Shown here: positions 1-64,000 of the stretch, one piece after another | How positions within the stretch are numbered: position 1 is the stretch's first letter | Layout of the letters: every line of letters begins with the position of its first letter | Assembly: GCA_017546205.1 (NCBI GenBank) | Contig: JAFYXJ010000003.1 | Coordinates: 1-64,000 of the forward strand | Source: Clostridia bacterium | GTDB lineage: Bacteria > Bacillota > Clostridia > Monoglobales > Monoglobaceae | Reading direction: 5' to 3' | Length of the DNA stretch: 64,000 nucleotides | Position numbers and translations under genes: made by a program | Notes under the pieces: model-generated | Database searches by the model: none | The model's input: only the letters and a program-made list of their open reading frames with translations | Told to the model about the DNA's origin: nothing

Positions 1-303
1 GTTCTTCTCTGCAGTAGAAACATCTTCCCTTCGTGTCATGACAACAATTCCGCCTCCCTGTTCAATATATTCCCGCAGCTTATGTGCCACCGAAAGGTTG
101 ACATCTTTTTCTGACACACCCCCTCCGGATGCGCCGCCGTCAAATCCACCGTGTCCTGCATCCGCCACGATGACCCGCCCTTCAATCGGCAGACCTGCCG
201 CGGTTTCCGTCCGTTCTGCTTTCGGCAACAATCCCAAACACAGAATTCCCAAAACTGTAAGTAACAAAAACCATATCTGATATCCTTTTACTGATAAAAA
301 CAA
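1..303 (-). CDS. cwlD: N-acetylmuramoyl-L-alanine amidase, CwlD-like (partial, 3' part beyond window)
   Basis: N-terminal 101 codons of an Amidase_3 zinc amidase, which cleaves the bond between MurNAc and the stem peptide; CwlD does this while spore-cortex muramic lactam is made. Residues 10-26 form one hydrophobic anchor. The core follows with VADAGHGGFDGG at about 46-57 (zinc ligand His51) and GVSEKD at 62-67 (Glu65, second zinc ligand). The start is TTG at 303, because AAAGGGGTGAT lies just upstream and no ATG precedes the anchor in frame. The remainder runs off the left edge, so the last zinc ligands and the catalytic Glu are not visible. A general cell-wall amidase is possible, but the single short anchor fits CwlD. 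Confidence 0.8.
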   Translation of the reverse strand, partial: MFLSVKGYQIWFLLLTVLGILCLGLLPKAERTETAAGLPIEGRVIVADAGHGGFDGGASGGGVSEKDVNLSVAHKLREYIEQGGGIVVMTRREDVSTAEKN

Positions 304-363
304 TAGAATCACCCCTTTTATGGTATGAAATGCAGTTCTGTTTTATGTTTTGAGAATTATATC

Positions 364-392
364 TTGACGAAAGACAGAAAACCCGATACAAT
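364..392 (+). promoter_or_regulatory. sigma-A promoter for the EamA transporter gene
   Basis: TTGACG at 364-369 and TACAAT at 387-392 are separated by 17 bp and lie about 30 bp before the start codon. The site sits in the divergent gap with cwlD. Confidence 0.7.
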
Positions 393-422
393 ATCTTCAT
401 ATTTTGACATGGAGTGACAAAA

Positions 423-1343
423 ATGAAAAATCAAAAATTAAAAGGAAATTTGCTGCTGTTTCTGGCAGCGTTTATCTGGGGAACTTCCTTTATTGCACAA
501 AGCAAAGGCGTAGAATCCATTTCTCCGGTAGCATTTAACGGCATCCGCAGTATGCTGGGTGCCATCGTATTATTTCCCGTGATTCTGCTCTTAGACAACG
601 GAAAGAGAAAACGGGGCATCCCCGTACAAAAAGCCGACAAGACCTTGCTTTTGGGCGGTATTATCTGCGGTATCTTCCTCTGTCTTGCAACTACCGTACA
701 AACAGCCGGCATGGTATACACAAGTCCCGGAAAAGCCGGTTTTATCACCGCTCTCTATATGGTGTTTATTCCTATTGTCGAACTGTTTCTGGGGAAAAAG
801 CCAAGTCCTGTGATTCTGCTATCGGTACTGATCGCAACGGTAGGCCTTTACCTGATGTGCATCGACACCGACCTTACCATCAACAAAGGAGATGTGATGG
901 TTCTATTCTGTGCCGTTCTATTTACCGGGCACATTCTTGCCATTGATTATTTTTCCCCGAAAGTTGACGGTGTCAAACTTTCCTGCCTGCAATTTTTTGT
1001 TTGCGGCGTCCTCAATATGGGTTCCATGTTTCTCTTTGAATCACCGGAACTGATGCCCATTCTCCGTTGCTGGATGTCCATTGGATATTCCGGCATCATG
1101 TCCTGCGGTGTGGCTTACACCCTGCAAATTGTGGGGCAAAAATATACCGATCCCACTTCTGCATCCATCCTGATGAGTCTGGAATCGGTGTTTGCCACCT
1201 TGAGCACCGTAGTTCTGGTCGCTCTCGGATGGAGTCTGACGGGCGGTGCCCTGACCCCGCGGGAAATAATCGGATGTGTTTTGATGTTCGTTGCAATCAT
1301 TCTGGTGCAACTTCCCTCGAAGCCGCAAAAAGCCATTGTATAA
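423..1343 (+). CDS. EamA/DMT-family transporter
   Basis: 306-residue polytopic membrane protein of the drug/metabolite transporter superfamily. It has about ten hydrophobic segments arranged as two EamA repeats; the first begins with the typical FLAAFIWGTSFIA (about residues 11-23) and the second lies in roughly the last 150 residues. Members export amino acids, metabolites or drugs; the substrate cannot be read from sequence. The ATG at 423 is chosen over an in-frame GTG at 414 because GGAG at 411-414 is correctly spaced for it. The gene is monocistronic, with its own promoter upstream and a hairpin terminator downstream. Confidence 0.88.
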   Translation: MKNQKLKGNLLLFLAAFIWGTSFIAQSKGVESISPVAFNGIRSMLGAIVLFPVILLLDNGKRKRGIPVQKADKTLLLGGIICGIFLCLATTVQTAGMVYTSPGKAGFITALYMVFIPIVELFLGKKPSPVILLSVLIATVGLYLMCIDTDLTINKGDVMVLFCAVLFTGHILAIDYFSPKVDGVKLSCLQFFVCGVLNMGSMFLFESPELMPILRCWMSIGYSGIMSCGVAYTLQIVGQKYTDPTSASILMSLESVFATLSTVVLVALGWSLTGGALTPREIIGCVLMFVAIILVQLPSKPQKAIV

Positions 1344-1348
1344 AATAC

Positions 1349-1389
1349 ATAGCCGTCAAAGGAAATTCTGTCCTTTTGACGGCTATTTT
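1349..1389 (+). terminator. Intrinsic terminator after the EamA gene
   Basis: Inverted repeat AGCCGTCAAAGGA / TCCTTTTGACGGCT with one bulged base, followed by ATTTTG. Confidence 0.65.
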
Positions 1390-1402
1390 GTCGAAAAGTG
1401 TC

Positions 1403-1431
1403 TTGACATTCATTTCCTCCTATGGTAAGAT
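1403..1431 (+). promoter_or_regulatory. sigma-A promoter for the NhaC-family gene
   Basis: TTGACA at 1403-1408 and TAAGAT at 1426-1431 with a 17-bp spacer, about 50 bp before the start codon. Confidence 0.7.
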
Positions 1432-1482
1432 TATCTCTAATCTTTGCAGGATAGATTTCTGCAAAAAAACAGGAGGGTATTC

Positions 1483-3102
1483 ATGAGAAACATGAACAAA
1501 AAAACAATTTTTTCTATTCTCTTCACAATGATTATCCTGTGCATGACAACGGTGGTTGCATTTGCTACAGGTGACGCTGCAGAAGAGGCTCTTCCCAAAT
1601 TTTACGCAACATTCTGGGCAATGGTTCCGCCTCTGGTTGCAATTGCACTTGCACTGATTACCAAAGAAGTGTACTCTTCTTTGTTTATCGGTATCGTACT
1701 GGGCGGTTTTCTTTCTGCCAACTGGAATCCGGTAGGTGCTCTCGACAATGTTCTGAACGAGGGACTGATTGCTGCAGTTTCCGGTACCGCAGGTATCTTT
1801 GTATTCCTGGTTATTCTGGGCGCTATGGTTGCCCTGATTAACAAAGCGGGCGGTTCTGCCGCATTCGGCCGTTGGGCAGAAACCCATATCAAATCCAGAG
1901 TCGGTGCCATGTTTGCCACCTTTATTCTGGGCGTTTTGATTTTCATTGATGACTATTTTAACTGCCTTACCGTTGGTAGTGTTATGCGTCCGGTAACCGA
2001 CAGTCACAAAATTTCCCGTGCAAAACTGGCGTTCCTGATTGATGCCACCGCTGCACCGGTTTGTATGATTGCTCCGGTTTCTTCCTGGGCTGCTGCTGTT
2101 TCGGAATTTACCGAGGGAACCGGATTCTCCGGCATTGAGTTGTTTGTCCGTGCTATTCCTTATAACTTCTATTCTCTTTTGACTTTTGTATTCATCATTA
2201 CACTTATATTGATGAAATTTGATTTTGGTCCCATGAAACTCCATGAACTGAATGCGATGACCAAAGGCGATCTGTTTACCAGCGGTCAGGATGATATTGA
2301 GGCTGCCGAGGTTGAAGATGCTAATCCCAAGGGACGTGTCATCGATTTGATTCTGCCCGTTCTGGTTCTGGTTGTGATCTCCATTCTGGGTCTCCTTTAT
2401 GTAGGCGGATTCTTTGCAGGGGATGATTTTGTTACCGCATTCGGTAATACCGATGCAACCGTTGGTCTTCCTTGGGGTGCAATTGTTGCCTTGATTGTGA
2501 CTATCATTTATTTGATAGCAAGACGGGTTATCACCTTCAAAGAAGCAATGGCTGCAATTCCCAAAGGCTTTAACGCAATGGTTCCTGCCATTTTGATTCT
2601 GACCTTTGCAACTGCATTGAAGAATATGACCGGTCTTCTGGGTGCTGCTGACTTTGTGGCATACCTGATGGATTCTGCTGCTGCAGGTCTTGCAAACTTC
2701 CTGCCGGCAATTATCTTCCTGGTTGCATGTGTACTGGCATTTTCTACCGGTACTTCCTGGGGAACCTTCGGTATCCTGATTCCTATCGTTACTGCAATTT
2801 TCGATCCCACCAGCGAGCTGTTAATTATCGGTGTTTCTGCATGTCTTGCCGGCGCTGTATGCGGTGACCACTGCTCTCCCATTTCCGATACAACAATTAT
2901 GTCCTCTGCAGGCGGACAATGTAACCATATCAATCACGTATCTACCCAGCTGCCTTACGCAATTACCGTTGCACTGATTTCCTTTGTGGTATACTTGCTG
3001 GCAGCATTTGTACAGAATGCTTACATTCTCCTCCCCATAGGAATTATCCTGACAATCGGAACTTTGTTCGTAATCAAACAAGTTACCAAAGACAAACAGT
3101 AA
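1483..3102 (+). CDS. Na+/H+ antiporter, NhaC family
   Basis: 539-residue inner-membrane secondary transporter. The N-terminus is a signal-like hydrophobic segment ending near VAFATG. Many transmembrane segments follow, with the family landmarks FIDDYFNCLTVG, STGTSWGTFGILIP and GDHCSPISDTT, the last two in the C-terminal third. NhaC-type proteins exchange protons for sodium, or for organic acids or amines in subgroups such as MleN, so the substrate is uncertain. The ATG at 1483 has AGGAGG six bases upstream; the in-frame ATG at 1444 lacks a ribosome site. It is monocistronic between a strong promoter and a bidirectional terminator shared with manA. Confidence 0.88.
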   Translation: MRNMNKKTIFSILFTMIILCMTTVVAFATGDAAEEALPKFYATFWAMVPPLVAIALALITKEVYSSLFIGIVLGGFLSANWNPVGALDNVLNEGLIAAVSGTAGIFVFLVILGAMVALINKAGGSAAFGRWAETHIKSRVGAMFATFILGVLIFIDDYFNCLTVGSVMRPVTDSHKISRAKLAFLIDATAAPVCMIAPVSSWAAAVSEFTEGTGFSGIELFVRAIPYNFYSLLTFVFIITLILMKFDFGPMKLHELNAMTKGDLFTSGQDDIEAAEVEDANPKGRVIDLILPVLVLVVISILGLLYVGGFFAGDDFVTAFGNTDATVGLPWGAIVALIVTIIYLIARRVITFKEAMAAIPKGFNAMVPAILILTFATALKNMTGLLGAADFVAYLMDSAAAGLANFLPAIIFLVACVLAFSTGTSWGTFGILIPIVTAIFDPTSELLIIGVSACLAGAVCGDHCSPISDTTIMSSAGGQCNHINHVSTQLPYAITVALISFVVYLLAAFVQNAYILLPIGIILTIGTLFVIKQVTKDKQ

Positions 3103-3108
3103 TAACAG

Positions 3109-3140
3109 AAAAGGTGATGCCAAAGGCATCACCTTTTTTA
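3109..3140. terminator. Bidirectional terminator between the NhaC-family gene and manA
   Basis: Perfect 12-bp stem AAAAGGTGATGC / GCATCACCTTTT with loop CAAAG and T or A runs on both sides. It serves both convergent genes; the manA stop codon overlaps its edge. Confidence 0.85.
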
Positions 3141-4100
3141 TAGATATGAAAGAATGATTTCACAGTTTCCGTTTATTTGATACGTTGCATCAATTGCCGG
3201 AATCAAAACACTGTCTCCTTTTGAGATAGATAAGGTTTCACCGTCGAAAAGCAGTTCCCCAGCCCCCTCTGTTACCATCAGGGATTGGAAACTGGTTTTA
3301 TCTACATTGAGTTCGATTGTTCCGTTTACCCGTAACCGTTCCACCGTAAAATAAGAACATGATGCCAGAACGCTTCGTTCTCCGTCGGCAATAGGTTCCC
3401 GTTTGGGTGCCGGCTTTAAATCAGAAACTGCAATGGCCTTTTCCACATGGAGTTCCCGTGTGTTGCCATTCTTATCTTTCCGGTTGTAATCATACACACG
3501 ATAGGTAGTATTGGAATTTTGCTGAATCTCACAAATCAGAATTCCCGCTCCAATGGCATGTACTGTTCCTGCCGGAATAAAGAACACATCTCCTTTGGAA
3601 ACCGGAACACGGTTCAAACAGTCTGTCAGGGTATTATTGGCAATGGCCTGCCGATATTCCTCTTCTGTAATCTCTTTGGAGAATCCATAGTAAAGTGCTG
3701 CATCTTTCTCACAGTCCAGCACATACCACATCTCGGTTTTGCCATATTCACCCTCAACCTTAAGGGCGTATGCATCATCAGGATGTACCTGAACTGACAG
3801 ATCATTCTTGGCATCAATCAGCTTAATCAGAATAGGAAAATAATCAAATGCCGCAGCTTTGCTTCCAAGAGTTTCTTTTCCGCAAGCGTCCATAAATTCC
3901 ATAAGCGTAAGTCCGTCAAACTCTCCCCCGATGATGGTAGACTGTCCGTCCTTGTGTGCAGAAAGTTCCCAACTTTCCGCTACAATGTCAAGGTCGGTTT
4001 TCTTTTTGAATTCAGTTTTTAATTTGGTACCGCCCCAAAGATAATCTTTGAAAACGGGATTCAATTTTACAGGTTTTCGATACATCTCTGTCACATCCAT
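3138..4100 (-). CDS. manA: Mannose-6-phosphate isomerase, class I
   Basis: 320-residue cupin metalloenzyme interconverting mannose-6-phosphate and fructose-6-phosphate, the usual length for the short Firmicutes form. Predicted zinc ligands are visible as Gln104 and His106 (SVQVHPDD), Glu123 (KTEMWYVLD) and His181 (AGTVHAIGAG). The N-terminal LNPVFKDYLWGGTKL is diagnostic. The start at 4100 has only a weak A/G-rich ribosome site; an internal ATG at 4085 is an alternative. It is a single gene with its own promoter, convergent with the NhaC-family gene. Confidence 0.95.
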   Translation of the reverse strand: MDVTEMYRKPVKLNPVFKDYLWGGTKLKTEFKKKTDLDIVAESWELSAHKDGQSTIIGGEFDGLTLMEFMDACGKETLGSKAAAFDYFPILIKLIDAKNDLSVQVHPDDAYALKVEGEYGKTEMWYVLDCEKDAALYYGFSKEITEEEYRQAIANNTLTDCLNRVPVSKGDVFFIPAGTVHAIGAGILICEIQQNSNTTYRVYDYNRKDKNGNTRELHVEKAIAVSDLKPAPKREPIADGERSVLASCSYFTVERLRVNGTIELNVDKTSFQSLMVTEGAGELLFDGETLSISKGDSVLIPAIDATYQINGNCEIILSYL

Positions 4101-4117
4101 TTCTTTTTGTTCTTTTT

Positions 4118-4146
4118 ATCATAACGAAAAATCCTTCCCTTGTCAA
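4118..4146 (-). promoter_or_regulatory. sigma-A promoter for manA
   Basis: On the minus strand, TTGACA (4141-4146) and TATGAT (4118-4123) are 17 bp apart, about 18 bp before the manA start codon. Confidence 0.7.
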
Positions 4147-4196
4147 GATTCACCCAACAATAGATTTGGCATATAGTATACGGGAGGTGAAAAAAT

Positions 4197-4622
4197 ATGA
4201 CGAATTCATGTTGCAATGACAGAAACGGTTGCGTTCTTGCCGCTGTTGTCATCAGCATCATTCTGGGAATCGTAACTGCGTTCCTGACCTTTTCCGGTAT
4301 TTTTACCTTAGGAACCGTTCTCCTTTATGTGATTCTTGGAATCGCATCTGCTTATCTGGCAACAGTACCCATTGCGGCAGCAATTATCCGCAGCACGCAG
4401 ATTCGCAATTGTGTCTGCAAGGTGCTTCCGGCTTTGCTGACCGGAATCCTTGGCACAATTCTCCTTGCTGTCGTTTTGCTGACAGTAACATTGACCGCCA
4501 CAGGCATTTTGAACGCAATCCTGACCGGATTATTGGTGGCTTTATTTTCCCTTTTGCTGATTGCTACTGCATGTCTTGCAAAATGCGGAGCAAAATGTTC
4601 CGGAACCATCCGTGACATCTAA
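4197..4622 (+). CDS. Cys-rich four-helix membrane protein, function unknown
   Basis: 141 residues, not assigned to a named family. The layout is a short polar head with paired cysteines (NSCCNDRNGC), two hydrophobic helices, a central basic-polar loop with CVCK, two more hydrophobic helices, and a tail with further cysteines (ATACLAKCGAKC). Cysteines cluster at all three polar segments, presumably on the same membrane face if there are four helices. GGGAGGTG sits at good spacing before the ATG, and a clear terminator follows, so the gene looks genuinely expressed. It resembles small uncharacterised membrane proteins I recall from gut Clostridia, but this is memory and was not searched. Confidence 0.75.
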   Translation: MTNSCCNDRNGCVLAAVVISIILGIVTAFLTFSGIFTLGTVLLYVILGIASAYLATVPIAAAIIRSTQIRNCVCKVLPALLTGILGTILLAVVLLTVTLTATGILNAILTGLLVALFSLLLIATACLAKCGAKCSGTIRDI

Positions 4623-4636
4623 ATGAAACCATCTGG

Positions 4637-4677
4637 AATACAGGGTACCTTTTCAGGTACTCTGTATTTGCATTTTT
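4637..4677 (+). terminator. Intrinsic terminator after the Cys-rich membrane protein gene
   Basis: Stem AATACAGGGTACC / GGTACTCTGTATT with a short loop, followed by TGCATTTTT. Its T-run side overlaps the trmO -35 element. Confidence 0.75.
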
Positions 4678-4696
4678 AAAGAAGTTGTGATACACT
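4668..4696 (+). promoter_or_regulatory. sigma-A promoter for trmO
   Basis: TTGCAT (4668-4673) and TACACT (4691-4696) with a 17-bp spacer, 24 bp before the start codon. The -35 element lies inside the preceding terminator. Confidence 0.5.
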
Positions 4697-4720
4697 GGTA
4701 AAAAAACTTGGAGGCAGACT

Positions 4721-5401
4721 ATGGCAGAACAGTTTTCGGTACAAGCGGTTGCACGCATATACAATGATTTTTCATCCAAATTCGGGATTCCCAGACAAAG
4801 CGGCATTGTTTCTTCTCTTGTTTCCACAATCGTACTGGAACCGGAATTTCGAAACCCTGATGTGTATCGGGGACTTTCAGGATATTCCCACCTTTGGTTA
4901 CTCTGGCAGTTTTCTCATGCAGAAAAACAAGGATGGTCAGCAACAGTCCGTCCTCCGAAACTTGGTGGAAACACCAGAATCGGTGTTTTTGCCAGTCGTT
5001 CTCCTTTCCGTCCAAACAGAATTGGTCTTTCCTCGGTGAAAATCGAAAACATCGAACTTTCTTCCCCCGACGGTCCCCTCTTATATGTGAGTGGTGCAGA
5101 TTTGTTAAACGGAACACCCATTCTGGACATCAAACCATATCTTCCCTATACCGACAGTCATCCTGACGCTCTTGGCGGGTATGCGGTTACCCCTGATACA
5201 ACTCTCTCTGTAAATATTCCTCCTGCTCTACTCGATATGGTCCCTGTCCATCTTCAAAAAGGGTTATGCGATTTACTTGCTCAGGACCCGAGACCGGGAT
5301 ATCAGGCAGATCAGGATCGCATTTATGGACTGTCTTTTGGCGGGTTTGAAATCCGCTTTACGGTAAACGGCGACACCCTTACCGTCCATGAAATCACCTG
5401 A
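4721..5401 (+). CDS. trmO: tRNA (N6-threonylcarbamoyladenosine(37)-N6)-methyltransferase TrmO
   Basis: 226-residue TsaA/TrmO-family protein (YaeB homologue) that uses S-adenosylmethionine to methylate t6A37 of certain tRNAs. The family signature is clear: HLWLLWQFSHA (about 46-56), RPPKLGGNTRIGVFASRSPF and RPNRIGLSSVKIE, then GADLLNGTPILDIKPYLPYTD. The C-terminal domain of the longer bacterial form is present, ending in a beta-rich segment. TTGGAGG precedes the ATG. It is monocistronic, bracketed by terminators. Confidence 0.93.
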   Translation: MAEQFSVQAVARIYNDFSSKFGIPRQSGIVSSLVSTIVLEPEFRNPDVYRGLSGYSHLWLLWQFSHAEKQGWSATVRPPKLGGNTRIGVFASRSPFRPNRIGLSSVKIENIELSSPDGPLLYVSGADLLNGTPILDIKPYLPYTDSHPDALGGYAVTPDTTLSVNIPPALLDMVPVHLQKGLCDLLAQDPRPGYQADQDRIYGLSFGGFEIRFTVNGDTLTVHEIT

Positions 5402-5402
5402 T

Positions 5403-5436
5403 AAATTCCGCCCTTAAAATGCAGGGCGGAATTTTT
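5403..5436 (+). terminator. Intrinsic terminator after trmO
   Basis: AAATTCCGCCCT / AGGGCGGAATTT stem with an eight-base loop, followed by TTTT, starting just after the stop codon. Confidence 0.8.
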
Positions 5437-5495
5437 ATGTTCTTTTTTTATGTCTACCTCCATAAAATACTATCAAACGCTATGGAGGGATACTG

Positions 5496-6107
5496 ATGAA
5501 AAAAAGAGTCTGGCAAAACAAAAAACTTTGGTTTTTTTTTATTTTTCTTTTTCTAACTGGCATACTGACAGGTAGTATTCTAGGTGCGTGTTCTGGGAAA
5601 AATACCGTCGGGGAAATTACGGATTTTTTCAACCATTTCTTTTCTGTATACTCTGTTCAAGGTACATCCGGGCACAATGCTTTTTGTCTTTCTGCGCTAA
5701 ACTACGGAACCGTTGCATGCTGGTTCTGGCTATCCGGTTGGCATCCTTTTCTACTTCCTATTGGCTTAATTCAAACAGCCTTAAAGGGAATAAGATGCGG
5801 ATTCACCATGACATTACTGAGTCGTTGCTTCGGATGGAAAGGCATTCTGTTCTCCTTCTTTGCCATCTTGCCGGCAACCCTTATTCTTCTCTTTGCTTTT
5901 TGTTTTTATATGACATACCAGATACAGTTCGCCTATGACCGAAATACCATAAAAAAAGGACAGGTTTCTTTGCCCTTCAAACGCCACGTATATATAAGGC
6001 ATATTCTGACAACACTTATTTTTCTTTTTCTTCTCCTTTTTGCCTCTTTTACCGAAGGTTACCTTGTGCCTGTTCTGACACAACCACTCGTACAACTTTT
6101 TTTGTGA
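5496..6107 (+). CDS. spoIIM: Stage II sporulation protein M
   Basis: 203-residue integral membrane protein. SpoIIM forms the DMP machine with SpoIID and SpoIIP that thins septal peptidoglycan and drives engulfment during sporulation. The protein shows an N-terminal helix, a hydrophilic linker, and four further hydrophobic segments containing the family landmark FGWKGILFSFFAILPATLI, close to the corresponding stretch of the Bacillus protein. GGAGGG is seven bases before the ATG. Its position directly upstream of xerD repeats the spoIIM/xerD linkage seen in other Firmicutes. SpoIID and SpoIIP are not in this window. No convincing mother-cell promoter was found. Confidence 0.87.
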   Translation: MKKRVWQNKKLWFFFIFLFLTGILTGSILGACSGKNTVGEITDFFNHFFSVYSVQGTSGHNAFCLSALNYGTVACWFWLSGWHPFLLPIGLIQTALKGIRCGFTMTLLSRCFGWKGILFSFFAILPATLILLFAFCFYMTYQIQFAYDRNTIKKGQVSLPFKRHVYIRHILTTLIFLFLLLFASFTEGYLVPVLTQPLVQLFL

Positions 6108-6136
6108 CATTTTTTCTGTTTTTTTGGAAAAAACAC

Positions 6137-6165
6137 TTGTCAAACTTAAGAAAATTATGTAAAAT
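6137..6165 (+). promoter_or_regulatory. sigma-A promoter for xerD-purD
   Basis: TTGTCA (6137-6142) and TAAAAT (6160-6165) with a 17-bp spacer, about 28 bp before the chosen xerD start. Confidence 0.65.
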
Positions 6166-6192
6166 AGTAAACTGATAAGGGGGGGATTGACT

Positions 6193-7083
6193 GTGGATGC
6201 CCGCATGACCGAATACTTTACATATCTGGAATATGAAAAACGTGTTTCTGCCAATACTCTGGATTCCTACAAGCGGGATATCCAGCAGTTTAAAGAATAT
6301 CTGGATAATCAGGAACATTCCGGATTGTACAACTGCACCAACACAACGGTGCTCAATTACCTGCTTTCGATTCAGAAAAAGGGGAAATCAGCTTCTACCA
6401 TTTCAAGGAACTTAGCATCACTGCGCTCCTTTTATCGTTTTATGATCCGGAAACACTATGCAACAGAAGATCCTACAGAGAACATTCATGGATTTAAAGC
6501 CGAAAAAAAACTTCCCCAGATTCTTTCCAATCAGGAAGTGGAACTTCTTTTGGAGCAACCCATCTGCAAGGATTTTAAAGGATTTCGTGACAAAGCTATG
6601 CTGGAACTTTTATATGCAACCGGTATGCGCGTCAGCGAATTGCTTTCCATCACCCTTTCTGACCTAAACTTATCGGTAGGTTATATCAACTGCCGGTATC
6701 ACGGACAGAATCGGGTCATTCCTATCTATACCGTTGCAAAAGATGCAATCCGTGCATACATTGACCATGGACGGAGCAAATTACCGGAAATCCATGATAA
6801 AGATGTATTATTTTTGAACCTGAACGGTTCCATGCTGACCCGTCAGGGATTCTGGAAAATTATCAAACATTATAAAACCCTTGCCGGAATCAAAAAGGAA
6901 ATTACGCCCCATACACTCCGGCATTCCTTTGCCATCCATCTGTTGGAAAACGGTGCAGACCTTCGTTCCATTCAGGAAATGCTGGGACATACTGACATCG
7001 CATCTACCCAGATTTACGCACAACTGGCAAAGAGCAGACTTCAAACAGTTTATCAAAACGCACATCCCCGTGCGAAATCATAA
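6193..7083 (+). CDS. xerD: Site-specific tyrosine recombinase XerD
   Basis: 296-residue tyrosine recombinase that resolves chromosome dimers at dif together with a XerC partner not seen here. The N-terminal SAM-like core-binding domain spans about 1-100 (EYEKRVSANTLDSYKRDI). The catalytic domain carries Arg146 (TGMRVSELL), His240 and Arg243 (HTLRHSFA), His266 (LGHTD) and nucleophile Tyr275 (STQIYAQ). A GTG at 6193 is chosen: the GGGGGG at 6180-6185 is seven bases away, whereas the upstream TTG at 6187 is too close and the ATG at 6205 too far. It follows spoIIM and probably shares a transcript with purD, 29 bp downstream. Confidence 0.93.
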   Translation: MDARMTEYFTYLEYEKRVSANTLDSYKRDIQQFKEYLDNQEHSGLYNCTNTTVLNYLLSIQKKGKSASTISRNLASLRSFYRFMIRKHYATEDPTENIHGFKAEKKLPQILSNQEVELLLEQPICKDFKGFRDKAMLELLYATGMRVSELLSITLSDLNLSVGYINCRYHGQNRVIPIYTVAKDAIRAYIDHGRSKLPEIHDKDVLFLNLNGSMLTRQGFWKIIKHYKTLAGIKKEITPHTLRHSFAIHLLENGADLRSIQEMLGHTDIASTQIYAQLAKSRLQTVYQNAHPRAKS

Positions 7084-7112
7084 TATTTTTGTATACCAAG
7101 GAGGATATCAAA

Positions 7113-8381
7113 ATGAAAGTACTTGTAATCGGCAGTGGCGGTCGTGAACACACCATCATCTGGAAACTCCGTCAGAGTCCGTCTGTTGACAAAATTTATG
7201 CAGCACCCGGAAACGGTGGTATTTCCCGTCTGGCTGAATGCGTTCCCATTTCCGTTATGGATTTTGATGCATTGACCAAATTTGCAAAAGAGAACCAGAT
7301 TGACCTGACCGTTGTGGCACCGGATGACCCTCTGGCAGGAGGTGCCGTTGACGCATTTGAGGCAGCAGGACTGCGTGCATTCGGTCCCAACCGTGCTGCA
7401 GCCATTATCGAGGGCAGCAAAGCTTTCTCCAAAGATTTGATGAAAAAATATAACATTCCCACTGCAGGATACGAAGTATTTGACAATAGCCGCGATGCCA
7501 TCGACTACATTAAGGCGGAAAATAAGTTCCCAGTTGTTGTCAAGGCAGACGGCCTTGCACTGGGAAAAGGCGTTATCATTGCCCAGACTCTGGAAGAAGC
7601 CGAAACTGCTGTCCATGAGATTATGGACGATAAAGTATTCGGTGCTGCCGGCGGTAAGGTTGTTATCGAAGAATTTTTAGTAGGTCCGGAAATCTCCGTC
7701 CTTGCATTTACCGACGGTAAAACCTTAAAGCCTATGGTTTCCGCACAAGATCACAAGCGTGCTTATGACAACGATGAGGGTCTCAACACCGGCGGTATGG
7801 GAACATTCTCACCCAGCCGGATTTACACCCCCGAACTTGCCGAGGAATGTATGAAAAACATCTTCCTTCCCACTATGCATGCCATGAATGCAGAGGGACG
7901 CACCTTTAAGGGTGTTCTGTACTTTGGACTGATGAAAACCACAGACGGCGTTAAAGTCATTGAGTACAACTGTCGATTCGGCGATCCGGAAACACAGGTG
8001 GTACTCCCCAGGCTGAAAACCGATTTGTATGAAATTTTCGAGGCAGTCATTGATGAACGGTTGGATGAAATTGAAATTGAATGGGAAGACAACGCCGCAG
8101 TTTGCGTAGTTCTCGCCTCCGGCGGATATCCGCAGGCATATAAGAAGGGGTATCCCATTGATGGTATCACTCAGGCAGAAAGTCTTGGTGCTATGGTATT
8201 CCACGCAGGTACTGTCCATGAAGACGGAGTATTCAAGACCAACGGCGGTCGTGTTCTGGGCGTAACCGCAACCGGAAAGGATCTGGATTCTGCTATCAAA
8301 GAAGCCTATCGTTATGTGAAAATGATCAAGTTTCAGGATATGCATTTCAGAACCGATATCGGTATTAAAAAGAATCAGTAG
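7113..8381 (+). CDS. purD: Phosphoribosylamine--glycine ligase (GAR synthetase)
   Basis: 422-residue ATP-grasp enzyme joining glycine to phosphoribosylamine in de novo purine synthesis. It has the N-terminal MKVLVIGSGGREHTI, the pre-ATP-grasp and ATP-grasp core (VVVKADGLALGKGV, RFGDPETQVVLPRL) and the C-terminal lobe NGGRVLGVTATG. AAGGAGG fixes the ATG at 7113. No other pur gene lies within the window, so purD is uncoupled here from purF, purM, purN and purH. It is probably transcribed with xerD and ends at a strong terminator. Confidence 0.96.
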   Translation: MKVLVIGSGGREHTIIWKLRQSPSVDKIYAAPGNGGISRLAECVPISVMDFDALTKFAKENQIDLTVVAPDDPLAGGAVDAFEAAGLRAFGPNRAAAIIEGSKAFSKDLMKKYNIPTAGYEVFDNSRDAIDYIKAENKFPVVVKADGLALGKGVIIAQTLEEAETAVHEIMDDKVFGAAGGKVVIEEFLVGPEISVLAFTDGKTLKPMVSAQDHKRAYDNDEGLNTGGMGTFSPSRIYTPELAEECMKNIFLPTMHAMNAEGRTFKGVLYFGLMKTTDGVKVIEYNCRFGDPETQVVLPRLKTDLYEIFEAVIDERLDEIEIEWEDNAAVCVVLASGGYPQAYKKGYPIDGITQAESLGAMVFHAGTVHEDGVFKTNGGRVLGVTATGKDLDSAIKEAYRYVKMIKFQDMHFRTDIGIKKNQ

Positions 8382-8384
8382 AAT

Positions 8385-8422
8385 AAATTCCCGCAATTTC
8401 CTTAAATTGCGGGAATTTTTTT
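8385..8422 (+). terminator. Intrinsic terminator after purD
   Basis: Perfect AAATTCCCGCAATTT / AAATTGCGGGAATTT stem with a four-base loop, followed by a run of T. Confidence 0.9.
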
Positions 8423-8443
8423 GCGTTTTCTTCAAGAAAAACC

Positions 8444-8472
8444 TTGCTATTTTCTAAAAATCATTGTATAAT
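8444..8472 (+). promoter_or_regulatory. sigma-A promoter for lon
   Basis: TTGCTA (8444-8449) and a consensus TATAAT (8467-8472) with a 17-bp spacer, about 46 bp before lon. I see no CIRCE or CtsR operator nearby. Confidence 0.7.
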
Positions 8473-8518
8473 ATTATGATGTGTTACTACATTGAATTAT
8501 AAGAAAGCAGGTTCATGC

Positions 8519-10939
8519 ATGAAACATAGATTAACGATTCCCCTTGTCCCCTTGCGCGGGCTTACCGTTTTTCCCGGTATGTCCTTACATTTTGATGTGG
8601 GACGTTCCAAATCCATAGCGGCGGTACGCCAGGCTATGGAGGAAAATAAATTAGTCTTTTTGTGTTATCAAAACGATATTACCGTGGATTCTCCCGTTCG
8701 TAAAGACCTTGCAAAGGTCGGTACTGTTGCAGAGATACGCCAGATTCTCAATTTACCTGACGGCAATATCCGCATCCTGGTGGAGGGTCTTTCCCGTGGT
8801 AAAATCACTCGTTTCTTCGATGACGGACAAATGGCGTATGTAAATGTATCCCGTCTTGAAGATATTCCTTGTGAGGATGATATTCACATTCAGGTATTGA
8901 TTCGTCGGTTGTATCATTTGGTGGAGAAGTTTCTGGAACTTTATGACCGGTTTTCTCCCGAGGCACTGTCTTCTCTTCTGGCTGTAGAAGACCCCGGTGA
9001 AACTGCGGATACTGTGGTTGCCAATCTACCAATCAAACCCCAGCAAAAGCAGGAAATTCTTGACGCGCTTGAAGTTGATAAGAGACTGGAGAAACTGATT
9101 GGGATTCTGGATCACGAAATCCAGCTTCTTGAAATTGAAAAAGATGTGATGGACAAGGTTCAAACCAATCTGGACCAGAATCAAAAAGATTATGTCCTTC
9201 GGGAAAAAATCCATGTGATTCAGGAAGAACTGGGCGAAGGCGACGCCGTTGATGAAGACATCAAAAAATTTCGTCAGGAGATGGAATCCAGGGCGTTACC
9301 GCAAACAGTTGTCGACAAACTGGAAGAGGAAATTTCTCATCTGGGAAAAACTCACCCCTTTTCTCAGGAATACGGCGTGGTGGAGAACTATATCGAAACG
9401 GTGCTTTCTCTCCCTTGGGAAAAGAAAACCGAAGATATTCTTGACCTTGCCCTTGCCAAAAAAATTCTCGCCCGCGACCACAGTGGACTTGATAAGGTAA
9501 AAGAACGGATTTTAGAATATATTGCCGTACGCAAACTGAACGGCAATCCCAAAAGCAACATTCTTTGTCTGGTTGGCCCTCCGGGGGTGGGCAAAACGTC
9601 CATTGCCTGTTCTCTGGCAGAAGCCCTTGGACGCAAATACGTCCGCATTAGTCTGGGCGGTGTTCATAACGAAGCCGAGATTCGGGGGCACAGAAAAACC
9701 TATGTGGGCGCTATGCCCGGTCGGGTTATTGAAAGTCTCAAGCAGGCAGGTACTTGCAATCCGCTGATGCTCTTTGACGAAGTGGACAAGATGTCCCGTG
9801 ATTACAACGGAGACCCGGCATCTGCTATGCTGGAAGTCTTTGACCCGGAACAGAACAAAACATTCCGTGATCATTATGTGGAACTTCCCTTTGATTTGTC
9901 CGATGTTTTGTTTATTGCAACAGCAAATTCTCTGGAAACTGTTCCAAGACCTCTCCTTGACCGGATGGACATCATTGAGGTTTCCGGTTATACCGTAGAA
10001 GAAAAATTGGAGATTGCAAAGAAATATTTAATCCCCAAACAGCGCAATCTCCATGGTTTGAAACCGTCCCAGTTAAAGATTGCTTCATCAGCGCTTTCAG
10101 CCATCATTGACGGATATACAAGAGAATCCGGAGTCCGGACTTTGGAGCGAAGAATCACTGCCCTGTGCAGAAAAGCCGCAATGCGTCTGGTACAAGATGA
10201 CGGGACTGAAACTGTTTCTGTTACCGCAAAAAATCTTACCGATTTTCTGGGCAAACAGATGTATCATTATGATAAAACCGAAGAACAAAATCAAATCGGT
10301 CTGGTAACCGGTCTTGCATGGACGGAAACCGGAGGGGAAACCCTTCCTGTAGAAGTCAACACTATGCCGGGAACCGGAAAACTGGAACTGACCGGAAATC
10401 TGGGTGAGGTAATGCAGGAATCTGCCAAAGCAGCGCTGACTTACCTACGTTCCAATACCTACCGGTTTGGAATTTCTCAGGATTTTTATAAAACCACAGA
10501 TATTCACATTCACATTCCGGAAGGGGCAATCCCGAAAGACGGACCATCTGCGGGTGTCACCATGGCAACTGCTCTGATTTCCGCCTTTACTCACCGTCCG
10601 GTGAATCGGTTAGTCGCTATGACCGGCGAAGTTACCCTACGGGGGCGTGTTCTTCCCATCGGCGGTTTGAAAGAAAAAACTCTTGCTGCTTTCCGAATGG
10701 GGATTAAGATAGTGATTATTCCCGAGGAAAACCGTCCTGACTTTGAGGAACTGCCGCAAAAAATCAAGGATTCGCTTACCTTTATTTTTGCAAAAAATAT
10801 GGACACCGTGCTGGAACACGCACTTCTTCCTGCATCGGTTCAGGATGGAAAACACCAGAAAAAGGAACTGCCTTACATAGATTCCCTTCTGGGCGGTAAA
10901 GAAATCCCCGGCAGTCAAATCAGTGCTCAAAGCATCTAG
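8519..10939 (+). CDS. lon: ATP-dependent protease La (Lon)
   Basis: 806-residue cytosolic AAA+ serine protease for damaged and regulatory proteins. The N-terminal substrate domain covers about 1-200, followed by a coiled helical linker. Walker A GPPGVGKTS starts at Gly353, and Walker B LMLFDEVDK lies about 65 residues later. The protease domain carries catalytic Ser677 (KDGPSAGVTMA) and Lys720 (GGLKEKTLAA), so the Ser-Lys dyad is intact. The ATG at 8519 follows AGCAGG; an upstream in-frame TTG at 8492 has no ribosome site. It leads lon-ysxC-hisS-aspS-tyrS; the first two are linked as in Bacillus. Confidence 0.97.
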   Translation: MKHRLTIPLVPLRGLTVFPGMSLHFDVGRSKSIAAVRQAMEENKLVFLCYQNDITVDSPVRKDLAKVGTVAEIRQILNLPDGNIRILVEGLSRGKITRFFDDGQMAYVNVSRLEDIPCEDDIHIQVLIRRLYHLVEKFLELYDRFSPEALSSLLAVEDPGETADTVVANLPIKPQQKQEILDALEVDKRLEKLIGILDHEIQLLEIEKDVMDKVQTNLDQNQKDYVLREKIHVIQEELGEGDAVDEDIKKFRQEMESRALPQTVVDKLEEEISHLGKTHPFSQEYGVVENYIETVLSLPWEKKTEDILDLALAKKILARDHSGLDKVKERILEYIAVRKLNGNPKSNILCLVGPPGVGKTSIACSLAEALGRKYVRISLGGVHNEAEIRGHRKTYVGAMPGRVIESLKQAGTCNPLMLFDEVDKMSRDYNGDPASAMLEVFDPEQNKTFRDHYVELPFDLSDVLFIATANSLETVPRPLLDRMDIIEVSGYTVEEKLEIAKKYLIPKQRNLHGLKPSQLKIASSALSAIIDGYTRESGVRTLERRITALCRKAAMRLVQDDGTETVSVTAKNLTDFLGKQMYHYDKTEEQNQIGLVTGLAWTETGGETLPVEVNTMPGTGKLELTGNLGEVMQESAKAALTYLRSNTYRFGISQDFYKTTDIHIHIPEGAIPKDGPSAGVTMATALISAFTHRPVNRLVAMTGEVTLRGRVLPIGGLKEKTLAAFRMGIKIVIIPEENRPDFEELPQKIKDSLTFIFAKNMDTVLEHALLPASVQDGKHQKKELPYIDSLLGGKEIPGSQISAQSI

Positions 10940-10953
10940 TTACGGAGGTTGTT

Positions 10954-11574
10954 ATGGATTACATTGACGCAAAATTTCTTGTTACGGCGGTTAAACCGTC
11001 ACAGTATCCCGATACCTTAGTGCCAGAGGTTGCATTTGTCGGCCGTTCCAATGTGGGAAAATCTTCCCTGATTAACTGCCTGACCAATCGCACCAAACTT
11101 GCACGAACCAGCAGCACCCCTGGCAAAACTGCAACCATTAACTTTTATGATATTGCAGGAACTTACCGTTTGGTGGATTTGCCCGGATACGGGTATGCAA
11201 AAAAATCCAAAGATGAACTTCTGCGTTGGAGCAAAATGATAGAAACCTATCTTTCCGACCGCTTTAATCTGGTTCAGGTAATTCAACTGGTGGACGCAAG
11301 ACACAAACCCACTCAGGATGATATTACCATGATGGAATGGGTGCGGCATTTCGGGTTTTCCCCCGTTGTGGTTGCAACCAAACTGGATAAACTGAAAAAA
11401 TCTGAAATTGAACCCAACCTGACACGGATTTATGAAACTTTGAATTTGGATGATGATTGTATTCTTCTTCCTTTCTCTGCCGAAACCAAAGCAGGGCGTG
11501 AAGATGTTGCAGAGGTCATCGATCTGGTTTGCAGTAAATTCAATCCTGATCAGGGTGATATTTTGAACAAATAA
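10954..11574 (+). CDS. ysxC: Ribosome biogenesis GTP-binding protein YsxC/EngB
   Basis: 206-residue TrmE-Era-EngA-EngB GTPase needed for 50S subunit assembly. G1 is GRSNVGKSSL (about residues 29-38), the G2 Thr lies in the TPGKT region, G3 is DLPGYGYAK, G4 is TKLD and G5 is SAETK. The length is normal for the family. It follows lon by 14 bp with a clear GGAGG ribosome site, the classic lon-ysxC pairing. Confidence 0.95.
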   Translation: MDYIDAKFLVTAVKPSQYPDTLVPEVAFVGRSNVGKSSLINCLTNRTKLARTSSTPGKTATINFYDIAGTYRLVDLPGYGYAKKSKDELLRWSKMIETYLSDRFNLVQVIQLVDARHKPTQDDITMMEWVRHFGFSPVVVATKLDKLKKSEIEPNLTRIYETLNLDDDCILLPFSAETKAGREDVAEVIDLVCSKFNPDQGDILNK

Positions 11575-11595
11575 CCATACAAAGGAGTAACCATC

Positions 11596-12852
11596 ATGAT
11601 CAATAAACCCCGCGGAACCGAGGATATTCTTCCATCCGACAGTCCGCTCTGGCAAAAAATCGAGGCTGCTGCCCGTGAAGTGTGTGACACTTTTGGCTAT
11701 CGCGAAATTCGCACGCCCGTTTTTGAAGATACCGCACTGTTTCAACGCGGCGTTGGTGATACAACCGATGTTGTACAAAAGGAAATGTACACCTTTGAGG
11801 ATAAAGGCGGACGGAGCATTACCTTGCGTCCTGAGGGAACAGCATCTTTGGCAAGAAGCTTTATTGAAAACTCACTTTACGCTGACCCACAGCCTACCAA
11901 GCTTTATTATTTGATTTCCTGCTATCGATATGAAAAACCCCAGTCAGGGCGCCTTCGGGAATTCCATCAATTTGGCATTGAATGCTTTGGCGGAACCGCT
12001 GATGCAACCGATGCAGAAGTAATTACCCTCGCCCTTTCTTTCTTTGAAAAATTAGGAGTAACGGGACTTAAACTGAACGTAAACAGCATTGGCTGTCCTG
12101 TTTGCAAGCAGGAATACAATCAAATTTTAAGAGAATATTTCCGTCAGCATCAGGAAAAACTTTGCGAGACATGTCATACCCGTCTTGAGAAAAATCCCAT
12201 GCGGATTATTGACTGTAAATCCGAAATCTGTTCCGCGATTGCTCAGGATGCGCCCAAAATGATTGATCATCTTTGTCCTGACTGTAAAGAACATCTTGAC
12301 AAAACCCTCCGATATCTGGACAGTGTAGGCGTCGACTATATCATCGATCCGTCTATTGTCCGCGGTCTGGATTACTATACCAGAACTGTATTTGAGATTA
12401 CTTCCGACCAGCTGGGTGCCCAGTCCACCGTTTGCGGCGGCGGACGTTACAATGGTCTTGTGGAGGAGCTGGGCGGAAAGCCTACCGAAGGTATCGGCTT
12501 TGCAATCGGTTTGGAACGATTGATTATGATCATGAAAAGTCAGGGACTTGATCAGGAGATTCCCCAAAGCAGACCGGATATCTTCATTGCCGCTATTGGC
12601 GATGACGCAGATGTTACGGCACAAACCCTTGTTTATCAGCTTCGGAAAATGGGCTGTCGTGCAGAGCGCGATCTCTGCAATCGCAGTATTAAAGCCCAAA
12701 TGAAATATGCCAACAAATTAAATGCTGCCTACAGTATGGTTCTTGGTGATGATGAAATCACAAATCAAAAAGCCGAACTGAAAAACATGGCGGACGGAAC
12801 ATCAAAACCCGTTTCCCTTACGGCGGAAGAAATTTTCCAGAATATTCAGTAG
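11596..12852 (+). CDS. hisS: Histidine--tRNA ligase
   Basis: 418-residue class II aminoacyl-tRNA synthetase. The N-terminal NKPRGTEDILP is diagnostic. Histidine-specific motifs follow (RGLDYYTRTVFE, and the glycine-rich stretch around CGGGRYNGLVEELGG), and the C-terminal anticodon-binding domain covers about the last 95 residues. AAAGGAG precedes the ATG. It sits between ysxC and aspS with gaps of about 20 bp, so it is co-transcribed. No T-box leader precedes it, which means its expression follows the lon promoter unless an unseen internal promoter exists. Confidence 0.96.
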   Translation: MINKPRGTEDILPSDSPLWQKIEAAAREVCDTFGYREIRTPVFEDTALFQRGVGDTTDVVQKEMYTFEDKGGRSITLRPEGTASLARSFIENSLYADPQPTKLYYLISCYRYEKPQSGRLREFHQFGIECFGGTADATDAEVITLALSFFEKLGVTGLKLNVNSIGCPVCKQEYNQILREYFRQHQEKLCETCHTRLEKNPMRIIDCKSEICSAIAQDAPKMIDHLCPDCKEHLDKTLRYLDSVGVDYIIDPSIVRGLDYYTRTVFEITSDQLGAQSTVCGGGRYNGLVEELGGKPTEGIGFAIGLERLIMIMKSQGLDQEIPQSRPDIFIAAIGDDADVTAQTLVYQLRKMGCRAERDLCNRSIKAQMKYANKLNAAYSMVLGDDEITNQKAELKNMADGTSKPVSLTAEEIFQNIQ

Positions 12853-12874
12853 AAAACCCAAGGAGGTTATAACG

Positions 12875-14692
12875 ATGCAATTTGAAACTATGGCAGGACT
12901 GAAACGTACCCACATGTGTACCGAACTGTCTGCGAAAAATCAAGGGGAAACCGTAACCCTGACCGGTTGGGTTGCCCGAAACAGAAAATTGGGCGGTGTA
13001 AATTTTGTTACCTTGCGTGACCGCACCGGAATTGTACAGCTTTCTTTTAACGATACCAGTGATCCGGCTGTATTTGAAAAAGCTGAACAACTGAAAAGCG
13101 AATATGTCATCGCCGTTCAGGGAACCGTTTTGCTCCGTACTCCTGAAAATATCAACCCCCAGATGAAAACTGGTGAGATTGAGATTTTCGTAACTGAATT
13201 AAGAATCTTAAACGGTGCGGAAACAACACCATTTTATATCGAAGAGGATATCGATACCAATGATGCTTTGCGTCTCAAATACCGGTATCTGGACCTGCGC
13301 CGTCCCGATATGCAACGGAACATGATGCTTCGTCATAAGGTAACCAAACTGGCACGGGATTACTTTGACCAGAACGGTTTTCTGGAACTGGAGACACCGA
13401 TGCTGACCAAGAGTACCCCTGAGGGTGCCCGTGACTATCTGGTACCCAGCCGTGTGCACCCCGGCAGTTTCTATGCTCTGCCCCAGTCACCTCAGCTTTA
13501 TAAACAGTTATTGATGCTTGCCGGCTATGACCGCTATTTCCAGGTGGCAAGATGTTTCCGCGACGAGGACTTGCGTGCAGACCGTCAGCCGGAATTTACC
13601 CAGCTTGACATGGAACTTTCCTTTATTGATATTGATACCATTATCGAAATCAATGAAGGCTTTTTGAAAAAGGTGTTTGAAGAGGTGCTGAACATTGAGG
13701 TACAAACTCCCTTCCTCCGGCTTCCCTACAGTGAGGCAATGGAACGGTTCGGTTCCGACAAACCTGATACCCGTTTCGGTATGGAATTCGTTGATATTTC
13801 CGATTGTGTAAAGGATTGTGATTTCAAGGTATTTACCGGTGCGATTGAAAACGGTGGAAGTGTTCGCTGTATTGTTGCAGAAGGTCTGGGCGAGCAAATG
13901 ACCAGAAAAACCTTGGATAGCCTGGGTGAATATGTAAAAACCTACCGTGCCAAAGGAATGGCTTGGATTGTTGTGGAAGAGGACAACCTTCGTTCCCAGA
14001 TTACTAAATTCCTGTCTGAGGAGCAGATTCAGGCAATTCTTGATAAGACGCAGGCAAAGGTTGGCGACGCCATCTTAATCATTGCAGACACCAATGCGGT
14101 TGTTTATGATGCACTTGGCAATCTGCGTCTGGAAGTTGCAAGACGCTTTGATTTGATTGACAAAAACAAATTTAACTTCCTCTGGGTAACTGAATTCCCG
14201 TTGCTGGAATATGACGAAGATGCCGGCAGATATGTTGCAAAGCACCATCCCTTTACCCACCCCGTGGATGAGGATATCCCCAAACTGGAAACCGCACCGG
14301 GTGAGGTGCGTGCAAAAGCATACGATATTATCTTAAATGGTACTGAAATCGGTGGCGGAAGTTTGCGTATCTTCCACACCGACCTACAGGAAAAGATGTT
14401 CAAGGCACTTGGTTTTACCAAGGAAGAGGCTTGGGAACGGTTTGGATTTTTGATGGAAGCATTTAAGTACGGTACACCGCCCCATGGCGGACTTGCCTAC
14501 GGCCTTGACAGACTTGTGATGATTATGGCAGGATGCGACTCCATCCGCGATGTGATTCCTTTCCCCAAAGTCCAGACTGCAGCAGAATTGATGAATGGTT
14601 CTCCCTCAGAGGTTGATGCAAAGCAACTGGAGGAATTATTTATCGCTGTTACCGCTACCAAAGAAGAAACCCAAGAGAAAGGGGCAGAATAA
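12875..14692 (+). CDS. aspS: Aspartate--tRNA ligase
   Basis: 605-residue bacterial-type class II synthetase. The N-terminal OB-fold anticodon domain ([17 protein letters not shown]) is followed by motif 1, motif 2 ([19 protein letters not shown]), the bacterial GAD insertion (about 290-430) and motif 3 ([13 protein letters not shown]). Discriminating versus non-discriminating behaviour (Asp only, or Asp and Asn with gatCAB) cannot be told by reading. AGGAGG precedes the ATG. The hisS-aspS pairing is common in Firmicutes; here tyrS follows one base after the stop codon. Confidence 0.97.
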
Positions 14693-14693
14693 C

Positions 14694-15920
14694 ATGCAAA
14701 ACGTATTTGATACCTTAAAAGAGCGTGGTTTGATTGCACAGACCACCCACGAAGAAGAAATCAGAAAAATCTTAGGCGAAAAGAAAATCACTTTCTATAT
14801 TGGCTTTGACCCCACCGCAGATAGTCTGCATATCGGTCATTTCATGCAGTTGATTGTGATGAAGCACATGCAGAACGCAGGTCATCGTCCTATCATTCTT
14901 CTGGGGGGCGGTACCACCATGGTTGGCGACCCTACCGGAAAAACCGATATGCGCCCTATGATTACCCAAGAAGAAATTCAACACAATGCGGATAACTTCA
15001 AGGTACAGATGTCTAAGTTTATTGATTTCAGCGACGGAAAGGCATTGATGGTAAACAACGCTGACTGGTTGCTCAAACAGAACTACGTGGAATTTCTCCG
15101 CGAGGTTGGCGTTCATTTCTCAGTGAATCGTATGCTGACAGCAGAATGTTTCAAAACCCGTTTAGAACGTGGACTTTCTTTCCTGGAATTTAACTATATG
15201 CTGATGCAGAGTTTCGACTTTTACAAGTTAAACAAAGAACACGACTGTATCATGGAATTTGGCGGTGATGACCAGTGGTCCAACATCATCGGCGGTATTG
15301 AGTTGATTCGTCGGAAAGAAGGTAAACAGGCTTACGGCATGACCTTTACTCTGCTGACCACCTCTGAGGGCAAAAAAATGGGTAAAACCGAGAAAGGCGC
15401 TCTCTGGCTTGACCCTGAAAAAGTTTCTCCTTATGAATTCTATCAATATTGGAGAAATGTGGATGATAAAGACGTTATTCGTATGCTGAAACTGGTTACT
15501 TTCCTCCCCATGGAGCAGATTGCAGAATATGAAAAACTGGAAGGTCAGGAACTGAACAAAGTAAAATGCATTCTTGCCTACGAAGTCACCAAAATGGTTC
15601 ACGGACAAGAAGCCGCAGACAGTGCAAATGCTGCTGCAACCGCAATTTTTGGCGGTGGCGGCAATACCGAAAATATGCCCACCGAAACAATTTCCAAGAC
15701 AGACATCGCGGATGGCATCAATATTCTGGATTTGCTGATGTTAGTAAAACTGATTCCTTCCAAAGGAGAGGGCAGACGTCTGATTCAACAAAACGGACTT
15801 TCCATCAATAACGAAAAAGTTTCCGCTGTTGATATGATGGTAACGGCAGATATGTTCGGCGATGAGGGCATGATTGTCAAAAAAGGAAAGAAGACATTCC
15901 TGCGTCTGGTTCTGAAATAA
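14694..15920 (+). CDS. tyrS: Tyrosine--tRNA ligase
   Basis: 408-residue class I synthetase. It shows the HIGH motif as LHIGHFMQ, the specificity segment [15 protein letters not shown], and the KMSKS loop as [12 protein letters not shown], the form found in the TyrZ-like group of TyrRS. A C-terminal S4 RNA-binding domain covers about the last 65 residues. The start is ATG at 14694, one base after the aspS stop, with an AGAAAGGGG ribosome site inside aspS. Being buried in an aaRS operon with no T-box, it departs from the usual Firmicutes arrangement of a free-standing tyrS with a tyrosine T-box. Confidence 0.95.
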
Positions 15921-15926
15921 TCTTGT

Positions 15927-15977
15927 TTTGTGGAAGATGCACAAAAGTTTTTATATTTAATGTGCATCTTCCACAAA
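15927..15977 (+). repeat. Perfect 17-bp inverted repeat downstream of tyrS
   Basis: The arms at 15927-15943 and 15961-15977 are exact reverse complements (core TGTGGAAGATGCACA), with a 17-base AT-rich loop. No T-run follows closely, so it is not a textbook terminator. It may stabilise or process the tyrS mRNA 3' end or bind a protein. Confidence 0.7.
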
Positions 15978-15985
15978 CTTGTCTA

Positions 15986-16014
15986 TTGCATTTTTAATGG
16001 AAATGATGTATAGT
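15986..16014 (+). promoter_or_regulatory. Candidate promoter of an intergenic small RNA
   Basis: TTGCAT (15986-15991) and TATAGT (16009-16014), 17-bp spacer, with no downstream open reading frame. It points at two hairpins and a terminator that end before thrS, which lies on the other strand. Confidence 0.5.
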
Positions 16015-16020
16015 ATAGAC

Positions 16021-16117
16021 ATACCACAATTAACAATCTTTTTCATTTCCTTTCACAATAAGCCGATGGCTTATTGTGAAAAACTCCCCTTTACCGAGAG
16101 CAATCTCGGTTTTTTTC
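16021..16117 (+). ncRNA. Candidate small RNA of about 97 nt
   Basis: The sequence begins about seven bases after a promoter-like -10. It contains an unstructured A/T-rich 5' part of about 35 nt, then a perfect 14-bp hairpin (TTTCACAATAAGCC / GGCTTATTGTGAAA, three-base loop), a CTCCCCTTT linker, and an intrinsic terminator. No convincing reading frame is present. I do not recognise it as 6S, SRP, tmRNA or RNase P. An alternative is that the hairpins are only a compound 3' end of the tyrS transcript. Confidence 0.45.
16093..16117 (+). terminator. Intrinsic terminator ending the candidate small RNA
   Basis: ACCGAGA / TCTCGGT stem with a GCAA tetraloop, immediately followed by T6-7. It is the best plus-strand terminator between tyrS and thrS. 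Confidence 0.8.
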
Positions 16118-16120
16118 TTT

Positions 16121-16151
16121 TTAAAAACCCCCGCTCGTTGAGCGGGGGTTT
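16121..16151 (-). terminator. Terminator of the thrS operon
   Basis: Perfect 12-bp stem AAACCCCCGCTC / GAGCGGGGGTTT. On the minus strand a T-run (TTTTTAA) follows, just after the thrS stop. It can also back up plus-strand termination. Confidence 0.85.
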
Positions 16152-16166
16152 CGTTATTTTATTATC

Positions 16167-18104
16167 TTATCTCGCTTTGGTTGCAACCTCTGTTAAAATT
16201 GCAGAAAGGAAATCATCAACTGCCATCGCACCCTTGTCGCCCTCTTTTCTGGAACGAACAGAAACAGCATTGTCTGCTTGTTCCTTTTCACCGACAATTA
16301 GCATATAAGGAACTTTCTCAAGTTGTGCTTCGCGAATCTTGTAACCGATTTTCTCGTTTCTTTCATCGATTTCAATACGGATACCTGCATTTGCAAGCTG
16401 GTCAGCAACTTTTCTTGCGTATTCCATATAGTGCTCAGAAATGGGTAAAATCTTCGCCTGAACGGGTGCCAACCATGTGGGGAATGCACCTGCATATTTC
16501 TCAATCAAGAGAGCAAGGGTTCTTTCATAACAACCGATGGAAGTTCTGTGGATGATGTACGGATTCTTTCTGCTGCCGTCGCTGTCCACATATTCCATGC
16601 CAAATTTTTCAGCCAGCATCTGGTCAATCTGGATGGTAATCAATGTATCCTCTTTGCCAAATACATTCTTAATCTGGATATCCAATTTCGGTCCGTAGAA
16701 TGCGGCTTCGCCAATACCCACTTTATAGGGAATCTCCAGATGATCCAAAATCTTCTGCATGGTACTCTGTGCCTCATCCCATTGTTCGGGAGTTCCGATA
16801 TATTTTTCCGAATCGTTGGGGTCCCATTGAGAGAAGCGGTAGGATACATCCTCGTAAAGTCCAAGGGTTTTCAGCATATAGATTGCCATTTCCAGACAGG
16901 ATTTAAATTCTTCCTCCAACTGATCGGGACGGCACATCAAATGTCCCTCAGAAATGGTGAACTGTCTGACACGAATCAATCCGTGCATCTCACCGGAGGC
17001 TTCATTACGGAACAAAGTAGATGTTTCACCGTAACGCAAAGGAAGGTCACGATAACTGCGCATCTTATTGAGATATGCCTGATACTGGAACGGGCAGGTC
17101 ATAGGACGAAGTGCAAAAACTTCCTTATCCTTTTCCTCCTCACCCATGACAAACATTCCATCTTTATAATGATCCCAGTGACCGGAAATCTTGTAAAGGT
17201 CACTCTTTGCCATATACGGGGTCTTGGTACGCACCCATCCATGTGCATCCTCGTGATCCTCAACAAATCTCTGGAGAATCTGCATCATTTTTGCACCTTT
17301 AGGAAGCAAAATCGGCAACCCCTGACCAATGTAGTCAACGGTTGTGAAAAGTTCCAGTTCGCGTCCAAGCTTATTGTGGTCGCGTTTTTTTGCTTCTTCC
17401 AGTTGTTCCAGATATTCATCCAATTCCGACTTCTTGGGAAATGCAGTTCCGTAAACACGGGTAAGCATTTTGTTCTTCTCGTCTCCGCGCCAGTATGCTC
17501 CGGCGGTATACTGCAGTTTGATGGCTTTCAGTTTTCCGGTAGATACCAGATGGGGACCTGCACACAAATCGGTAAAATCACCTTGGCGATAGAACGAAAG
17601 TTCTGCATCCTTTGGAAGATCCTGAATCAGCTCCACCTTATAAGGCTCGTCCAACTCTTCCATCATACGGATTGCATCTTCTCTGGAAAGGGTAAACCGT
17701 TCAATGGGGATATCCTCTTTGATAATCTTTTTCATTTCTGCTTCCAGATTATCAAGATCAGTTGCATTGATGGGGGTTTCAAAATCAAAGTCATAATAGA
17801 ACCCATTTTCAATGGCAGGACCGATAGCAAGATTTGCTGTTGGGAACAGACGCTTTACCGCCTGTGCAAGCACATGCGATGCGGTATGACGGTATGCAAA
17901 CCGTCCACCCTCGCTGTCCCATGTCAGGAAGTTAACTGCACAGTCCTGTTGAGGAGAGGTACGTAAATCTGTCAGTTCACCGTCAACCTCTGCTGCAAGG
18001 CATACTCTTGCAAGGCCTTCACTGATGGATTTTGCCATATCATAAAGGCTTGTACCTTTTGGAAATTCCTTGCAATCTCCATCTTTCAATGTAACTTTTA
18101 TCAT
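16167..18104 (-). CDS. thrS: Threonine--tRNA ligase
   Basis: 645-residue class II synthetase with the full bacterial layout: TGS domain (about 1-63), editing domain with the HxxxH motif (RHTASHVLAQ), catalytic core (RPMTCPFQYQAY, RNEASGEMHGL, GCYERTLALLIEKY) and the C-terminal anticodon domain (about the last 100 residues). The ATG at 18104 has AAAGGA eight bases upstream; the in-frame ATG at 18113 overlaps that site. It is last in the asp23-nusB-xseAB-ispA-yuiD-thrS string, with no room for a thrS-type T-box leader, which is unusual for Firmicutes. Confidence 0.96.
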   Translation of the reverse strand: MIKVTLKDGDCKEFPKGTSLYDMAKSISEGLARVCLAAEVDGELTDLRTSPQQDCAVNFLTWDSEGGRFAYRHTASHVLAQAVKRLFPTANLAIGPAIENGFYYDFDFETPINATDLDNLEAEMKKIIKEDIPIERFTLSREDAIRMMEELDEPYKVELIQDLPKDAELSFYRQGDFTDLCAGPHLVSTGKLKAIKLQYTAGAYWRGDEKNKMLTRVYGTAFPKKSELDEYLEQLEEAKKRDHNKLGRELELFTTVDYIGQGLPILLPKGAKMMQILQRFVEDHEDAHGWVRTKTPYMAKSDLYKISGHWDHYKDGMFVMGEEEKDKEVFALRPMTCPFQYQAYLNKMRSYRDLPLRYGETSTLFRNEASGEMHGLIRVRQFTISEGHLMCRPDQLEEEFKSCLEMAIYMLKTLGLYEDVSYRFSQWDPNDSEKYIGTPEQWDEAQSTMQKILDHLEIPYKVGIGEAAFYGPKLDIQIKNVFGKEDTLITIQIDQMLAEKFGMEYVDSDGSRKNPYIIHRTSIGCYERTLALLIEKYAGAFPTWLAPVQAKILPISEHYMEYARKVADQLANAGIRIEIDERNEKIGYKIREAQLEKVPYMLIVGEKEQADNAVSVRSRKEGDKGAMAVDDFLSAILTEVATKAR

Positions 18105-18119
18105 AAAAACCATCCTTTC

Positions 18120-18581
18120 TTATAACCCAATTGTAACCGATGCAAGCACCGCAATCAAAATACCTAAGGTAGCACCCGCAAATACCTCCAAAGGTGTGTG
18201 CCCCAGAAGTTCTTTCAGCCGGTTTTGCTTTTCCATCGGGTCTTTTTCTGACAACACATCTACAATCATATTGATAGTTTTTGCCTGCTGTCCTGCCGCT
18301 CGGCGTACGCCGGAAGCATCATACATCACCACCAACGCAAAAGCACAGCAAACAACAAACATTGGATTGTCAAACCCATCCTTGATCCCCACGCAGGTCG
18401 CAAGGCATGTAACTAAGGTTGAATGAGACGACGGCATACCGCCGGAACCCATAAACCGTGTCATATCCAATTTTTTGTCCCGTATCCAAACAAGGAATCC
18501 CTTGAGAACACAAGAAAATATCCATGCAAACAACACCACAAAAAAGACGGTGTTATTCAAAAACTGTTCCAGATAACTCAT
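18120..18581 (-). CDS. Divergent PAP2-family membrane protein (YuiD-like, DUF212)
   Basis: 153-residue membrane protein with four or five hydrophobic segments. The divergent phosphatidic-acid-phosphatase core reads MGSGGMPSSHSTLVTCLA (about 42-59) and VVMYDASGVRRAAGQQAKTIN. The enzymatic role of this family is unsettled; a lipid or polyprenyl phosphatase activity is inferred from the PAP2-like SSH segment, and the location next to the polyprenyl synthase gene ispA fits that. It is co-transcribed between ispA and thrS. Confidence 0.88.
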   Translation of the reverse strand: MSYLEQFLNNTVFFVVLFAWIFSCVLKGFLVWIRDKKLDMTRFMGSGGMPSSHSTLVTCLATCVGIKDGFDNPMFVVCCAFALVVMYDASGVRRAAGQQAKTINMIVDVLSEKDPMEKQNRLKELLGHTPLEVFAGATLGILIAVLASVTIGL

Positions 18582-18601
18582 GGTTAAAACCTTTCTGCTT
18601 T

Positions 18602-19501
18602 TTAGTAATCACGATGTAAAAGGTAATCCGCCAGCGCAAGTAAAAAATTCGGCTTTTCAAACCCGCAAAGAGCGTCTTTTGCTTCTTGGGTTAAACGGGC
18701 AAGTTCTTCCTTTGCACCCTCCAACCCCATCAAAGTGACAAACGTGTTTTTCTCACAACTCTGGTCACTGCCTACCGGCTTTCCAAGACGGGATTCCTCA
18801 CCGATTACATCCAGTATATCATCTTTTATTTGAAATGCCAACCCCAATTTGGAAGAAAATGTAACAATTTTTGCATATTCTTCACTATTTGGATCAGATA
18901 TGCCGGCACAAATGCATCCGCATTCTGCCGAAACCCGAATCAGATCTCCGGTCTTTCTTCCGTGAAGGGCGAGCAGCCGTTCTTTGGTGACATCACTTCT
19001 TCCTTCGCTTTCCAGATCAATCACTTGTCCTCCAATCATTCCCCATGCACCGGATGCACGGGAAATACAGCAAATCAGGGTGAGAATCGATTCTGCTGAA
19101 AGGGTTGTGTATCCGCTTTTGTCGGACAAGAGTTCAAAAGCAAGATTCAGCAGACCATCACCGGCAAGCAAGGCTATGTTTTCAGGAAAAACCATGTGGC
19201 ACGTGGGACGCCCCCGACGCATAGCATCATCATCCATGCAAGGTAAATCATCATGAATCAAGGAATAATTATGAATACATTCAATGGCACATGCAACACG
19301 CAAGGCATCCTGATAACAACCACCCAACATCTCGCAAACTGCTAGCGTCAGGACTGGGCGGATTCGCTTTCCCCCGCCCTGAAGTCCGTATTCCATGGCA
19401 GAAAACACACTTTTCTGCAACACATCGGGAACAGCGGACAGCTTTGTAATTTCATGGTTGATATCATCTAAGTACTTCCGATACTGCAAAGAAAATTCCA
19501 T
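18602..19501 (-). CDS. ispA: Farnesyl diphosphate synthase / short-chain polyprenyl synthetase
   Basis: 299-residue all-helical trans-prenyltransferase condensing IPP onto DMAPP and GPP. Both Asp-rich motifs are intact: FARM as DDLPCMDDD (about 88-96) and SARM as KDDILD (about 229-234), with GGKRIRPVL before FARM. The start is ATG at 19501, one base after the xseB stop; an upstream TTG at 19522 within xseB is less likely. The xseA-xseB-ispA order is the common bacterial one, but dxs does not follow here. Confidence 0.94.
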   Translation of the reverse strand: MEFSLQYRKYLDDINHEITKLSAVPDVLQKSVFSAMEYGLQGGGKRIRPVLTLAVCEMLGGCYQDALRVACAIECIHNYSLIHDDLPCMDDDAMRRGRPTCHMVFPENIALLAGDGLLNLAFELLSDKSGYTTLSAESILTLICCISRASGAWGMIGGQVIDLESEGRSDVTKERLLALHGRKTGDLIRVSAECGCICAGISDPNSEEYAKIVTFSSKLGLAFQIKDDILDVIGEESRLGKPVGSDQSCEKNTFVTLMGLEGAKEELARLTQEAKDALCGFEKPNFLLALADYLLHRDY

Positions 19502-19502
19502 G

Positions 19503-19739
19503 CTACTCACCAAGTCCTCCAAAGGGTTCTTCTACCATTTCTCCGGTTTCCCGATTTTTCATCAGAATGGAAATCTTTTGTTCCGCCTCATCCAGAGCGG
19601 TGGTACATTCCTTGGTCAGATGAATGCCTTTTTCGAAGAGAGAAAGCATTTCTTCCAGGGAAATATCACTGCCCTCCAAAGCACGGACAATTTCTTCCAA
19701 CTGTTTTAAATTGGTTTCAAAATTCTGTTTCTTATCCAT
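19503..19739 (-). CDS. xseB: Exodeoxyribonuclease VII small subunit
   Basis: 78-residue helical protein, typical in length, that binds the large subunit of exonuclease VII. The signature is FETNLKQLEEIVRALEGSDISLEEM, continuing to a single long helix and LFEKGIHLTKEC. It overlaps the 3' end of xseA by 8 bp, which suggests translational coupling. Confidence 0.94.
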   Translation of the reverse strand: MDKKQNFETNLKQLEEIVRALEGSDISLEEMLSLFEKGIHLTKECTTALDEAEQKISILMKNRETGEMVEEPFGGLGE

Positions 19740-20958
19740 TTATATCCGCCTTTCTGCCATTCAATCCTTGTACAACGGTTTGAATGGTACCGTCAGAGAC
19801 GGTAATTTCCATATTCTCGCCAACCTGAACATCAGCAATTGATTTGACAACACTACCCGTTTCACCTTTTGCAACCGAGAACCCTCGGGTCAATGTTCCC
19901 AAGGGACTTAGCCCGTCCAGTTTTGCCGCAGTCATCTTAAGTGCCTGCTTCCTCTGTTCCAGTATTTCCGTACAGCCGTCTGCAAATTCCTGAGAGATAC
20001 GATCCAGATACATCCGATGTTCATCCAATTTGCTTAAAGGATTTCGCATCAGCGGATGCTCCGCCTGCTGTTTTAGACGAAGAGACGCACGTTCAATAAT
20101 ACGGTTTGCCTGACTGTAAAGTCTGTTATAAACATTGTTGAATTTTTCTTTCAGTTCCACCTGGGATGGAACCACAAGTTCTGCTGCCGCCGACGGAGTC
20201 GGTGCACGAAGGTCCGCAACAAAGTCGGAGATGGTAAAATCAATTTCATGACCCACCGCTGAAATAATCGGTATCTCGCTATGATAAATGGCTCTTGCCA
20301 CCGATTCTTCATTGAAAGACCATAAATCCTCAATGGAACCGCCGCCTCGCCCCACAATCAGCACATCTGCAGCTTTTTTCATATTAAAATAACGGATTGC
20401 CTCAACAATACTGGCGGCGGAGTTTTCTCCCTGCACCAGCACTGGATATAAAACCACATCCGAATAGGAAAACCGTCTGGTTAATACATTGATAATGTCA
20501 CGAATGGCAGCTCCTGTAGGTGCTGTAATGACACCTACCTTTTTGGGATATCGAGGCAGAGGCATCTTATGAGATGCATCAAAAAGACCCTCGCTGTTCA
20601 GTTTGTTTTTCAATTCCTCAAAGGCAACATAAAGATCGCCGATTCCCTCTTGCTGCATATCATCAATATAAAGTTGGTACTGTCCATCGCGTTCAAAAAC
20701 GGCAACTCTGCCGTGAGCAATCACTTTCATACCGTTCTGGGGTTTGAACTTCAGTTTGGCAGCGTTTCCCCGAAACATTACCGCGCGCAACACTCCGCCC
20801 TCATCCTTCAAAGACATATACATATGGCCTGATGAATGGGCCTTAAAATTGGAAAGTTCACCTTTGACCAGCACATCGCACAGAACATCGTTACGTTCCA
20901 TCAATTCCTTGATGTAACGGTTCAGCTCGGTAACAAAAATCGCTTGTCTTTCTTGCAT
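19732..20958 (-). CDS. xseA: Exodeoxyribonuclease VII large subunit
   Basis: 408-residue catalytic subunit that degrades single-stranded DNA bidirectionally. An N-terminal OB-fold (LCDVLVKGELSNFKAHSSGHMYMSLKD) is followed by the catalytic domain with GVITAPTGAAIRDI, the GRGGGSIEDLWSFN block and ISAVGHEIDFTISDFVADLRAPTPSAAAEL, then coiled coils and a C-terminal RGFSVAK segment. A run of G/A before the ATG provides the ribosome site. folD, often found between nusB and xseA, is absent; the gap to nusB is only 74 bp. Confidence 0.95.
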   Translation of the reverse strand: MQERQAIFVTELNRYIKELMERNDVLCDVLVKGELSNFKAHSSGHMYMSLKDEGGVLRAVMFRGNAAKLKFKPQNGMKVIAHGRVAVFERDGQYQLYIDDMQQEGIGDLYVAFEELKNKLNSEGLFDASHKMPLPRYPKKVGVITAPTGAAIRDIINVLTRRFSYSDVVLYPVLVQGENSAASIVEAIRYFNMKKAADVLIVGRGGGSIEDLWSFNEESVARAIYHSEIPIISAVGHEIDFTISDFVADLRAPTPSAAAELVVPSQVELKEKFNNVYNRLYSQANRIIERASLRLKQQAEHPLMRNPLSKLDEHRMYLDRISQEFADGCTEILEQRKQALKMTAAKLDGLSPLGTLTRGFSVAKGETGSVVKSIADVQVGENMEITVSDGTIQTVVQGLNGRKADING

Positions 20959-21032
20959 CCGTCCTCCCCCTTTCTATATCAACATACCGAAACAGAGCGG
21001 CACATACGTGACCGCCCTGCAACGAATAACAT

Positions 21033-21431
21033 CTAGCAGTTTTCTTTCAGATTGCCAAGCACACCATTGACAAAAGAGACCGATTCCTCCCCGTCATACT
21101 GCTTGCAGATGGTAATTGCCTCATTCACCGAAACATTGAGAGGGATGCTCTCCATAAACTTCATTTCATAAGTTGCAAGGCGCATTGCCGCCATACAAAC
21201 AACAGAAATCCGGTCAACAGCCCAACCTTTGGCATAGGTTGCAATCCATCCGTCAATTTCCTCTATATGGGAAACTGTTCCTTCTACTACTTCCCGAATA
21301 TAGTTTGCCTGCTCCCCCATATCGTGCTCTGCAAGAAAATCATCCAGAATTTCCTGAATGTCCTCCGGCTGAAACCGATATTCGAAAAGCAGAATAAATG
21401 CATATTCTCTGGCTTTTCTTCTGTTTATCAT
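21033..21431 (-). CDS. nusB: Transcription antitermination factor NusB
   Basis: 132-residue helical protein that, with NusE (S10), assembles antitermination complexes on rRNA boxA. The N-terminal RRKAREYAFILLFEYRFQ with the Arg-rich boxA-binding patch, DRISVVCMAAMRLATYEM in the middle, and the C-terminal VNEAITICKQYDGEESVSFVNGVLGN are all family hallmarks. It lies 6 bp after asp23. Confidence 0.94.
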   Translation of the reverse strand: MINRRKAREYAFILLFEYRFQPEDIQEILDDFLAEHDMGEQANYIREVVEGTVSHIEEIDGWIATYAKGWAVDRISVVCMAAMRLATYEMKFMESIPLNVSVNEAITICKQYDGEESVSFVNGVLGNLKENC

Positions 21432-21437
21432 CGGAAT

Positions 21438-21860
21438 TTACTCCTCCGTTGTTATGGTTTCGCTCTCTGCACCTTCTTCAGCAACCGGTGCAGCCTCCGG
21501 TTTGGGCACATTCACCCCGTCTACCGAAATATTGACAGCAGTTACGGTCAAACCGGTCATAGCTTCAACTTCACTCTTTACCTTTTCCTGAACCTTCCAC
21601 GCAACATCCGGAATCTTGGTTCCGTACTCCGCGATAATAGAAAGATCAAGTACAACTGTCTTTTCAGAGAAGGTAACTTTAACTCCTTTGGAAAGGCTCT
21701 TTTTCCCTAAAAATTCCGCAATGCCACCGGGCAAAGAATTGTTCATACCGGCAACACCCTTAACCTCGGTTGCCGCTAATGATGCAATAATAGAAACAAC
21801 TTCATCGGAAATGTTCACATTCCCGTTTTCTTCAATTTCAGGATTCACGATATTTTCCAT
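21438..21860 (-). CDS. Asp23/Gls24-family envelope stress protein (YqhY-like)
   Basis: 140-residue soluble protein of the Asp23 family. The conserved core reads ISDEVVSIIASLAATEVKGVAGMN (about 18-41), ending with VNISVDGVNV. In Bacillus the homologue YqhY lies between accBC and nusB and affects acetyl-CoA carboxylase activity; other members anchor to the cell envelope. The C-terminal tail is acidic (EEGAESETITTEE). AGGAGGAC precedes the ATG, and a promoter lies in the gap to spoIIIAH. It heads the nusB-to-thrS operon. Confidence 0.9.
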   Translation of the reverse strand: MENIVNPEIEENGNVNISDEVVSIIASLAATEVKGVAGMNNSLPGGIAEFLGKKSLSKGVKVTFSEKTVVLDLSIIAEYGTKIPDVAWKVQEKVKSEVEAMTGLTVTAVNISVDGVNVPKPEAAPVAEEGAESETITTEE

Positions 21861-21897
21861 AAGAAAGTCCTCCTATAGGTTTCAGTTTCTTACGGTT

Positions 21898-21926
21898 ATT
21901 ATATCACATCCGTTTTTAATTTACAA
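21898..21926 (-). promoter_or_regulatory. sigma-A promoter for asp23-nusB-xseAB-ispA-yuiD-thrS
   Basis: Minus-strand TTGTAA (21921-21926) and TATAAT (21898-21903) with a 17-bp spacer, about 38 bp before asp23. It separates vegetative housekeeping genes from the sporulation operon upstream. Confidence 0.65.
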
Positions 21927-21943
21927 TCTTTTTCCACAAATTT

Positions 21944-22465
21944 TTAGAAAGATTCTGCACTTATTTTAATATCCCGTACCGGAAGATTGGTTTCTGCCAC
22001 AATAATGTCTTTCATCTGGGCAACTTTACTGCCGTTAATCTCTCCTCCGGATACCATAACCGAGATTCCATTTTCTGACAGGTGTGCAAAACAGTCCTCA
22101 TACCCTTTTGCTTTAATCAATGTTTCTATGTTCTTCTCCTTTTCCATCCATTCTGTTGCCGTTTTTTTCTTTTTTTCAGCCTCCGCTTTCATCGCCTGAG
22201 ATGCATCTTTGCTTTCAGCGGTTTTTTCCCACTCTTCTATGGATGCACTTCTGGATTGGTCCCGCTCCTGCCGAAGTTCTGCCATACCTTTTGTCTTTCC
22301 GGAATTTTCAGCATTTTGAGGCACCGCATCGCCGGCAACAGAAACACTGTCAAACCGATCTGTCTCTATCGTCCAACGATAATACCCTGCTGTAATCACC
22401 AAAGCTACCAATCCCAGCAATAGCACCTGTTTTCCCTGAATCCTGAATTTTTGACTTTTACTCAT
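21944..22465 (-). CDS. spoIIIAH: Stage III sporulation protein AH
   Basis: 173 residues: one N-terminal membrane helix (VLLLGLVALVITAGYYRW, about 14-31), a charged coiled-coil stretch (about 60-120), and a C-terminal YscJ/FliF-like ring-building domain. On the mother-cell membrane SpoIIIAH binds forespore SpoIIQ across the intermembrane space to form the feeding-tube channel. It is last of the eight spoIIIA genes, 21 bp after spoIIIAG. Confidence 0.93.
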   Translation of the reverse strand: MSKSQKFRIQGKQVLLLGLVALVITAGYYRWTIETDRFDSVSVAGDAVPQNAENSGKTKGMAELRQERDQSRSASIEEWEKTAESKDASQAMKAEAEKKKKTATEWMEKEKNIETLIKAKGYEDCFAHLSENGISVMVSGGEINGSKVAQMKDIIVAETNLPVRDIKISAESF

Positions 22466-22486
22466 TGTGATTCCTCCTTTTAGATG

Positions 22487-23026
22487 TTAATAGGAAACTT
22501 TTATTCTGTGCGGAGAAAGTCCAAATAAAGCTTTGACCGCCTCATAAATTTCATTCTTCACCCGTCCTGATGCTGCCCCCTTTGCAATAACAAGTACTCC
22601 TGCCGGCTGCGGCATCTTTTCTTCTACGATATACGGATTTTGGCCTCCGGTCCCTTTCCCGAATACCACGGTTGTATCCCTTTCTTCCTTGTTTTCCCCT
22701 TCACTGCTTTCTGTCCGAATCTGTGTATCTGTGGCAACCACCTTTTCACCTCCACTTTCCATGGTGATAAAAACCTTAACCTCGCCCACCCCATCCATAC
22801 TTTTCAGAGTATTGGTAAGACGCATTTCCAGATTTTTTACATACGCATCATCATAGGTCACCGCCTTTTGGCTTGCTTGTTTTTCCTTTGGTGTTCCCTC
22901 CCATAAACTGCTTCCTGCCAGAAACAGAATGGCAACCAGAATTCCGCCTATCAACCAGACTGGAACCTTCTTTCCCTCATGTTCCAAGTCCTGCTTTGTA
23001 AGAGAATTCAGAATGAGTTTTAACAT
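22487..23026 (-). CDS. spoIIIAG: Stage III sporulation protein AG
   Basis: 179 residues: an N-terminal cytoplasmic tail, one membrane helix (VPVWLIGGILVAILFLAG), then a ring-building periplasm-like domain with the insert typical of SpoIIIAG (MESGGEKVVATDTQ) and the C-terminal GVLVIAKGAASGRVKNEIYEAVKALFGLSPHRIKV. It forms the large oligomeric ring of the feeding-tube apparatus. The ATG at 23026 overlaps the spoIIIAF stop (TGATG), giving tight coupling; the longer in-frame upstream start is not supported. Confidence 0.93.
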   Translation of the reverse strand: MLKLILNSLTKQDLEHEGKKVPVWLIGGILVAILFLAGSSLWEGTPKEKQASQKAVTYDDAYVKNLEMRLTNTLKSMDGVGEVKVFITMESGGEKVVATDTQIRTESSEGENKEERDTTVVFGKGTGGQNPYIVEEKMPQPAGVLVIAKGAASGRVKNEIYEAVKALFGLSPHRIKVSY

Positions 23027-23529
23027 CAGTTCTGCTCCTTCAAAAAGGTAATGATGATTTTTCTTTCCTCCACGCCAAAATTTTCTTTCAGCATCCTTGC
23101 TATCCTTTGTTGTTCCGCCTGGGATTCGGGCAGATTTAATTCCACACAAACAGAAAGAATTGTTCCGAATCGTTCCGGATCCATTTCCTCTACCTCACAG
23201 GTCACAGTTCTTGCATCTTCACCATACACTTGCCTTAACTGTCCCCCAATGGCATCTTCCAGATTTTTTTGATAAACCGTCACGATATCCCGTTGCCGGA
23301 CGGATTCATTTTTCTGCCTGACCTGCCCAACATCCGGCACTTGAATCCTCGGTTCCCATTCGCTATTTCCATGACCCAGCAAGGGAGATACCAAACTAAT
23401 AACCATCATAATTCCCAGAGAAAGGCGGACATATTTCCTGAAACCACCATCCGGAAGAAGCACCTCGCACATGGAACTGAGAATTAAAATGGTTGCCATA
23501 GTCATGGCCCAGTCTTTGATAAAATTCAC
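23026..23529 (-). CDS. spoIIIAF: Stage III sporulation protein AF
   Basis: 167 residues with two N-terminal membrane helices (family motif FRKYVRLSLGIMMVISLVSPL at about 30-50) and a C-terminal soluble domain with a ring-building-like fold. It is part of the spore channel complex. It is coupled to spoIIIAE (3-bp gap) and spoIIIAG (overlap). Confidence 0.92.
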   Translation of the reverse strand: MNFIKDWAMTMATILILSSMCEVLLPDGGFRKYVRLSLGIMMVISLVSPLLGHGNSEWEPRIQVPDVGQVRQKNESVRQRDIVTVYQKNLEDAIGGQLRQVYGEDARTVTCEVEEMDPERFGTILSVCVELNLPESQAEQQRIARMLKENFGVEERKIIITFLKEQN

Positions 23530-23532
23530 TTG

Positions 23533-24699
23533 TTACCTCCCCAGCATCACTACAGTGTTTCCGGCATGAATCACGATGGTAAGTGCCATAATAAACATAG
23601 CAGTTACTGCTGTCAGGATTGAAAATAAAATGGCAACCCCATTGGAAATTTCCGATAAGCAATGTACAATTTTCGGATCAGAAACCGGTTCACAAACAGC
23701 GGCAGTCAGCCTGAACAAAAGTACCGTTGCTCCTACCTTTAAAAGAGGAAAAACAGCCAGAATACCAAGAGCCAGAATACCAAAAATTCCGACTGCATTT
23801 TTAATTAGCACGCTGCAGTTCATAATGGTTTCAACTGATTCTGCAAGGATTCCCCCCACTACCGGAATCAGGTTTGCTGTTGCAAATTTGCTTAATTTTA
23901 CCGCAAGGGCATCGGCACCGCCGGATGCTATGCTTTGCATACCCGCTACGCTGACAAAGACTGTCAGCATGATACTAAGGGACCATTTGATGCATTGATT
24001 CATAAACTTCACCAGTTTATGAATTTTCAATTTATCGGAAAGATGGTTCACAATCTGCAATGCCGTTGCAACCATGACAAGGGGAATCAAAACTGTTTGT
24101 ATCAAACCAACCGACGCCTCTACAACCGTAAGGAGGATGGGTTCAAATACCGATGCAGACACCACCGCACCGCAACTAATTAACGCTGTAATTACAACCG
24201 GCACAATCATCTTCATAAACAGAGCGATCTGCTCCACTGTCTCTCCTACGCATCCTGCAATATTGTAAAAAGATGCGGCAGCAATTCCAGCAATAACCAA
24301 ATAGCAGGCATAAAATCCCGCCGAAGTAGCTCCTTGTTCCCCAAAATTATCCTTTAACCCCATCAGGTAGGAACAAAGCACCGCCAGAAGAAAAATCATC
24401 AGCATCGCCTTTGCTCCCAGATATACTTCATGGAAAAAAAAACGGGAAAATACCGAAAACATACCGGAAACGGAAAGTTCCAATTTTCCTTTTACCAGTT
24501 GCGACAATAGTTCCTTTCGTGATGTTCCCGGAAACAAAGAGGAAAACCCCTCATCATCGAAAAACGATTTTTCCAGCAACTCCCCATAACTGTCAATATT
24601 GTTGGAAAGAAATTCTTCCGTCGCCGTAGGTTCCGCATAAACCGGAACCGCAGACAATAGAAAAATCAACACAAAAATCATTCTTTTCATCCTTGGCAC
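23533..24699 (-). CDS. spoIIIAE: Stage III sporulation protein AE
   Basis: 388-residue polytopic membrane protein with an N-terminal signal sequence (RMIFVLIFLLSAVPVYA) and about eight hydrophobic segments. It is the largest membrane component of the SpoIIIA complex. Conserved glycine-rich repeats (PVVGGILAESVETIMNCSVLIKN) mark the family. The start is MPRMKRM at 24699; MKRM a few residues downstream is also possible. It lies 9 bp after spoIIIAD. Confidence 0.93.
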   Translation of the reverse strand: MPRMKRMIFVLIFLLSAVPVYAEPTATEEFLSNNIDSYGELLEKSFFDDEGFSSLFPGTSRKELLSQLVKGKLELSVSGMFSVFSRFFFHEVYLGAKAMLMIFLLAVLCSYLMGLKDNFGEQGATSAGFYACYLVIAGIAAASFYNIAGCVGETVEQIALFMKMIVPVVITALISCGAVVSASVFEPILLTVVEASVGLIQTVLIPLVMVATALQIVNHLSDKLKIHKLVKFMNQCIKWSLSIMLTVFVSVAGMQSIASGGADALAVKLSKFATANLIPVVGGILAESVETIMNCSVLIKNAVGIFGILALGILAVFPLLKVGATVLLFRLTAAVCEPVSDPKIVHCLSEISNGVAILFSILTAVTAMFIMALTIVIHAGNTVVMLGR

Positions 24700-24708
24700 T
24701 CGTTTCTC

Positions 24709-25098
24709 TTAAAAATTAACAATGGAACTGACCACATCCAGCAAATGCCCCAGAATCGGCATGGAAAGGGTAAGAATCCCCACCTTGCCGGCGAGTTCAA
24801 TTTTGCTTGCCATAGAACTTTCTCCCACATCTCGGCAAAGTTCAGCGGCAAACTGACACAAATACGCAACCCCGATAATTTTGATGACAATTACAAGATA
24901 TCTACTCTCTAAGCCCCCTTGCTCTGCCATTAAAAAAAAGGTATCCAATATCTCCTTGACATAAGGAAAAATACAAAAAAGAAGTACCGAAGTTGCCAAT
25001 ACCGGAATGGCAAATGCAAGTTCCGGTCTATGTTGCTTGATCAGGAGTGAAAGCACAGCAGAAATCAAAATGACCCCAATGATTCGAAATAGAGGCAT
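24709..25098 (-). CDS. spoIIIAD: Stage III sporulation protein AD
   Basis: 129-residue membrane protein with four helices. The family pattern is LFRIIGVILISAVLSLLIKQHRPELA, then a central pair of helices around YLVIVIKIIGVAYLCQFAAELCRDVGE. It probably forms a multi-helix platform with SpoIIIAC, which it resembles. It lies 2 bp after spoIIIAC. Confidence 0.93.
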   Translation of the reverse strand: MPLFRIIGVILISAVLSLLIKQHRPELAFAIPVLATSVLLFCIFPYVKEILDTFFLMAEQGGLESRYLVIVIKIIGVAYLCQFAAELCRDVGESSMASKIELAGKVGILTLSMPILGHLLDVVSSIVNF

Positions 25099-25100
25099 GG

Positions 25101-25298
25101 TTATAACCCAAAAATACTTTTGATTGCTTCAAACAGTTTGCTGATTTCCTGTACCACCACCAAAAGCACTACCACCAATCCTGCAATGGTCGTCATCATT
25201 GCCTGATCATCTCTTCCTGCCCTTACCAGAAGCAGATTCAATACAGCAACCAGAATTCCGATTGCTGCAACCTTAAAAATCAAATCAACGCCGTCCAT
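25101..25298 (-). CDS. spoIIIAC: Stage III sporulation protein AC
   Basis: 65-residue protein with two hydrophobic helices (LIFKVAAIGILVAVLNLLL and MTTIAGLVVVLLVVV), exactly the small size of the family. It is a membrane component of the sporulation channel complex. GGAGGTTGCG precedes the ATG. Confidence 0.93.
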   Translation of the reverse strand: MDGVDLIFKVAAIGILVAVLNLLLVRAGRDDQAMMTTIAGLVVVLLVVVQEISKLFEAIKSIFGL

Positions 25299-25310
25299 CG
25301 CAACCTCCCC

Positions 25311-25832
25311 TTATGCCAAAACAAGAACAACCAAAATTCCGCATAAAAACCCCATGCTTTTACAAAGCCTTCCGTCTTTTTGTTTCTTTTCCCTTGCCTG
25401 TTCTATATTAATTTTTATTCTCGCCAGGGTAAGCTGAATAGCATTCTTTACATGGTTGGCATCACCCTGCCCCAGATTTTGTGCAAATGCATTCAGAACA
25501 GAGATATCCTCCGCACAAAGCACTGAACTATACCCGCAGTATCGCACCGATTCCTGCCACGCTTCCTCTGCAGTAATATGAGGGAACATATCCATCAGGC
25601 CCGTGATATGTTCCATAAAGATACGGATTTCTCCTGATTGGGAAGAGGCCGTCCGTCGAATGGCTTCTGCCATCGGCAAGGACAAAAAGGTAACATTAAA
25701 CATCAGTTGCATCAGCATCTGTTCCAGATTCTCCAATTCCCGTATCCGACGTCCCATTCTGTTCCCGTAGAAAAGCCCAAGATATCCACACCCCAAAATT
25801 ATGGTGAAATCCGCTATACAACGCAGTATCAA
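25311..25832 (-). CDS. spoIIIAB: Stage III sporulation protein AB
   Basis: 173 residues with an N-terminal hydrophobic segment, a central helical domain (LENLEQMLMQLMFNVTFLSLPMAEAI) and a C-terminal helix (GFLCGILVVLVLA). SpoIIIAB resembles type II secretion GspF-like platform proteins and works with the ATPase SpoIIIAA. It overlaps the 3' end of spoIIIAA by 4 bp (ATGA). Confidence 0.93.
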   Translation of the reverse strand: MILRCIADFTIILGCGYLGLFYGNRMGRRIRELENLEQMLMQLMFNVTFLSLPMAEAIRRTASSQSGEIRIFMEHITGLMDMFPHITAEEAWQESVRYCGYSSVLCAEDISVLNAFAQNLGQGDANHVKNAIQLTLARIKINIEQAREKKQKDGRLCKSMGFLCGILVVLVLA

Positions 25833-26758
25833 AGTGAAATCACCTGCATCTCCGCCACCGAATCCAGATTGGAGAAATCTCTGGACAAAAGGATTGCTTT
25901 GGAAAACACCCCGTATTCAAAGAGCGGACGCAGAACTTTGCGTTTTCTTACCTCATCCAGAGATTCTCCATGGGTTGTGGCAAGCACCGAAACACCCGTT
26001 CCATGCGCTAATAAAATTGCATTGGCATCGCTTTTGGTTGCAATCTCATCGGTTGCAATAACTGCAGGAGACATGGTTCTCAAAAGGAGAGAAATCGCCT
26101 CCCCTTTAGGTGCGTTGTCAATCACATCGGTTTGGGCCCCCAAATCATTCTGGAGCCTTCCCTGATACATTGCGCCCAATTCTCCTCTGTCATCCGCAAC
26201 CCCCACTTTAAATCCGCGATTGGAAATCTGGCGGATGGTATCCCGAAGCAAGGTAGTTTTTCCCGTTTGGGGCGGAGACACAATCAACGCACTTTGCACC
26301 GCCAAACCTGATACCAATGACTCAGTCAACGTGTCGGCTACTCCAAACATTTGTTGGGCAATCCTGAAATTCAGGGAACTTATTTCACGGAATGTTTTGA
26401 TTTTCCCGTTTTCCACCACGGCTTTTCCGCATATCCCCACACGATGACCCCCTTTAAGGGTGAGAAATCCCTGACGAATCTCTTCCAGATGGGCATATAT
26501 CGAATTTTCGCAGATTGCCAGAAAGGCTGTCTGCACCTCATCTTTTGAAACACGGCACGCGTCCTTTTCATGATTGGTTATCCCTCCCATCTCTGTTACA
26601 AAACAGTTTTCTCCCAGAATTCCCACCGACAAAGGTGCATCGGCACGCAGACGGATTTCCTCCACCTGAAGTTCCTCAAGAAAAACTGCATGATTGAGTT
26701 TCTTTTGAATTCGTTCCGGCATATAGGGCAAAACTCCCGATATCCTTTGCAGATTCAT
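25829..26758 (-). CDS. spoIIIAA: Stage III sporulation protein AA (secretion-type ATPase)
   Basis: 309-residue AAA-type ATPase related to type II/IV secretion motors; it presumably energises the mother-cell side of the feeding tube. Walker A is SPPQTGKTTLL (about residues 165-175), followed by VGVADDRGELGAMYQG and a Walker B-like SPAVIATDEIA. The ATG at 26758 lies four bases after GAGGTGAT; the GTG at 26767 inside that site is not used. It is first of the eight-gene operon, which is complete and uninterrupted. Confidence 0.94.
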   Translation of the reverse strand: MNLQRISGVLPYMPERIQKKLNHAVFLEELQVEEIRLRADAPLSVGILGENCFVTEMGGITNHEKDACRVSKDEVQTAFLAICENSIYAHLEEIRQGFLTLKGGHRVGICGKAVVENGKIKTFREISSLNFRIAQQMFGVADTLTESLVSGLAVQSALIVSPPQTGKTTLLRDTIRQISNRGFKVGVADDRGELGAMYQGRLQNDLGAQTDVIDNAPKGEAISLLLRTMSPAVIATDEIATKSDANAILLAHGTGVSVLATTHGESLDEVRKRKVLRPLFEYGVFSKAILLSRDFSNLDSVAEMQVISL

Positions 26759-26780
26759 GGTTATCACCTCGTTCTCTAGG

Positions 26781-26810
26781 ATTCTATGATACTTTGTCCG
26801 GTTTTAGAAC
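26781..26810 (-). promoter_or_regulatory. Possible sigma-E promoter for the spoIIIA operon
   Basis: Minus strand: CATAGAAT (26781-26788) resembles the sigma-E -10 CATACAAT, with TTCTAAAA about 13 bases upstream as a weak -35. No sigma-A promoter is present in this 98-bp gap. Mother-cell control of spoIIIA by sigma-E is known in Bacillus. Confidence 0.4.
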
Positions 26811-26811
26811 A

Positions 26812-26846
26812 TAAAAAAAGAGCAGGGAATACAATTCCTTGCTCTT
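26812..26846 (-). terminator. Terminator after galM
   Basis: AGAGCAGGGAAT / ATTCCTTGCTCT stem with one wobble, followed on the minus strand by a seven-base T run. It insulates the folT-to-galM operon from spoIIIA. Confidence 0.85.
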
Positions 26847-26856
26847 CAAGCCATTC

Positions 26857-27882
26857 TTAGATAAACTTATATGAAGTTGTAGTCTGGTATACATCGCCCT
26901 TTTTCAAGACAATGGACGGATAATGGGAAATCGCCATAGCATTGGGAAATGCCTGCGTTTCAAAACATACACCCTGATGGGAACAATAGGATGTTCCGTC
27001 TTTGTAGGTGTCAGTTTCATCCAGATAATTTCCGCAGTAAATCTGTACACCAGGAAGATCGGTATAGATTTCCATACAAATCCCCGACTTGTCTCCGGTG
27101 AAACTTCCTACCTTGCGGTATCCTCTTCCACGGAGACAGAAGTTGTGGTCAAATCCACGGAACATAACAACCTGTTCCTCGTTGGATGTATAAACTTCCC
27201 TCATCTTTCTGGACTGACGCAAGTCAAAAACAGTGCCATCAACCGGAAGAATTGCGCCATAGGGCATACACTCCTCGGTATTGGGAGTATAAAAATCTGC
27301 ATCTAACTGAACAGTATGTCCGTCTGTTGAACCGGAATCGTGACCGTTCATATTGAAATAGCAATGTTGGGTCATATTCATCAGGGTATCCTGATCGCAA
27401 ACGCCGTGATAGTCAATCTTGAACTGGTTATCCTTGGTCAAAGTATAAGTAACTTTGACGTCTGCATTCCCCGGAAACCCTTCTTCTCCATCAGGGCTAT
27501 GTAAGGTAAGAATCAACGCTGGTTCTTCCTGATCCACCATCTCACAGTTCCAGACTCTCATCATGAAACTGTCGGTAGCACCGCCGTGGAGATTGTTTTT
27601 CCCATCATTCTGGTCAAGGTTATAAGTTTTGCCGTTCAGGGAAAATTGTGCGCCCTCGATACGATTGGAATTTCTTCCAACCAAAACTCCGATACAGCCA
27701 TCATTGTTCAGATATTGTTCCATGGTATCTCTGCCAAGGGCAACATCCACCCCATTGTATACCAGACGCTTAATAATACCGCCATAACTGATGATTTCAG
27801 CCGACAGACCACATCCGTTATCCATAGTATAGAGGTAAACATCCTCTCCTCTTGCATGTCCGTAATATGCTTTTGCTATCAT
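26857..27882 (-). CDS. galM: Aldose 1-epimerase (galactose mutarotase)
   Basis: 341-residue beta-sandwich enzyme interconverting alpha and beta anomers of hexoses. The signature blocks are GIIKRLVYNGVDVALG, GVLVGRNSNRIEGAQFSLNG and NNLHGG (about 90-110), then NMTQHCYFNMNGH with the catalytic His, the family Asp near PVDGTVFDLR, and a C-terminal CFETQAFPNA with the catalytic Glu. It overlaps trmFO by 4 bp (ATGA), so it is translationally coupled to an unrelated tRNA-modification gene. galE lies about 18 kb away on the other strand. Confidence 0.95.
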   Translation of the reverse strand: MIAKAYYGHARGEDVYLYTMDNGCGLSAEIISYGGIIKRLVYNGVDVALGRDTMEQYLNNDGCIGVLVGRNSNRIEGAQFSLNGKTYNLDQNDGKNNLHGGATDSFMMRVWNCEMVDQEEPALILTLHSPDGEEGFPGNADVKVTYTLTKDNQFKIDYHGVCDQDTLMNMTQHCYFNMNGHDSGSTDGHTVQLDADFYTPNTEECMPYGAILPVDGTVFDLRQSRKMREVYTSNEEQVVMFRGFDHNFCLRGRGYRKVGSFTGDKSGICMEIYTDLPGVQIYCGNYLDETDTYKDGTSYCSHQGVCFETQAFPNAMAISHYPSIVLKKGDVYQTTTSYKFI

Positions 27883-29186
27883 ACGATCTCCTCCTTATAT
27901 TTTTGGATTTCTTCCATACTGATATTTGCAATATGTTCTGCTTTTTCTCTTTTATCCCGTATCCGTTTCTCCGGCGATGTCATAATGCCATAATTGACAT
28001 TCATAGGCTGGAAATTGGTAATTGCACCATTGGAAATATAGGCGCCTAATGCACCAATGGCGGTTTTTGCAGAAAATACACGGGGTTCTTTTCCCTGCAT
28101 CTTTGCTGCAACCGAAAGACCTGCAATCAATCCCGATGCCGCCGATTCCACATATCCCTCAACGCCGGTAATCTGTCCGGCAAAGGTGATTTGAGGATGC
28201 TGTTTCATGCTGTAATCCGCATTCAACAATTGCGGTGCATTGAGATAGGTGTTGCGGTGCATCACCCCGTAGCGGACAAATTCTGCATTCTCAAGACCAG
28301 GGATCATAGAAAACACACGTTTTTGTTCCGGAAATTTCAGGTGGGTCTGAAATCCAACCAGATTATACATACTCCCTGCCGCATTATCCTGACGGAGTTG
28401 CACCACAGCATAGGGACGGCTTTCGTCATGAGGATTGGTAAGTCCCACCGGCTTCAGGGGACCGAACCGCATGGTATCTTCCCCTCGTTTTGCCATAATT
28501 TCAATGGGCATGCACCCCTCAAAGACTTTGGGATCTTCCACTCCGTCATGAATCGGTGCACCCTCTGCTGAGATCAATGCCTGATAAAATGCCAAATATT
28601 CCTCTTTGTTCATGGGGCAGTTGATATAGTCGTCTCCACCTTTTCCATACCGTGCCGCCCGAAAGGCCTTGGACATATCAATACTTTCAAAACTGACAAT
28701 GGGGGCTGCCGCATCGAAAAAGTGGAGATAACAATCCCCAATCAGTCGCTGAATTTCCTCCGCAAGCGCATCGGATACCAACGGACCTGCTGCCACCACC
28801 GTCCATGCATCGGTCTCAAGACTGGTGATTTCTTTTTCTTCCACCGTAATATTGGGATGATTTTTAATTTTTTCAGTAATATAGGCAGAAAATCCCTCAC
28901 GGTCAACCGCAAGAGCACCGCCTGCAGGAACTTTGGTCGCATCTGCCGCTTCCATAATCAAGGAATGTAACTGCCGCATTTCTTCTTTTAAAAGACCTAC
29001 AGCATTATAGATGCCGTCGGCGCGCAGAGAATTACTGCAGACCAGTTCGGCGAAGTTCCGGCTATGGTGGGCAGGGGAGAACCGAACTGGTTTCATCTCG
29101 TAAAGACGCACCTTAACTCCATGTTCTGCCGCCTGCCATGCCGCCTCACAACCCGCAAGTCCGGCACCGATTACCTTAAGTTCCAT
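27879..29186 (-). CDS. trmFO: Methylenetetrahydrofolate--tRNA-(uracil-5-)-methyltransferase TrmFO
   Basis: 435-residue FAD- and folate-dependent enzyme making ribothymidine at tRNA U54, with carbon from methylene-THF. The N-terminal dinucleotide fold GAGLAG spans 7-12. The conserved ELVCSNSLRADG block carries Cys50, with VPAGGALAVDREGFS shortly after. The folate and FAD-binding C-terminal part includes AGQITGVEGYVESAASG. The topA-trmFO linkage is standard in Firmicutes. It is 9 bp downstream of topA and shares a gene string with the folate transporter folT. Confidence 0.96.
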   Translation of the reverse strand: MELKVIGAGLAGCEAAWQAAEHGVKVRLYEMKPVRFSPAHHSRNFAELVCSNSLRADGIYNAVGLLKEEMRQLHSLIMEAADATKVPAGGALAVDREGFSAYITEKIKNHPNITVEEKEITSLETDAWTVVAAGPLVSDALAEEIQRLIGDCYLHFFDAAAPIVSFESIDMSKAFRAARYGKGGDDYINCPMNKEEYLAFYQALISAEGAPIHDGVEDPKVFEGCMPIEIMAKRGEDTMRFGPLKPVGLTNPHDESRPYAVVQLRQDNAAGSMYNLVGFQTHLKFPEQKRVFSMIPGLENAEFVRYGVMHRNTYLNAPQLLNADYSMKQHPQITFAGQITGVEGYVESAASGLIAGLSVAAKMQGKEPRVFSAKTAIGALGAYISNGAITNFQPMNVNYGIMTSPEKRIRDKREKAEHIANISMEEIQKYKEEIV

Positions 29187-29195
29187 ACTGTTTCC

Positions 29196-31298
29196 TCATT
29201 TCTTTTTTGCTGTCGGTTTTTTGGTGTACTTACAATCCGGATTGAAACACTTATAGGTAACAGGACCTCTTCTCCGGTAAGGTTTCACTTTCATTATCAC
29301 GCTTCCGCATTCCGGACAGGTTTCCCGTGTGGGTTCATCCCAGGAAATAAAGTCGCAGTTTCCGGTATTGTCACAGGTGTAGAAAACGCTTCCCTTTCTG
29401 GATTTCCGGATGGAAACTTTGCCACCGCATTTGGGGCAAGGAACATCCAGTTCCTCGGTAATTGCCTTGGTATTCCGACAATTGGGGAATCCGGGACATG
29501 CCAGAAATTTACCAAATTTTCCTTGTTTGTACACCATCATTCTGCCACATTTTTCGCAAGGAACATCCGAAACCTCATCCTGAATTTCAATGGTTCCAAT
29601 CTTCTCTTCTGCATTTTTCAAGGTTTCTGCAAACGGTCCGTAGAAATCACGGATAACCTTCTTCCATTCTACGTCGCCGTCTGCAACGGTCTCAATTTTA
29701 TCTTCCATGTTGGCCGTAAATTCTACGTCAACAATATCTTCAAAATGTTCTTTCAGTAAGTCAGTAATGATAAATCCAAGTTCTGTGGGATAAAACGCCT
29801 TTGCCTCTTTTGCCACATACCCTCTGGCAGAAATAGTGGCAATGGTCGGGGCATAGGTACTGGGTCTTCCAATCCCCTCTTCTTCCATAGCCTTAACCAA
29901 TGACGCCTCTGTATATCTTGCAGGAGGTTGGGTGAAATGCTGTTCCGGCGTAATTTCTTTCAGAAGAAGATTTTGTCCTTCGGACAGGTTGGGAATCTTC
30001 TTCTCTTTTTCTTCCTCTTCATCCTTGCCCTCTACATATAAGGTCATAAACCCTGCAAACTTGGTTTCGGTTCCGGTTGCCCGTGCCAGATAATCACCGC
30101 ACTTGACATCCACCGTTACAGAATCCAGAACAGCATCGGACATCTGGCTTGCAATAAAACGCATCCAGATTAACCGATAAAGTTTGTAGAGATCAGGCTT
30201 CAATTTTTCTTTATTCATTTCAGGTGTGTTGCCGGATACCGTAGGACGAATTGCTTCATGCGCGTCCTGCGCCGTCTTTTTTGCCCGATAAATCTTGGGA
30301 GATTTGGGAACAAACGATGCACCATATTTATCCCCGATAAACGCCCGTGCCTCATTCTGGGCAACAGTAGAAATACGGAGAGAGTCAGTTCTCATATAGG
30401 TAATATAACCCATTTCGTAAAGTTGCTGTGCAGCAACCATTGTTCGTTTGGAGGTAAAGTTCAGTTTTCTTGCAGCCTCCTGTTGCAAGGTGCTGGTTGT
30501 AAAAGGCGGAGCGCTACGACGCTTGACCTCTTTTTTAACCACAGATTTGACAACATAGTCCGCATCTTTCAAAGCAGCAACAATTTTATTCACTGATGCC
30601 TCATCCGAAAGGGTTATCTTCTTCCCTGCAGCAGTTCCATAGAATTTTGCAACAAAGGGAAGTTTGCCTTTATCATTGGTGAGTTTCAAATCAATGCTCC
30701 AGTATTCCTCAGGCAGAAATCCATCGATTTCCCGCTCACGGTCTACAATCATCCTTACAACCACAGATTGAACACGGCCTGCACTTAACCCCTTTTTAAT
30801 CTTCTTCCACAAAAGAGGGCTGATTTCATAACCCACAATACGATCAAGCACACGGCGGGTCTGCTGGGCATCCACCAGATTCATATCAATGGGGCGTGCT
30901 TCTTTGACAGCATCTCTGACAACATCCTTGGTAACTTCATTAAAGGTAATCCGACAGTTACTTTCCGGATTAATCTCAAGCACATTGGCAAGGTGCCATG
31001 AAATCGCCTCGCCCTCACGGTCAGGGTCGGTTGCCAGAAAGACTTTATCTGCCGATTTTGCTTTCTTTTTCAGTTTTGCAATTAAGTCACCCTTTCCCCG
31101 TATGGTAATATATCGGGGCTCAAAATCATGATCAAGATCCACACCAATTTGGCTCTTAGGTAAATCACGGACATGTCCCATGGTGGCTTCAACCGTGTAT
31201 CCGCTTCCCAAATATTTTTTTACAGAATCTACCTTGGTGGGAGACTCCACAATTACAAGTTTTTTTGCAGAAGATTTCCCTGCCTTTTTCTCTGCCAT
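29196..31298 (-). CDS. topA: DNA topoisomerase I
   Basis: 700-residue type IA topoisomerase that relaxes negative supercoils. The Toprim domain opens with LVIVESPTKVDSVKKYLG (14-31) and holds DPDREGEAISWHL (91-103). Catalytic Tyr301 sits in ITYMRTDS. Three C-terminal C4 zinc ribbons occupy about 585-695 (CEKCGRMM, CPKCGGKV, CPECGSVI). The lysine-rich N- and C-terminal tails are normal. The ATG at 31298 is eight bases after GGAGG; the ATG at 31313 overlaps that site. It lies downstream of dprA, the usual Firmicutes order. Confidence 0.97.
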   Translation of the reverse strand: MAEKKAGKSSAKKLVIVESPTKVDSVKKYLGSGYTVEATMGHVRDLPKSQIGVDLDHDFEPRYITIRGKGDLIAKLKKKAKSADKVFLATDPDREGEAISWHLANVLEINPESNCRITFNEVTKDVVRDAVKEARPIDMNLVDAQQTRRVLDRIVGYEISPLLWKKIKKGLSAGRVQSVVVRMIVDREREIDGFLPEEYWSIDLKLTNDKGKLPFVAKFYGTAAGKKITLSDEASVNKIVAALKDADYVVKSVVKKEVKRRSAPPFTTSTLQQEAARKLNFTSKRTMVAAQQLYEMGYITYMRTDSLRISTVAQNEARAFIGDKYGASFVPKSPKIYRAKKTAQDAHEAIRPTVSGNTPEMNKEKLKPDLYKLYRLIWMRFIASQMSDAVLDSVTVDVKCGDYLARATGTETKFAGFMTLYVEGKDEEEEKEKKIPNLSEGQNLLLKEITPEQHFTQPPARYTEASLVKAMEEEGIGRPSTYAPTIATISARGYVAKEAKAFYPTELGFIITDLLKEHFEDIVDVEFTANMEDKIETVADGDVEWKKVIRDFYGPFAETLKNAEEKIGTIEIQDEVSDVPCEKCGRMMVYKQGKFGKFLACPGFPNCRNTKAITEELDVPCPKCGGKVSIRKSRKGSVFYTCDNTGNCDFISWDEPTRETCPECGSVIMKVKPYRRRGPVTYKCFNPDCKYTKKPTAKKK

Positions 31299-31325
31299 AC
31301 TATTTTCCTCCATGTTCCATATAGT

Positions 31326-32573
31326 TTACAGATTGTTTGCCGAATCCGGATGTAAGCTAAACTGTCCACCCGCTTGTTGCAGTACCAGTCCTTTCATTTG
31401 CAGGATAACAAGCATACTGCTCAATGTCGCGGGGCTGAGTTGACTGTGTTCTGCCAACTCATCAAAGGTGACTGTTTCATCACCCTCACACAAAATATTA
31501 AGAATGATTATCTCTTCCACACGGAATTCACCGCTACTTAACCTATGCTGAATTCTATGTTTCAATTCCTCCGGCGTGGGTTTTTCCTTCTTTTCAGGTA
31601 TCGCCTTTGGCGTATGTGGCGGATGATTTAAGTTCTCCACCGCTCCAATCACCGGTTTTTCCCTGAGAGAAAGCCCGTATGCCAGATGCTCCGGATATAA
31701 TTCCAGATACTCTTCCAGAATATCAAGTGCGTTCACCGTTTGTTTGGCGCCGTCCCGAATCAAAGAATTTGGAAGTGCCGAGGACGGATGTATTGGATTG
31801 CCCGGAACTGCAAATAAGTCCCTGTTATTTTCGGTTGCAAGACGGGCAGACATGGATGTTCCGCTTTTCAGTTCGCCCTCCACTACAACCGTACCTGCTG
31901 ACAATCCAATGATAATTCTGTTCCTTTGCTTATAAAAGTTGGGTTTTCCAACAGTCCCAGGCGGTTGTTCTGACAACATCGCACCATGACTTAAGATATG
32001 ATGATACATCTCCGTATGCTCGGTAGGGTAAATCACATCCACACCTCCGGCAAGCACCGCCAACGTAGGACCGCCCGCCTCCAAAGAACCACAATGTGCA
32101 GCCCCATCAATTCCCATTGCCATGCCGCTGATGATACATACGCCGTTTTCTGAAAGTCCTTTTCCTAAAAGTCTTGCCATGGTTTCTCCCTCTTTGGTAG
32201 GACGGCGTGTACCCACAACCGATATGCCAAGAATCCGGTTAAGGTCCGGAAGTTTCCCTTTTGCATACAGCAAGGCGGGCGGTTGATGAATATGTTTTAA
32301 CCGTTCAGGATACCGGGAATCTTCCATATCCAATACAAAAATATCTTGTTTTCTGCAATCCTCCAAAAATCGCTTGGCTGAATCCAGATTGTTTTCCATC
32401 TGCAAAACTCGTTTCAGATTCAAAACACTCAAAAATTTAGGATCAAAATGATTGGCTGAAAAGGCGTTTTCTGCCGTTTTATATTTCCGCAGCACCCGAT
32501 GTATGGTATCAGGGTCATGACCGCAGGTTAAATTCAACCAGACAGTGTAGAGCAATTGCTTCTCATCGCCCAT
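31326..32573 (-). CDS. dprA: DNA-processing protein DprA
   Basis: 415-residue Rossmann-fold protein that protects incoming single-stranded DNA and loads RecA in transformation. The central domain carries GISVVGTRRPT, ISGMAMGIDGAAH, LAGGVDVIYPTEH and RNRIIIGLSAGTVVVEGELKSGTSMSARLA; the C-terminal winged helix covers about the last 65 residues. The start is MGDEKQ at 32573 after GGGGGAT, overlapping the upstream methyltransferase gene by 11 bp. DprA is widespread in Clostridia not known to be competent; no com genes lie in the window. Confidence 0.95.
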   Translation of the reverse strand: MGDEKQLLYTVWLNLTCGHDPDTIHRVLRKYKTAENAFSANHFDPKFLSVLNLKRVLQMENNLDSAKRFLEDCRKQDIFVLDMEDSRYPERLKHIHQPPALLYAKGKLPDLNRILGISVVGTRRPTKEGETMARLLGKGLSENGVCIISGMAMGIDGAAHCGSLEAGGPTLAVLAGGVDVIYPTEHTEMYHHILSHGAMLSEQPPGTVGKPNFYKQRNRIIIGLSAGTVVVEGELKSGTSMSARLATENNRDLFAVPGNPIHPSSALPNSLIRDGAKQTVNALDILEEYLELYPEHLAYGLSLREKPVIGAVENLNHPPHTPKAIPEKKEKPTPEELKHRIQHRLSSGEFRVEEIIILNILCEGDETVTFDELAEHSQLSPATLSSMLVILQMKGLVLQQAGGQFSLHPDSANNL

Positions 32574-33354
32574 GAATATCCCCCTTAAGCATATACATAG
32601 AAATCCCCGCAGCAACACCGGCATTTAAAGATTCCACCTGCCCGGACATGGGAATATATACCCGTATATCCGAAAGGTCAAGGATCTCTTTGGAAACACC
32701 AAACGCCTCGCTACCGATAACCAAGGCACGTTTTCCATCAACCTTGGCGTTTTCAATGGATACAGCATCATGAAGAGCCGTTGCAATCACAGTAAACCCA
32801 TTATGCTTGATATCTCTGATATCTGTATCAGATACGCCCGATACACAGGGCACACGAAACAGTGAACCCATGGTGGAGCGTACCACTTTGGGGTTATACA
32901 AGTCCACGCAGCCTTTCATAAGGAGGACACGATCAACTCCCGCAGCCTCGGCGGTACGGATGATAGTCCCCATGTTTCCCGGCTCTGATACCCCGTCAAG
33001 GATTAATACGAAAGAATCCTCAAGAGAAACGGTTTCCGTTAAAGATTTGGCGGTAAGTACCGCACCCAATCCCTGGGGTGCTTCGGTATTACACAATTCC
33101 CGAAAAAGATTGTCCCGCAAAAGATATGCAGGTTTTTCCCGTGTTTCAAGGGTTTGTACAACCGATGGGTTCTTTTCGGCATAGGTTTCCGATACAAGGA
33201 AATACTGAAGAGAATCCTTTGCCCATTCCATTGCCTCCTGAACCATCCGCACGCCTTCCACGAAATACAAACCGGTTTCTTCCCGGCCTTTCTTTCGTTG
33301 CAAAGAACGAACTGTTTTCAGTACCTTATTATCTTTTCCGGTAATGGCAATCAT
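32563..33354 (-). CDS. TrmH/SpoU-family RNA 2'-O-methyltransferase
   Basis: 263-residue SPOUT enzyme. The N-terminal substrate-binding segment begins KDNKVLKTVRSLQRKKGREETGLYFVEG. The SPOUT knot carries motif 1 DGVSEPGNMGTIIRTAEAAG, motif 2 VIGSEAFGVSKEILDLSD and motif 3 IPMSGQVESLNAGVAAGI, all intact. The target, rRNA or tRNA ribose, cannot be decided from sequence. It lies between folT and dprA, with 17 bp and an overlap respectively. Confidence 0.9.
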   Translation of the reverse strand: MIAITGKDNKVLKTVRSLQRKKGREETGLYFVEGVRMVQEAMEWAKDSLQYFLVSETYAEKNPSVVQTLETREKPAYLLRDNLFRELCNTEAPQGLGAVLTAKSLTETVSLEDSFVLILDGVSEPGNMGTIIRTAEAAGVDRVLLMKGCVDLYNPKVVRSTMGSLFRVPCVSGVSDTDIRDIKHNGFTVIATALHDAVSIENAKVDGKRALVIGSEAFGVSKEILDLSDIRVYIPMSGQVESLNAGVAAGISMYMLKGDIHGR

Positions 33355-33371
33355 GGGAACACACTCCCCTT

Positions 33372-34049
33372 TCAGCTACGGATTTTCTTAACTAGTTTCA
33401 AAACAAAATATGTTAGTACGCCCTGAATGGGAAGCATAACAATATTCTTGACAATTCTGCCTGGCAGAATGCCGACGAATCCACTTCCTGCAACAGGTGC
33501 AAGGGCGATTGAATTCAAAACAATGTTCACCACAAAGATAATCAAAAATGCTAAATAAAACACTCGAATCCATGTGATAGACTTCCGATACAAAAGTAAC
33601 CCGTAAATCATACCTGCAATCCCGACAGACAACGTATAAGCCGGGAGCAGCCCTCCCTCAGGATTAAGTAAATAGCACAAAACATCCTGAATCATTCCTG
33701 TCATGCAGGCAACCAACGGACCAAATAAAAAACCGACAATGGATTGTGTCAAAAATCCAAACCCAATTCGAAGCGTTGGAGTAAGCCTAAGCATATAATA
33801 CCCCAAAACAATGTTCACCGCCATCATCAACGCAGAGATAGCGAGGGTTTGTGGTTTTTTCAGGAGACGGGCAGTCTCCTTTGAGTATCGGATACTACTA
33901 TAAATCAAAAACAGCAAAAATATACTGCCAATCACGGTCAAGCCGCTTAAAAAGTTTGAAAAAAAGGCAGAATACTGGGCTATAGGGCTCAGTACCGCCT
34001 GAAGAAATATTTTTCCTTCTTCAAGCCAAAGATCCAATGCTCGGCTCAT
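33372..34049 (-). CDS. folT: Folate ECF transporter S component
   Basis: 225-residue membrane protein of the FolT family, the substrate-binding subunit of an energy-coupling-factor importer; the shared EcfA, EcfA' and EcfT subunits lie elsewhere. After an N-terminal helix, the S-component fold shows LAISALMMAVNIVLGYYMLRLTPTLRIGFGFL, GPLVACMTGMIQDVLCYLLNPEGG and the C-terminal GRIVKNIVMLPIQGVLTYFVLKLV. The MSRALD start at 34049 has an excellent AAGGAGG. The identity is supported independently by the THF riboswitch directly upstream. Confidence 0.93.
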   Translation of the reverse strand: MSRALDLWLEEGKIFLQAVLSPIAQYSAFFSNFLSGLTVIGSIFLLFLIYSSIRYSKETARLLKKPQTLAISALMMAVNIVLGYYMLRLTPTLRIGFGFLTQSIVGFLFGPLVACMTGMIQDVLCYLLNPEGGLLPAYTLSVGIAGMIYGLLLYRKSITWIRVFYLAFLIIFVVNIVLNSIALAPVAGSGFVGILPGRIVKNIVMLPIQGVLTYFVLKLVKKIRS

Positions 34050-34055
34050 AAAAAA

Positions 34056-34091
34056 ACCTCCTTTGAATCCAGCCAACACAGCAAAAGAGGT
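34056..34091 (-). promoter_or_regulatory. Anti-Shine-Dalgarno / SD pair controlling folT
   Basis: On the minus strand the ribosome site CAAAGGAGGU (34056-34065) can pair over ten bases, with one G-U wobble, with ACCUCUUUUG (34082-34091). The latter lies between the riboswitch core and the start codon. It is also flanked by ACACAG / CTGTGT, which could close a competing local hairpin. No T-run hairpin is present, so the expression platform looks translational. Confidence 0.65.
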
Positions 34092-34101
34092 ACTCTGTGT
34101 A

Positions 34102-34220
34102 ACAGCGGGATGCGGCATCCACACCGCGACAAAACGTTCTTCGTCCGACTATCAACTCCCTGTATAGTCAGCACTGCGGCAGAAATTTTACTCTGCCCAA
34201 CGCGTGGATGCCTACTCTGT
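34102..34220 (-). ncRNA. Tetrahydrofolate (THF) riboswitch upstream of folT
   Basis: Read on the minus strand, the class features are in order: AGAGUAG, then P2 arm GGCAUCCA, CGCGUU, an added GGCAGA/UCUGCC hairpin, AGUG, a GACUAU/AUAGUC hairpin whose loop carries ACAGGGAGUUG, GACGAAG, CGCGGUG, the matching P2 arm UGGAUGCC, and CGCAUCCCGCUGU closing P1. This matches the folT-type THF aptamer as known from Firmicutes. It is expected to lower folate uptake when reduced folates are abundant. Boundaries are good to about five bases. Confidence 0.88.
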
Positions 34221-34243
34221 AATTTGATGTAATATTTTGATGT

Positions 34244-34272
34244 AATATAACAAAGAAATTCCCCAACGCCAA
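34244..34272 (-). promoter_or_regulatory. Promoter for the THF riboswitch-folT operon
   Basis: Minus-strand TTGGCG (34267-34272) and TATATT (34244-34249), 17-bp spacer. Transcription would start about 20 bases before the aptamer. A tandem TATTACATCAAA repeat lies between them. Confidence 0.6.
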
Positions 34273-34302
34273 GGTAAATTGCGGCAAATGCCGCAATCCT
34301 TG
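34270..34302 (-). terminator. Hairpin after rplT, probable terminator of the infC operon
   Basis: ATTGCGGC / GCCGCAAT with loop ATTT, extended by CAAGG / CCTTG across a small internal loop. It lacks a T run, so termination is likely weak. It overlaps the -35 of the folT promoter. Confidence 0.4.
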
Positions 34303-34331
34303 TCGCTGAAGAATCCTTCTGTCAACCTTAA

Positions 34332-34676
34332 TTAGCGAACCTGATCAACCAATTTTTTGAATGCTTCCGGATCAGAGATAGCAATCTCAGAAAGCATCTT
34401 TCTGTTGATTTCGATTCCTTTTTGTTTCAAACCATTCATGAACTTGCTGTAGCTCATGCCGTTTGCACGTGTTGCAGCGTTGATACGAGCAATCCAGAGT
34501 TGTCTGAACTCTCTCTTCTTCGCTTTTCTGTCTCTGTATGCATAGACCAGAGATTTCATTACTGCCTGATTTGCAGTTCTGTACAGTTTGCTCTTCGCAC
34601 CTCTGTAACCCTTTGCAAGTTTCAAAATCTTTTTATGTCTGGCACGGGTTCTCATTGCGCCTTTTACTCTTGCCAT
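34332..34676 (-). CDS. rplT: 50S ribosomal protein L20
   Basis: 114-residue 23S rRNA-binding assembly protein. The whole length matches the family: [29 protein letters not shown] at the start, the [27 protein letters not shown] core and a long C-terminal helix. L20 also acts as feedback repressor of its own operon in Firmicutes by binding the infC leader. It is third in infC-rpmI-rplT. Confidence 0.98.
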
Positions 34677-34736
34677 GTTAAAACTCCTCTCTCAATACAT
34701 AAGTTTCAAAAACTGTAAGGCTAAGCCTTGTCCGCC

Positions 34737-34934
34737 TTATTTGTAAGGCATCATGCTCTTGATTGTAGCCTCATTTGCAGCAGCCAAATAGCCGCCCTTT
34801 CTCAACTGTCTCTTTCTCTTGGTGGACTTCTTGTTCAGGATGTGACTTCTAAAAGCCTTACCTCTTTTTACCTTACCGCTCTTGGTGATACCAAAGCGCT
34901 TTGCCGCACCTCTGTGAGTCTTGATTTTCGGCAT
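34737..34934 (-). CDS. rpmI: 50S ribosomal protein L35
   Basis: 65 residues, standard length: [33 protein letters not shown] and the C-terminal [20 protein letters not shown]. The start is ATG at 34934 after GGAGAG; the in-frame upstream ATG lies on the ribosome site. It is second gene of the infC operon. Confidence 0.98.
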
Positions 34935-34970
34935 CGTATTCTCTCCTTCCATCTAAATAGATTCAAAGTT

Positions 34971-35486
34971 TTAAGCCTTTTTGGGTGATAAGATCATAGC
35001 CATGCTGCGACCTTCCATCTTGATGTCCTTGTCAGAACCTCCTGCCTCACCGACTTCATTACGGAATCGCTCCAGAAGTTCGCGTCCCAAGGTACTGTGC
35101 GTAATCTCACGGCCCCGAAAACGAACCGAAACCTTAACCTTGGCACCGGAATTCAGGAACTTGATTGCCTGATTCAGTTTGGTCTGGAAATCGTGATTAT
35201 CAATATTGGGAGTCAAGCGGACTTCCTTTACATCAATCACCTTCTGATTTTTGCGATTTTCTTTTTCCCTTTTTGCAAGTTCAAACTTATGTTTGCCATA
35301 GTCCATAATCTTACAAACCGGGGGTTTCGCCTGAGGTGCAATTTTTACCAGATCCAAATTCTTTTCGTCAGCCATTGCCTGCGCCTGACTGTTGGACACG
35401 ATACCCAACTGTTCGCCGTCAGGACCAATCAAACGAACTTCCTTGTCTCTGATTTCCTCATTGATCATCAAATCTTGCTTAGCTAT
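34971..35486 (-). CDS. infC: Translation initiation factor IF-3 with a probable AUA start codon
   Basis: 171-residue IF-3, which checks start codons and keeps subunits apart. The N-terminal domain (INEEIRDKEVRLIGPDGEQLGIV), linker helix (KHKFELAKREKENRKNQKVI) and C-terminal domain (KVSVRFRGREITH) are complete. GGAGG lies nine bases before ATA at 35486, giving MAKQDLMINEE. The nearest ATG (35468) is far from any ribosome site and would remove the family's usual residues before INEEIR. Rare start codons on infC are a known autoregulatory device. Leader and attenuator lie upstream. Confidence 0.95.
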   Translation of the reverse strand: MAKQDLMINEEIRDKEVRLIGPDGEQLGIVSNSQAQAMADEKNLDLVKIAPQAKPPVCKIMDYGKHKFELAKREKENRKNQKVIDVKEVRLTPNIDNHDFQTKLNQAIKFLNSGAKVKVSVRFRGREITHSTLGRELLERFRNEVGEAGGSDKDIKMEGRSMAMILSPKKA

Positions 35487-35657
35487 TGCCAAACACCTCC
35501 AAAAAAAACTTACGAAAGCATCTGCCTTGCATCCACAAAAAAAGCGGAGTACAAAAGCACTCCGCACATATTCCAAGTATAATATGGAAATAAGTCCTGT
35601 AATCAGGTTGCCCTTTTGCCTGAGGCTAAGGGGAGAAGCGGATGACTTCTGCTTTAC
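35487..35657 (-). ncRNA. infC-rpmI-rplT leader, L20-type autoregulatory element
   Basis: About 170 nt from the predicted transcription start to infC. It contains nested hairpins (AGAAG / CTTCT around TCATCCG, and CCTGATTACAGG) and ends in an intrinsic terminator. This layout and position match the Firmicutes L20 leader, in which L20 binding favours termination. Assignment to that class is from position and structure; I could not fold or align it. Together with the flanking promoters it fills the 320-bp gene-free gap 35487-35806. Confidence 0.65.
35536..35565 (-). terminator. Attenuator hairpin in the infC leader
   Basis: Minus strand GCGGAGT / ACTCCGC with an eight-base loop, followed by T7. 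It lies about 50 bases before the infC start codon, so read-through must be regulated. Confidence 0.85.
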
Positions 35658-35663
35658 CGGAAT

Positions 35664-35692
35664 ATATTATCACAGCCTTTTTCCTTTGTCAA
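35664..35692 (-). promoter_or_regulatory. Strong sigma-A promoter for infC-rpmI-rplT
   Basis: Consensus TTGACA (35687-35692) and TAATAT (35664-35669) with a 17-bp spacer on the minus strand; TGTGA precedes the -10. Confidence 0.8.
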
Positions 35693-35745
35693 GCATTTTT
35701 TCAAATATTTTCAAAAAATTTTCCTGTTTCTTCAATATAATTTGG

Positions 35746-35774
35746 TTGTCTTTTTCCAGGTGTTGTGCTATAAT
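35746..35774 (+). promoter_or_regulatory. sigma-A promoter for the double GT-C glycosyltransferase
   Basis: TTGTCT (35746-35751) and consensus TATAAT (35769-35774) with a 17-bp spacer, 32 bp before the start. It is divergent from the infC promoter. Confidence 0.7.
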
Positions 35775-35806
35775 AAAAAAATCATGATAAAAACGAGGTG
35801 TTTTCT

Positions 35807-38800
35807 TTGGCTTTTGGATATTTTATCTCCCTTCTCTTTTTGGGTGCCTACTACAGTTTGGATTACTATCTGCGTACCAAAAATGGAAAGTTTCTTCTTG
35901 TCCCGCAAAAGAGTAATGCGGATTTCTTTCCCTTTTTGATGATTATTCTGGTCTTGGTACGGCTGATTGTTGCTGCCAAAACGGACGGGCACTCTACAGA
36001 TATGGTATGCTGGGCAGCATGGGGTAACCGGATGAATGAGGTTCCTTTATCAGCCTTTTATGCTCCGGATTATTTTTGCGACTACCCCCCCGGTTATCTG
36101 TATATTCTGGGTGCAGTTTCCAAGTTATCCAGTTTGCTTAACATCACCGGAGATGGCTATTACTTTATGCTGAAACTTCCCCCCATCCTTGCGGATATTG
36201 TGATTGCCTTGCTCCTTTACCGCTATGCAAGTCCCCGCATGAGCAAAAAAGGTGCAGGATTGTTTGCAGTTCTTTATATGTTGTCACCGGTATTCTTCTA
36301 CGATTCTGCAGTATGGGGACAGATTGAATCCGTTCTGCTGGTCTTTTTACTACTATCCCTCTTACTTTTTCAAGAGAAAAAGTATGCCCCCGCAACTGTT
36401 TTGTATGCACTCTCCATTTTAATCAAACCGCAAGGCATTCTTCTTGCGCCGGTGATTCTGTTGTTGCTTTTGGAAAGCAAAGACATCAAAAAGATTCTTG
36501 TTTCGTTCCTGCTTGCCTATGCAGCATTTCTGATTGTGATTATTCCATTCTCCCCCGCATGGCAGAATGAAACCGGTTTCAAACTCTTCTTAGAACTTCT
36601 TAATCCGTTCTGGATGATTGACAAATACCTGACCACATTGGGTTCTTACCCCTATTTTAGCGTCAATGCCTTTAACTTCTATGCATTCCTGAATCTAAAC
36701 TGGGCTCCACTTAGCAATCTGGGCAGTGAATTTCTCGCGTCCAGCATGAATTATATTATCCTTGCTCTTGGTGTTCTGGGAAGTTTCTTCCTTTACTTTA
36801 AAATTAAGGACAAATCTTCCAATCTCTGGATCAGTTGTTATTTTCTGTTTGGATTTCTCTTTACCTTTGCCGTGCAAATGCATGAACGCTACATCGTTCT
36901 TTCCATCATTTTCTTACTGCTTGCGTATCTCACTTCCAAAAACAAGCATTTGCTTCGTCTGTTTGCAGGATTCAGTTGTGCAGGGTTTCTTAATCTGTTC
37001 TGTATCCTGATTCTGATGCGCCAAGACAATACCTTTCCTGACTACGCGCTGGTACTTCCCATTGCATTTCTGGTTGTGTTGCTCTTTGGCTACAGCGTCT
37101 GGGTTATCTATCGTTTTTTCCTCAAAGATCAACCGAAGGACGCAGAACCCGAAAAGGAGGCTGTTCCTTTGTTCCAAAAGAAAAAAACGAAAAAGTTTTC
37201 GGCGTCTGTTCGCCGTAAGTCCTGGATGCCCCAAACTGAAGACAACCTTGCCAACAGAAAGATGGTTCGCCTTGACTATCTGATTCTTGCCGGAATTGTT
37301 CTTGTTTATTCTGTTATTGCCTATGTAAATCTGGGCGATACCGTAGCACCCCAGACTTATTATAAGCCTGCAACCAATAATGATTGTGTCACCATTACTC
37401 TTGCCAACACAGAAACTGTTTCAGAAATCAACTACTACTGTGGTATTGGTTCTGTAGGCACAAGTACCGGTATGAAACTGCAGTATTCCGAGGACGGAAT
37501 CAACTGGACTGAGTACCCCTCATTGGTATGCACTTTAAACAGCGTGTTCTGTTGGCACAAAACCACATTGGATACACCGATTCGGGCAAAAATGCTCCGA
37601 CTTTATGCAACTACCACGGACTACATGCTCTTTGAAGCAGGATTCCGTAATGCTAACGGAGAATTGTTATCCATTGCATCGGTAACACAAAACGGGTTTC
37701 ACGCCTTTGATGAATCAAATACCGTTACCAACAAGCCATCCTACGAAAACGGCACCTACTTTGACGAAATTTATCACCCCAGAACAGCTTTTGAGCATCT
37801 GCATCTGCTTCCCTACTACGAGACAACGCATCCCCCCTTGGGTAAATTGATTATGTCGGTGGGTATCGCAATCTTTGGCATGACACCCTTTGGATGGCGG
37901 TTTATGGGAACCTTGGTGGGTATCCTGATGCTCCCTTTGCTCTATCTGTTGTTAAAACAGTTATTTGGGCGCACCAGATATGCAACTGTGGGAACCTTGC
38001 TTTTTGCTTATGACTTTATGCATTTCTCCCTGACACGGCTTGCTACCATTGACTCTTATCCGGTACTCTTTATTATCGGTATGTACTATTTCATGTATCT
38101 TTTTGCAGTTCGTGGTTTTGCCTACGCAAAAGGAGAATCAGTTTCCACCAAACAACTGATGATTCCTCTGCTTTTATCCGGAATCTTCATGGGACTTGGT
38201 TGTGCATCCAAATGGACAGCCGTATATGCTGCCGCAGGTCTCGCGGTTGAGTTCTTTGTAATTCTTGCTATTATGCATTCTGCATATTCCGGCAAATCTC
38301 TCAATCAATACTGGGATTTCACCCAGAATATCTGCATGTGGTGTCTTCTCTTTTTTGTGGCAATTCCCGCATGCATTTACACCTTCTCCTATCTACCCAT
38401 TTCCATGGTAGATGGATACGGCAACGTTTTTGAGGCAATGTGGAAGAATCAGGATTATATGTTCAACTACCATTCCACGTTGCAAGCAGACCACCCATAC
38501 TCTTCACCATGGTACACCTGGCCCTTTGTGAAAAAACCCATGTGGGCATATATGGCACCGAAAGCAAGCATTCCCGATGGAACCATCGGTTGTATCTCCA
38601 TTTTCCAGAATCCTGTGCTCAGTTGGGCAGGCGTTGCGGCATTCTTCTATTCCCTCTATATTGGTTGGAAGAAAAAGGATTTTCGTGTTCTCTTCCTGTT
38701 CATTGGTCTTATGGCACAGTATCTGCCATGGATTTTGATCAGCAGAACTGCATTCCAGTATCACTTTTTTGCAAGTATGCTGTTCCTGATTCTGTTCATC

Positions 38801-38983
38801 ATGTACGCTATTCAGGACTTAGAACAACGGTTCCCGAGATTCAAATATGTCACCGTTGCCTTTACGGTCATCTGTATCGCCCTGTTTGTAATGTTCTATC
38901 CGGTTATTTCCGGTGTACCTGCATCCAGGGAGTATGTAGATACATTCCTTCGGTGGTTTGACAGTTGGGTATTCTTTGTATGA
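35807..38983 (+). CDS. Two-module GT-C glycosyltransferase: N-terminal mannosyltransferase-like unit, beta-sandwich, GT39 (PMT)
   Basis: 1058-residue membrane protein. Module 1 (about 1-430) is a polytopic GT-C fold with an early acidic loop (GHSTDMVCWAAWGNRM) and DYPPGYLYILG. A basic linker follows (KKKTKKFSASVRRKSW). A discoidin-like beta domain lies at about 515-640 (KLQYSEDGINWTEYPSL). Module 2 is a protein O-mannosyltransferase unit with FDEIYHPRTAFEHL (acidic pair near 653), THPPLGKLIMSVG and many helices to the C-terminus. It presumably moves sugar from a polyprenyl-phosphate donor to an extracytoplasmic acceptor; donor and acceptor are unknown. The TTG at 35807 is preferred, as GAGGTG lies six bases upstream. 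Confidence 0.85.
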   Translation: MAFGYFISLLFLGAYYSLDYYLRTKNGKFLLVPQKSNADFFPFLMIILVLVRLIVAAKTDGHSTDMVCWAAWGNRMNEVPLSAFYAPDYFCDYPPGYLYILGAVSKLSSLLNITGDGYYFMLKLPPILADIVIALLLYRYASPRMSKKGAGLFAVLYMLSPVFFYDSAVWGQIESVLLVFLLLSLLLFQEKKYAPATVLYALSILIKPQGILLAPVILLLLLESKDIKKILVSFLLAYAAFLIVIIPFSPAWQNETGFKLFLELLNPFWMIDKYLTTLGSYPYFSVNAFNFYAFLNLNWAPLSNLGSEFLASSMNYIILALGVLGSFFLYFKIKDKSSNLWISCYFLFGFLFTFAVQMHERYIVLSIIFLLLAYLTSKNKHLLRLFAGFSCAGFLNLFCILILMRQDNTFPDYALVLPIAFLVVLLFGYSVWVIYRFFLKDQPKDAEPEKEAVPLFQKKKTKKFSASVRRKSWMPQTEDNLANRKMVRLDYLILAGIVLVYSVIAYVNLGDTVAPQTYYKPATNNDCVTITLANTETVSEINYYCGIGSVGTSTGMKLQYSEDGINWTEYPSLVCTLNSVFCWHKTTLDTPIRAKMLRLYATTTDYMLFEAGFRNANGELLSIASVTQNGFHAFDESNTVTNKPSYENGTYFDEIYHPRTAFEHLHLLPYYETTHPPLGKLIMSVGIAIFGMTPFGWRFMGTLVGILMLPLLYLLLKQLFGRTRYATVGTLLFAYDFMHFSLTRLATIDSYPVLFIIGMYYFMYLFAVRGFAYAKGESVSTKQLMIPLLLSGIFMGLGCASKWTAVYAAAGLAVEFFVILAIMHSAYSGKSLNQYWDFTQNICMWCLLFFVAIPACIYTFSYLPISMVDGYGNVFEAMWKNQDYMFNYHSTLQADHPYSSPWYTWPFVKKPMWAYMAPKASIPDGTIGCISIFQNPVLSWAGVAAFFYSLYIGWKKKDFRVLFLFIGLMAQYLPWILISRTAFQYHFFASMLFLILFIMYAIQDLEQRFPRFKYVTVAFTVICIALFVMFYPVISGVPASREYVDTFLRWFDSWVFFV

Positions 38984-38984
38984 T

Positions 38985-39023
38985 AAAAACACCCTTGTTT
39001 CGTAAGAAACAAGGGTGTTTTTT
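38985..39023. terminator. Bidirectional terminator between the glycosyltransferase gene and pgsA
   Basis: Perfect 17-bp stem AAAAACACCCTTGTTTC / GAAACAAGGGTGTTTTT with a GTAA loop and T runs on both sides. Confidence 0.9.
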
Positions 39024-39546
39024 ATACTCTTTCTTTCTTAATTTTCTCAATGGTGCTGACCAGATATCCCCCGGCAGCAAACAACATACTGAATAACAAA
39101 ATTGCAAGCAACGTCCACATCCAAAGAGAGGGAATACCCTGCCAGACAATCAGCACAAATATAATGGTGTAAAAGAGAACCGTTGCCGCTTTTCCATACC
39201 AGTTGGAATGCACCGCAATATGTTTTAAATACAGCATCCCGCCAATCAGTATCATGGTCATCTCTTTCACAAAAACCACTGCAACCACCCAAAGAGGTAT
39301 CACCTGTGCAATGGTGAGAGAAAGTACCGTGGTAATCTGCATCAGTTTGTCAGCAAAGGGGTCATAAATCTTTCCAAAATTGGATGTCATGTTGTAGTGC
39401 CGTGCGATAAACCCATCTGCAACATCGGTCAACCCTGACAAAATCAAAATCACAGCCGCCCAGGGCAAATTTTTGGCTTCCAAAACCAGATAAGCAAATA
39501 TCGGCGTCAAAAGCATCCGCACCGTGGTCAATATATTGGGAATCAT
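39022..39546 (-). CDS. pgsA: CDP-diacylglycerol--glycerol-3-phosphate 3-phosphatidyltransferase
   Basis: 174-residue CDP-alcohol phosphatidyltransferase making phosphatidylglycerol phosphate at the membrane. The full signature is present: Asp41, Asp44-Gly45, Ala48-Arg49, Gly58, Asp62 and Asp66 (DVADGFIARH to GKIYDPFADK). It starts MIPNILTTVRM, as PgsA proteins do. Its start overlaps the thioesterase gene by 4 bp. Other CDP-alcohol transferases are possible, but length and N-terminus fit PgsA. Confidence 0.92.
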   Translation of the reverse strand: MIPNILTTVRMLLTPIFAYLVLEAKNLPWAAVILILSGLTDVADGFIARHYNMTSNFGKIYDPFADKLMQITTVLSLTIAQVIPLWVVAVVFVKEMTMILIGGMLYLKHIAVHSNWYGKAATVLFYTIIFVLIVWQGIPSLWMWTLLAILLFSMLFAAGGYLVSTIEKIKKERV

Positions 39547-39962
39547 CTTTCCTCACCTCGCAAGTTCATCAACATTTGATATACTTCAGGGAACTGTTTT
39601 TTCACATTCAACGGTTTTAATTCCGGTGTGGTAAACCCATGGGTGGTATAACCAGTTGCGAGCAAAATGCCATCCTCTTCCCGTACAATACGGTAGGAGA
39701 ATTTGCATTTTGCAACACTCAATTCCTCCAGAGATACTTCAATGCATACCGTATCCCCGTACCTTGCACCCTGATAAAATTTGCTGTAACAATCCACCAA
39801 CGGAAGCCAGATGCCCATCTGTTCCATCTGATCATAGGTCATGCCGGTTTGCCGAAAGAACTCGGTCCTGCCAACCTCAAACCAAGGAAAGTATCTGGAA
39901 TGGTGTACCACGCCCATCCGGTCTGTCTCACAGTACCGGACTGCAATCTTTGTCTGAAACAT
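39543..39962 (-). CDS. Acyl-CoA thioesterase, YbgC/4-hydroxybenzoyl-CoA thioesterase family
   Basis: 139-residue single hotdog domain. The catalytic pattern is VRYCETDRMGVVHHSRYFPWFE with Asp14, followed by the long central helix (FEVGRTEFFRQTGMTYDQMEQMG) and beta strands. The natural acyl-CoA substrate is unknown. It is coupled to pgsA by overlap and lies 17 bp after pyk, suggesting a link to phospholipid or acyl metabolism. Confidence 0.9.
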   Translation of the reverse strand: MFQTKIAVRYCETDRMGVVHHSRYFPWFEVGRTEFFRQTGMTYDQMEQMGIWLPLVDCYSKFYQGARYGDTVCIEVSLEELSVAKCKFSYRIVREEDGILLATGYTTHGFTTPELKPLNVKKQFPEVYQMLMNLRGEER

Positions 39963-39979
39963 AGCCTGTCTCCTGTTTT

Positions 39980-41740
39980 CTACAATATTTTAGCAACCCC
40001 TGCATAAACCTGACCTCTGGCACCGTCAATGGTAATGGTGGTACCGTTTTTCAGGATTTTGGTTGCACCGACTGCCCCGCAAATAACCGGAATGTCCAAG
40101 GTCAATCCAACCACAGCCGCATGAGAAGAAAGTCCAGGCTGTTCCGTAATGATGGCTGATGCTTTTCGAAGAATAGGGACAATATCATTGCTTGTTTCCG
40201 GAATGACCAGAATGTCCCCATCCGAGAAATTCTTCAACGCCTCCGCCGGATTATTAGCAATGCAAACCGTGCCGCAAACAGATTTGGAAGACGTACCCAC
40301 TCCGCTGATTAAGATATCACCCACCAGCTGTACTTTCAAAACATTGGTGGTACCCTTTACCCCTACGGGAGCACCACCGGTAATCACTACAACATCACCT
40401 TTCTGGATAATGTCGGTTTGCTTTAATGCTTCTTCCACCACATGTTCAAATAAAACATCGGTGCTGTCTTTCTGTTCTGTCAGAATCGGTGTAACACCCC
40501 AAGAAAGTGCCAGCTGACGGTAAACCTTATCGCTGAGGCATCCGGCAATAATCGGCGCCTTGGGACGATAGCCGGAAATGACTCTGGGAGTAAATCCGGA
40601 TTTGCTGACTGTTACAATTGCCGCCGCACCCAAATCATGAGCGGTGGTACACGCCGAATGGCTAATCGCATTGGTTACATCCATCACCGTATCCAGATGG
40701 CGGGATTCAAACCGCTTAACGTAGTTGATATCTTCCTCTGCCTTAATACAAATCTGTGACATGGTTTTAAGGGCACGGACAGGATATTTTCCTACTGCGG
40801 TCTCGCCAGAAAGCATCACTGCGGAAGTTCCGTCATACACCGCATTGGCAACATCAGAGGTTTCCGCACGGGTAGGTCTGGGATTGTGCGTCATGGACTC
40901 TAACATCTGGGTCGCCGTAATCACGCGTTTGCGTGCCTTATAGCATTTTTCAATCAAGGTTTTCTGAATTGCCGGAAGTTCCTCAAAAGGAATCTCTACT
41001 CCCATATCTCCTCTGGCAACCATAATACCATCGGAAACTTTGAGTATCTGATCAATATTATCTACACCCTGACGGTTTTCAATTTTTGCAATGACCTGAA
41101 TATCACTTCCGCCGTTCTGCTCCAGAATCCTCTTGATTTCCAGAACATCAAATGCATTTCTGACAAAAGATGCAGCAATATAATCAAACTCATTTTCAAT
41201 ACCAAAAAGAATATCATCAATGTCTTTCTGGCTCATGTAATCCATGGTCAGATTTACATCTGGAACATTGATGCTTTTGTGATTGCTGACCGGCCCGCCG
41301 TTGAGTACCTCACAAATTACATCTTCTCCACGGATAGCGGTAACAACCATTTCAATCAGTCCATCGTCGATTAAAACGCGGTCCCCTTTTTTTACATCCT
41401 TATAAAGTCCGGCGTAAGTGATGTGAGTTTCCTGACTGTTTCCCATAATATCCCGAGGTGTCAGGGTAAACTTCTGCTTTTGTACCAGTTCCACTTTTCC
41501 GTCTTCAAAATCGCCGGTTCGAATTTCAGGACCTTTCGTATCCAGTAATAACGGAATGGGCAATCCCAGTTCATCACGAAGTTTTTTTACTTCCTGGATT
41601 CGAGCAAGCTGAACCTCATGGGTTCCGTGTGAAAAATTGACACGGGCGGTATTCATACCGCTTTGCATCAGTTCCCGAAGAATTTCAGGATCGTCCGTTG
41701 CAGGGCCAAGTGTACAAATAATTTTGGTCTTTCTTTTCAT
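39980..41740 (-). CDS. pyk: Pyruvate kinase with C-terminal PEP-utilising domain
   Basis: 586-residue glycolytic enzyme making pyruvate and ATP. The TIM barrel opens KRKTKIICTLGPATDDPEILRELMQSGMNTARVNFSHG and holds the active-site signature VIAKIENRQGVDNI; the B and C domains are intact. A further domain of about 110 residues (from ISGVGTSSKSVCG) resembles the PEP-utilising phosphohistidine domain, with GLSSHAAVVGLTLDIPVICG, as in Bacillus and Clostridia enzymes. It sits 11 bp downstream of mtrB in one operon; pfkA, the usual neighbour, is not present. Confidence 0.97.
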   Translation of the reverse strand: MKRKTKIICTLGPATDDPEILRELMQSGMNTARVNFSHGTHEVQLARIQEVKKLRDELGLPIPLLLDTKGPEIRTGDFEDGKVELVQKQKFTLTPRDIMGNSQETHITYAGLYKDVKKGDRVLIDDGLIEMVVTAIRGEDVICEVLNGGPVSNHKSINVPDVNLTMDYMSQKDIDDILFGIENEFDYIAASFVRNAFDVLEIKRILEQNGGSDIQVIAKIENRQGVDNIDQILKVSDGIMVARGDMGVEIPFEELPAIQKTLIEKCYKARKRVITATQMLESMTHNPRPTRAETSDVANAVYDGTSAVMLSGETAVGKYPVRALKTMSQICIKAEEDINYVKRFESRHLDTVMDVTNAISHSACTTAHDLGAAAIVTVSKSGFTPRVISGYRPKAPIIAGCLSDKVYRQLALSWGVTPILTEQKDSTDVLFEHVVEEALKQTDIIQKGDVVVITGGAPVGVKGTTNVLKVQLVGDILISGVGTSSKSVCGTVCIANNPAEALKNFSDGDILVIPETSNDIVPILRKASAIITEQPGLSSHAAVVGLTLDIPVICGAVGATKILKNGTTITIDGARGQVYAGVAKIL

Positions 41741-41751
41741 GTCATAACTCC

Positions 41752-41979
41752 TTAATCGCCAGTTTGAATGATACCTGTCTTGGTATAAATTTTCGCCTTA
41801 CCTCTTACCTTAATAGCAGATGTGATCTCGGTAAATTGCGCTACATACGCTTCCCCTTTATCCAGTTTTTCCGTGTGATGAAAACGGGTGTCCTTACCTC
41901 GTGTCAAACCGATAATGGTGACCCCATCCTCCTCAGCAAGAATGGTAATGTAGTCACTTCCGATCATGGATTCTCCCAT
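41752..41979 (-). CDS. mtrB: Trp RNA-binding attenuation protein (TRAP)
   Basis: 75 residues, exactly the length of Bacillus MtrB and nearly collinear with it from residue 9 on ([40 protein letters not shown]). TRAP forms an 11-subunit ring that, when loaded with tryptophan, binds spaced GAG/UAG triplets in trp leader RNAs. The RNA-binding KKR residues are present as Lys38, Lys57 and Arg59, and the tryptophan-pocket residues Thr26, Thr31, Gln48, Thr50 and Thr53 are conserved. AAGGAGG precedes the ATG. Bacillus mtrB follows folE; here it heads an operon with pyk. Confidence 0.95.
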
Positions 41980-42045
41980 CTTGATATCCTCCTTATCTGC
42001 CCTTTGCCAAAGCAGAGAAAATTTGCATAAAAATCCTATTTTTTC

Positions 42046-42074
42046 ATTATAACTTTTTCCTTTTGGATTGTCAA
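42046..42074 (-). promoter_or_regulatory. Consensus sigma-A promoter for mtrB-pyk-thioesterase-pgsA
   Basis: Minus-strand TTGACA (42069-42074) and TATAAT (42046-42051) with a 17-bp spacer, a perfect consensus match. A small TCTGC...GCAGA hairpin in the leader lies just before the mtrB ribosome site. Confidence 0.85.
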
Positions 42075-42084
42075 GACAAACCCC

Positions 42085-42113
42085 TTGAAATCCATGGATT
42101 TCTGTGATATAAT
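42085..42113 (+). promoter_or_regulatory. sigma-A promoter for malQ
   Basis: TTGAAA (42085-42090) and TATAAT (42108-42113), 17-bp spacer. Its -35 lies only 10 bp from the divergent mtrB -35, so the two promoters may compete. Confidence 0.7.
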
Positions 42114-42160
42114 CTACAAAGTTTTACCAATGTTATTTTGTGCAGAAAGAAGTTGATTCT

Positions 42161-43636
42161 ATGCAACGGGGAAGCGGTATTTTGCTTCATCTTACTTCTC
42201 TTCCTGGAGCCTATGGCATCGGCTCCATGGGACGGGAGGCCTATACATTTGTGGATTTTCTGAAAAAATCCGGTCAGAAATACTGGCAGATTCTTCCCTT
42301 GGGGCCTACCGGATATGGAGACTCCCCCTACCAGTCTTTTTCTACATTTGCAGGAAATCCTTACCTTATTGACCTTCCATTGCTTGCCGAAGATGGGGCT
42401 TTGACCCAAGCAGACCTGATAGAGGCTCAACTGCCGGAAAAATCATTCGTTGACTATCCGGAATTGTTCCAAACGCGGTTTTCCATTTTGAAAAAGGCGT
42501 TTCAAGCCGACAAAGAGCGGTTGAAACCCGCAATTTCCGAATTTCGTGTCCGTCAAGGTTTCTGGATTGAATCCTACGCCATGTACATGGCTTTGAAGTT
42601 TGATTTGGAGCATGCACCCTTGCAGGATTGGGAACCGGCGCTGCGGTTAAAAACTCTTGACGCCATCACTGCTACATACGCTCGTCTTGGTGAGGAAATT
42701 GACTTCTGGGTTTACGTCCAGTACCGATTTTTTGAACAATGGCAAGCCTTAAAAACCTATGCCAATCAAAATGGCATCAAAATCATCGGTGATATTCCCA
42801 TTTATGTTGCAGAGGACAGCGCTGATGCGTGGGCAAATCCGGATATTCTTCTTCTGGACGAAAATAAAATTCCTACCCATGTTGCTGGATGTCCTCCCGA
42901 CTACTTTGCCGAAAAAGGTCAACTCTGGGGCAATCCTCTTTACAACTGGGATGTCTTAAAAGAGCAAAATTACGAGTGGTGGATGAACCGGATTCAAAAT
43001 GCATTCACCCTTTATGATATTGTGCGCATTGATCACTTCCGTGCTTTTTCCGCCTTTTATGCCATTCCTTACGGCAGAGAAGACGCCGTCATCGGCGAAT
43101 GGCGTAAAGGACCGGGCATGAACTTTTTCCACGCACTGAAGGAAAGATTTGGGGAATCTCTCCCCATTATTGCAGAAGACTTGGGTCTTCTGGACGATGA
43201 TGTGAGAACCTTACTAAAAGATACCGATTTTCCCGGCATGAAAGTCATCCAGTTTGGTATGACACCGGGAGAAAACAGCGAGTATCTTCCTCATAATTTT
43301 ACCAAGAATTCGGTAGCATACATTGGCACCCATGACAACGATACTCTTTGCGGTTGGTTTGAAAAAGAGCCGGAACATGTACAGAAATTTTCTCTCGCTT
43401 ATATGCGGACCAATCGGGAAAACTATGTTCAGGGTTTTATCGAAACCTTAATGGCATCGCCTGCCGATGTGGTGATTGTCACCATGCAGGATTTACTTCA
43501 GTTAGGTTCTGAGACAAGGATGAATACCCCTGCCGTTCTGGGCGGGAACTGGGGTTGGCGACTTTCCTCTACGGAACCGTTGACCGATACTCTTTCAGAA
43601 ACACTCCGGTCTCTGACCGAAACATTCAGCAGATAA
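42161..43636 (+). CDS. malQ: 4-alpha-glucanotransferase (amylomaltase)
   Basis: 491-residue GH77 enzyme transferring alpha-1,4-glucan segments in maltodextrin and glycogen metabolism. It starts MQRGSGILLHLTSLPGAYGIGSMG. The GH13-like core holds the nucleophile Asp in VRIDHFRAF, the acid/base Glu in LPIIAEDLGLLD, and GTHDNDTLCGWF near the C-terminus. The ribosome site is weak (AAAGAAG). No glycogen phosphorylase or maltose transporter lies nearby. It ends at a terminator shared with the Dabb gene. Confidence 0.95.
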   Translation: MQRGSGILLHLTSLPGAYGIGSMGREAYTFVDFLKKSGQKYWQILPLGPTGYGDSPYQSFSTFAGNPYLIDLPLLAEDGALTQADLIEAQLPEKSFVDYPELFQTRFSILKKAFQADKERLKPAISEFRVRQGFWIESYAMYMALKFDLEHAPLQDWEPALRLKTLDAITATYARLGEEIDFWVYVQYRFFEQWQALKTYANQNGIKIIGDIPIYVAEDSADAWANPDILLLDENKIPTHVAGCPPDYFAEKGQLWGNPLYNWDVLKEQNYEWWMNRIQNAFTLYDIVRIDHFRAFSAFYAIPYGREDAVIGEWRKGPGMNFFHALKERFGESLPIIAEDLGLLDDDVRTLLKDTDFPGMKVIQFGMTPGENSEYLPHNFTKNSVAYIGTHDNDTLCGWFEKEPEHVQKFSLAYMRTNRENYVQGFIETLMASPADVVIVTMQDLLQLGSETRMNTPAVLGGNWGWRLSSTEPLTDTLSETLRSLTETFSR

Positions 43637-43637
43637 C

Positions 43638-43670
43638 AAAACCCTCGGAGCAATTGTTCCGAGGGTTTTT
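43638..43670. terminator. Bidirectional terminator between malQ and the Dabb gene
   Basis: AAAACCCTCGGA / TCCGAGGGTTTT perfect 12-bp stem with an eight-base loop and T/A runs on both flanks. Confidence 0.88.
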
Positions 43671-43673
43671 CCA

Positions 43674-43967
43674 TTATACTTCAAAATCCAAACACGCTCT
43701 GGACTCGGTAAAGGGACGCACTTTGGTATCTGCAACCTTGACATGTTCCGGATGAACCGCATAGCCGTTTAACGCCTCTACACTTTCAAATGAGGAATCC
43801 AGCATCACATCCACATTGGAACTTGCCAACGCGTCAATCTGCACTTTGATTTCCAGCAAACCGGGAATCACGCCGTACAGCGCTTCCAATCCCTCTTTGA
43901 TGCCCTGCTTTACCGCATCTGTGTTGTGTTCTTCTTTCAGTTTCCACAAAATTACATGTTTAATCAT
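43674..43967 (-). CDS. Dabb (stress-responsive A/B barrel) family protein
   Basis: 97-residue ferredoxin-like dimeric A/B barrel protein. The family pattern is MIKHVILWKLKEEH at the start, GLLEIKVQID in the middle and VHPEHVKVADTKVRPFTESR at the end. These proteins are induced by stress in some organisms; the biochemical role is unknown. The second ATG (43967) has AAAGGGG at correct spacing. It is the last gene of a group running from coaE, 12 bp after the DUF1294 gene. Confidence 0.85.
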   Translation of the reverse strand: MIKHVILWKLKEEHNTDAVKQGIKEGLEALYGVIPGLLEIKVQIDALASSNVDVMLDSSFESVEALNGYAVHPEHVKVADTKVRPFTESRACLDFEV

Positions 43968-43979
43968 AATCATTCCCCT

Positions 43980-44246
43980 TTATATAAAATTTATTCCATA
44001 TCGTAGTAAAAGCAGATTAAAAATCACTGCCAACGGAACCAGAAGACGAAACTTTTGTTTTCCGGTTTTATGATGAAACAGAACCATTCCAAAGATTGCA
44101 CCCACGCCGCCAAGTAGATACGCAAGGGACAGCAAAGTGGATTCTCGTATGCGACGTCCTCCTCTGGTTGCAAACAACTTATCCGCCCCGTAAACAAGGA
44201 GTACCGCAAGATTCCATGCCCAAAATAAGATTTCCGGTTGATACAT
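43980..44246 (-). CDS. DUF1294 membrane protein
   Basis: 88-residue protein with three hydrophobic stretches around the family core YGADKLFATRGGRRIRESTLLSLAYLLGGVGAIFGMVLFHHKT. In some bacteria this domain is fused to a cold-shock domain; here it stands alone. Function is unknown. The start at 44246 follows AAGGAGGAG. It lies between the lytic transglycosylase and Dabb genes. Confidence 0.85.
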   Translation of the reverse strand: MYQPEILFWAWNLAVLLVYGADKLFATRGGRRIRESTLLSLAYLLGGVGAIFGMVLFHHKTGKQKFRLLVPLAVIFNLLLLRYGINFI

Positions 44247-44289
44247 ACTTCTCCTCCTTGATATCACCATAATCTATTTTCATTCCCCT

Positions 44290-44904
44290 TTAAGGGTACA
44301 GTTGATGATACTTTTCGTAAGCCTCGGTGATTCGTTTCACATAATTTTTTGTTTCTGGAAACGGGATGACCGCAAGGGTTCCGTTTTCATCCAGATTTTC
44401 AGAATTCTTTATCCATTGGCTTACGTTACCCAACCCGCCGTTATAAGCGGCAGCGGCATGGACAAAATTTCCGTTAAACCGCTTCAGGAGTTTGCTGAAA
44501 TAATAACATCCCAGCCGGATATTGACTTCCGGATCAAATAATGCATCCGGCGTGATACCATCCATTTTCAGTTCCCGGATACAGTCTTTTGCCGTTTCTT
44601 CCTGTATCTGCATCAGTCCCCGTGCGCCGGTTCGGGATACCGCATAAGGATCAAACTTACTTTCCGTCCGGATAATGGCATAAACCATTTCCGGTTCCAA
44701 TCCAGTCTTTTGTGCATAAGTATCTACAAGGGTTTGATATTTGATGGGATATTGGGTTCTTAAAACATAGGTTTTGATGCCAAATCGGTCGGTCATCCAC
44801 AGACCGAGCCCGAGCAGTAATACAAGCACCAGAAAAAAAGAAAACAATCTTCCCAGGCATCCTTGTTCTTTCTTCCGTTTTGGGGAAGGGGTTCCTATTC
44901 TCAT
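44290..44904 (-). CDS. Lytic transglycosylase (Slt-type) with N-terminal anchor
   Basis: 204 residues: a basic N-terminus, one membrane helix (about 19-37), then a goose-type lysozyme-like SLT domain that cleaves peptidoglycan to 1,6-anhydro-MurNAc. Catalytic Glu81 sits in AIIRTESKFDPYAVS, followed by GARGLMQIQEETA and AAAYNGGLGNVSQWI. It is probably anchored outside the cell membrane. It lies 4 bp downstream of coaE, an arrangement seen in other Clostridia. Confidence 0.92.
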   Translation of the reverse strand: MRIGTPSPKRKKEQGCLGRLFSFFLVLVLLLGLGLWMTDRFGIKTYVLRTQYPIKYQTLVDTYAQKTGLEPEMVYAIIRTESKFDPYAVSRTGARGLMQIQEETAKDCIRELKMDGITPDALFDPEVNIRLGCYYFSKLLKRFNGNFVHAAAAYNGGLGNVSQWIKNSENLDENGTLAVIPFPETKNYVKRITEAYEKYHQLYP

Positions 44905-44908
44905 TCTT

Positions 44909-45493
44909 CTACTCCATAATACGATGATAAAGTTCTGTCACTTTTTCTTTTAATTCTTGTTCCGTGCCAACGTTATGAACACACAAATCCGCCTTTTTCA
45001 TCAGATCCCCATCAGTAAGTTGTGCGTTCATCCGTGCAAGCACCTGTTCTCGTGTCATACCATCCCGCTCCATCACTCGTTTGATACGGAGTTCCCGCGG
45101 GGCAATCACCGCAAGGGTATAATCGCACACAAAGGGGAAATCAGAGTCAAACAAAAGGGGCACATCCAGACACACAAGTTCCGTTTCCGCCTCTTGAATT
45201 TGCTTTTTCATTTCATGAAAAACAGCGGTATGGGTAATGGTGTTGAGTTTCTTTCTTTGTTTGGAGTCTGTAAATACCAGAGACGCCAGTTTTTTACGAT
45301 TAATCTTACCATCTTGGTCCAATATCTCCTGACCAAATGCAAAAACCACGTCATCATACGCAGTTCCACCGGGCATCATCACCTGACGGGAAATTGCATC
45401 CGCATCCACAACGGTCGCCCCCATAGATGCAAACAGACGGGTAACCGAACTCTTTCCGGCACCGATTCCTCCGGTAATTCCCAAAAGTTTCAA
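44909..45493 (-). CDS. coaE: Dephospho-CoA kinase
   Basis: 194-residue P-loop kinase performing the last step of coenzyme A synthesis. P-loop GGIGAGKSS lies near the start, VDADAISRQVM shortly after, and VCLDVPLLFDSDF and VIAPRELRIKRVMERDGMT mark the CoA and lid regions. The TTG at 45493 (MKLLGITGGIG) fits the family N-terminus. GTG codons at 45505 and 45502 are alternatives, but they would leave almost no leader after the predicted promoter. polA, a frequent upstream neighbour, is absent. Confidence 0.93.
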   Translation of the reverse strand: MKLLGITGGIGAGKSSVTRLFASMGATVVDADAISRQVMMPGGTAYDDVVFAFGQEILDQDGKINRKKLASLVFTDSKQRKKLNTITHTAVFHEMKKQIQEAETELVCLDVPLLFDSDFPFVCDYTLAVIAPRELRIKRVMERDGMTREQVLARMNAQLTDGDLMKKADLCVHNVGTEQELKEKVTELYHRIME

Positions 45494-45517
45494 ACCAACC
45501 ACCACACTTTCTTACTA

Positions 45518-45546
45518 AGTATATCATTGTCGGTGCATAATTACAA
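45518..45546 (-). promoter_or_regulatory. sigma-A promoter for coaE and downstream genes
   Basis: Minus-strand TTGTAA (45541-45546) and TATACT (45518-45523) with a 17-bp spacer. The expected start near 45511 favours the internal TTG start of coaE. Confidence 0.55.
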
Positions 45547-45561
45547 TAAATTTTTGCAAAA

Positions 45562-45591
45562 AAATAAAGACGGTGATTCCCGTCTTTATTT
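45562..45591 (-). terminator. Terminator of the small lipoprotein gene
   Basis: AAATAAAGACGG / CCGTCTTTATTT stem with a six-base loop, followed on the minus strand by TTTTTTTGC. It overlaps the gene's stop codon. Confidence 0.85.
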
Positions 45592-45873
45592 TCCGGTCAT
45601 TCCATTGGTAACATCATTGACCGTCCGTTCCGCTCCGTCTATCAATGCTTTTCCGGCGTTTCCCACCCCGTCAACTGCATCCTTGACAGCATTGCCTGCA
45701 TCCTCTGCCATAGAACCGGTTCCTCGCGGCGTTGCAGTTTGTGTACCCGTGCTTCTGGGTTCACCCGCCATACCATTGGTATCATTTCCGCCATCCATGG
45801 TCGTCTCTCCACATGCAGAGAGCGTCAAAACGGTCAACACTGTTGCAAAAATCAAAGATAGTTTCTTTTTCAT
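45586..45873 (-). CDS. Small putative lipoprotein, function unknown
   Basis: 95 residues. There is a basic start, a hydrophobic segment and lipobox LSAC with Cys21. The mature part is low-complexity, rich in Gly, Thr and Asn (TTMDGGNDTNGMAG), then an alternating Ala/Gly/Val amphipathic stretch (AGNAVKDAVDGVGNAGKALIDGAERTVNDVTNG) that looks helical. The ATG at 45873 has GAAAGGAT upstream; the longer reading frame is not supported. It is monocistronic with its own terminator. No family recognised. Confidence 0.75.
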   Translation of the reverse strand: MKKKLSLIFATVLTVLTLSACGETTMDGGNDTNGMAGEPRSTGTQTATPRGTGSMAEDAGNAVKDAVDGVGNAGKALIDGAERTVNDVTNGMTGK

Positions 45874-45946
45874 ACACAAAATCCTTTCATGAAAATCTAT
45901 ATAAAATAGAATCTCCTCTTTCATTAAATTTATACACGATTTTATG

Positions 45947-45975
45947 TTGCATAATAAAAAAATTTATGCTATAAT
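45947..45975 (+). promoter_or_regulatory. sigma-A promoter for galE
   Basis: TTGCAT (45947-45952) and consensus TATAAT (45970-45975), 17-bp spacer, 36 bp before galE. Confidence 0.7.
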
Positions 45976-46011
45976 AAAGGCTCAAAGAATTAACTTTTGG
46001 AGGTTATATCC

Positions 46012-47025
46012 ATGAAAATTTTAGTTACCGGCGGAGCCGGATACATCGGAAGCCATACTTGCGTACAGCTTTTAGATGCAGGGTATGAGGTCGTTATCGT
46101 TGACAATCTTTGCAACAGTTCCGAGGAGGCGGTGCGCCGTGTTGCGGACCTGACCGGAAAAACACCGGTTTTTTATGAGGCAGATGTGTGCGATGAGGAT
46201 GCACTTGACCGCATTTTTACCGAACATAACATTGATGCTGCCATTCATTTTGCAGGATTGAAAGCCGTTGGTGAATCCGTTGCGATTCCTCTTACTTATT
46301 ACGAAAATAATATTGGAAGTACCTTAAGCCTTTGCAAAATCATGGCAAAGCATCAAGTAAAAAAATTGGTATTCAGTTCTTCTGCAACCGTATACGGAAA
46401 ACCGGAAACCGTTCCCATCCGGGAAGATTTCCCTCTTTCCTGTACCAATCCTTACGGACGCACCAAACTGATGATTGAAGAAATTCTTCGGGATTTGTAT
46501 GTTTCCGATAACGAATGGGATATTGCTCTGCTTCGGTATTTCAATCCCGTTGGTGCCCACAAAAGCGGTATGATCGGCGAAGATCCCAAGGGTATCCCCA
46601 ACAACTTGATGCCATATATCTCTCAGGTTGCAATTGGAAAACTGGATTATCTCCACGTATTCGGTTGTGACTATGAAACCCCTGACGGCACTGGGGTGCG
46701 TGACTATATTCATGTAGTGGACCTTGCTGACGGTCACTTGAAAGCGTTGGAAAAACTGAGTGACCATGTGGGCGTTGTAACATACAATCTGGGAACCGGG
46801 CACGGTTACAGCGTACTGGATATGGTAAAAGCATTTGAAAAGGCAACAGGGAAACCTCTTCCCTATCAACTTTGCGACCGCCGTCCCGGCGATGTTGCCG
46901 CATGTTATGCCGATCCTGCCAAGGCAGCCCTGGAACTGGGATTTCAGGCAATGCACACATTGGAAGATATGTGTGCAGATACTTGGAACTGGCAACAAAA
47001 AAATCCTAAAGGATATAATAAATAA
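46012..47025 (+). CDS. galE: UDP-glucose 4-epimerase
   Basis: 337-residue extended short-chain dehydrogenase interconverting UDP-glucose and UDP-galactose. NAD-binding GGAGYIGSH lies at about 7-15, SSSATVYGKP carries the catalytic Ser/Thr, and the YxxxK pair is in NPYGRTKLM (about 147-155). The C-terminal substrate domain (VRDYIHVVDLADGHLKAL, NLGTGHGYSVLDMV) is complete. GGAGG precedes the ATG. It is co-transcribed with a nucleotidyltransferase 23 bp downstream, which suggests surface sugar precursor supply. Confidence 0.96.
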   Translation: MKILVTGGAGYIGSHTCVQLLDAGYEVVIVDNLCNSSEEAVRRVADLTGKTPVFYEADVCDEDALDRIFTEHNIDAAIHFAGLKAVGESVAIPLTYYENNIGSTLSLCKIMAKHQVKKLVFSSSATVYGKPETVPIREDFPLSCTNPYGRTKLMIEEILRDLYVSDNEWDIALLRYFNPVGAHKSGMIGEDPKGIPNNLMPYISQVAIGKLDYLHVFGCDYETPDGTGVRDYIHVVDLADGHLKALEKLSDHVGVVTYNLGTGHGYSVLDMVKAFEKATGKPLPYQLCDRRPGDVAACYADPAKAALELGFQAMHTLEDMCADTWNWQQKNPKGYNK

Positions 47026-47048
47026 TCTACATACAAGGAGTGTTTTTT

Positions 47049-47918
47049 ATGAGTAAAACAACATTGGTTGCACTTGCTGCAGGTATGGGGAGCCGTTTCG
47101 GCGGATTAAAACAAATGACCCCGGTTGCTGACAACGGGGCCGTATTGCTTGATTTTTCCGTATTTGACGCTGTAGCATCCGGCTTTGATAAGATTGTTTT
47201 CATTATCAAAGAAGAGATGTATCAGGATTTTAAGGCGTTGATTGGCGACCATATCAAAAATGCAGAGGTGGACTATGTATTTCAGGAAACCGCATCTCTG
47301 CCTGAGGGCAGAGTAAAACCTTGGGGAACTTCTCACGCATTACTCTGTTGCAAAGATAAGGTAGATACCCCCTTTGCGGTTATCAATGCAGATGACTACT
47401 ACGGCAGAAATGCATACCGTGAGATTCACGACCATCTGGTTCAGGCAAAAGATTTTGATTTTGCAATGGTTGCTTTTGACCTAAAGAACACTCTTACTGA
47501 TAACGGAACCGTTGCCAGAGGTGTTTGTGAGGTAAAAGACGGCTATCTGGACACCATCACCGAGCGCACCCAGATTAACAGCAAGATGGAATACACCGAA
47601 GATGGCGAAATATGGACCGCTCTGCCGGATGATACTGTGGTTTCCATGAACCTCTGGGGATTCACTCCTGCAATCTTCGATGTTCTGGAAGAGCAGTTTG
47701 AAACATTCTTAAAGACTACACCCACTCCCTTGAAAGATGAATTCTTTATTCCTTTGACCGTGGACCAGCTGATTCGCGAAGAAAAGGCAAAGGTGAAAGT
47801 TTACAACTGTCGGGATAAGTGGTACGGCATGACCTACTCCGAGGACCTCCCCGCTGTTCGTGAGGCTTTGAAAGATATGATGGATGCCGGATATTATGAC
47901 GGTCTTCCCAGTAAATAA
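47049..47918 (+). CDS. Sugar-phosphate nucleotidyltransferase family protein
   Basis: 289-residue GT-A type nucleotidyltransferase. The N-terminal LVALAAGMGSRFGGLKQM is the nucleotide-binding signature; FAVINADDYYGRNAY carries the metal-binding Asp; LWGFTPAIFDVLE follows. The sugar phosphate and nucleotide used cannot be told from the sequence. AAGGAG places the start at 47049. It follows galE in a two-gene operon, so an NDP-hexose or related product is plausible. Its terminator lies inside the convergent gene hemW. Confidence 0.85.
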   Translation: MSKTTLVALAAGMGSRFGGLKQMTPVADNGAVLLDFSVFDAVASGFDKIVFIIKEEMYQDFKALIGDHIKNAEVDYVFQETASLPEGRVKPWGTSHALLCCKDKVDTPFAVINADDYYGRNAYREIHDHLVQAKDFDFAMVAFDLKNTLTDNGTVARGVCEVKDGYLDTITERTQINSKMEYTEDGEIWTALPDDTVVSMNLWGFTPAIFDVLEEQFETFLKTTPTPLKDEFFIPLTVDQLIREEKAKVKVYNCRDKWYGMTYSEDLPAVREALKDMMDAGYYDGLPSK

Positions 47919-47923
47919 TTGGA

Positions 47924-49033
47924 TTAAACAAAATCTACCAGTATACTGTTACTGACATACAGATACTTGGATGGAATTACAAGTCTGTCATTCAATCTCA
48001 GGAGAGTTTCTCTCCTGAGATTTTTTTTGATTGTTTCCCCATACACATTCTCAAGAGAAACACCAAACCGTTCCTCAAATTCAGTATAGGATATTCCTTC
48101 CACCATACGAAGGCCCAGAAAACAAAACTCACTCATTTCTGCATCTATGGTTAAAGGAATTCGTTCTTCTACCGCACTTCCGTCTTGTTCTATGCTCTGG
48201 CAGTATGAACTAAGGTCTCTTCCATTACTGTACCGCTGATGATTTAAGCAGGAATAAGCACCTGCTCCAAATCCTGCAAACTCATGACACCGCCAATATT
48301 TTATATTATGTCGGCTTTCCATACCCGGTTTTGCAAAATTGGAAATTTCATATTGGTCATATCCATGCTGTTTCAGAAAAGAAACACACGCTTCATAAAA
48401 ATCCCCTGCCAAATCCTCGTCCGGCATAGGCGGATTCTGCTGAAAAAGCGGCGTTCCTTCTTCCAATTTCAAACCATAACATGAAATGTGTGCCGGTTGA
48501 AAAGCAACCGCTGTTTCCAATGTGTGCATCCAATCTTCCATGGTCTGATTGGGAAGACCATGCATCAAATCCAGAGAAAGATTGTCAAAACCTACTGTCT
48601 TTGCCTCCTGAAAACAACGAGCAAAATCTGAAAGGGTGTGGATTCTTCCTAATGCCTTAAGTTCTTTTTCGTTGGCAGATTGAAGCCCAATACTGAGCCT
48701 GTTTACACCTAACTGCCGTAAATGTCTGAATCCATCCTCCCCCATAGTTGCAGGATTGCATTCCACTGTAATCTCGCAATCCGGAGTTAATGTAAACTTT
48801 TGCTTAACCTGTATCAATATTTTCTCAAGTTGTTCCTTTGAAAGGATGGTGGGCGTACCTCCTCCTATGTAAAGCGTATCCGCTTCACAGTCATCGGGAA
48901 AGTTTTGTATTTCTTTGCAAAGTGCCTGTACATACCGGTCTTTCAGCCCATCTTGATTTGCGTACGAGTTAAAATCGCAATACAGACATTTGGATTTACA
49001 AAAGGGGATATGGATATAAATTCCCAAAGCCAT
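47924..49033 (-). CDS. hemW: Radical SAM heme chaperone HemW
   Basis: 369-residue HemN-like radical SAM protein. The iron-sulfur motif is C12xxxC16xxC19 (IPFCKSKCLYCDFNSY), followed by LYIGGGTPTIL, the NRLSIGLQSAN region and SLDLMHGLPNQT. The C-terminal HemW domain ends RLNDRLVIPSKYLYVSNSILVDF. HemW binds heme and is thought to deliver it rather than oxidise coproporphyrinogen. It lies 57 bp downstream of lepA, the conserved Firmicutes order, but hrcA-grpE-dnaK do not follow. A plus-strand terminator lies inside its 3' end. Confidence 0.93.
   Translation of the reverse strand: MALGIYIHIPFCKSKCLYCDFNSYANQDGLKDRYVQALCKEIQNFPDDCEADTLYIGGGTPTILSKEQLEKILIQVKQKFTLTPDCEITVECNPATMGEDGFRHLRQLGVNRLSIGLQSANEKELKALGRIHTLSDFARCFQEAKTVGFDNLSLDLMHGLPNQTMEDWMHTLETAVAFQPAHISCYGLKLEEGTPLFQQNPPMPDEDLAGDFYEACVSFLKQHGYDQYEISNFAKPGMESRHNIKYWRCHEFAGFGAGAYSCLNHQRYSNGRDLSSYCQSIEQDGSAVEERIPLTIDAEMSEFCFLGLRMVEGISYTEFEERFGVSLENVYGETIKKNLRRETLLRLNDRLVIPSKYLYVSNSILVDFV
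47994..48028 (+). terminator. Intrinsic terminator for galE-nucleotidyltransferase, embedded in hemW
   Basis: Perfect 12-bp stem AATCTCAGGAGA / TCTCCTGAGATT with a five-base loop, then an eight-base T run. It lies about 75 bases after the nucleotidyltransferase stop codon, within the 3' coding part of the convergent gene hemW. Confidence 0.85.
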
Positions 49034-49090
49034 ACACGCTTCTCCTTTCGATGAAAAATCCGGCTCCCGTTAACGACAGCCGAATCCTTT

Positions 49091-50896
49091 CTAATCTAAT
49101 TTCAATACAGACATAAATGCTTCCTGCGGAACTTCTACTGAACCAACCTGACGCATTCTCTTCTTTCCTTCTTTCTGCTTTTCCAGCAGTTTCCGTTTAC
49201 GGCTGATGTCACCGCCGTAACATTTGGCAAGGACGTCTTTACGCATCGCCTTTACCGTCTCTCTTGCAATAATTTTTCCTCCAATTGCAGCCTGAATAGG
49301 AACTTCAAACAGTTGTCTGGGGATAACCTCTTTCAATTTTTCCGCCATCCGTCTGCCTCGTGTATATGCACGTTCTTTATGAACAATAAAGGACAGAGCA
49401 TCCACCATTTCTCCATTCAGCAGCATATCCAACTTCACAAGGTCCGCCTTTTCAAATTTCTTAAACTCATAATCAAAAGACGCATAACCCCGTGTTCTGG
49501 ATTTTAATGCATCGAAGAAATCATAAATAATTTCATTCAACGGCAGTTCGTAGTTCAAAGAAACACGGGTATCATCCAGATAGGTCATATCCAGATAGGT
49601 TCCCCGCCGCTCCTGACAAAGTTCCATGATGCTTCCCACATATTCCTTGGGCGTCATAATGGATGCATGAACAATAGGCTCCATCATATAATCAATTTCT
49701 GACGGTTCGGGCAAATTCGTGGGGTTGTCAATCATCAAAACGGTACCATCGGTTTTGATAACCTGATATTCAACCGATGGTGCGGTGGTAACCAAATCAA
49801 GGTTATATTCCCGCTCCAACCGTTCCTGAATAATTTCCATGTGTAAAAGTCCCAAAAATCCACAACGGAAACCAAATCCCAACGCAATGGATGTCTCCGC
49901 ATCAAACCGAAGTGCCGCATCGTTGAGTTGCAGTTTTTCCAAAGCTTCACGCAAGTCGTCATACCGCGCACCATCTGCCGGATAAATACCGCAGTATACC
50001 ATGGGTTTGACTTCCTTGTATCCGGGAAGAGGCTCCAATGCGCCATTTTCGGCAGTGGTCACCGTATCGCCCACATGAACTTCCTGTACATTTTTGATAC
50101 TTGCCGCAATAAATCCAACCTCACCGGCACGGATTTCCTTAGCAGGGAGCATGCCGTTGGGATGTAGATATCCCGTCTCCACCACATCAAAAACTGCATC
50201 GGTTGCCATCATTTTGATTTGGGTACCGGGAGTCAGTTTTCCGTCAATCACACGGACATACACAATAACACCTTTATAAGGGTCATAGTAGGAGTCAAAA
50301 ATCAAAGCCTTAAGGGGTGCGTTTTCATCACCCTTTGGAGGAGGTACCAGTTCCACAATCTTTTCCAGAACCGCCTCAATATTGATACCATTTTTGGCAG
50401 AAATCAAAGGTGCGTCTTCGCCATCAATACCAATGACATCTTCAATTTCTTTTTTCACTTCCTCAGGTCTTGCAGAGGGCAAATCAATTTTGTTGATAAC
50501 CGGAACCAGTTCCAAATCATGTTCCAATGCAAGATAGGTATTTGCAAGGGTCTGTGCCTCTATTCCCTGAGCGGCATCTACAACAAGAATAGCGCCCTCA
50601 CAGGCAGCAAGACTTCTTGAAACCTCATAGTTAAAGTCTACATGCCCGGGTGTATCAATCAGGTTGAGGACATATTCTTCCCCATCCTTTGCCTTATAAA
50701 GCAACTTTACGGCACGGGCTTTGATGGTAATTCCCCGCTCCCGTTCCAGATCCATATTATCCAGAATCTGCGCCTGCATCTCCCGTTGCGTCAAAGCACC
50801 AGTGTGCTCCAGCAAACGATCGGCAAGGGTACTTTTTCCATGGTCAATATGGGCAATAATCGAAAAGTTGCGTATGTTATCCTGACGGTTGCTCAT
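49091..50896 (-). CDS. lepA: Elongation factor 4 (LepA)
   Basis: 601-residue translational GTPase that acts on stalled or mis-translocated ribosomes and in ribosome assembly. The G domain begins [22 protein letters not shown], with DTPGHVDF and NKIDLP. Domain II and EF-G-like domains follow, and the LepA-specific C-terminal domain ends with [21 protein letters not shown]. The length is standard. GGAGGAAG precedes the ATG. Confidence 0.97.
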
Positions 50897-50928
50897 TCTG
50901 CTTCCTCCAAATTTTTTTGCTTCTTATT

Positions 50929-50957
50929 ATTTTAACATATCAGAATCAAAATTTCAA
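50929..50957 (-). promoter_or_regulatory. sigma-A promoter for lepA-hemW
   Basis: Minus-strand TTGAAA (50952-50957) and TAAAAT (50929-50934) with a 17-bp spacer, 32 bp before lepA. Confidence 0.6.
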
Positions 50958-51023
50958 TATCCCAATGTGAATAAATTTACCGATTTCTGCCAAAGATATG
51001 TACCGGAAAGAAAGGGTGCATAT

Positions 51024-51377
51024 ATGAAACAGTTACCAAAGCAAATGATTATCGGTCTTACGGCAGGAGTGCTGAATGGGCTCTTTGGTGCAGGGGGCGG
51101 AAGTGTACTGGTTCCCGCCATGGAGCTTTTTCTGGATATTGACGAAAAGAAGTCTCATGCAACTGCAATTGCCGTTATTTTTCTTTTATCTCTGGTCAGT
51201 TCCTTTTTTTATCTTCGTCAGGGTTTCTTTAATCTTTCTTTATGGATTCCCGTTACTATAGGAGGAATGGCAGGAGGGTTTGTAGGGGCAAAACTTCTGT
51301 CTAAAATCCCGAAATCCATGCTCAAAATGATATTTGGCAGTGTCATCATCATTACGGCATTAAAACTAATTTTTTAG
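51024..51377 (+). CDS. TSUP (TauE/SafE) family transporter, half-size subunit A
   Basis: 117-residue membrane protein with about four hydrophobic segments, roughly half a normal TauE/SafE protein. The repeat landmark is LNGLFGAGGGSVLVPAM (about 15-31), with GGMAGGFVGAKLLSKIPKSMLK near the end. TSUP proteins move sulfite, sulfonates or other small anions, usually outward. AGAAAGGG precedes the ATG. It is 15 bp upstream of the second half-size gene, with which it probably forms one functional transporter. No clear promoter was seen in the gap to lepA. Confidence 0.88.
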   Translation: MKQLPKQMIIGLTAGVLNGLFGAGGGSVLVPAMELFLDIDEKKSHATAIAVIFLLSLVSSFFYLRQGFFNLSLWIPVTIGGMAGGFVGAKLLSKIPKSMLKMIFGSVIIITALKLIF

Positions 51378-51392
51378 AAAAGAGGTGTATCT

Positions 51393-51761
51393 GTGCAAAT
51401 TATTATCGGTTTTTTCAGCGGAATCATCAGTGGAATGGGCATCGGTGGCGGTGCCATCCTGATACCTACCCTGACACTTTTAGAATCCGTGGACCAACAA
51501 ACGGCACAGGGAATCAACCTCGTGTATTTTTTACCCACCGCTATTGTTTCTTTGATTGTACACATTAAAAACAAACGGGTGGAAACAAAAACCGCTCTGG
51601 TTCTGGGCATCAGCGGCATCTTCGGCGCGGTGGGCGGTTCCCTGCTTGCGGTGCGTCTCTCCGGCGACTTACTGGGGAGACTCTTTGGCATCTTTTTGCT
51701 TTTTATTGGTGGGTATGAGTTATACAAGGGCTTTCGTTTACGAAAAAACCGTCCGCAGTAA
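51393..51761 (+). CDS. TSUP (TauE/SafE) family transporter, half-size subunit B
   Basis: 122 residues and about four hydrophobic segments, homologous to the preceding protein and to the other half of full-length TSUP transporters (ISGMGIGGGAILIPTL and GISGIFGAVGGSLLAVRLSGDLLGRLFGIFLLFIG). The GTG start at 51393 has GAGGTG upstream. The two genes are in different frames with their own ribosome sites, so this is a split pair rather than a frameshift artefact. Its stop codon lies in the loop of the terminator. Confidence 0.88.
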   Translation: MQIIIGFFSGIISGMGIGGGAILIPTLTLLESVDQQTAQGINLVYFLPTAIVSLIVHIKNKRVETKTALVLGISGIFGAVGGSLLAVRLSGDLLGRLFGIFLLFIGGYELYKGFRLRKNRPQ

Positions 51762-51774
51762 GCGGACGGTTTTA
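51743..51774. terminator. Bidirectional terminator between the TSUP pair and clp
   Basis: AAACCGTCCGC / GCGGACGGTTT perfect 11-bp stem with a five-base loop and T/A flanks. It includes the stop codon of the TSUP B gene and abuts the clp stop. Confidence 0.88.
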
Positions 51775-54048
51775 TTATCGAATGACAATTGTATCATGTT
51801 CCAAAACTGCCTCAGCGTGCATACCCTCAGAAAGTTCCCCTGCAATCAGTTTGCAAGCAAGGGCGTCTTCCAGATGCCGTTCTATGAATCTGCGAAGAGG
51901 ACGGGCGCCGTATTCCTTTTTGTACGCCTTGTCCAGGATAAAGGTTTTCACCTCATCGCTGACAGAAAGGGTAATCTTCTTTTCCATCAATCCTGCCTGT
52001 AAATCCTCTAACATCAGGTCAATAATTTTAAGCAATTCTTCCCGTTTCAGTTCCTTGAAAATCACCGTTTCATCTACACGGTTCAAAAATTCAGGACGAA
52101 ACATAGATTTTAAAGCACGCTCAACTTTAAGTTGGATCGCCTCTTCCTCTTCATTGAAGCCTACCACATTGGAACGCTGATCACTGCCGGCGTTGGATGT
52201 CATGATCAAAATGGTATTTTCAAAAGATACCGTCTTTCCGTGGCTGTCGGTAATCCGCCCGTCGTCCATAATCTGGAGTAAAATATTGAAAATATCCTCA
52301 TGGGCTTTCTCAATTTCATCCAGAAGAACCACCGAATAAGGATGCCGACGGATTTTTTCGGTCAATTGACCGGCATCATCATAGCCTACATACCCGGGAG
52401 GGGAACCAATCAATTTAGACGCCGAATGTTTTTCCATGTATTCTGACATATCCAGCCGAATCAAGGACTGTTCTCCCTCAAATACTTCTTCGGCAATCCG
52501 CTTCACCAACTCTGTCTTACCAACACCTGTCGGTCCCACAAAGATAAAGGAAACGGGACGCTTTTTTAAACTGATACCTGCCCGCTTTCTGCGGATGGCT
52601 CTTGCAACGGCAGAAACTGCCTCGTCTTGTCCGATTAACCGTCGATGTAGTCTTTCTTCCAGATTAACCAGTTTATTCATCTCATATTCGCTGATATGTT
52701 TCACCGGAATTTTGGTCCAGAGTTCAATCACGCCGGCAAGATCGTCCACTGTCAGTTCTTTGACTACCGTTGTTTCTTTATTGGCGATCCAATCTTTCAG
52801 TTGAAGAATTTTACTCTTCAATTCTGCCGCCTTTTCAAAGTCAATGGGTTCCTCCCCGTTCTGGAGGGATTCTTCTTCCTTTTCCAGTTGGTCAAGTTCC
52901 CGTTTTCTTTGTTCCAATGCAATCAAGTCTTCATTTTCAAGATTGGCTTTGGATGCCGCCTCATCAATAACATCGATTGCTTTGTCAGGCAGAAATCTAT
53001 CGGTGATATACCGTTTTGCAAGAACAGTTGCAGTGCGTATCAAGGCATCAGAGATGGAAACTTTATGATATTCTTCATAATACTCTTTGATGCCTTTCAG
53101 TATTTCTATCGTTTCTTCTATGGAGGGTTCATCCACCAATACTGTCTGGAATCTTCTTTCCAACGCGGCATCTTTTTCAATATGCTTGCGGTATTCCTCG
53201 ACAGTCGTTGCACCGATAACCTGTATCTCACCACGAGAAAGCGCAGGTTTTAGGATATTACCCGCATTCATACCGCCTTCTGCATCCCCTGCTGAAGCGA
53301 TGGTATGGATCTCATCAATTACCAGAATAATATTTCCTGCCTCTTTTACTTCGGTAATGATATTTCTGAGCCGTGACTCAAACTGTCCACGAAACTGAGT
53401 TCCTGCAACCACAGCACTCATATCAAGCAGATAGATTTCTTTCCCCAATAATTTTGCCGGAACCTGTCCCTGAATAATTTTCAGTGCAAGTCCTTCGGCA
53501 ATGGCAGTTTTACCCACGCCGGGTTCACCAATTAAACAAGGATTGTTTTTGGTTCTGCGATTGAGAATCTGTGCCGTCCGTTCCATTTCGGCATCTCTGC
53601 CGACGACACGATCGACCTCGCCGTTTTTTGCTTTTTCTGTTAAATTCACGGCATAGATATCAAGATTTTTTCTTTTCTTATTCTTTTTTGGTTTTTCTTT
53701 TTTCTCACCTTGGTCTTTGGACAGATTGGAACCGCCGCCAAACAGACGGTTCATCATTTCAAAGGGGTTTTTCTGCATACTGCGGCTCATTTCTTCCCCG
53801 TCATCAGCACCCTCATCTTCTACGGATTCGTCCAATCCCATTTCCTCCATCATGGAATTCATTTCCTGATGCAGGCTATCCATTTCTTCCGGATTGATTC
53901 CCATTTTCTGAATCATTTCATCTATAGGTCCGAGATTTAATTCTTTTGCACAGGTGAGGCAATACCCTTCGTTGACGGTTTTTCCGGTCTCATCCATTCT
54001 GCTGACATAGACAACTGCCAAATTTTTTTGACACTTACAACACAGCAT
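51775..54048 (-). CDS. ClpE-like AAA+ unfoldase with N-terminal zinc finger
   Basis: 757-residue Hsp100 with two AAA+ modules. The usual Clp_N repeats are absent; instead the N-terminus is a zinc finger (C3xxC6 ... C30xxC33), an acidic/Met-rich linker, and a basic patch. Module 1 has GEPGVGKTA (about 172) and VIDEIHTI. The M-domain contains a UVR-like helix pair ([20 protein letters not shown]). Module 2 has GPTGVGKTE (about 507) and [19 protein letters not shown]. It probably feeds substrates to ClpP. The start is ATG at 54048 after GGAGGTG. ClpC is the alternative name, but the zinc finger is ClpE-like. Confidence 0.9.
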
Positions 54049-54083
54049 TCGGTTCACCTCCTAAAATTCATAACATATCTGTA

Positions 54084-54112
54084 ATCATACCACAATTTTA
54101 TCAAAATTGCAA
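54084..54112 (-). promoter_or_regulatory. sigma-A promoter for the clpE-like gene
   Basis: Minus-strand TTGCAA (54107-54112) and TATGAT (54084-54089) with a 17-bp spacer. I saw no CtsR heptad repeat in this short gap. Confidence 0.6.
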
Positions 54113-54116
54113 GGCG

Positions 54117-54674
54117 TTAAAAAACGCCAAGATGCTCCAGCAAAATTTTGATTCCCATTCCTATCAGCACAATTCCGCCAAGGATTTCTGCTTTTTGTTC
54201 GTATTTGGCACCAAAGTAATTGCCAACGGAAAGTCCCAAAACGGAAAGCAAAAATGTGGTGGTGCCGATATAGAGAACTGCCGGCAAAATCTTCACCTGC
54301 AAAAAGGCAAATGTTACACCAACCACTAAGGCGTCAATACTGGTCGCAACAGCAAGAGGAAACATGGTTTTGGGCATAAAGGAGTCATCAACATCCTCTC
54401 CCTCACCAAAAGCTTCTCTTATCATATTGCCTCCAATCAAAGCAAGCAATACAAAGGCGATCCAATGATCCAGATTGACAATCAAAGATTGGAACCTTAC
54501 CCCAAGTAAAAATCCAAGAAAAGGCATCAACGCCTGAAATCCCCCAAAATATAATCCAACCGTCAACCGGTGACTGGTTTTCACCTTTTTGACAGAAAGA
54601 CCTTTACAAACAGAAACTGCAAACGCATCCATAGAAAGGCCTACTGCAATCACAAACAATTCCCATATACTCAT
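54117..54674 (-). CDS. mntP: Manganese efflux pump MntP
   Basis: 185-residue, six-helix exporter protecting cells from excess manganese. Both acidic repeats are present: VGLSMDAFAVSVCKG (about 10-24) and VATSIDALVVGVTFA. The ATG at 54674 has GAGGTGG upstream; the longer reading frame is not supported. The 5' leader is only about 30 nt, too short for the yybP-ykoY manganese riboswitch that often precedes mntP. Confidence 0.94.
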   Translation of the reverse strand: MSIWELFVIAVGLSMDAFAVSVCKGLSVKKVKTSHRLTVGLYFGGFQALMPFLGFLLGVRFQSLIVNLDHWIAFVLLALIGGNMIREAFGEGEDVDDSFMPKTMFPLAVATSIDALVVGVTFAFLQVKILPAVLYIGTTTFLLSVLGLSVGNYFGAKYEQKAEILGGIVLIGMGIKILLEHLGVF

Positions 54675-54710
54675 AAATCGACCACCTCTATCAAAGTCAC
54701 AATCTTTACA

Positions 54711-54739
54711 AAAATACCACAAACACAAATTTCTGTCAA
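54711..54739 (-). promoter_or_regulatory. sigma-A promoter for mntP
   Basis: Minus-strand TTGACA (54734-54739) and TATTTT (54711-54716), 17-bp spacer, 36 bp before the start codon. Confidence 0.6.
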
Positions 54740-54747
54740 GTGATACC

Positions 54748-54776
54748 TTGCTTTGTAACCAAAACTATGATATACT
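54748..54776 (+). promoter_or_regulatory. sigma-A promoter for the tandem stalk-domain genes
   Basis: TTGCTT (54748-54753) and TATACT (54771-54776), 17-bp spacer, 31 bp before the first gene. Confidence 0.6.
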
Positions 54777-54807
54777 ATGTGAAAAAGTTAAGTTTTAGGA
54801 GGATTTT

Positions 54808-55293
54808 ATGAAAAAGAGATTATTTTCTTTTCTGCTTGTATGCAGTGTTCTGCTCCATACCGCACCAATTTTCGCAACCGACATTCAACTTGTCATTGAT
54901 GGAAACGCCATCACCATCCCAGAAAACTTAGGTTCTGTCCGTGAAGCGGATGAACGCATTCTTATTCCAGTACGTTTTCTGGCAGAACACATGGGATACA
55001 AAGTGGATTACAGTGACAGCAACATGGTAAACGGCACTGAGGTAGAAAGTGCCACCCTCACCGCTCCGACCGGCACCACCTGTCTTGTCATGCACAACAG
55101 CTTGCAAATGTATGTTTTACCCGGTCCCAACGAAACCAAAGGCGGTCCCATCACAATGGATACTCCGGCATTTATTGACGAGACAGAAAACCGGTTTTAT
55201 GCACCGGTACGTTTTCTTGCGCAAGCGCTGAACTGCTCCGTCACATGGGATGAGGAAACTCGTACCGTATCTCTGGATAAACAAGCGCAATAA
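54808..55293 (+). CDS. Secreted stalk-domain (copper amine oxidase N-like) protein 1
   Basis: 161 residues with a signal peptide (MKKRLFSFLLVCSVLLHTAPIFA). The mature protein is one copper-amine-oxidase N-like stalk unit: IQLVIDGNAITIP, ILIPVRFLAEHMGYKVDY, then a second half with FYAPVRFLAQALNCSVTWDEETRTVSLD. Such domains usually sit on larger Clostridial surface proteins; here the domain is the whole protein, with no catalytic or sortase module. It is followed at 12 bp by a paralogue; the stop codon abuts the next ribosome site. Confidence 0.9.
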   Translation: MKKRLFSFLLVCSVLLHTAPIFATDIQLVIDGNAITIPENLGSVREADERILIPVRFLAEHMGYKVDYSDSNMVNGTEVESATLTAPTGTTCLVMHNSLQMYVLPGPNETKGGPITMDTPAFIDETENRFYAPVRFLAQALNCSVTWDEETRTVSLDKQAQ

Positions 55294-55305
55294 GGAGTTG
55301 TGTTG

Positions 55306-55779
55306 ATGAAAAAACAATTTTTTCTCGCTCTTTTTATGATCCTGGCTGTTCTTTGCACTTCTTTTTCTGCCTTTGCAGTAGCGGAATCCATTATCATCAA
55401 TGGCAATGTTGCACAAATTCCTGCTGACATGGGAATCATTCGGGAAAAAGACGAAAGAACTTTTGTCCCCATCCGGTTTGTAATGGAATATCTTGACTGC
55501 CATGTGGATTACGACGAAACCAACCGATCAGCGACCGTCGCATCGGATACATGCGCTTATTTAATTCAGGACGGAAACAACAGACTTTTCGTGATTCCTT
55601 ATCCGAACGCAGAAGGAATGCAAGTCACAGAACCCTATGCAATCACCATGGACACCGTTCCCTATATCGAAGAAACAGAAGGGCGGATGTACATCCCTAT
55701 TCGTTTTCTTGCTCAGGCAATCGGTTACACCGTTGGTTGGGACGAAGAAAAACAAACGGTTACGTTATCTATAGACTAA
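55306..55779 (+). CDS. Secreted stalk-domain (copper amine oxidase N-like) protein 2
   Basis: 157 residues, a tandem paralogue of the previous protein, with its own signal peptide (ending SAFA) and the same two-part layout: IIINGNVAQIP, FVPIRFVMEYLDCHVDYDE and MYIPIRFLAQAIGYTVGWDEEKQTVTL. The two differ at most positions outside these motifs, so the duplication is old. AAGGAG at 55293-55297 selects the ATG at 55306 over a GTG at 55300. Function is unknown; extracellular ligand binding or scaffolding is a guess. Confidence 0.9.
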   Translation: MKKQFFLALFMILAVLCTSFSAFAVAESIIINGNVAQIPADMGIIREKDERTFVPIRFVMEYLDCHVDYDETNRSATVASDTCAYLIQDGNNRLFVIPYPNAEGMQVTEPYAITMDTVPYIEETEGRMYIPIRFLAQAIGYTVGWDEEKQTVTLSID

Positions 55780-55817
55780 AAAAAGTCACGGTATTTTATA
55801 ATACCGTGACTTTTTTA
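55778..55817. terminator. Bidirectional terminator between the stalk genes and lysC
   Basis: AAAAAAGTCACGGTAT / ATACCGTGACTTTTTT, a perfect stem of about 15 bp with an eight-base loop and T runs both ways. Confidence 0.92.
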
Positions 55818-55818
55818 T

Positions 55819-57024
55819 TTATTTTGTAAATTTATCATGAATAACCTGAACAGCCCGCTCTGCATTGTTGATATTAATCAAAACAGAAACTTTCAGTTCA
55901 GAAGTTGCAATCATGTGAATATTGATGCTTGCATCAAACAATGCTTCAAACATAGATGCTGCAACACCAGGGTTATTGACCATACCTGCACCAACGATAG
56001 AAATCTTACTCAAGTCATCTTTGTGGTTAACTTCCTCATAAGGAACAGTCTCTTTGAGTGCAGCAATGACGGAAAGTGCCTTTTCCAGATTGCTCTTGGT
56101 TACAGTAAATACGATATCCTTTTTGCCGCCGTGACCAATAGACTGCAGAATCATATCTACATTGATATTCTCTTTTGCAAGAGCAGAAAATACTTTGAAT
56201 GCGATGCCCGGAGTATCCTCCAGACCAATAATTGCAATACGAGCCACATCATTATCTCTGGCTACGCCTCTGATTAACATTTTTTCCACGTTAGTTACCT
56301 CCTTAACAACAGTGCCGGGCACTTTCTTAAAACTGGATTTTACTTCAAGTTGAACATTATATTTCTTCGCCATCTCTACCGAACGATTATGCAGAACATT
56401 GGCACCCAGACTTGCAAGTTCAAGCATCTCATCATAGGTAATTTCTTCCAACTTCACAGCATCCGGAACAATTCTCGGATCGGTGGTGTATACCCCGTCA
56501 ACATCGGTATAAATTTCACATTTGTTGGCACGGAGTGCCGCTGCAAGAGCAACTGCAGAAGTATCACTGCCGCCTCTTCCCAAAGTGGTAATGTTGTCAT
56601 ATTTATCAAGCCCCTGGAAGCCTGCAACAATCACAATCTTGTGCTTATCCAGTTCAGACTGAATCCGTTCTACATCAATTTTGCTGATTCTTGCATTTCC
56701 TGCCGCAGAATTCGTCTTAAATCCTGCCTGCCATCCGGTCAGGGAAATAACCGGATACTTTTGTGCCTCGATTGCCATTGCAAGCAGTGCAATTGAAATC
56801 TGCTCACCGCTGGAAAGGAGCATATCCATCTCACGCTTGGATGCGTTGGGATTGATTTCCTGCGCCTTTTCAATCAGGTCATCGGTGGTATCGCCCTGTG
56901 CAGAAACAACTACAACGACTTGATTTCCTTCGTTTGCAGTTTCTACAACGCGGCTCGCCACATTTTTTACTTTCTCTGCATCAGCGACAGAACTGCCGCC
57001 GAATTTTTGTACGATAAGAGCCAT
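55819..57024 (-). CDS. lysC: Aspartate kinase
   Basis: 401-residue first enzyme of the aspartate family pathway. The kinase domain opens IVQKFGGSSVADAEKVKNVA, with LGRGGSDTSAVALAAAL and TDVDGVYTTDPR; two ACT domains follow from about residue 265 (KISIVGAGMVNNPGVAASMFEAL), so it should be feedback-regulated. No lysine riboswitch precedes it; it is the last gene of DUF1015-hom-thrB-lysC, 45 bp after thrB. An internal start producing a beta subunit, as in Bacillus, cannot be excluded. Confidence 0.96.
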   Translation of the reverse strand: MALIVQKFGGSSVADAEKVKNVASRVVETANEGNQVVVVVSAQGDTTDDLIEKAQEINPNASKREMDMLLSSGEQISIALLAMAIEAQKYPVISLTGWQAGFKTNSAAGNARISKIDVERIQSELDKHKIVIVAGFQGLDKYDNITTLGRGGSDTSAVALAAALRANKCEIYTDVDGVYTTDPRIVPDAVKLEEITYDEMLELASLGANVLHNRSVEMAKKYNVQLEVKSSFKKVPGTVVKEVTNVEKMLIRGVARDNDVARIAIIGLEDTPGIAFKVFSALAKENINVDMILQSIGHGGKKDIVFTVTKSNLEKALSVIAALKETVPYEEVNHKDDLSKISIVGAGMVNNPGVAASMFEALFDASINIHMIATSELKVSVLININNAERAVQVIHDKFTK

Positions 57025-57069
57025 TCTTACCCCTCCTATTCTCTATTTGAATTCGGAAATCCGAATCTC

Positions 57070-57978
57070 TTACTGATGTTCATCCAAAATCTGTGCGCCC
57101 TGATTGTCCGCCTCAAGCATATGAAGCGTCCAATTTTTCATTCGTTTTGATAACACTGTATGCATTTCCCCTGAGAATGTTGCCGCCTTCTCCCGATGGA
57201 CAATGGCAACAATAGTAGGTCCCGCACCGCTTAGATACACGCCTAAGGCACCCTTATCATAGCATGCCTGAAACAGTGCATCCATATTGGGAATCAGCCT
57301 TTTCCGGTACCGTTGGTGCAGTTTATCACCAACGGCTGCACGGATGTTTTCATATTTGCCACTCATAATACTTGCAGCAAGCAAAGCGCTTCTTCCCGTA
57401 TTATACACCGCATCCCACATGGTTACAGAACGGGGAAGCACACTTCTGGCTTTTTTGGTCTGCAGGTAAAAATCGGGGACCAACGCCGCAAACATAAGGT
57501 CCTCCTTGACCGGCGTGCTCACATACCGAATTTTACCATTTTGATTTACATTGATGCAAAATCCGCCCATCAGAGCAGGTGTCACATTATCACCATGGCC
57601 TTCAATGTCTACAGCCATAGCAAGTAGCGTATCTTTAGACAGGGGATTCCCTGCCAGAGCATTACCCAGAAGCAAACCGGACACAATACCGGCACTGCTG
57701 CTGCCAAGACCGCGGGTAACCATGATATTATTTTCTAAAATAAGATGCAATCCTTTCGGCGTATATCCTACTTTATCAAATACCGCTTTCATGGACTGAT
57801 AGACCAGATTTTTTTCATCTTTTCTGATATACTTTCCGGTTTCATCTGTAATATCAATAACCAGTCCGCTGTCAATTTCTTCAACGGTCACATAGTTATA
57901 AAGATTGAGTGCCACCCCCATACTGTCAAAACCGGGGCCCATATTTGCACTGGTTGCAGGGACGCGAACTTTCAGCAT
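57070..57978 (-). CDS. thrB: Homoserine kinase
   Basis: 302-residue GHMP kinase phosphorylating homoserine on the way to threonine. It starts MLKVRVPATSANMGPGFDSMGVALNLYN. The ATP loop is VTRGLGSSSAGIVSGLLLGNALAG, and the C-terminal motif is GVYLSGAGPTIVAIV. The start ATG overlaps the hom stop (TGATG), so the two are translationally coupled. thrC is not in the window. Confidence 0.95.
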   Translation of the reverse strand: MLKVRVPATSANMGPGFDSMGVALNLYNYVTVEEIDSGLVIDITDETGKYIRKDEKNLVYQSMKAVFDKVGYTPKGLHLILENNIMVTRGLGSSSAGIVSGLLLGNALAGNPLSKDTLLAMAVDIEGHGDNVTPALMGGFCINVNQNGKIRYVSTPVKEDLMFAALVPDFYLQTKKARSVLPRSVTMWDAVYNTGRSALLAASIMSGKYENIRAAVGDKLHQRYRKRLIPNMDALFQACYDKGALGVYLSGAGPTIVAIVHREKAATFSGEMHTVLSKRMKNWTLHMLEADNQGAQILDEHQ

Positions 57979-59192
57979 CACTCTGCCACCATCCTTATAA
58001 AACCAAGAATGTCAAAAGAAGCTGCCACGGTGTTTTTCAACACTTCAAATTCATCACCGGAAAGAACCGGTGTCAAAATCGCAAATTCACCCGAAAACTC
58101 AGGCTTGTCCACGGTAATCACCTGACATCCGCTAAACTTAGCAGTTTCCGGATTTCCGCTGACGCGAAGATAATACCGGAATTTCTGTTGATTGCTATCG
58201 AGAAGATAGCCTTCACAGCCTTCTGTCCATCCAAGGCGGATATGGCTGTCTTTCTGTTTTGTAATTTCTATAATATCGGAAACAACTGCACTTGCAGTAG
58301 GCAGGGAACCTGCACCTCTTCCGTAGAACATCACATCACCAATGGCGTCTCCCTGAACCATAATACCGTTAAATACATCGTCAATGCCGGCAAGAGGATG
58401 GTCCTTTTTCAAAAGTGCGGGACACACGCGGGCATACACGCCATCTTTTTCCTTGGATGCCATACCAAGAAGTTTAATCACGCACCCGATTTGTTCTGCG
58501 TACGCTACATCCTGTAAGGTAATCTTGGTGATACCCTCAGTTTTAATCTCCTCGCTATTGACATATTTGCCAAATGCTAAAGATGCAAGAATTGCAATTT
58601 TCCGGCAGGTATCATGTCCTTCCACATCGGCGGTGGGATCTTTTTCTGCATAACCTTTTTCCTGAGCACCCTTAAGTGCATCATCAAAGGAGGCATTTTC
58701 TTTAATCATCTGTGTCAAGATATAGTTTGTAGTTCCATTCAGGATTCCCAGAACCGCCGTCAATTCATTGGCAGAAAGGCTGGAATACAAAGGACGGATA
58801 ATAGGAATGCCGCCCCCAACACTGGCTTCAAAAAGGTAACTTACATTCTTTTCTTTGGCAATTTCCAGAAGTTCTGTTCCATGCTTGGCAACCAGTTCCT
58901 TATTAGAAGAAACAACATGCTTGCCTGCAAGGAGCAACTGTTTTGTAAATTCATACGCAGGTTTGGTGCCACCCATAACTTCTGCCACAATTTCAATTTC
59001 TTCATCCTGAAGAATATCATTGAAATCCTTAGTAAAGCATGTAAAAGGGCTGTCAGGAAAATCACGGAGATCAAGAATACGCTTGATCTCGATTTTTTCA
59101 CCGCTGCGGCTTAAAAGTCCGTCAGGAGATTTACGGATAATCTCACCGACGCCTCCGCCAACAACACCAAATCCCATGATTGCTATTTTCAT
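57978..59192 (-). CDS. hom: Homoserine dehydrogenase
   Basis: 404-residue NAD(P)H-dependent reductase converting aspartate semialdehyde to homoserine. The dinucleotide motif is GFGVVGGGVGE (7-17). The catalytic block includes GILNGTTNYILTQM, KGYAEKDPTADVEGHDTCRKIAILASLAFG and GRGAGSLPTASAVVSDI, with the conserved Asp and Lys residues. The C-terminal part (from about 325, YYLRVSGNPE) looks like an ACT domain, implying feedback by threonine. It is 7 bp downstream of the DUF1015 gene. Confidence 0.95.
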   Translation of the reverse strand: MKIAIMGFGVVGGGVGEIIRKSPDGLLSRSGEKIEIKRILDLRDFPDSPFTCFTKDFNDILQDEEIEIVAEVMGGTKPAYEFTKQLLLAGKHVVSSNKELVAKHGTELLEIAKEKNVSYLFEASVGGGIPIIRPLYSSLSANELTAVLGILNGTTNYILTQMIKENASFDDALKGAQEKGYAEKDPTADVEGHDTCRKIAILASLAFGKYVNSEEIKTEGITKITLQDVAYAEQIGCVIKLLGMASKEKDGVYARVCPALLKKDHPLAGIDDVFNGIMVQGDAIGDVMFYGRGAGSLPTASAVVSDIIEITKQKDSHIRLGWTEGCEGYLLDSNQQKFRYYLRVSGNPETAKFSGCQVITVDKPEFSGEFAILTPVLSGDEFEVLKNTVAASFDILGFIRMVAE

Positions 59193-59199
59193 TCGTCTT

Positions 59200-60528
59200 T
59201 CATCCTTTCGTCACATCAAACTTATTGATGACAATTCCCGTAACCAGTTTCGGCCAGAAATATGTGGATTTCTGGGGCATTTTCTCATTTGCCTGTGCAA
59301 CCTCTTTTATCTCCGACACCTTGGTGGGATTGATTAAAAACGCACAGTTGAATTCACCATTCTGTACCGCACTGATTGCCTCATGGGCATCCCGTGTATA
59401 CACCAGATTCTTCTGGTTTTTCATATTTTCTTCATCAATGCCAAGATACTGTTCCAAAATCAGACTGTGAAGAACGGTGACATCCAGATGACGATACGCC
59501 TCAGAACGGTCTGCAAATTTCTCATCCAAAGTACGGGTATGTTTCAAATTCAAAAGATAATAATAATTCTGTCCGGTATAGAGGCCAAACAAGGTTTCGT
59601 CCACAGTGTTAGACAGACGGTCCGTAATAATTTCTGCGTAATCACCCTCGGTAAAGTAGATCTTGGAAACAGTAAATTCTTCGGTCAGAAACCCGACTAA
59701 AAGCTGTTCGTCAAAATTCTCAAGTCCGCGGAGCATCCGATGGGTGGGGAATACAAACAATCCATTGTCATCCATAGGAACCAACATCATCATCACATAA
59801 TCATAATTCATAGTCCCCTCTTCAGTACCATCTTCCTGATGCCGGAACTTACGATAATTCAATGCGGTCTCATACCGATGATGTCCATCAGCAATAAACA
59901 CCTGCTTTTCTTCAAATAAAGCAGTAATCTGTGCATTCACCGCTTCATCTTTCACAATCCAGATATTCTGCAAGATTCCATCAGCCATAAAGGAAAGATC
60001 CGGCTCTTTTGCACTTTGTGCATCCACCCAATGTGCGATGGTCTTCTCGTCATCCATATAGAGTGAATAAATCTGGCTCATATTGGATGCGGTTGTCTTC
60101 ATCAAATGCAAACGGTCTTCCTTTGCTTTGGAGATGGTTTCTTCATGCGGAAGAACCACTTTTTTAGAAAACTCCTCCAACCCGACAAGGCTGATAATAC
60201 CTTTTAAAGAATGGGGAGATTTTTCTTTTTCCAATGTGAAAATCTGTTCATAAATATAGATAGCAGGCTTTTCTTCAAATACAAGTTTCTGTTCCTGAAT
60301 CCATTGCGTTAACAATTCAGCACTTCTGGTATATCGGTTTTCGTTCACAGTATCCTCAGAAAACTCCATACCAAAATCCAGACGAACCACATTGGAGTCA
60401 TCCTTCTCGTAAAGTGCCTGCTGTTGCTCCGGAGAGATAATATCATAGGGAGGTGCTGTCACAGCATCCAAATTAGGAAATTTCTCAGTATTATAACGAA
60501 GACCGCGAAACGGAATTACTTTTGCCAT
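59200..60528 (-). CDS. DUF1015 family protein
   Basis: 442-residue soluble protein of an uncharacterised family, recognisable by KVIPFRGLRYNTEKFPNLDAVTAPPYDIISPEQQ at the start, LPHEETISKAKEDRLHLMKTT, FIADGHHRYETALNYR and the C-terminal CAFLINPTKVSEIKEVA, FWPKLVTG. The HEETI and DGHHRYET blocks suggest an active or metal site. Such genes often sit beside serA/serC; here the gene leads the threonine operon, which hints at amino-acid metabolism. The ATG at 60528 has AAAGGA eight bases upstream. Confidence 0.9.
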   Translation of the reverse strand: MAKVIPFRGLRYNTEKFPNLDAVTAPPYDIISPEQQQALYEKDDSNVVRLDFGMEFSEDTVNENRYTRSAELLTQWIQEQKLVFEEKPAIYIYEQIFTLEKEKSPHSLKGIISLVGLEEFSKKVVLPHEETISKAKEDRLHLMKTTASNMSQIYSLYMDDEKTIAHWVDAQSAKEPDLSFMADGILQNIWIVKDEAVNAQITALFEEKQVFIADGHHRYETALNYRKFRHQEDGTEEGTMNYDYVMMMLVPMDDNGLFVFPTHRMLRGLENFDEQLLVGFLTEEFTVSKIYFTEGDYAEIITDRLSNTVDETLFGLYTGQNYYYLLNLKHTRTLDEKFADRSEAYRHLDVTVLHSLILEQYLGIDEENMKNQKNLVYTRDAHEAISAVQNGEFNCAFLINPTKVSEIKEVAQANEKMPQKSTYFWPKLVTGIVINKFDVTKG

Positions 60529-60607
60529 ATCCATATTCCTTTCCTGTTTGATAATTTCTAATATCATAAATATACAAGGAAACACTTTCTCCAGTATATT
60601 CCTTACC

Positions 60608-60636
60608 ATAATACACTAAAACTCTTGCTAAGTCAA
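60608..60636 (-). promoter_or_regulatory. sigma-A promoter for DUF1015-hom-thrB-lysC
   Basis: Minus-strand TTGACT (60631-60636) and TATTAT (60608-60613), 17-bp spacer, giving a leader of about 70 nt with no T-box or riboswitch visible. Confidence 0.65.
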
Positions 60637-60742
60637 GGCGTTTTTGCCATGAAATCAGCAAAATTTACTAGAAATTTGGCAGTATGTTTCTTTGGTATTT
60701 ACAAATACTAGAATTGAAAAAAACAAAAAAGGAGGATTTGTT

Positions 60743-60871
60743 ATGGGAAAATTTTCAACCGGCGTTCTCGCGGGGGCAATGCTTGGTATTGGCGTCATGC
60801 TGATTGACAAAAGAACAGTAAGAAAAATGAAGAAAATTGCACACAAAATGCCATGCTATTTCAATCTGTAA
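60743..60871 (+). CDS. 42-residue small membrane-associated protein
   Basis: MGKFSTGVLAGAMLGIGVML, then a basic tail (IDKRTVRKMKKIAHKMPCYFNL). It has one short glycine-rich hydrophobic helix and a positively charged C-terminus, reminiscent of YtxH-type small proteins but too short to assign. A strong AAAAGGAGG lies seven bases before the ATG, and a terminator follows directly after the stop codon, so the unit looks real despite its size. It is easily missed by length cut-offs. No clear promoter was identified upstream. Confidence 0.7.
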   Translation: MGKFSTGVLAGAMLGIGVMLIDKRTVRKMKKIAHKMPCYFNL

Positions 60872-60873
60872 AA

Positions 60874-60907
60874 AATAAATGCCTGTTCATAGACGAACAG
60901 GCATTTT
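60874..60907. terminator. Bidirectional terminator between the small ORF and glnQ
   Basis: AAATGCCTGTTC / GAACAGGCATTT perfect 12-bp stem with a six-base loop; T runs follow on both strands. Confidence 0.88.
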
Positions 60908-60923
60908 GACATCGTGCATATGA

Positions 60924-61664
60924 TCACAGAACTTTACGCAAAAAGTCTTTGGTTCTTTCGTTTTGAGGATTGTTGAAAATTTGCTCCGGACTTCCATCTT
61001 CCAGAATCTTACCCTCATCCATAAAGAGGATGCGGTTGGAAACCTCTTTGGCAAATCCCATCTCGTGGGTGACAACCACCATGGTCATTCCTTCTTCTGC
61101 AAGCTGTTTCATAACCGACAAAACTTCTCCAACCATTTCAGGGTCCAGTGCAGAAGTAGGTTCATCAAACAGCATCACATCCGGATTCATACAAAGGGCG
61201 CGTACAATTGCCACACGCTGTTTCTGTCCGCCGGAAAGTTGGGACGGATATGCACCCGCTCTGTCATCCAATCCAACCCTCTTAAGTAATTCCATTGCTT
61301 TCGTTTCCGCTTCTGCCTTAGATTGTTTAAGGAGTTTCATAGGTGCAATGGTCATATTTCTCAAAATAGTCATGTGTGGAAACAGGTTGAAATGCTGGAA
61401 AACCATTCCCATTCTTTGCCGGTGGAGATTGATGTTAACCTTGGCACTCATAATATCGACACCGTCAAAAATAACCTTTCCGGAGGTCGCAGGCTCAATC
61501 ATATTAAGCGACCGGAGAAAAGTGGACTTGCCTGATCCGGAAGGGCCTATTACAACTACAACCTCTCCCTTTTTAATCTCTACATTGACATTTTCAAGAG
61601 CATGAATTTTTTCTCCGTAAAATTTGCAAAGATTTTCTGTTTTAATGATAACATTATCGCTCAC
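60924..61664 (-). CDS. Polar amino-acid ABC transporter, ATP-binding protein
   Basis: 246-residue GlnQ-like ATPase energising amino-acid uptake. Walker A is [17 protein letters not shown] (about 36-52), the Q-loop is in [14 protein letters not shown], the signature is [15 protein letters not shown], Walker B is [14 protein letters not shown] and the H-loop is VTHEMGFA. The GTG start at 61664 follows GGAGG and overlaps the permease gene by 11 bp. It is last gene of the SBP-permease-ATPase operon. Confidence 0.95.
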
Positions 61665-62373
61665 TTTTTCTCAACCTCCTCTCCACTCTACCCAATACAA
61701 AGGTCAGGAAAGAAACAATCACCAGATAAATTGCCGCAACCGCCAAAAGTGGCATAAACGCAGAAAATGTTCTTCCGCGGATGATATCTCCGCCTTTGGT
61801 TAAGTCTACAATGCCGACATAACCTGCAATAGAAGTTTCCTTAATCAAAGCAATCATTTCATTCAGCAAGGTAGGGAGTACTGTTTTGATAACCTGGGGA
61901 ATAATCACATAAATCATAGTTTGTACATAATTAAATCCCAGAGAATTACTTGCTTCAAACTGACCTACATCGATTGACATAATTCCGCCACGGAGGATTT
62001 CAGCCACATATGCACCGGAATTGATACCAAAAGCAATGGATGCCACCATAATGCCGTCGTTAGAAAAGGCAAAAATAATAAAATAAGCAATCAGTAATTG
62101 AACAACAACCGGAGTTCCCCGAATTACGGTCAGATAGATTTTGCATATGGAATTAACAATAAAAAAGAAACTATATCCAATTTTATTTCTTTTTTTCAAA
62201 CTATCTTTAGTTTTGTCATAGGTTGTGCGAATCATTGCAACCACGATGCCTATGACAACCCCCAGAAGTAATGCAAATACAGTAATTGTGAGAGTGTTAA
62301 GCAAACCATTAGTCAAATATTTCCAACGGTCATCCTCTACGAAGTTTAATATAAATTGTTCTTTCAGGCTCAA
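61654..62373 (-). CDS. Polar amino-acid ABC transporter, permease
   Basis: 239-residue HisM/GlnP-type permease with about five helices. The N-terminal [23 protein letters not shown] is typical, as is the EAA loop ([23 protein letters not shown]) that docks on the ATPase. The start is TTG at 62373 with AGGAG nine bases upstream; no ATG fits. A single permease gene suggests a homodimer. Confidence 0.94.
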
Positions 62374-62405
62374 TATAATCCACTCCTAAACGCTCTTAAA
62401 CATCA

Positions 62406-62436
62406 TAAAAACGGCGGTGAAAAACACCGCCGTTTA
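62406..62436 (-). terminator. Intercistronic hairpin between the binding-protein and permease genes
   Basis: AAACGGCGGTG / CACCGCCGTTT perfect 11-bp stem with a five-A/T loop; the minus strand continues TTTTATG. It likely limits read-through, so the binding protein is made in excess of the membrane parts. Confidence 0.75.
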
Positions 62437-62447
62437 TATGTAACACA

Positions 62448-63203
62448 TTATTCAGCGCTGATATACTTATCAACGATTGCCTTTACAGAACCATCAGCAA
62501 TCAATTCTTCCAATGCTTTGTTTACTTTCTCAAGCAGTTCAGTGTTTTCTTTTGCAATACAAATTGCATAATCCTCAACTGCATAATCAGAATCAAGAAT
62601 CTTCAATCCCTGGTTTGCTTGAACAAACGATTTTGCAGGCTCATTGTCAATAATCACACAATCAACCTTGCCGGTTTTCAGAGCTGCAACGGCATCTGCG
62701 CCCTTGTTAAAGGGGATTACCATCTCGTCGCCAAACTCATCTGCTGCATAGATATGACCTGTGGTATCCTGCTGAACACCGATTTTCTTACCAGCCAGAT
62801 CATCCAAAGTTGCAATGACAGAATCCTCGGTTACAATAATGGACTGAATTCCGGTTGCATAAGAGGATGTGAAATCAACACTTGCTTTTCTTTCCTCAGT
62901 TACAGTCATGCCAGCCATACCCATATCGTATTTTCCGGTTTGTACGCCTGCAACGATGGAACCAAATTCTGTATCAATGATTTCCAACTTCATGCCAAGT
63001 TTTTCAGCAATCTTACCTGCGATTTCTGCATCAATACCAACGATGGTTTCATTCTCATAGAACTCATACGGCGGGAATGCCGCATTGGTTGCCATGGTCA
63101 ATGTCTCCACATCACCCGTGTTGGTCTGCTGTCCGCATCCTGCAAACAGAGAAACAATCATTACAACTGCCAATGTGAGTAAAAAAACTTTTTTCATATT
63201 CAT
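62448..63203 (-). CDS. Amino-acid ABC transporter substrate-binding lipoprotein
   Basis: 251-residue family 3 periplasmic-binding-type protein. The lipoprotein signal has lipobox LFAGC with Cys23. The mature fold shows NAAFPPYEFYENETIVGIDAEIAGKIAEKLGMKLEI, KYDMGMAGMTVTEERKASVDFTSSYA and KIGVQQDTTGHIYA, the pattern of polar amino-acid binders; ligand specificity is not determinable. GGAGG precedes the ATG at 63203. It is first gene of the operon, separated from the permease gene by a hairpin. Confidence 0.95.
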   Translation of the reverse strand: MNMKKVFLLTLAVVMIVSLFAGCGQQTNTGDVETLTMATNAAFPPYEFYENETIVGIDAEIAGKIAEKLGMKLEIIDTEFGSIVAGVQTGKYDMGMAGMTVTEERKASVDFTSSYATGIQSIIVTEDSVIATLDDLAGKKIGVQQDTTGHIYAADEFGDEMVIPFNKGADAVAALKTGKVDCVIIDNEPAKSFVQANQGLKILDSDYAVEDYAICIAKENTELLEKVNKALEELIADGSVKAIVDKYISAE

Positions 63204-63239
63204 TTCTAACTTCCTCCTTGAAAGAAATATATTTTTTTC

Positions 63240-63268
63240 ATTTTATTACAAATCCTAAAATTTGTCAA
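63240..63268 (-). promoter_or_regulatory. sigma-A promoter for the amino-acid ABC transporter operon
   Basis: Minus-strand TTGACA (63263-63268) and TAAAAT (63240-63245), 17-bp spacer, 36 bp before the lipoprotein gene. Confidence 0.75.
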
Positions 63269-63269
63269 T

Positions 63270-64000
63270 CTATTTCTTATTTTTGACAAATGCCTCAATA
63301 CGATTCAGTGCCTCTTCAATATCCCGCACCGAATAAGCATAGGAACAACGGATAAATCCTTCTCCGCTTTCTCCAAACGCATTTCCGGGGACGACGGCAA
63401 CCTTTTTGTCATACAAAAGTGTTTCGCAAAACGCATTGGAATCAAGGCCCGTACTCTTGATACACGGAAATGCATAAAAGGCACCTTCCGGCTCAAAACA
63501 TGTCAGTCCAATATCATTGAATCCGTTTACAATCACATGCCGCCGACGGTCATATTCCTCTCTCATCATAGCAATATCGGGATCGCCGTTTTTCAAAGCC
63601 TCTATCGCCGCATGCTGAGCAAGGGTAGGTGCAGACATAATAGCAAACTGATGAACTTTGGTCATTGCCGCAATCAAATCAGGATGACCGCATGCGTAAC
63701 CAAGTCTCCATCCGGTCATTGCATAGGCTTTGGAAAAACCGCTGACCAGAACGGTCCGTTCATACATTTCCGGAATGGACGCAATAGAAACATGGCTCTC
63801 AGCTCCATAGGTAAGTTCCGCATAAATTTCATCCGCCATTACCAGAATATCTGTGCCTTTAAGAACCTCAGCAATTTCCTCAAGATGCTGTTTCCGCATA
63901 ACGCCGCCTGTGGGGTTATTGGGGAACGGCAATACCAGAACCTTTGTTTTGGGAGTGATGGCTGCCTTTAATTCATCTGGTGTCAGCCGGAACTGATTTT
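63270..64000 (-). CDS. Class I/II pyridoxal-phosphate aminotransferase (partial, 5' part beyond window)
   Basis: C-terminal 243 codons of an aspartate-aminotransferase-family enzyme; the frame stays open to the right edge. Visible are VLPFPNNPTGGVM, the PLP-contacting Asp in ILVMADEIYAELTYG, the Schiff-base Lys in VSGFSKAYAMTGWRLGY and the carboxylate-binding Arg in GEGFIRCSYAYS. The fold type I fits aspartate, aromatic or PatA-like aminotransferases; substrate is uncertain. It lies upstream of the amino-acid transporter operon on the same strand, which has its own promoter. Confidence 0.92.
   Translation of the reverse strand, partial: NQFRLTPDELKAAITPKTKVLVLPFPNNPTGGVMRKQHLEEIAEVLKGTDILVMADEIYAELTYGAESHVSIASIPEMYERTVLVSGFSKAYAMTGWRLGYACGHPDLIAAMTKVHQFAIMSAPTLAQHAAIEALKNGDPDIAMMREEYDRRRHVIVNGFNDIGLTCFEPEGAFYAFPCIKSTGLDSNAFCETLLYDKKVAVVPGNAFGESGEGFIRCSYAYSVRDIEEALNRIEAFVKNKK

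Follow-up and report, generated by a model that had tools for sequence, protein, structure and literature searches.

The folT leader in the window (the whole stretch of 64,000 nucleotides that was analysed) carries the aptamer of a class I tetrahydrofolate (THF-I) riboswitch, which, with a probability of roughly 0.85, acts as a translational OFF switch on folT. The aptamer is located upstream of this folate transport gene and its 3' end is closely adjoined by an anti-Shine-Dalgarno (anti-SD), whose pairing with the folT ribosome site goes beyond chance. The same layout recurs in relatives. As a whole, the window RNA is an ordinary folT riboswitch of the known THF-I type.

Identity and fold of the THF aptamer

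The preliminary description had recognized the landmarks of a THF riboswitch and had proposed a covariance-model search as a check. This search was run and confirmed the aptamer: the Rfam THF family RF01831 matched over its full length (model 1-99 of 99) at window 34221..34101 on the minus strand with 65.9 bits and an E-value of 9.8e-13, the gathering score being 36 bits. The folT-leader aptamer is the sole RF01831 site of its own genome (1.48 Mb searched, genome 74% complete), and the family is present in 239 of the 391 genomes of the class. The closest named records, uncultured Clostridia of goat cecum and sheep colon and a RUG-series Ruminococcus metagenome assembly, point to a ruminant gut as the probable habitat.

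34101..34221, minus strand: THF-I riboswitch aptamer with P1, P2, P3, P4 and the L3-J2/1 pseudoknot (RF01831; helix and pseudoknot covariation)

THF-I control of folT, folC and folE has been described in Firmicutes (PMC9881143). Like the folT-associated THF-I representatives of RF01831, the window RNA shows a full-length match, the conserved loops and the pseudoknot, and lies upstream of folT; it differs from them by an extra hairpin in J2/3, a short P4 and a weak anti-anti-SD. THF-II, the folE motif, has a two-helix fold and precedes folE in Gram-negative bacteria (PMC6800512, PMC9881143); its reported point of action is the ribosome site (PMC9881143). Its ligand class is the one predicted for the window RNA, which matches RF01831 instead.

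Counting the RF01831 model pairs that have letters on both sides, 30 of 31 are formed in the window aptamer. Among 12 distinct relatives which also bear an insert in J2/3, 95.8% of the helix cells are paired and two-sided changes occur at 18 of 30 aptamer pairs. None of 500 shuffles equalled the helix pairing of the relatives and shifted partners left only 28-50% paired, a control which favours the counted structure because the window copy itself served to fit this structure. P1 to P3 are paired in 96-100% of the cells of the relatives, and P4 is the weakest helix with 72%. P4 (window 34121-34145, minus strand) is short and poorly paired in the genera g1 and g9, both of which bear the J2/3 hairpin. 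Both sides of the L3/J2/1 pseudoknot covary in 68 of 71 distinct aptamers, as GGGAA/UUCC in 31, as GGGGA or AGGGA with UCCC in 36 (the window has AGGGA with UCCC) and as GGAGA/UCUC in one; the remaining aptamers comprise one mismatch and two that were unread.

A model designated R1 was built from the insert-bearing aptamers and run over the 391 genomes of the class. In the sister genome G002 of the same genus, neither RF01831 nor R1 detected an aptamer. G002 has folT within the same gene string as the window, with a 614-aa gene between rplT and folT (L169, 6878-8722) that by eye resembles a glycoside hydrolase. The sequence ACACAGCGGUUUGCUGUGUCGGCGGUG before its folT resembles the expression platform of the relatives and may be a remnant of it. 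This absence, together with the short P4 and a score which is low beside the maximum of 97 bits reached within the class, could indicate that the aptamer is degenerate and non-functional in the lineage of the window as well. We consider this very improbable, as all invariant letters of the insert-bearing relatives are kept, nearly all model pairs form, and the low score accompanies a 22-nt insertion relative to the Rfam model, with insert-bearing relatives reaching similar values (61-74 bits).

Expression platform and candidate ON hairpin

The elements between the aptamer and folT follow each other in the order ACACAG, anti-SD, CUGUGU and SD:

34095..34100, minus strand: ACACAG, immediately 3' of P1, candidate 5' arm of an anti-anti-SD (ON) hairpin (relatives have equivalent arms)
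34082..34091, minus strand: anti-Shine-Dalgarno ACCUCUUUUG (complementarity to the SD, shuffles)
34076..34081, minus strand: CUGUGU, candidate 3' arm of the ON hairpin (energy tests)
34056..34065, minus strand: folT Shine-Dalgarno (SD) CAAAGGAGGU, 6 nt before the folT ATG
33372..34049, minus strand: folT, folate-family ECF transporter S component (TIGR04518, 104.4 bits with a cut-off of 60; ATG at 34049..34047)

The ten-base complementarity between anti-SD and SD with one wobble, as described before, held up. The duplex of ten pairs, one of them G-U, amounts to -12.7 kcal/mol; among 20,000 dinucleotide-shuffled leaders, 78 did as well. For comparison, leaders of relatives were taken with aptamers from same-family and class genomes; 45 of these 75 leaders reached p 0.05 for the anti-SD:SD pairing, and after removal of near-duplicates 29 of 47 did so, with about two expected. 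By eye, the anti-SD changes along with the SD, e.g., UUCCUCGUU/AACGAGGAG in L028 and CUCCGUUUAU/AUAAACGGAG in L029. The covariance-model match, the shuffles and this recurrence support the earlier proposal that folT is controlled translationally by sequestration of its SD.

According to the published THF-I mechanism, ligand at the pseudoknot site stabilises P1 (PMC11477058). We infer the ligand of the window copy, the direction and size of its response and its ON hairpin, the latter because the anti-anti-SD evidence is weak for this copy. Under scarcity of reduced folates, a hairpin would form between the downstream CUGUGUUGGC and the P1 3' strand plus ACACAG; this hairpin would hold part of the anti-SD and thereby leave the folT ribosome site more open. 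With folate bound, P1 would be locked and the ON hairpin would lose the P1 strand; the freed anti-SD would then pair with ten bases of the SD and shut folT translation.

In relatives, a stretch 3' of the anti-SD pairs with the P1 3' strand and the arm that follows it; examples read by eye are GCUGUUACACAG with CUGUGCUAGCAGU in L003 and GCUGUCACAUAG with CUAUGUUACGGC in L029. In the energy test the anti-anti-SD pairing reached p 0.05 in 40 of 75 leaders, the window copy having p 0.21, which is within chance. Over 47 leaders the real P1 3' strand opened the SD by a mean of 0.21 compared with 0.13 for shuffled strands (Wilcoxon p 0.0012), and for the window copy 28% of the shuffled P1 strands opened the SD equally. 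Folding of the window leader up to the AUG, with base-pair energies that leave out pseudoknot, ligand and ribosomes, gave an anti-SD:SD pairing of 0.98 and an SD 2% open when the aptamer was enforced, versus 0.36 and 48% open when the P1 5' strand was withheld. This contrast shrinks when 15 nt of folT coding sequence are included and is gone with 30 nt, because the coding sequence pairs with the SD region.

The failure of these models to separate the two states once coding sequence is present, and the weak anti-anti-SD of the window copy, would fit a THF riboswitch that acts by transcription termination or mRNA decay, the anti-SD pairing being a side effect. Such a route is nevertheless unlikely, since no terminator-like site, that is a hairpin with a U-run, was found between the aptamer and folT, and since many relatives also form an anti-SD:SD pairing, with other sequences. 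Translational control by SD blocking therefore remains our preferred reading.

The motif CAGAGTA occurs three times in the leader (34091-34097, 34189-34195 and 34213-34219, minus strand) and 12 times in the window with 3.6 expected. The three leader copies were considered as a strand-exchange device; this was dropped, as the additional copies are not conserved among the relatives.

An extra hairpin in J2/3

The 22-nt insertion of the window aptamer is situated between P2 and P3:

34178..34197, minus strand: extra hairpin GGCAGA/UCUGCC in J2/3, arms 34197..34192 and 34183..34178 (insertion compared with Rfam; shuffles)

The preliminary description had noted this hairpin but had assigned it to the P3 region. 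Its existence was substantiated (p 0.0005, the lowest value that 2,000 shuffles allow), while a placement within P3 is ruled out, as it lies in J2/3 both when aligned to Rfam and when aligned to the relatives. It is the sole mildly unusual part of the window riboswitch.

Inserts at the equal J2/3 position, with other sequences, are present in the same-family genera g1, g3, g6 and g9; the aligned aptamers of the same-family genera g4, g5, g7 and g8 have none. From the R1 matches and longer RF01831 matches, further J2/3 inserts were identified by eye in the aptamer sequences of the families f46, f70, f56, f40, f67, f10, f25 and f13, so that differing paired versions were found across nine families of the class. 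Of the 239 class genomes with an RF01831 match, at least 16 carry such an insert. All 17 inserts tested fold as a hairpin of 4-9 pairs, 15 of them at p <0.05, and their combined p of 8e-23 overstates independence, because inserts within one genus are related. In the genus of the window and in genus g9 the hairpin goes along with a shortened P4.

The hairpin is thus recurrent and possibly not previously described. Published work locates one folate site of THF-I in the three-way junction, and it is the other site, at the pseudoknot, which is reported to govern regulation (PMC9881143). As the published regulation rests on the pseudoknot site and not on the junction site, the J2/3 hairpin may simply be tolerated. 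Tentatively, and with rather less than even odds, one could propose that this recurrent, lineage-variable hairpin adds a fourth arm to the three-way P2-P3-P4 junction, next to the folate site that is reported to be dispensable for regulation, and tunes folding or ligand response.

Promoter and gene surroundings of folT

34244..34272, minus strand: candidate sigma-70 promoter, TTGGCG-17-TATATT, -10 extended by TG (9 of 12 match, weak alone)
32563..33354, minus strand: TrmH/SpoU-family RNA methyltransferase (PF00588; TIGR00186 below cut-off)
31326..32624, minus strand: dprA (TIGR00732)
29196..31313, minus strand: topA (TIGR01051)
27879..29186, minus strand: trmFO (TIGR00137, 630.7 bits; neighbour by conserved order)

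The 17-bp-spaced promoter of the preliminary description is present, with 9 of 12 matching positions and the extended TG. In 9.5 kb, 24 comparable matches were found, with 16.9 expected from shuffled DNA, and the promoter was rejected as strong evidence. As shuffled DNA yields almost as many matches of this kind, the promoter rests mainly on its position and on the same-genus locus L003, where the -35 and the spacer text are identical. An inverted repeat ATTGCGGC/GCCGCAAT with a weak T-run lies between rplT and the folT promoter (window 34235-34300, minus strand). It is possibly a weak terminator, so that transcription from rplT could run on into folT. Upstream of the infC region a ribosomal protein L20 leader (RF00558, window 35530-35660, minus strand) scored 58.8 bits with a cut-off of 58.7, and a strong terminator-like hairpin at 35565..35544 accompanies it.

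Downstream, folT, the trmH-family gene, dprA, topA, trmFO and galM overlap or are separated by at most 17 nt. No terminator-like site was found between the genes from folT to galM; same-strand sites fall inside genes. This compact arrangement would suit a riboswitch that coordinates a folate regulon including trmFO via one long transcript. The wider distribution of the genes argues against it. The order infC-rplT-folT-trmH-dprA-topA-trmFO is common to the genera g1, g6 and g9, with gaps within the string of up to about 270 nt in g6. Genome G005 (genus g3, same family) has infC-rplT-trmH-dprA-topA-trmFO without folT, which is found with its riboswitch on another contig, and G002 keeps the string without the riboswitch. 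Of 80 named trmFO loci, 72 could be judged for the gene immediately preceding trmFO, and in 66 of these it is topA. Among the 80 loci, rplT is directly followed by trmH in about 33 (by eye), and R1 detected a riboswitch near trmFO in one only (L175). Moreover, a switch that blocks the SD hits folT first. A regulon of this kind is accordingly improbable, even somewhat more so than control of folT by termination or mRNA decay.

Judged from gene order, infC-rpmI-rplT-trmH-dprA-topA-trmFO is an old Clostridia gene string, usually without folT and riboswitch, and the folT module is most likely a newcomer in it. Therefore the folate chemistry of trmFO is no evidence of shared control. The folate logic which the preliminary description had extended to trmFO is unsupported and was rejected, as 79 of the 80 trmFO loci have no riboswitch; the link of trmFO to the riboswitch looks incidental, a matter of inherited gene order.

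The window adds another folT riboswitch whose translational platform is readable. With riboswitch and folT placed inside an older translation/DNA gene string, it illustrates that gene-neighbourhood reasoning can mislead, and the J2/3 hairpins of changing sequence represent a natural series for testing the effect of the junction on folate sensing.
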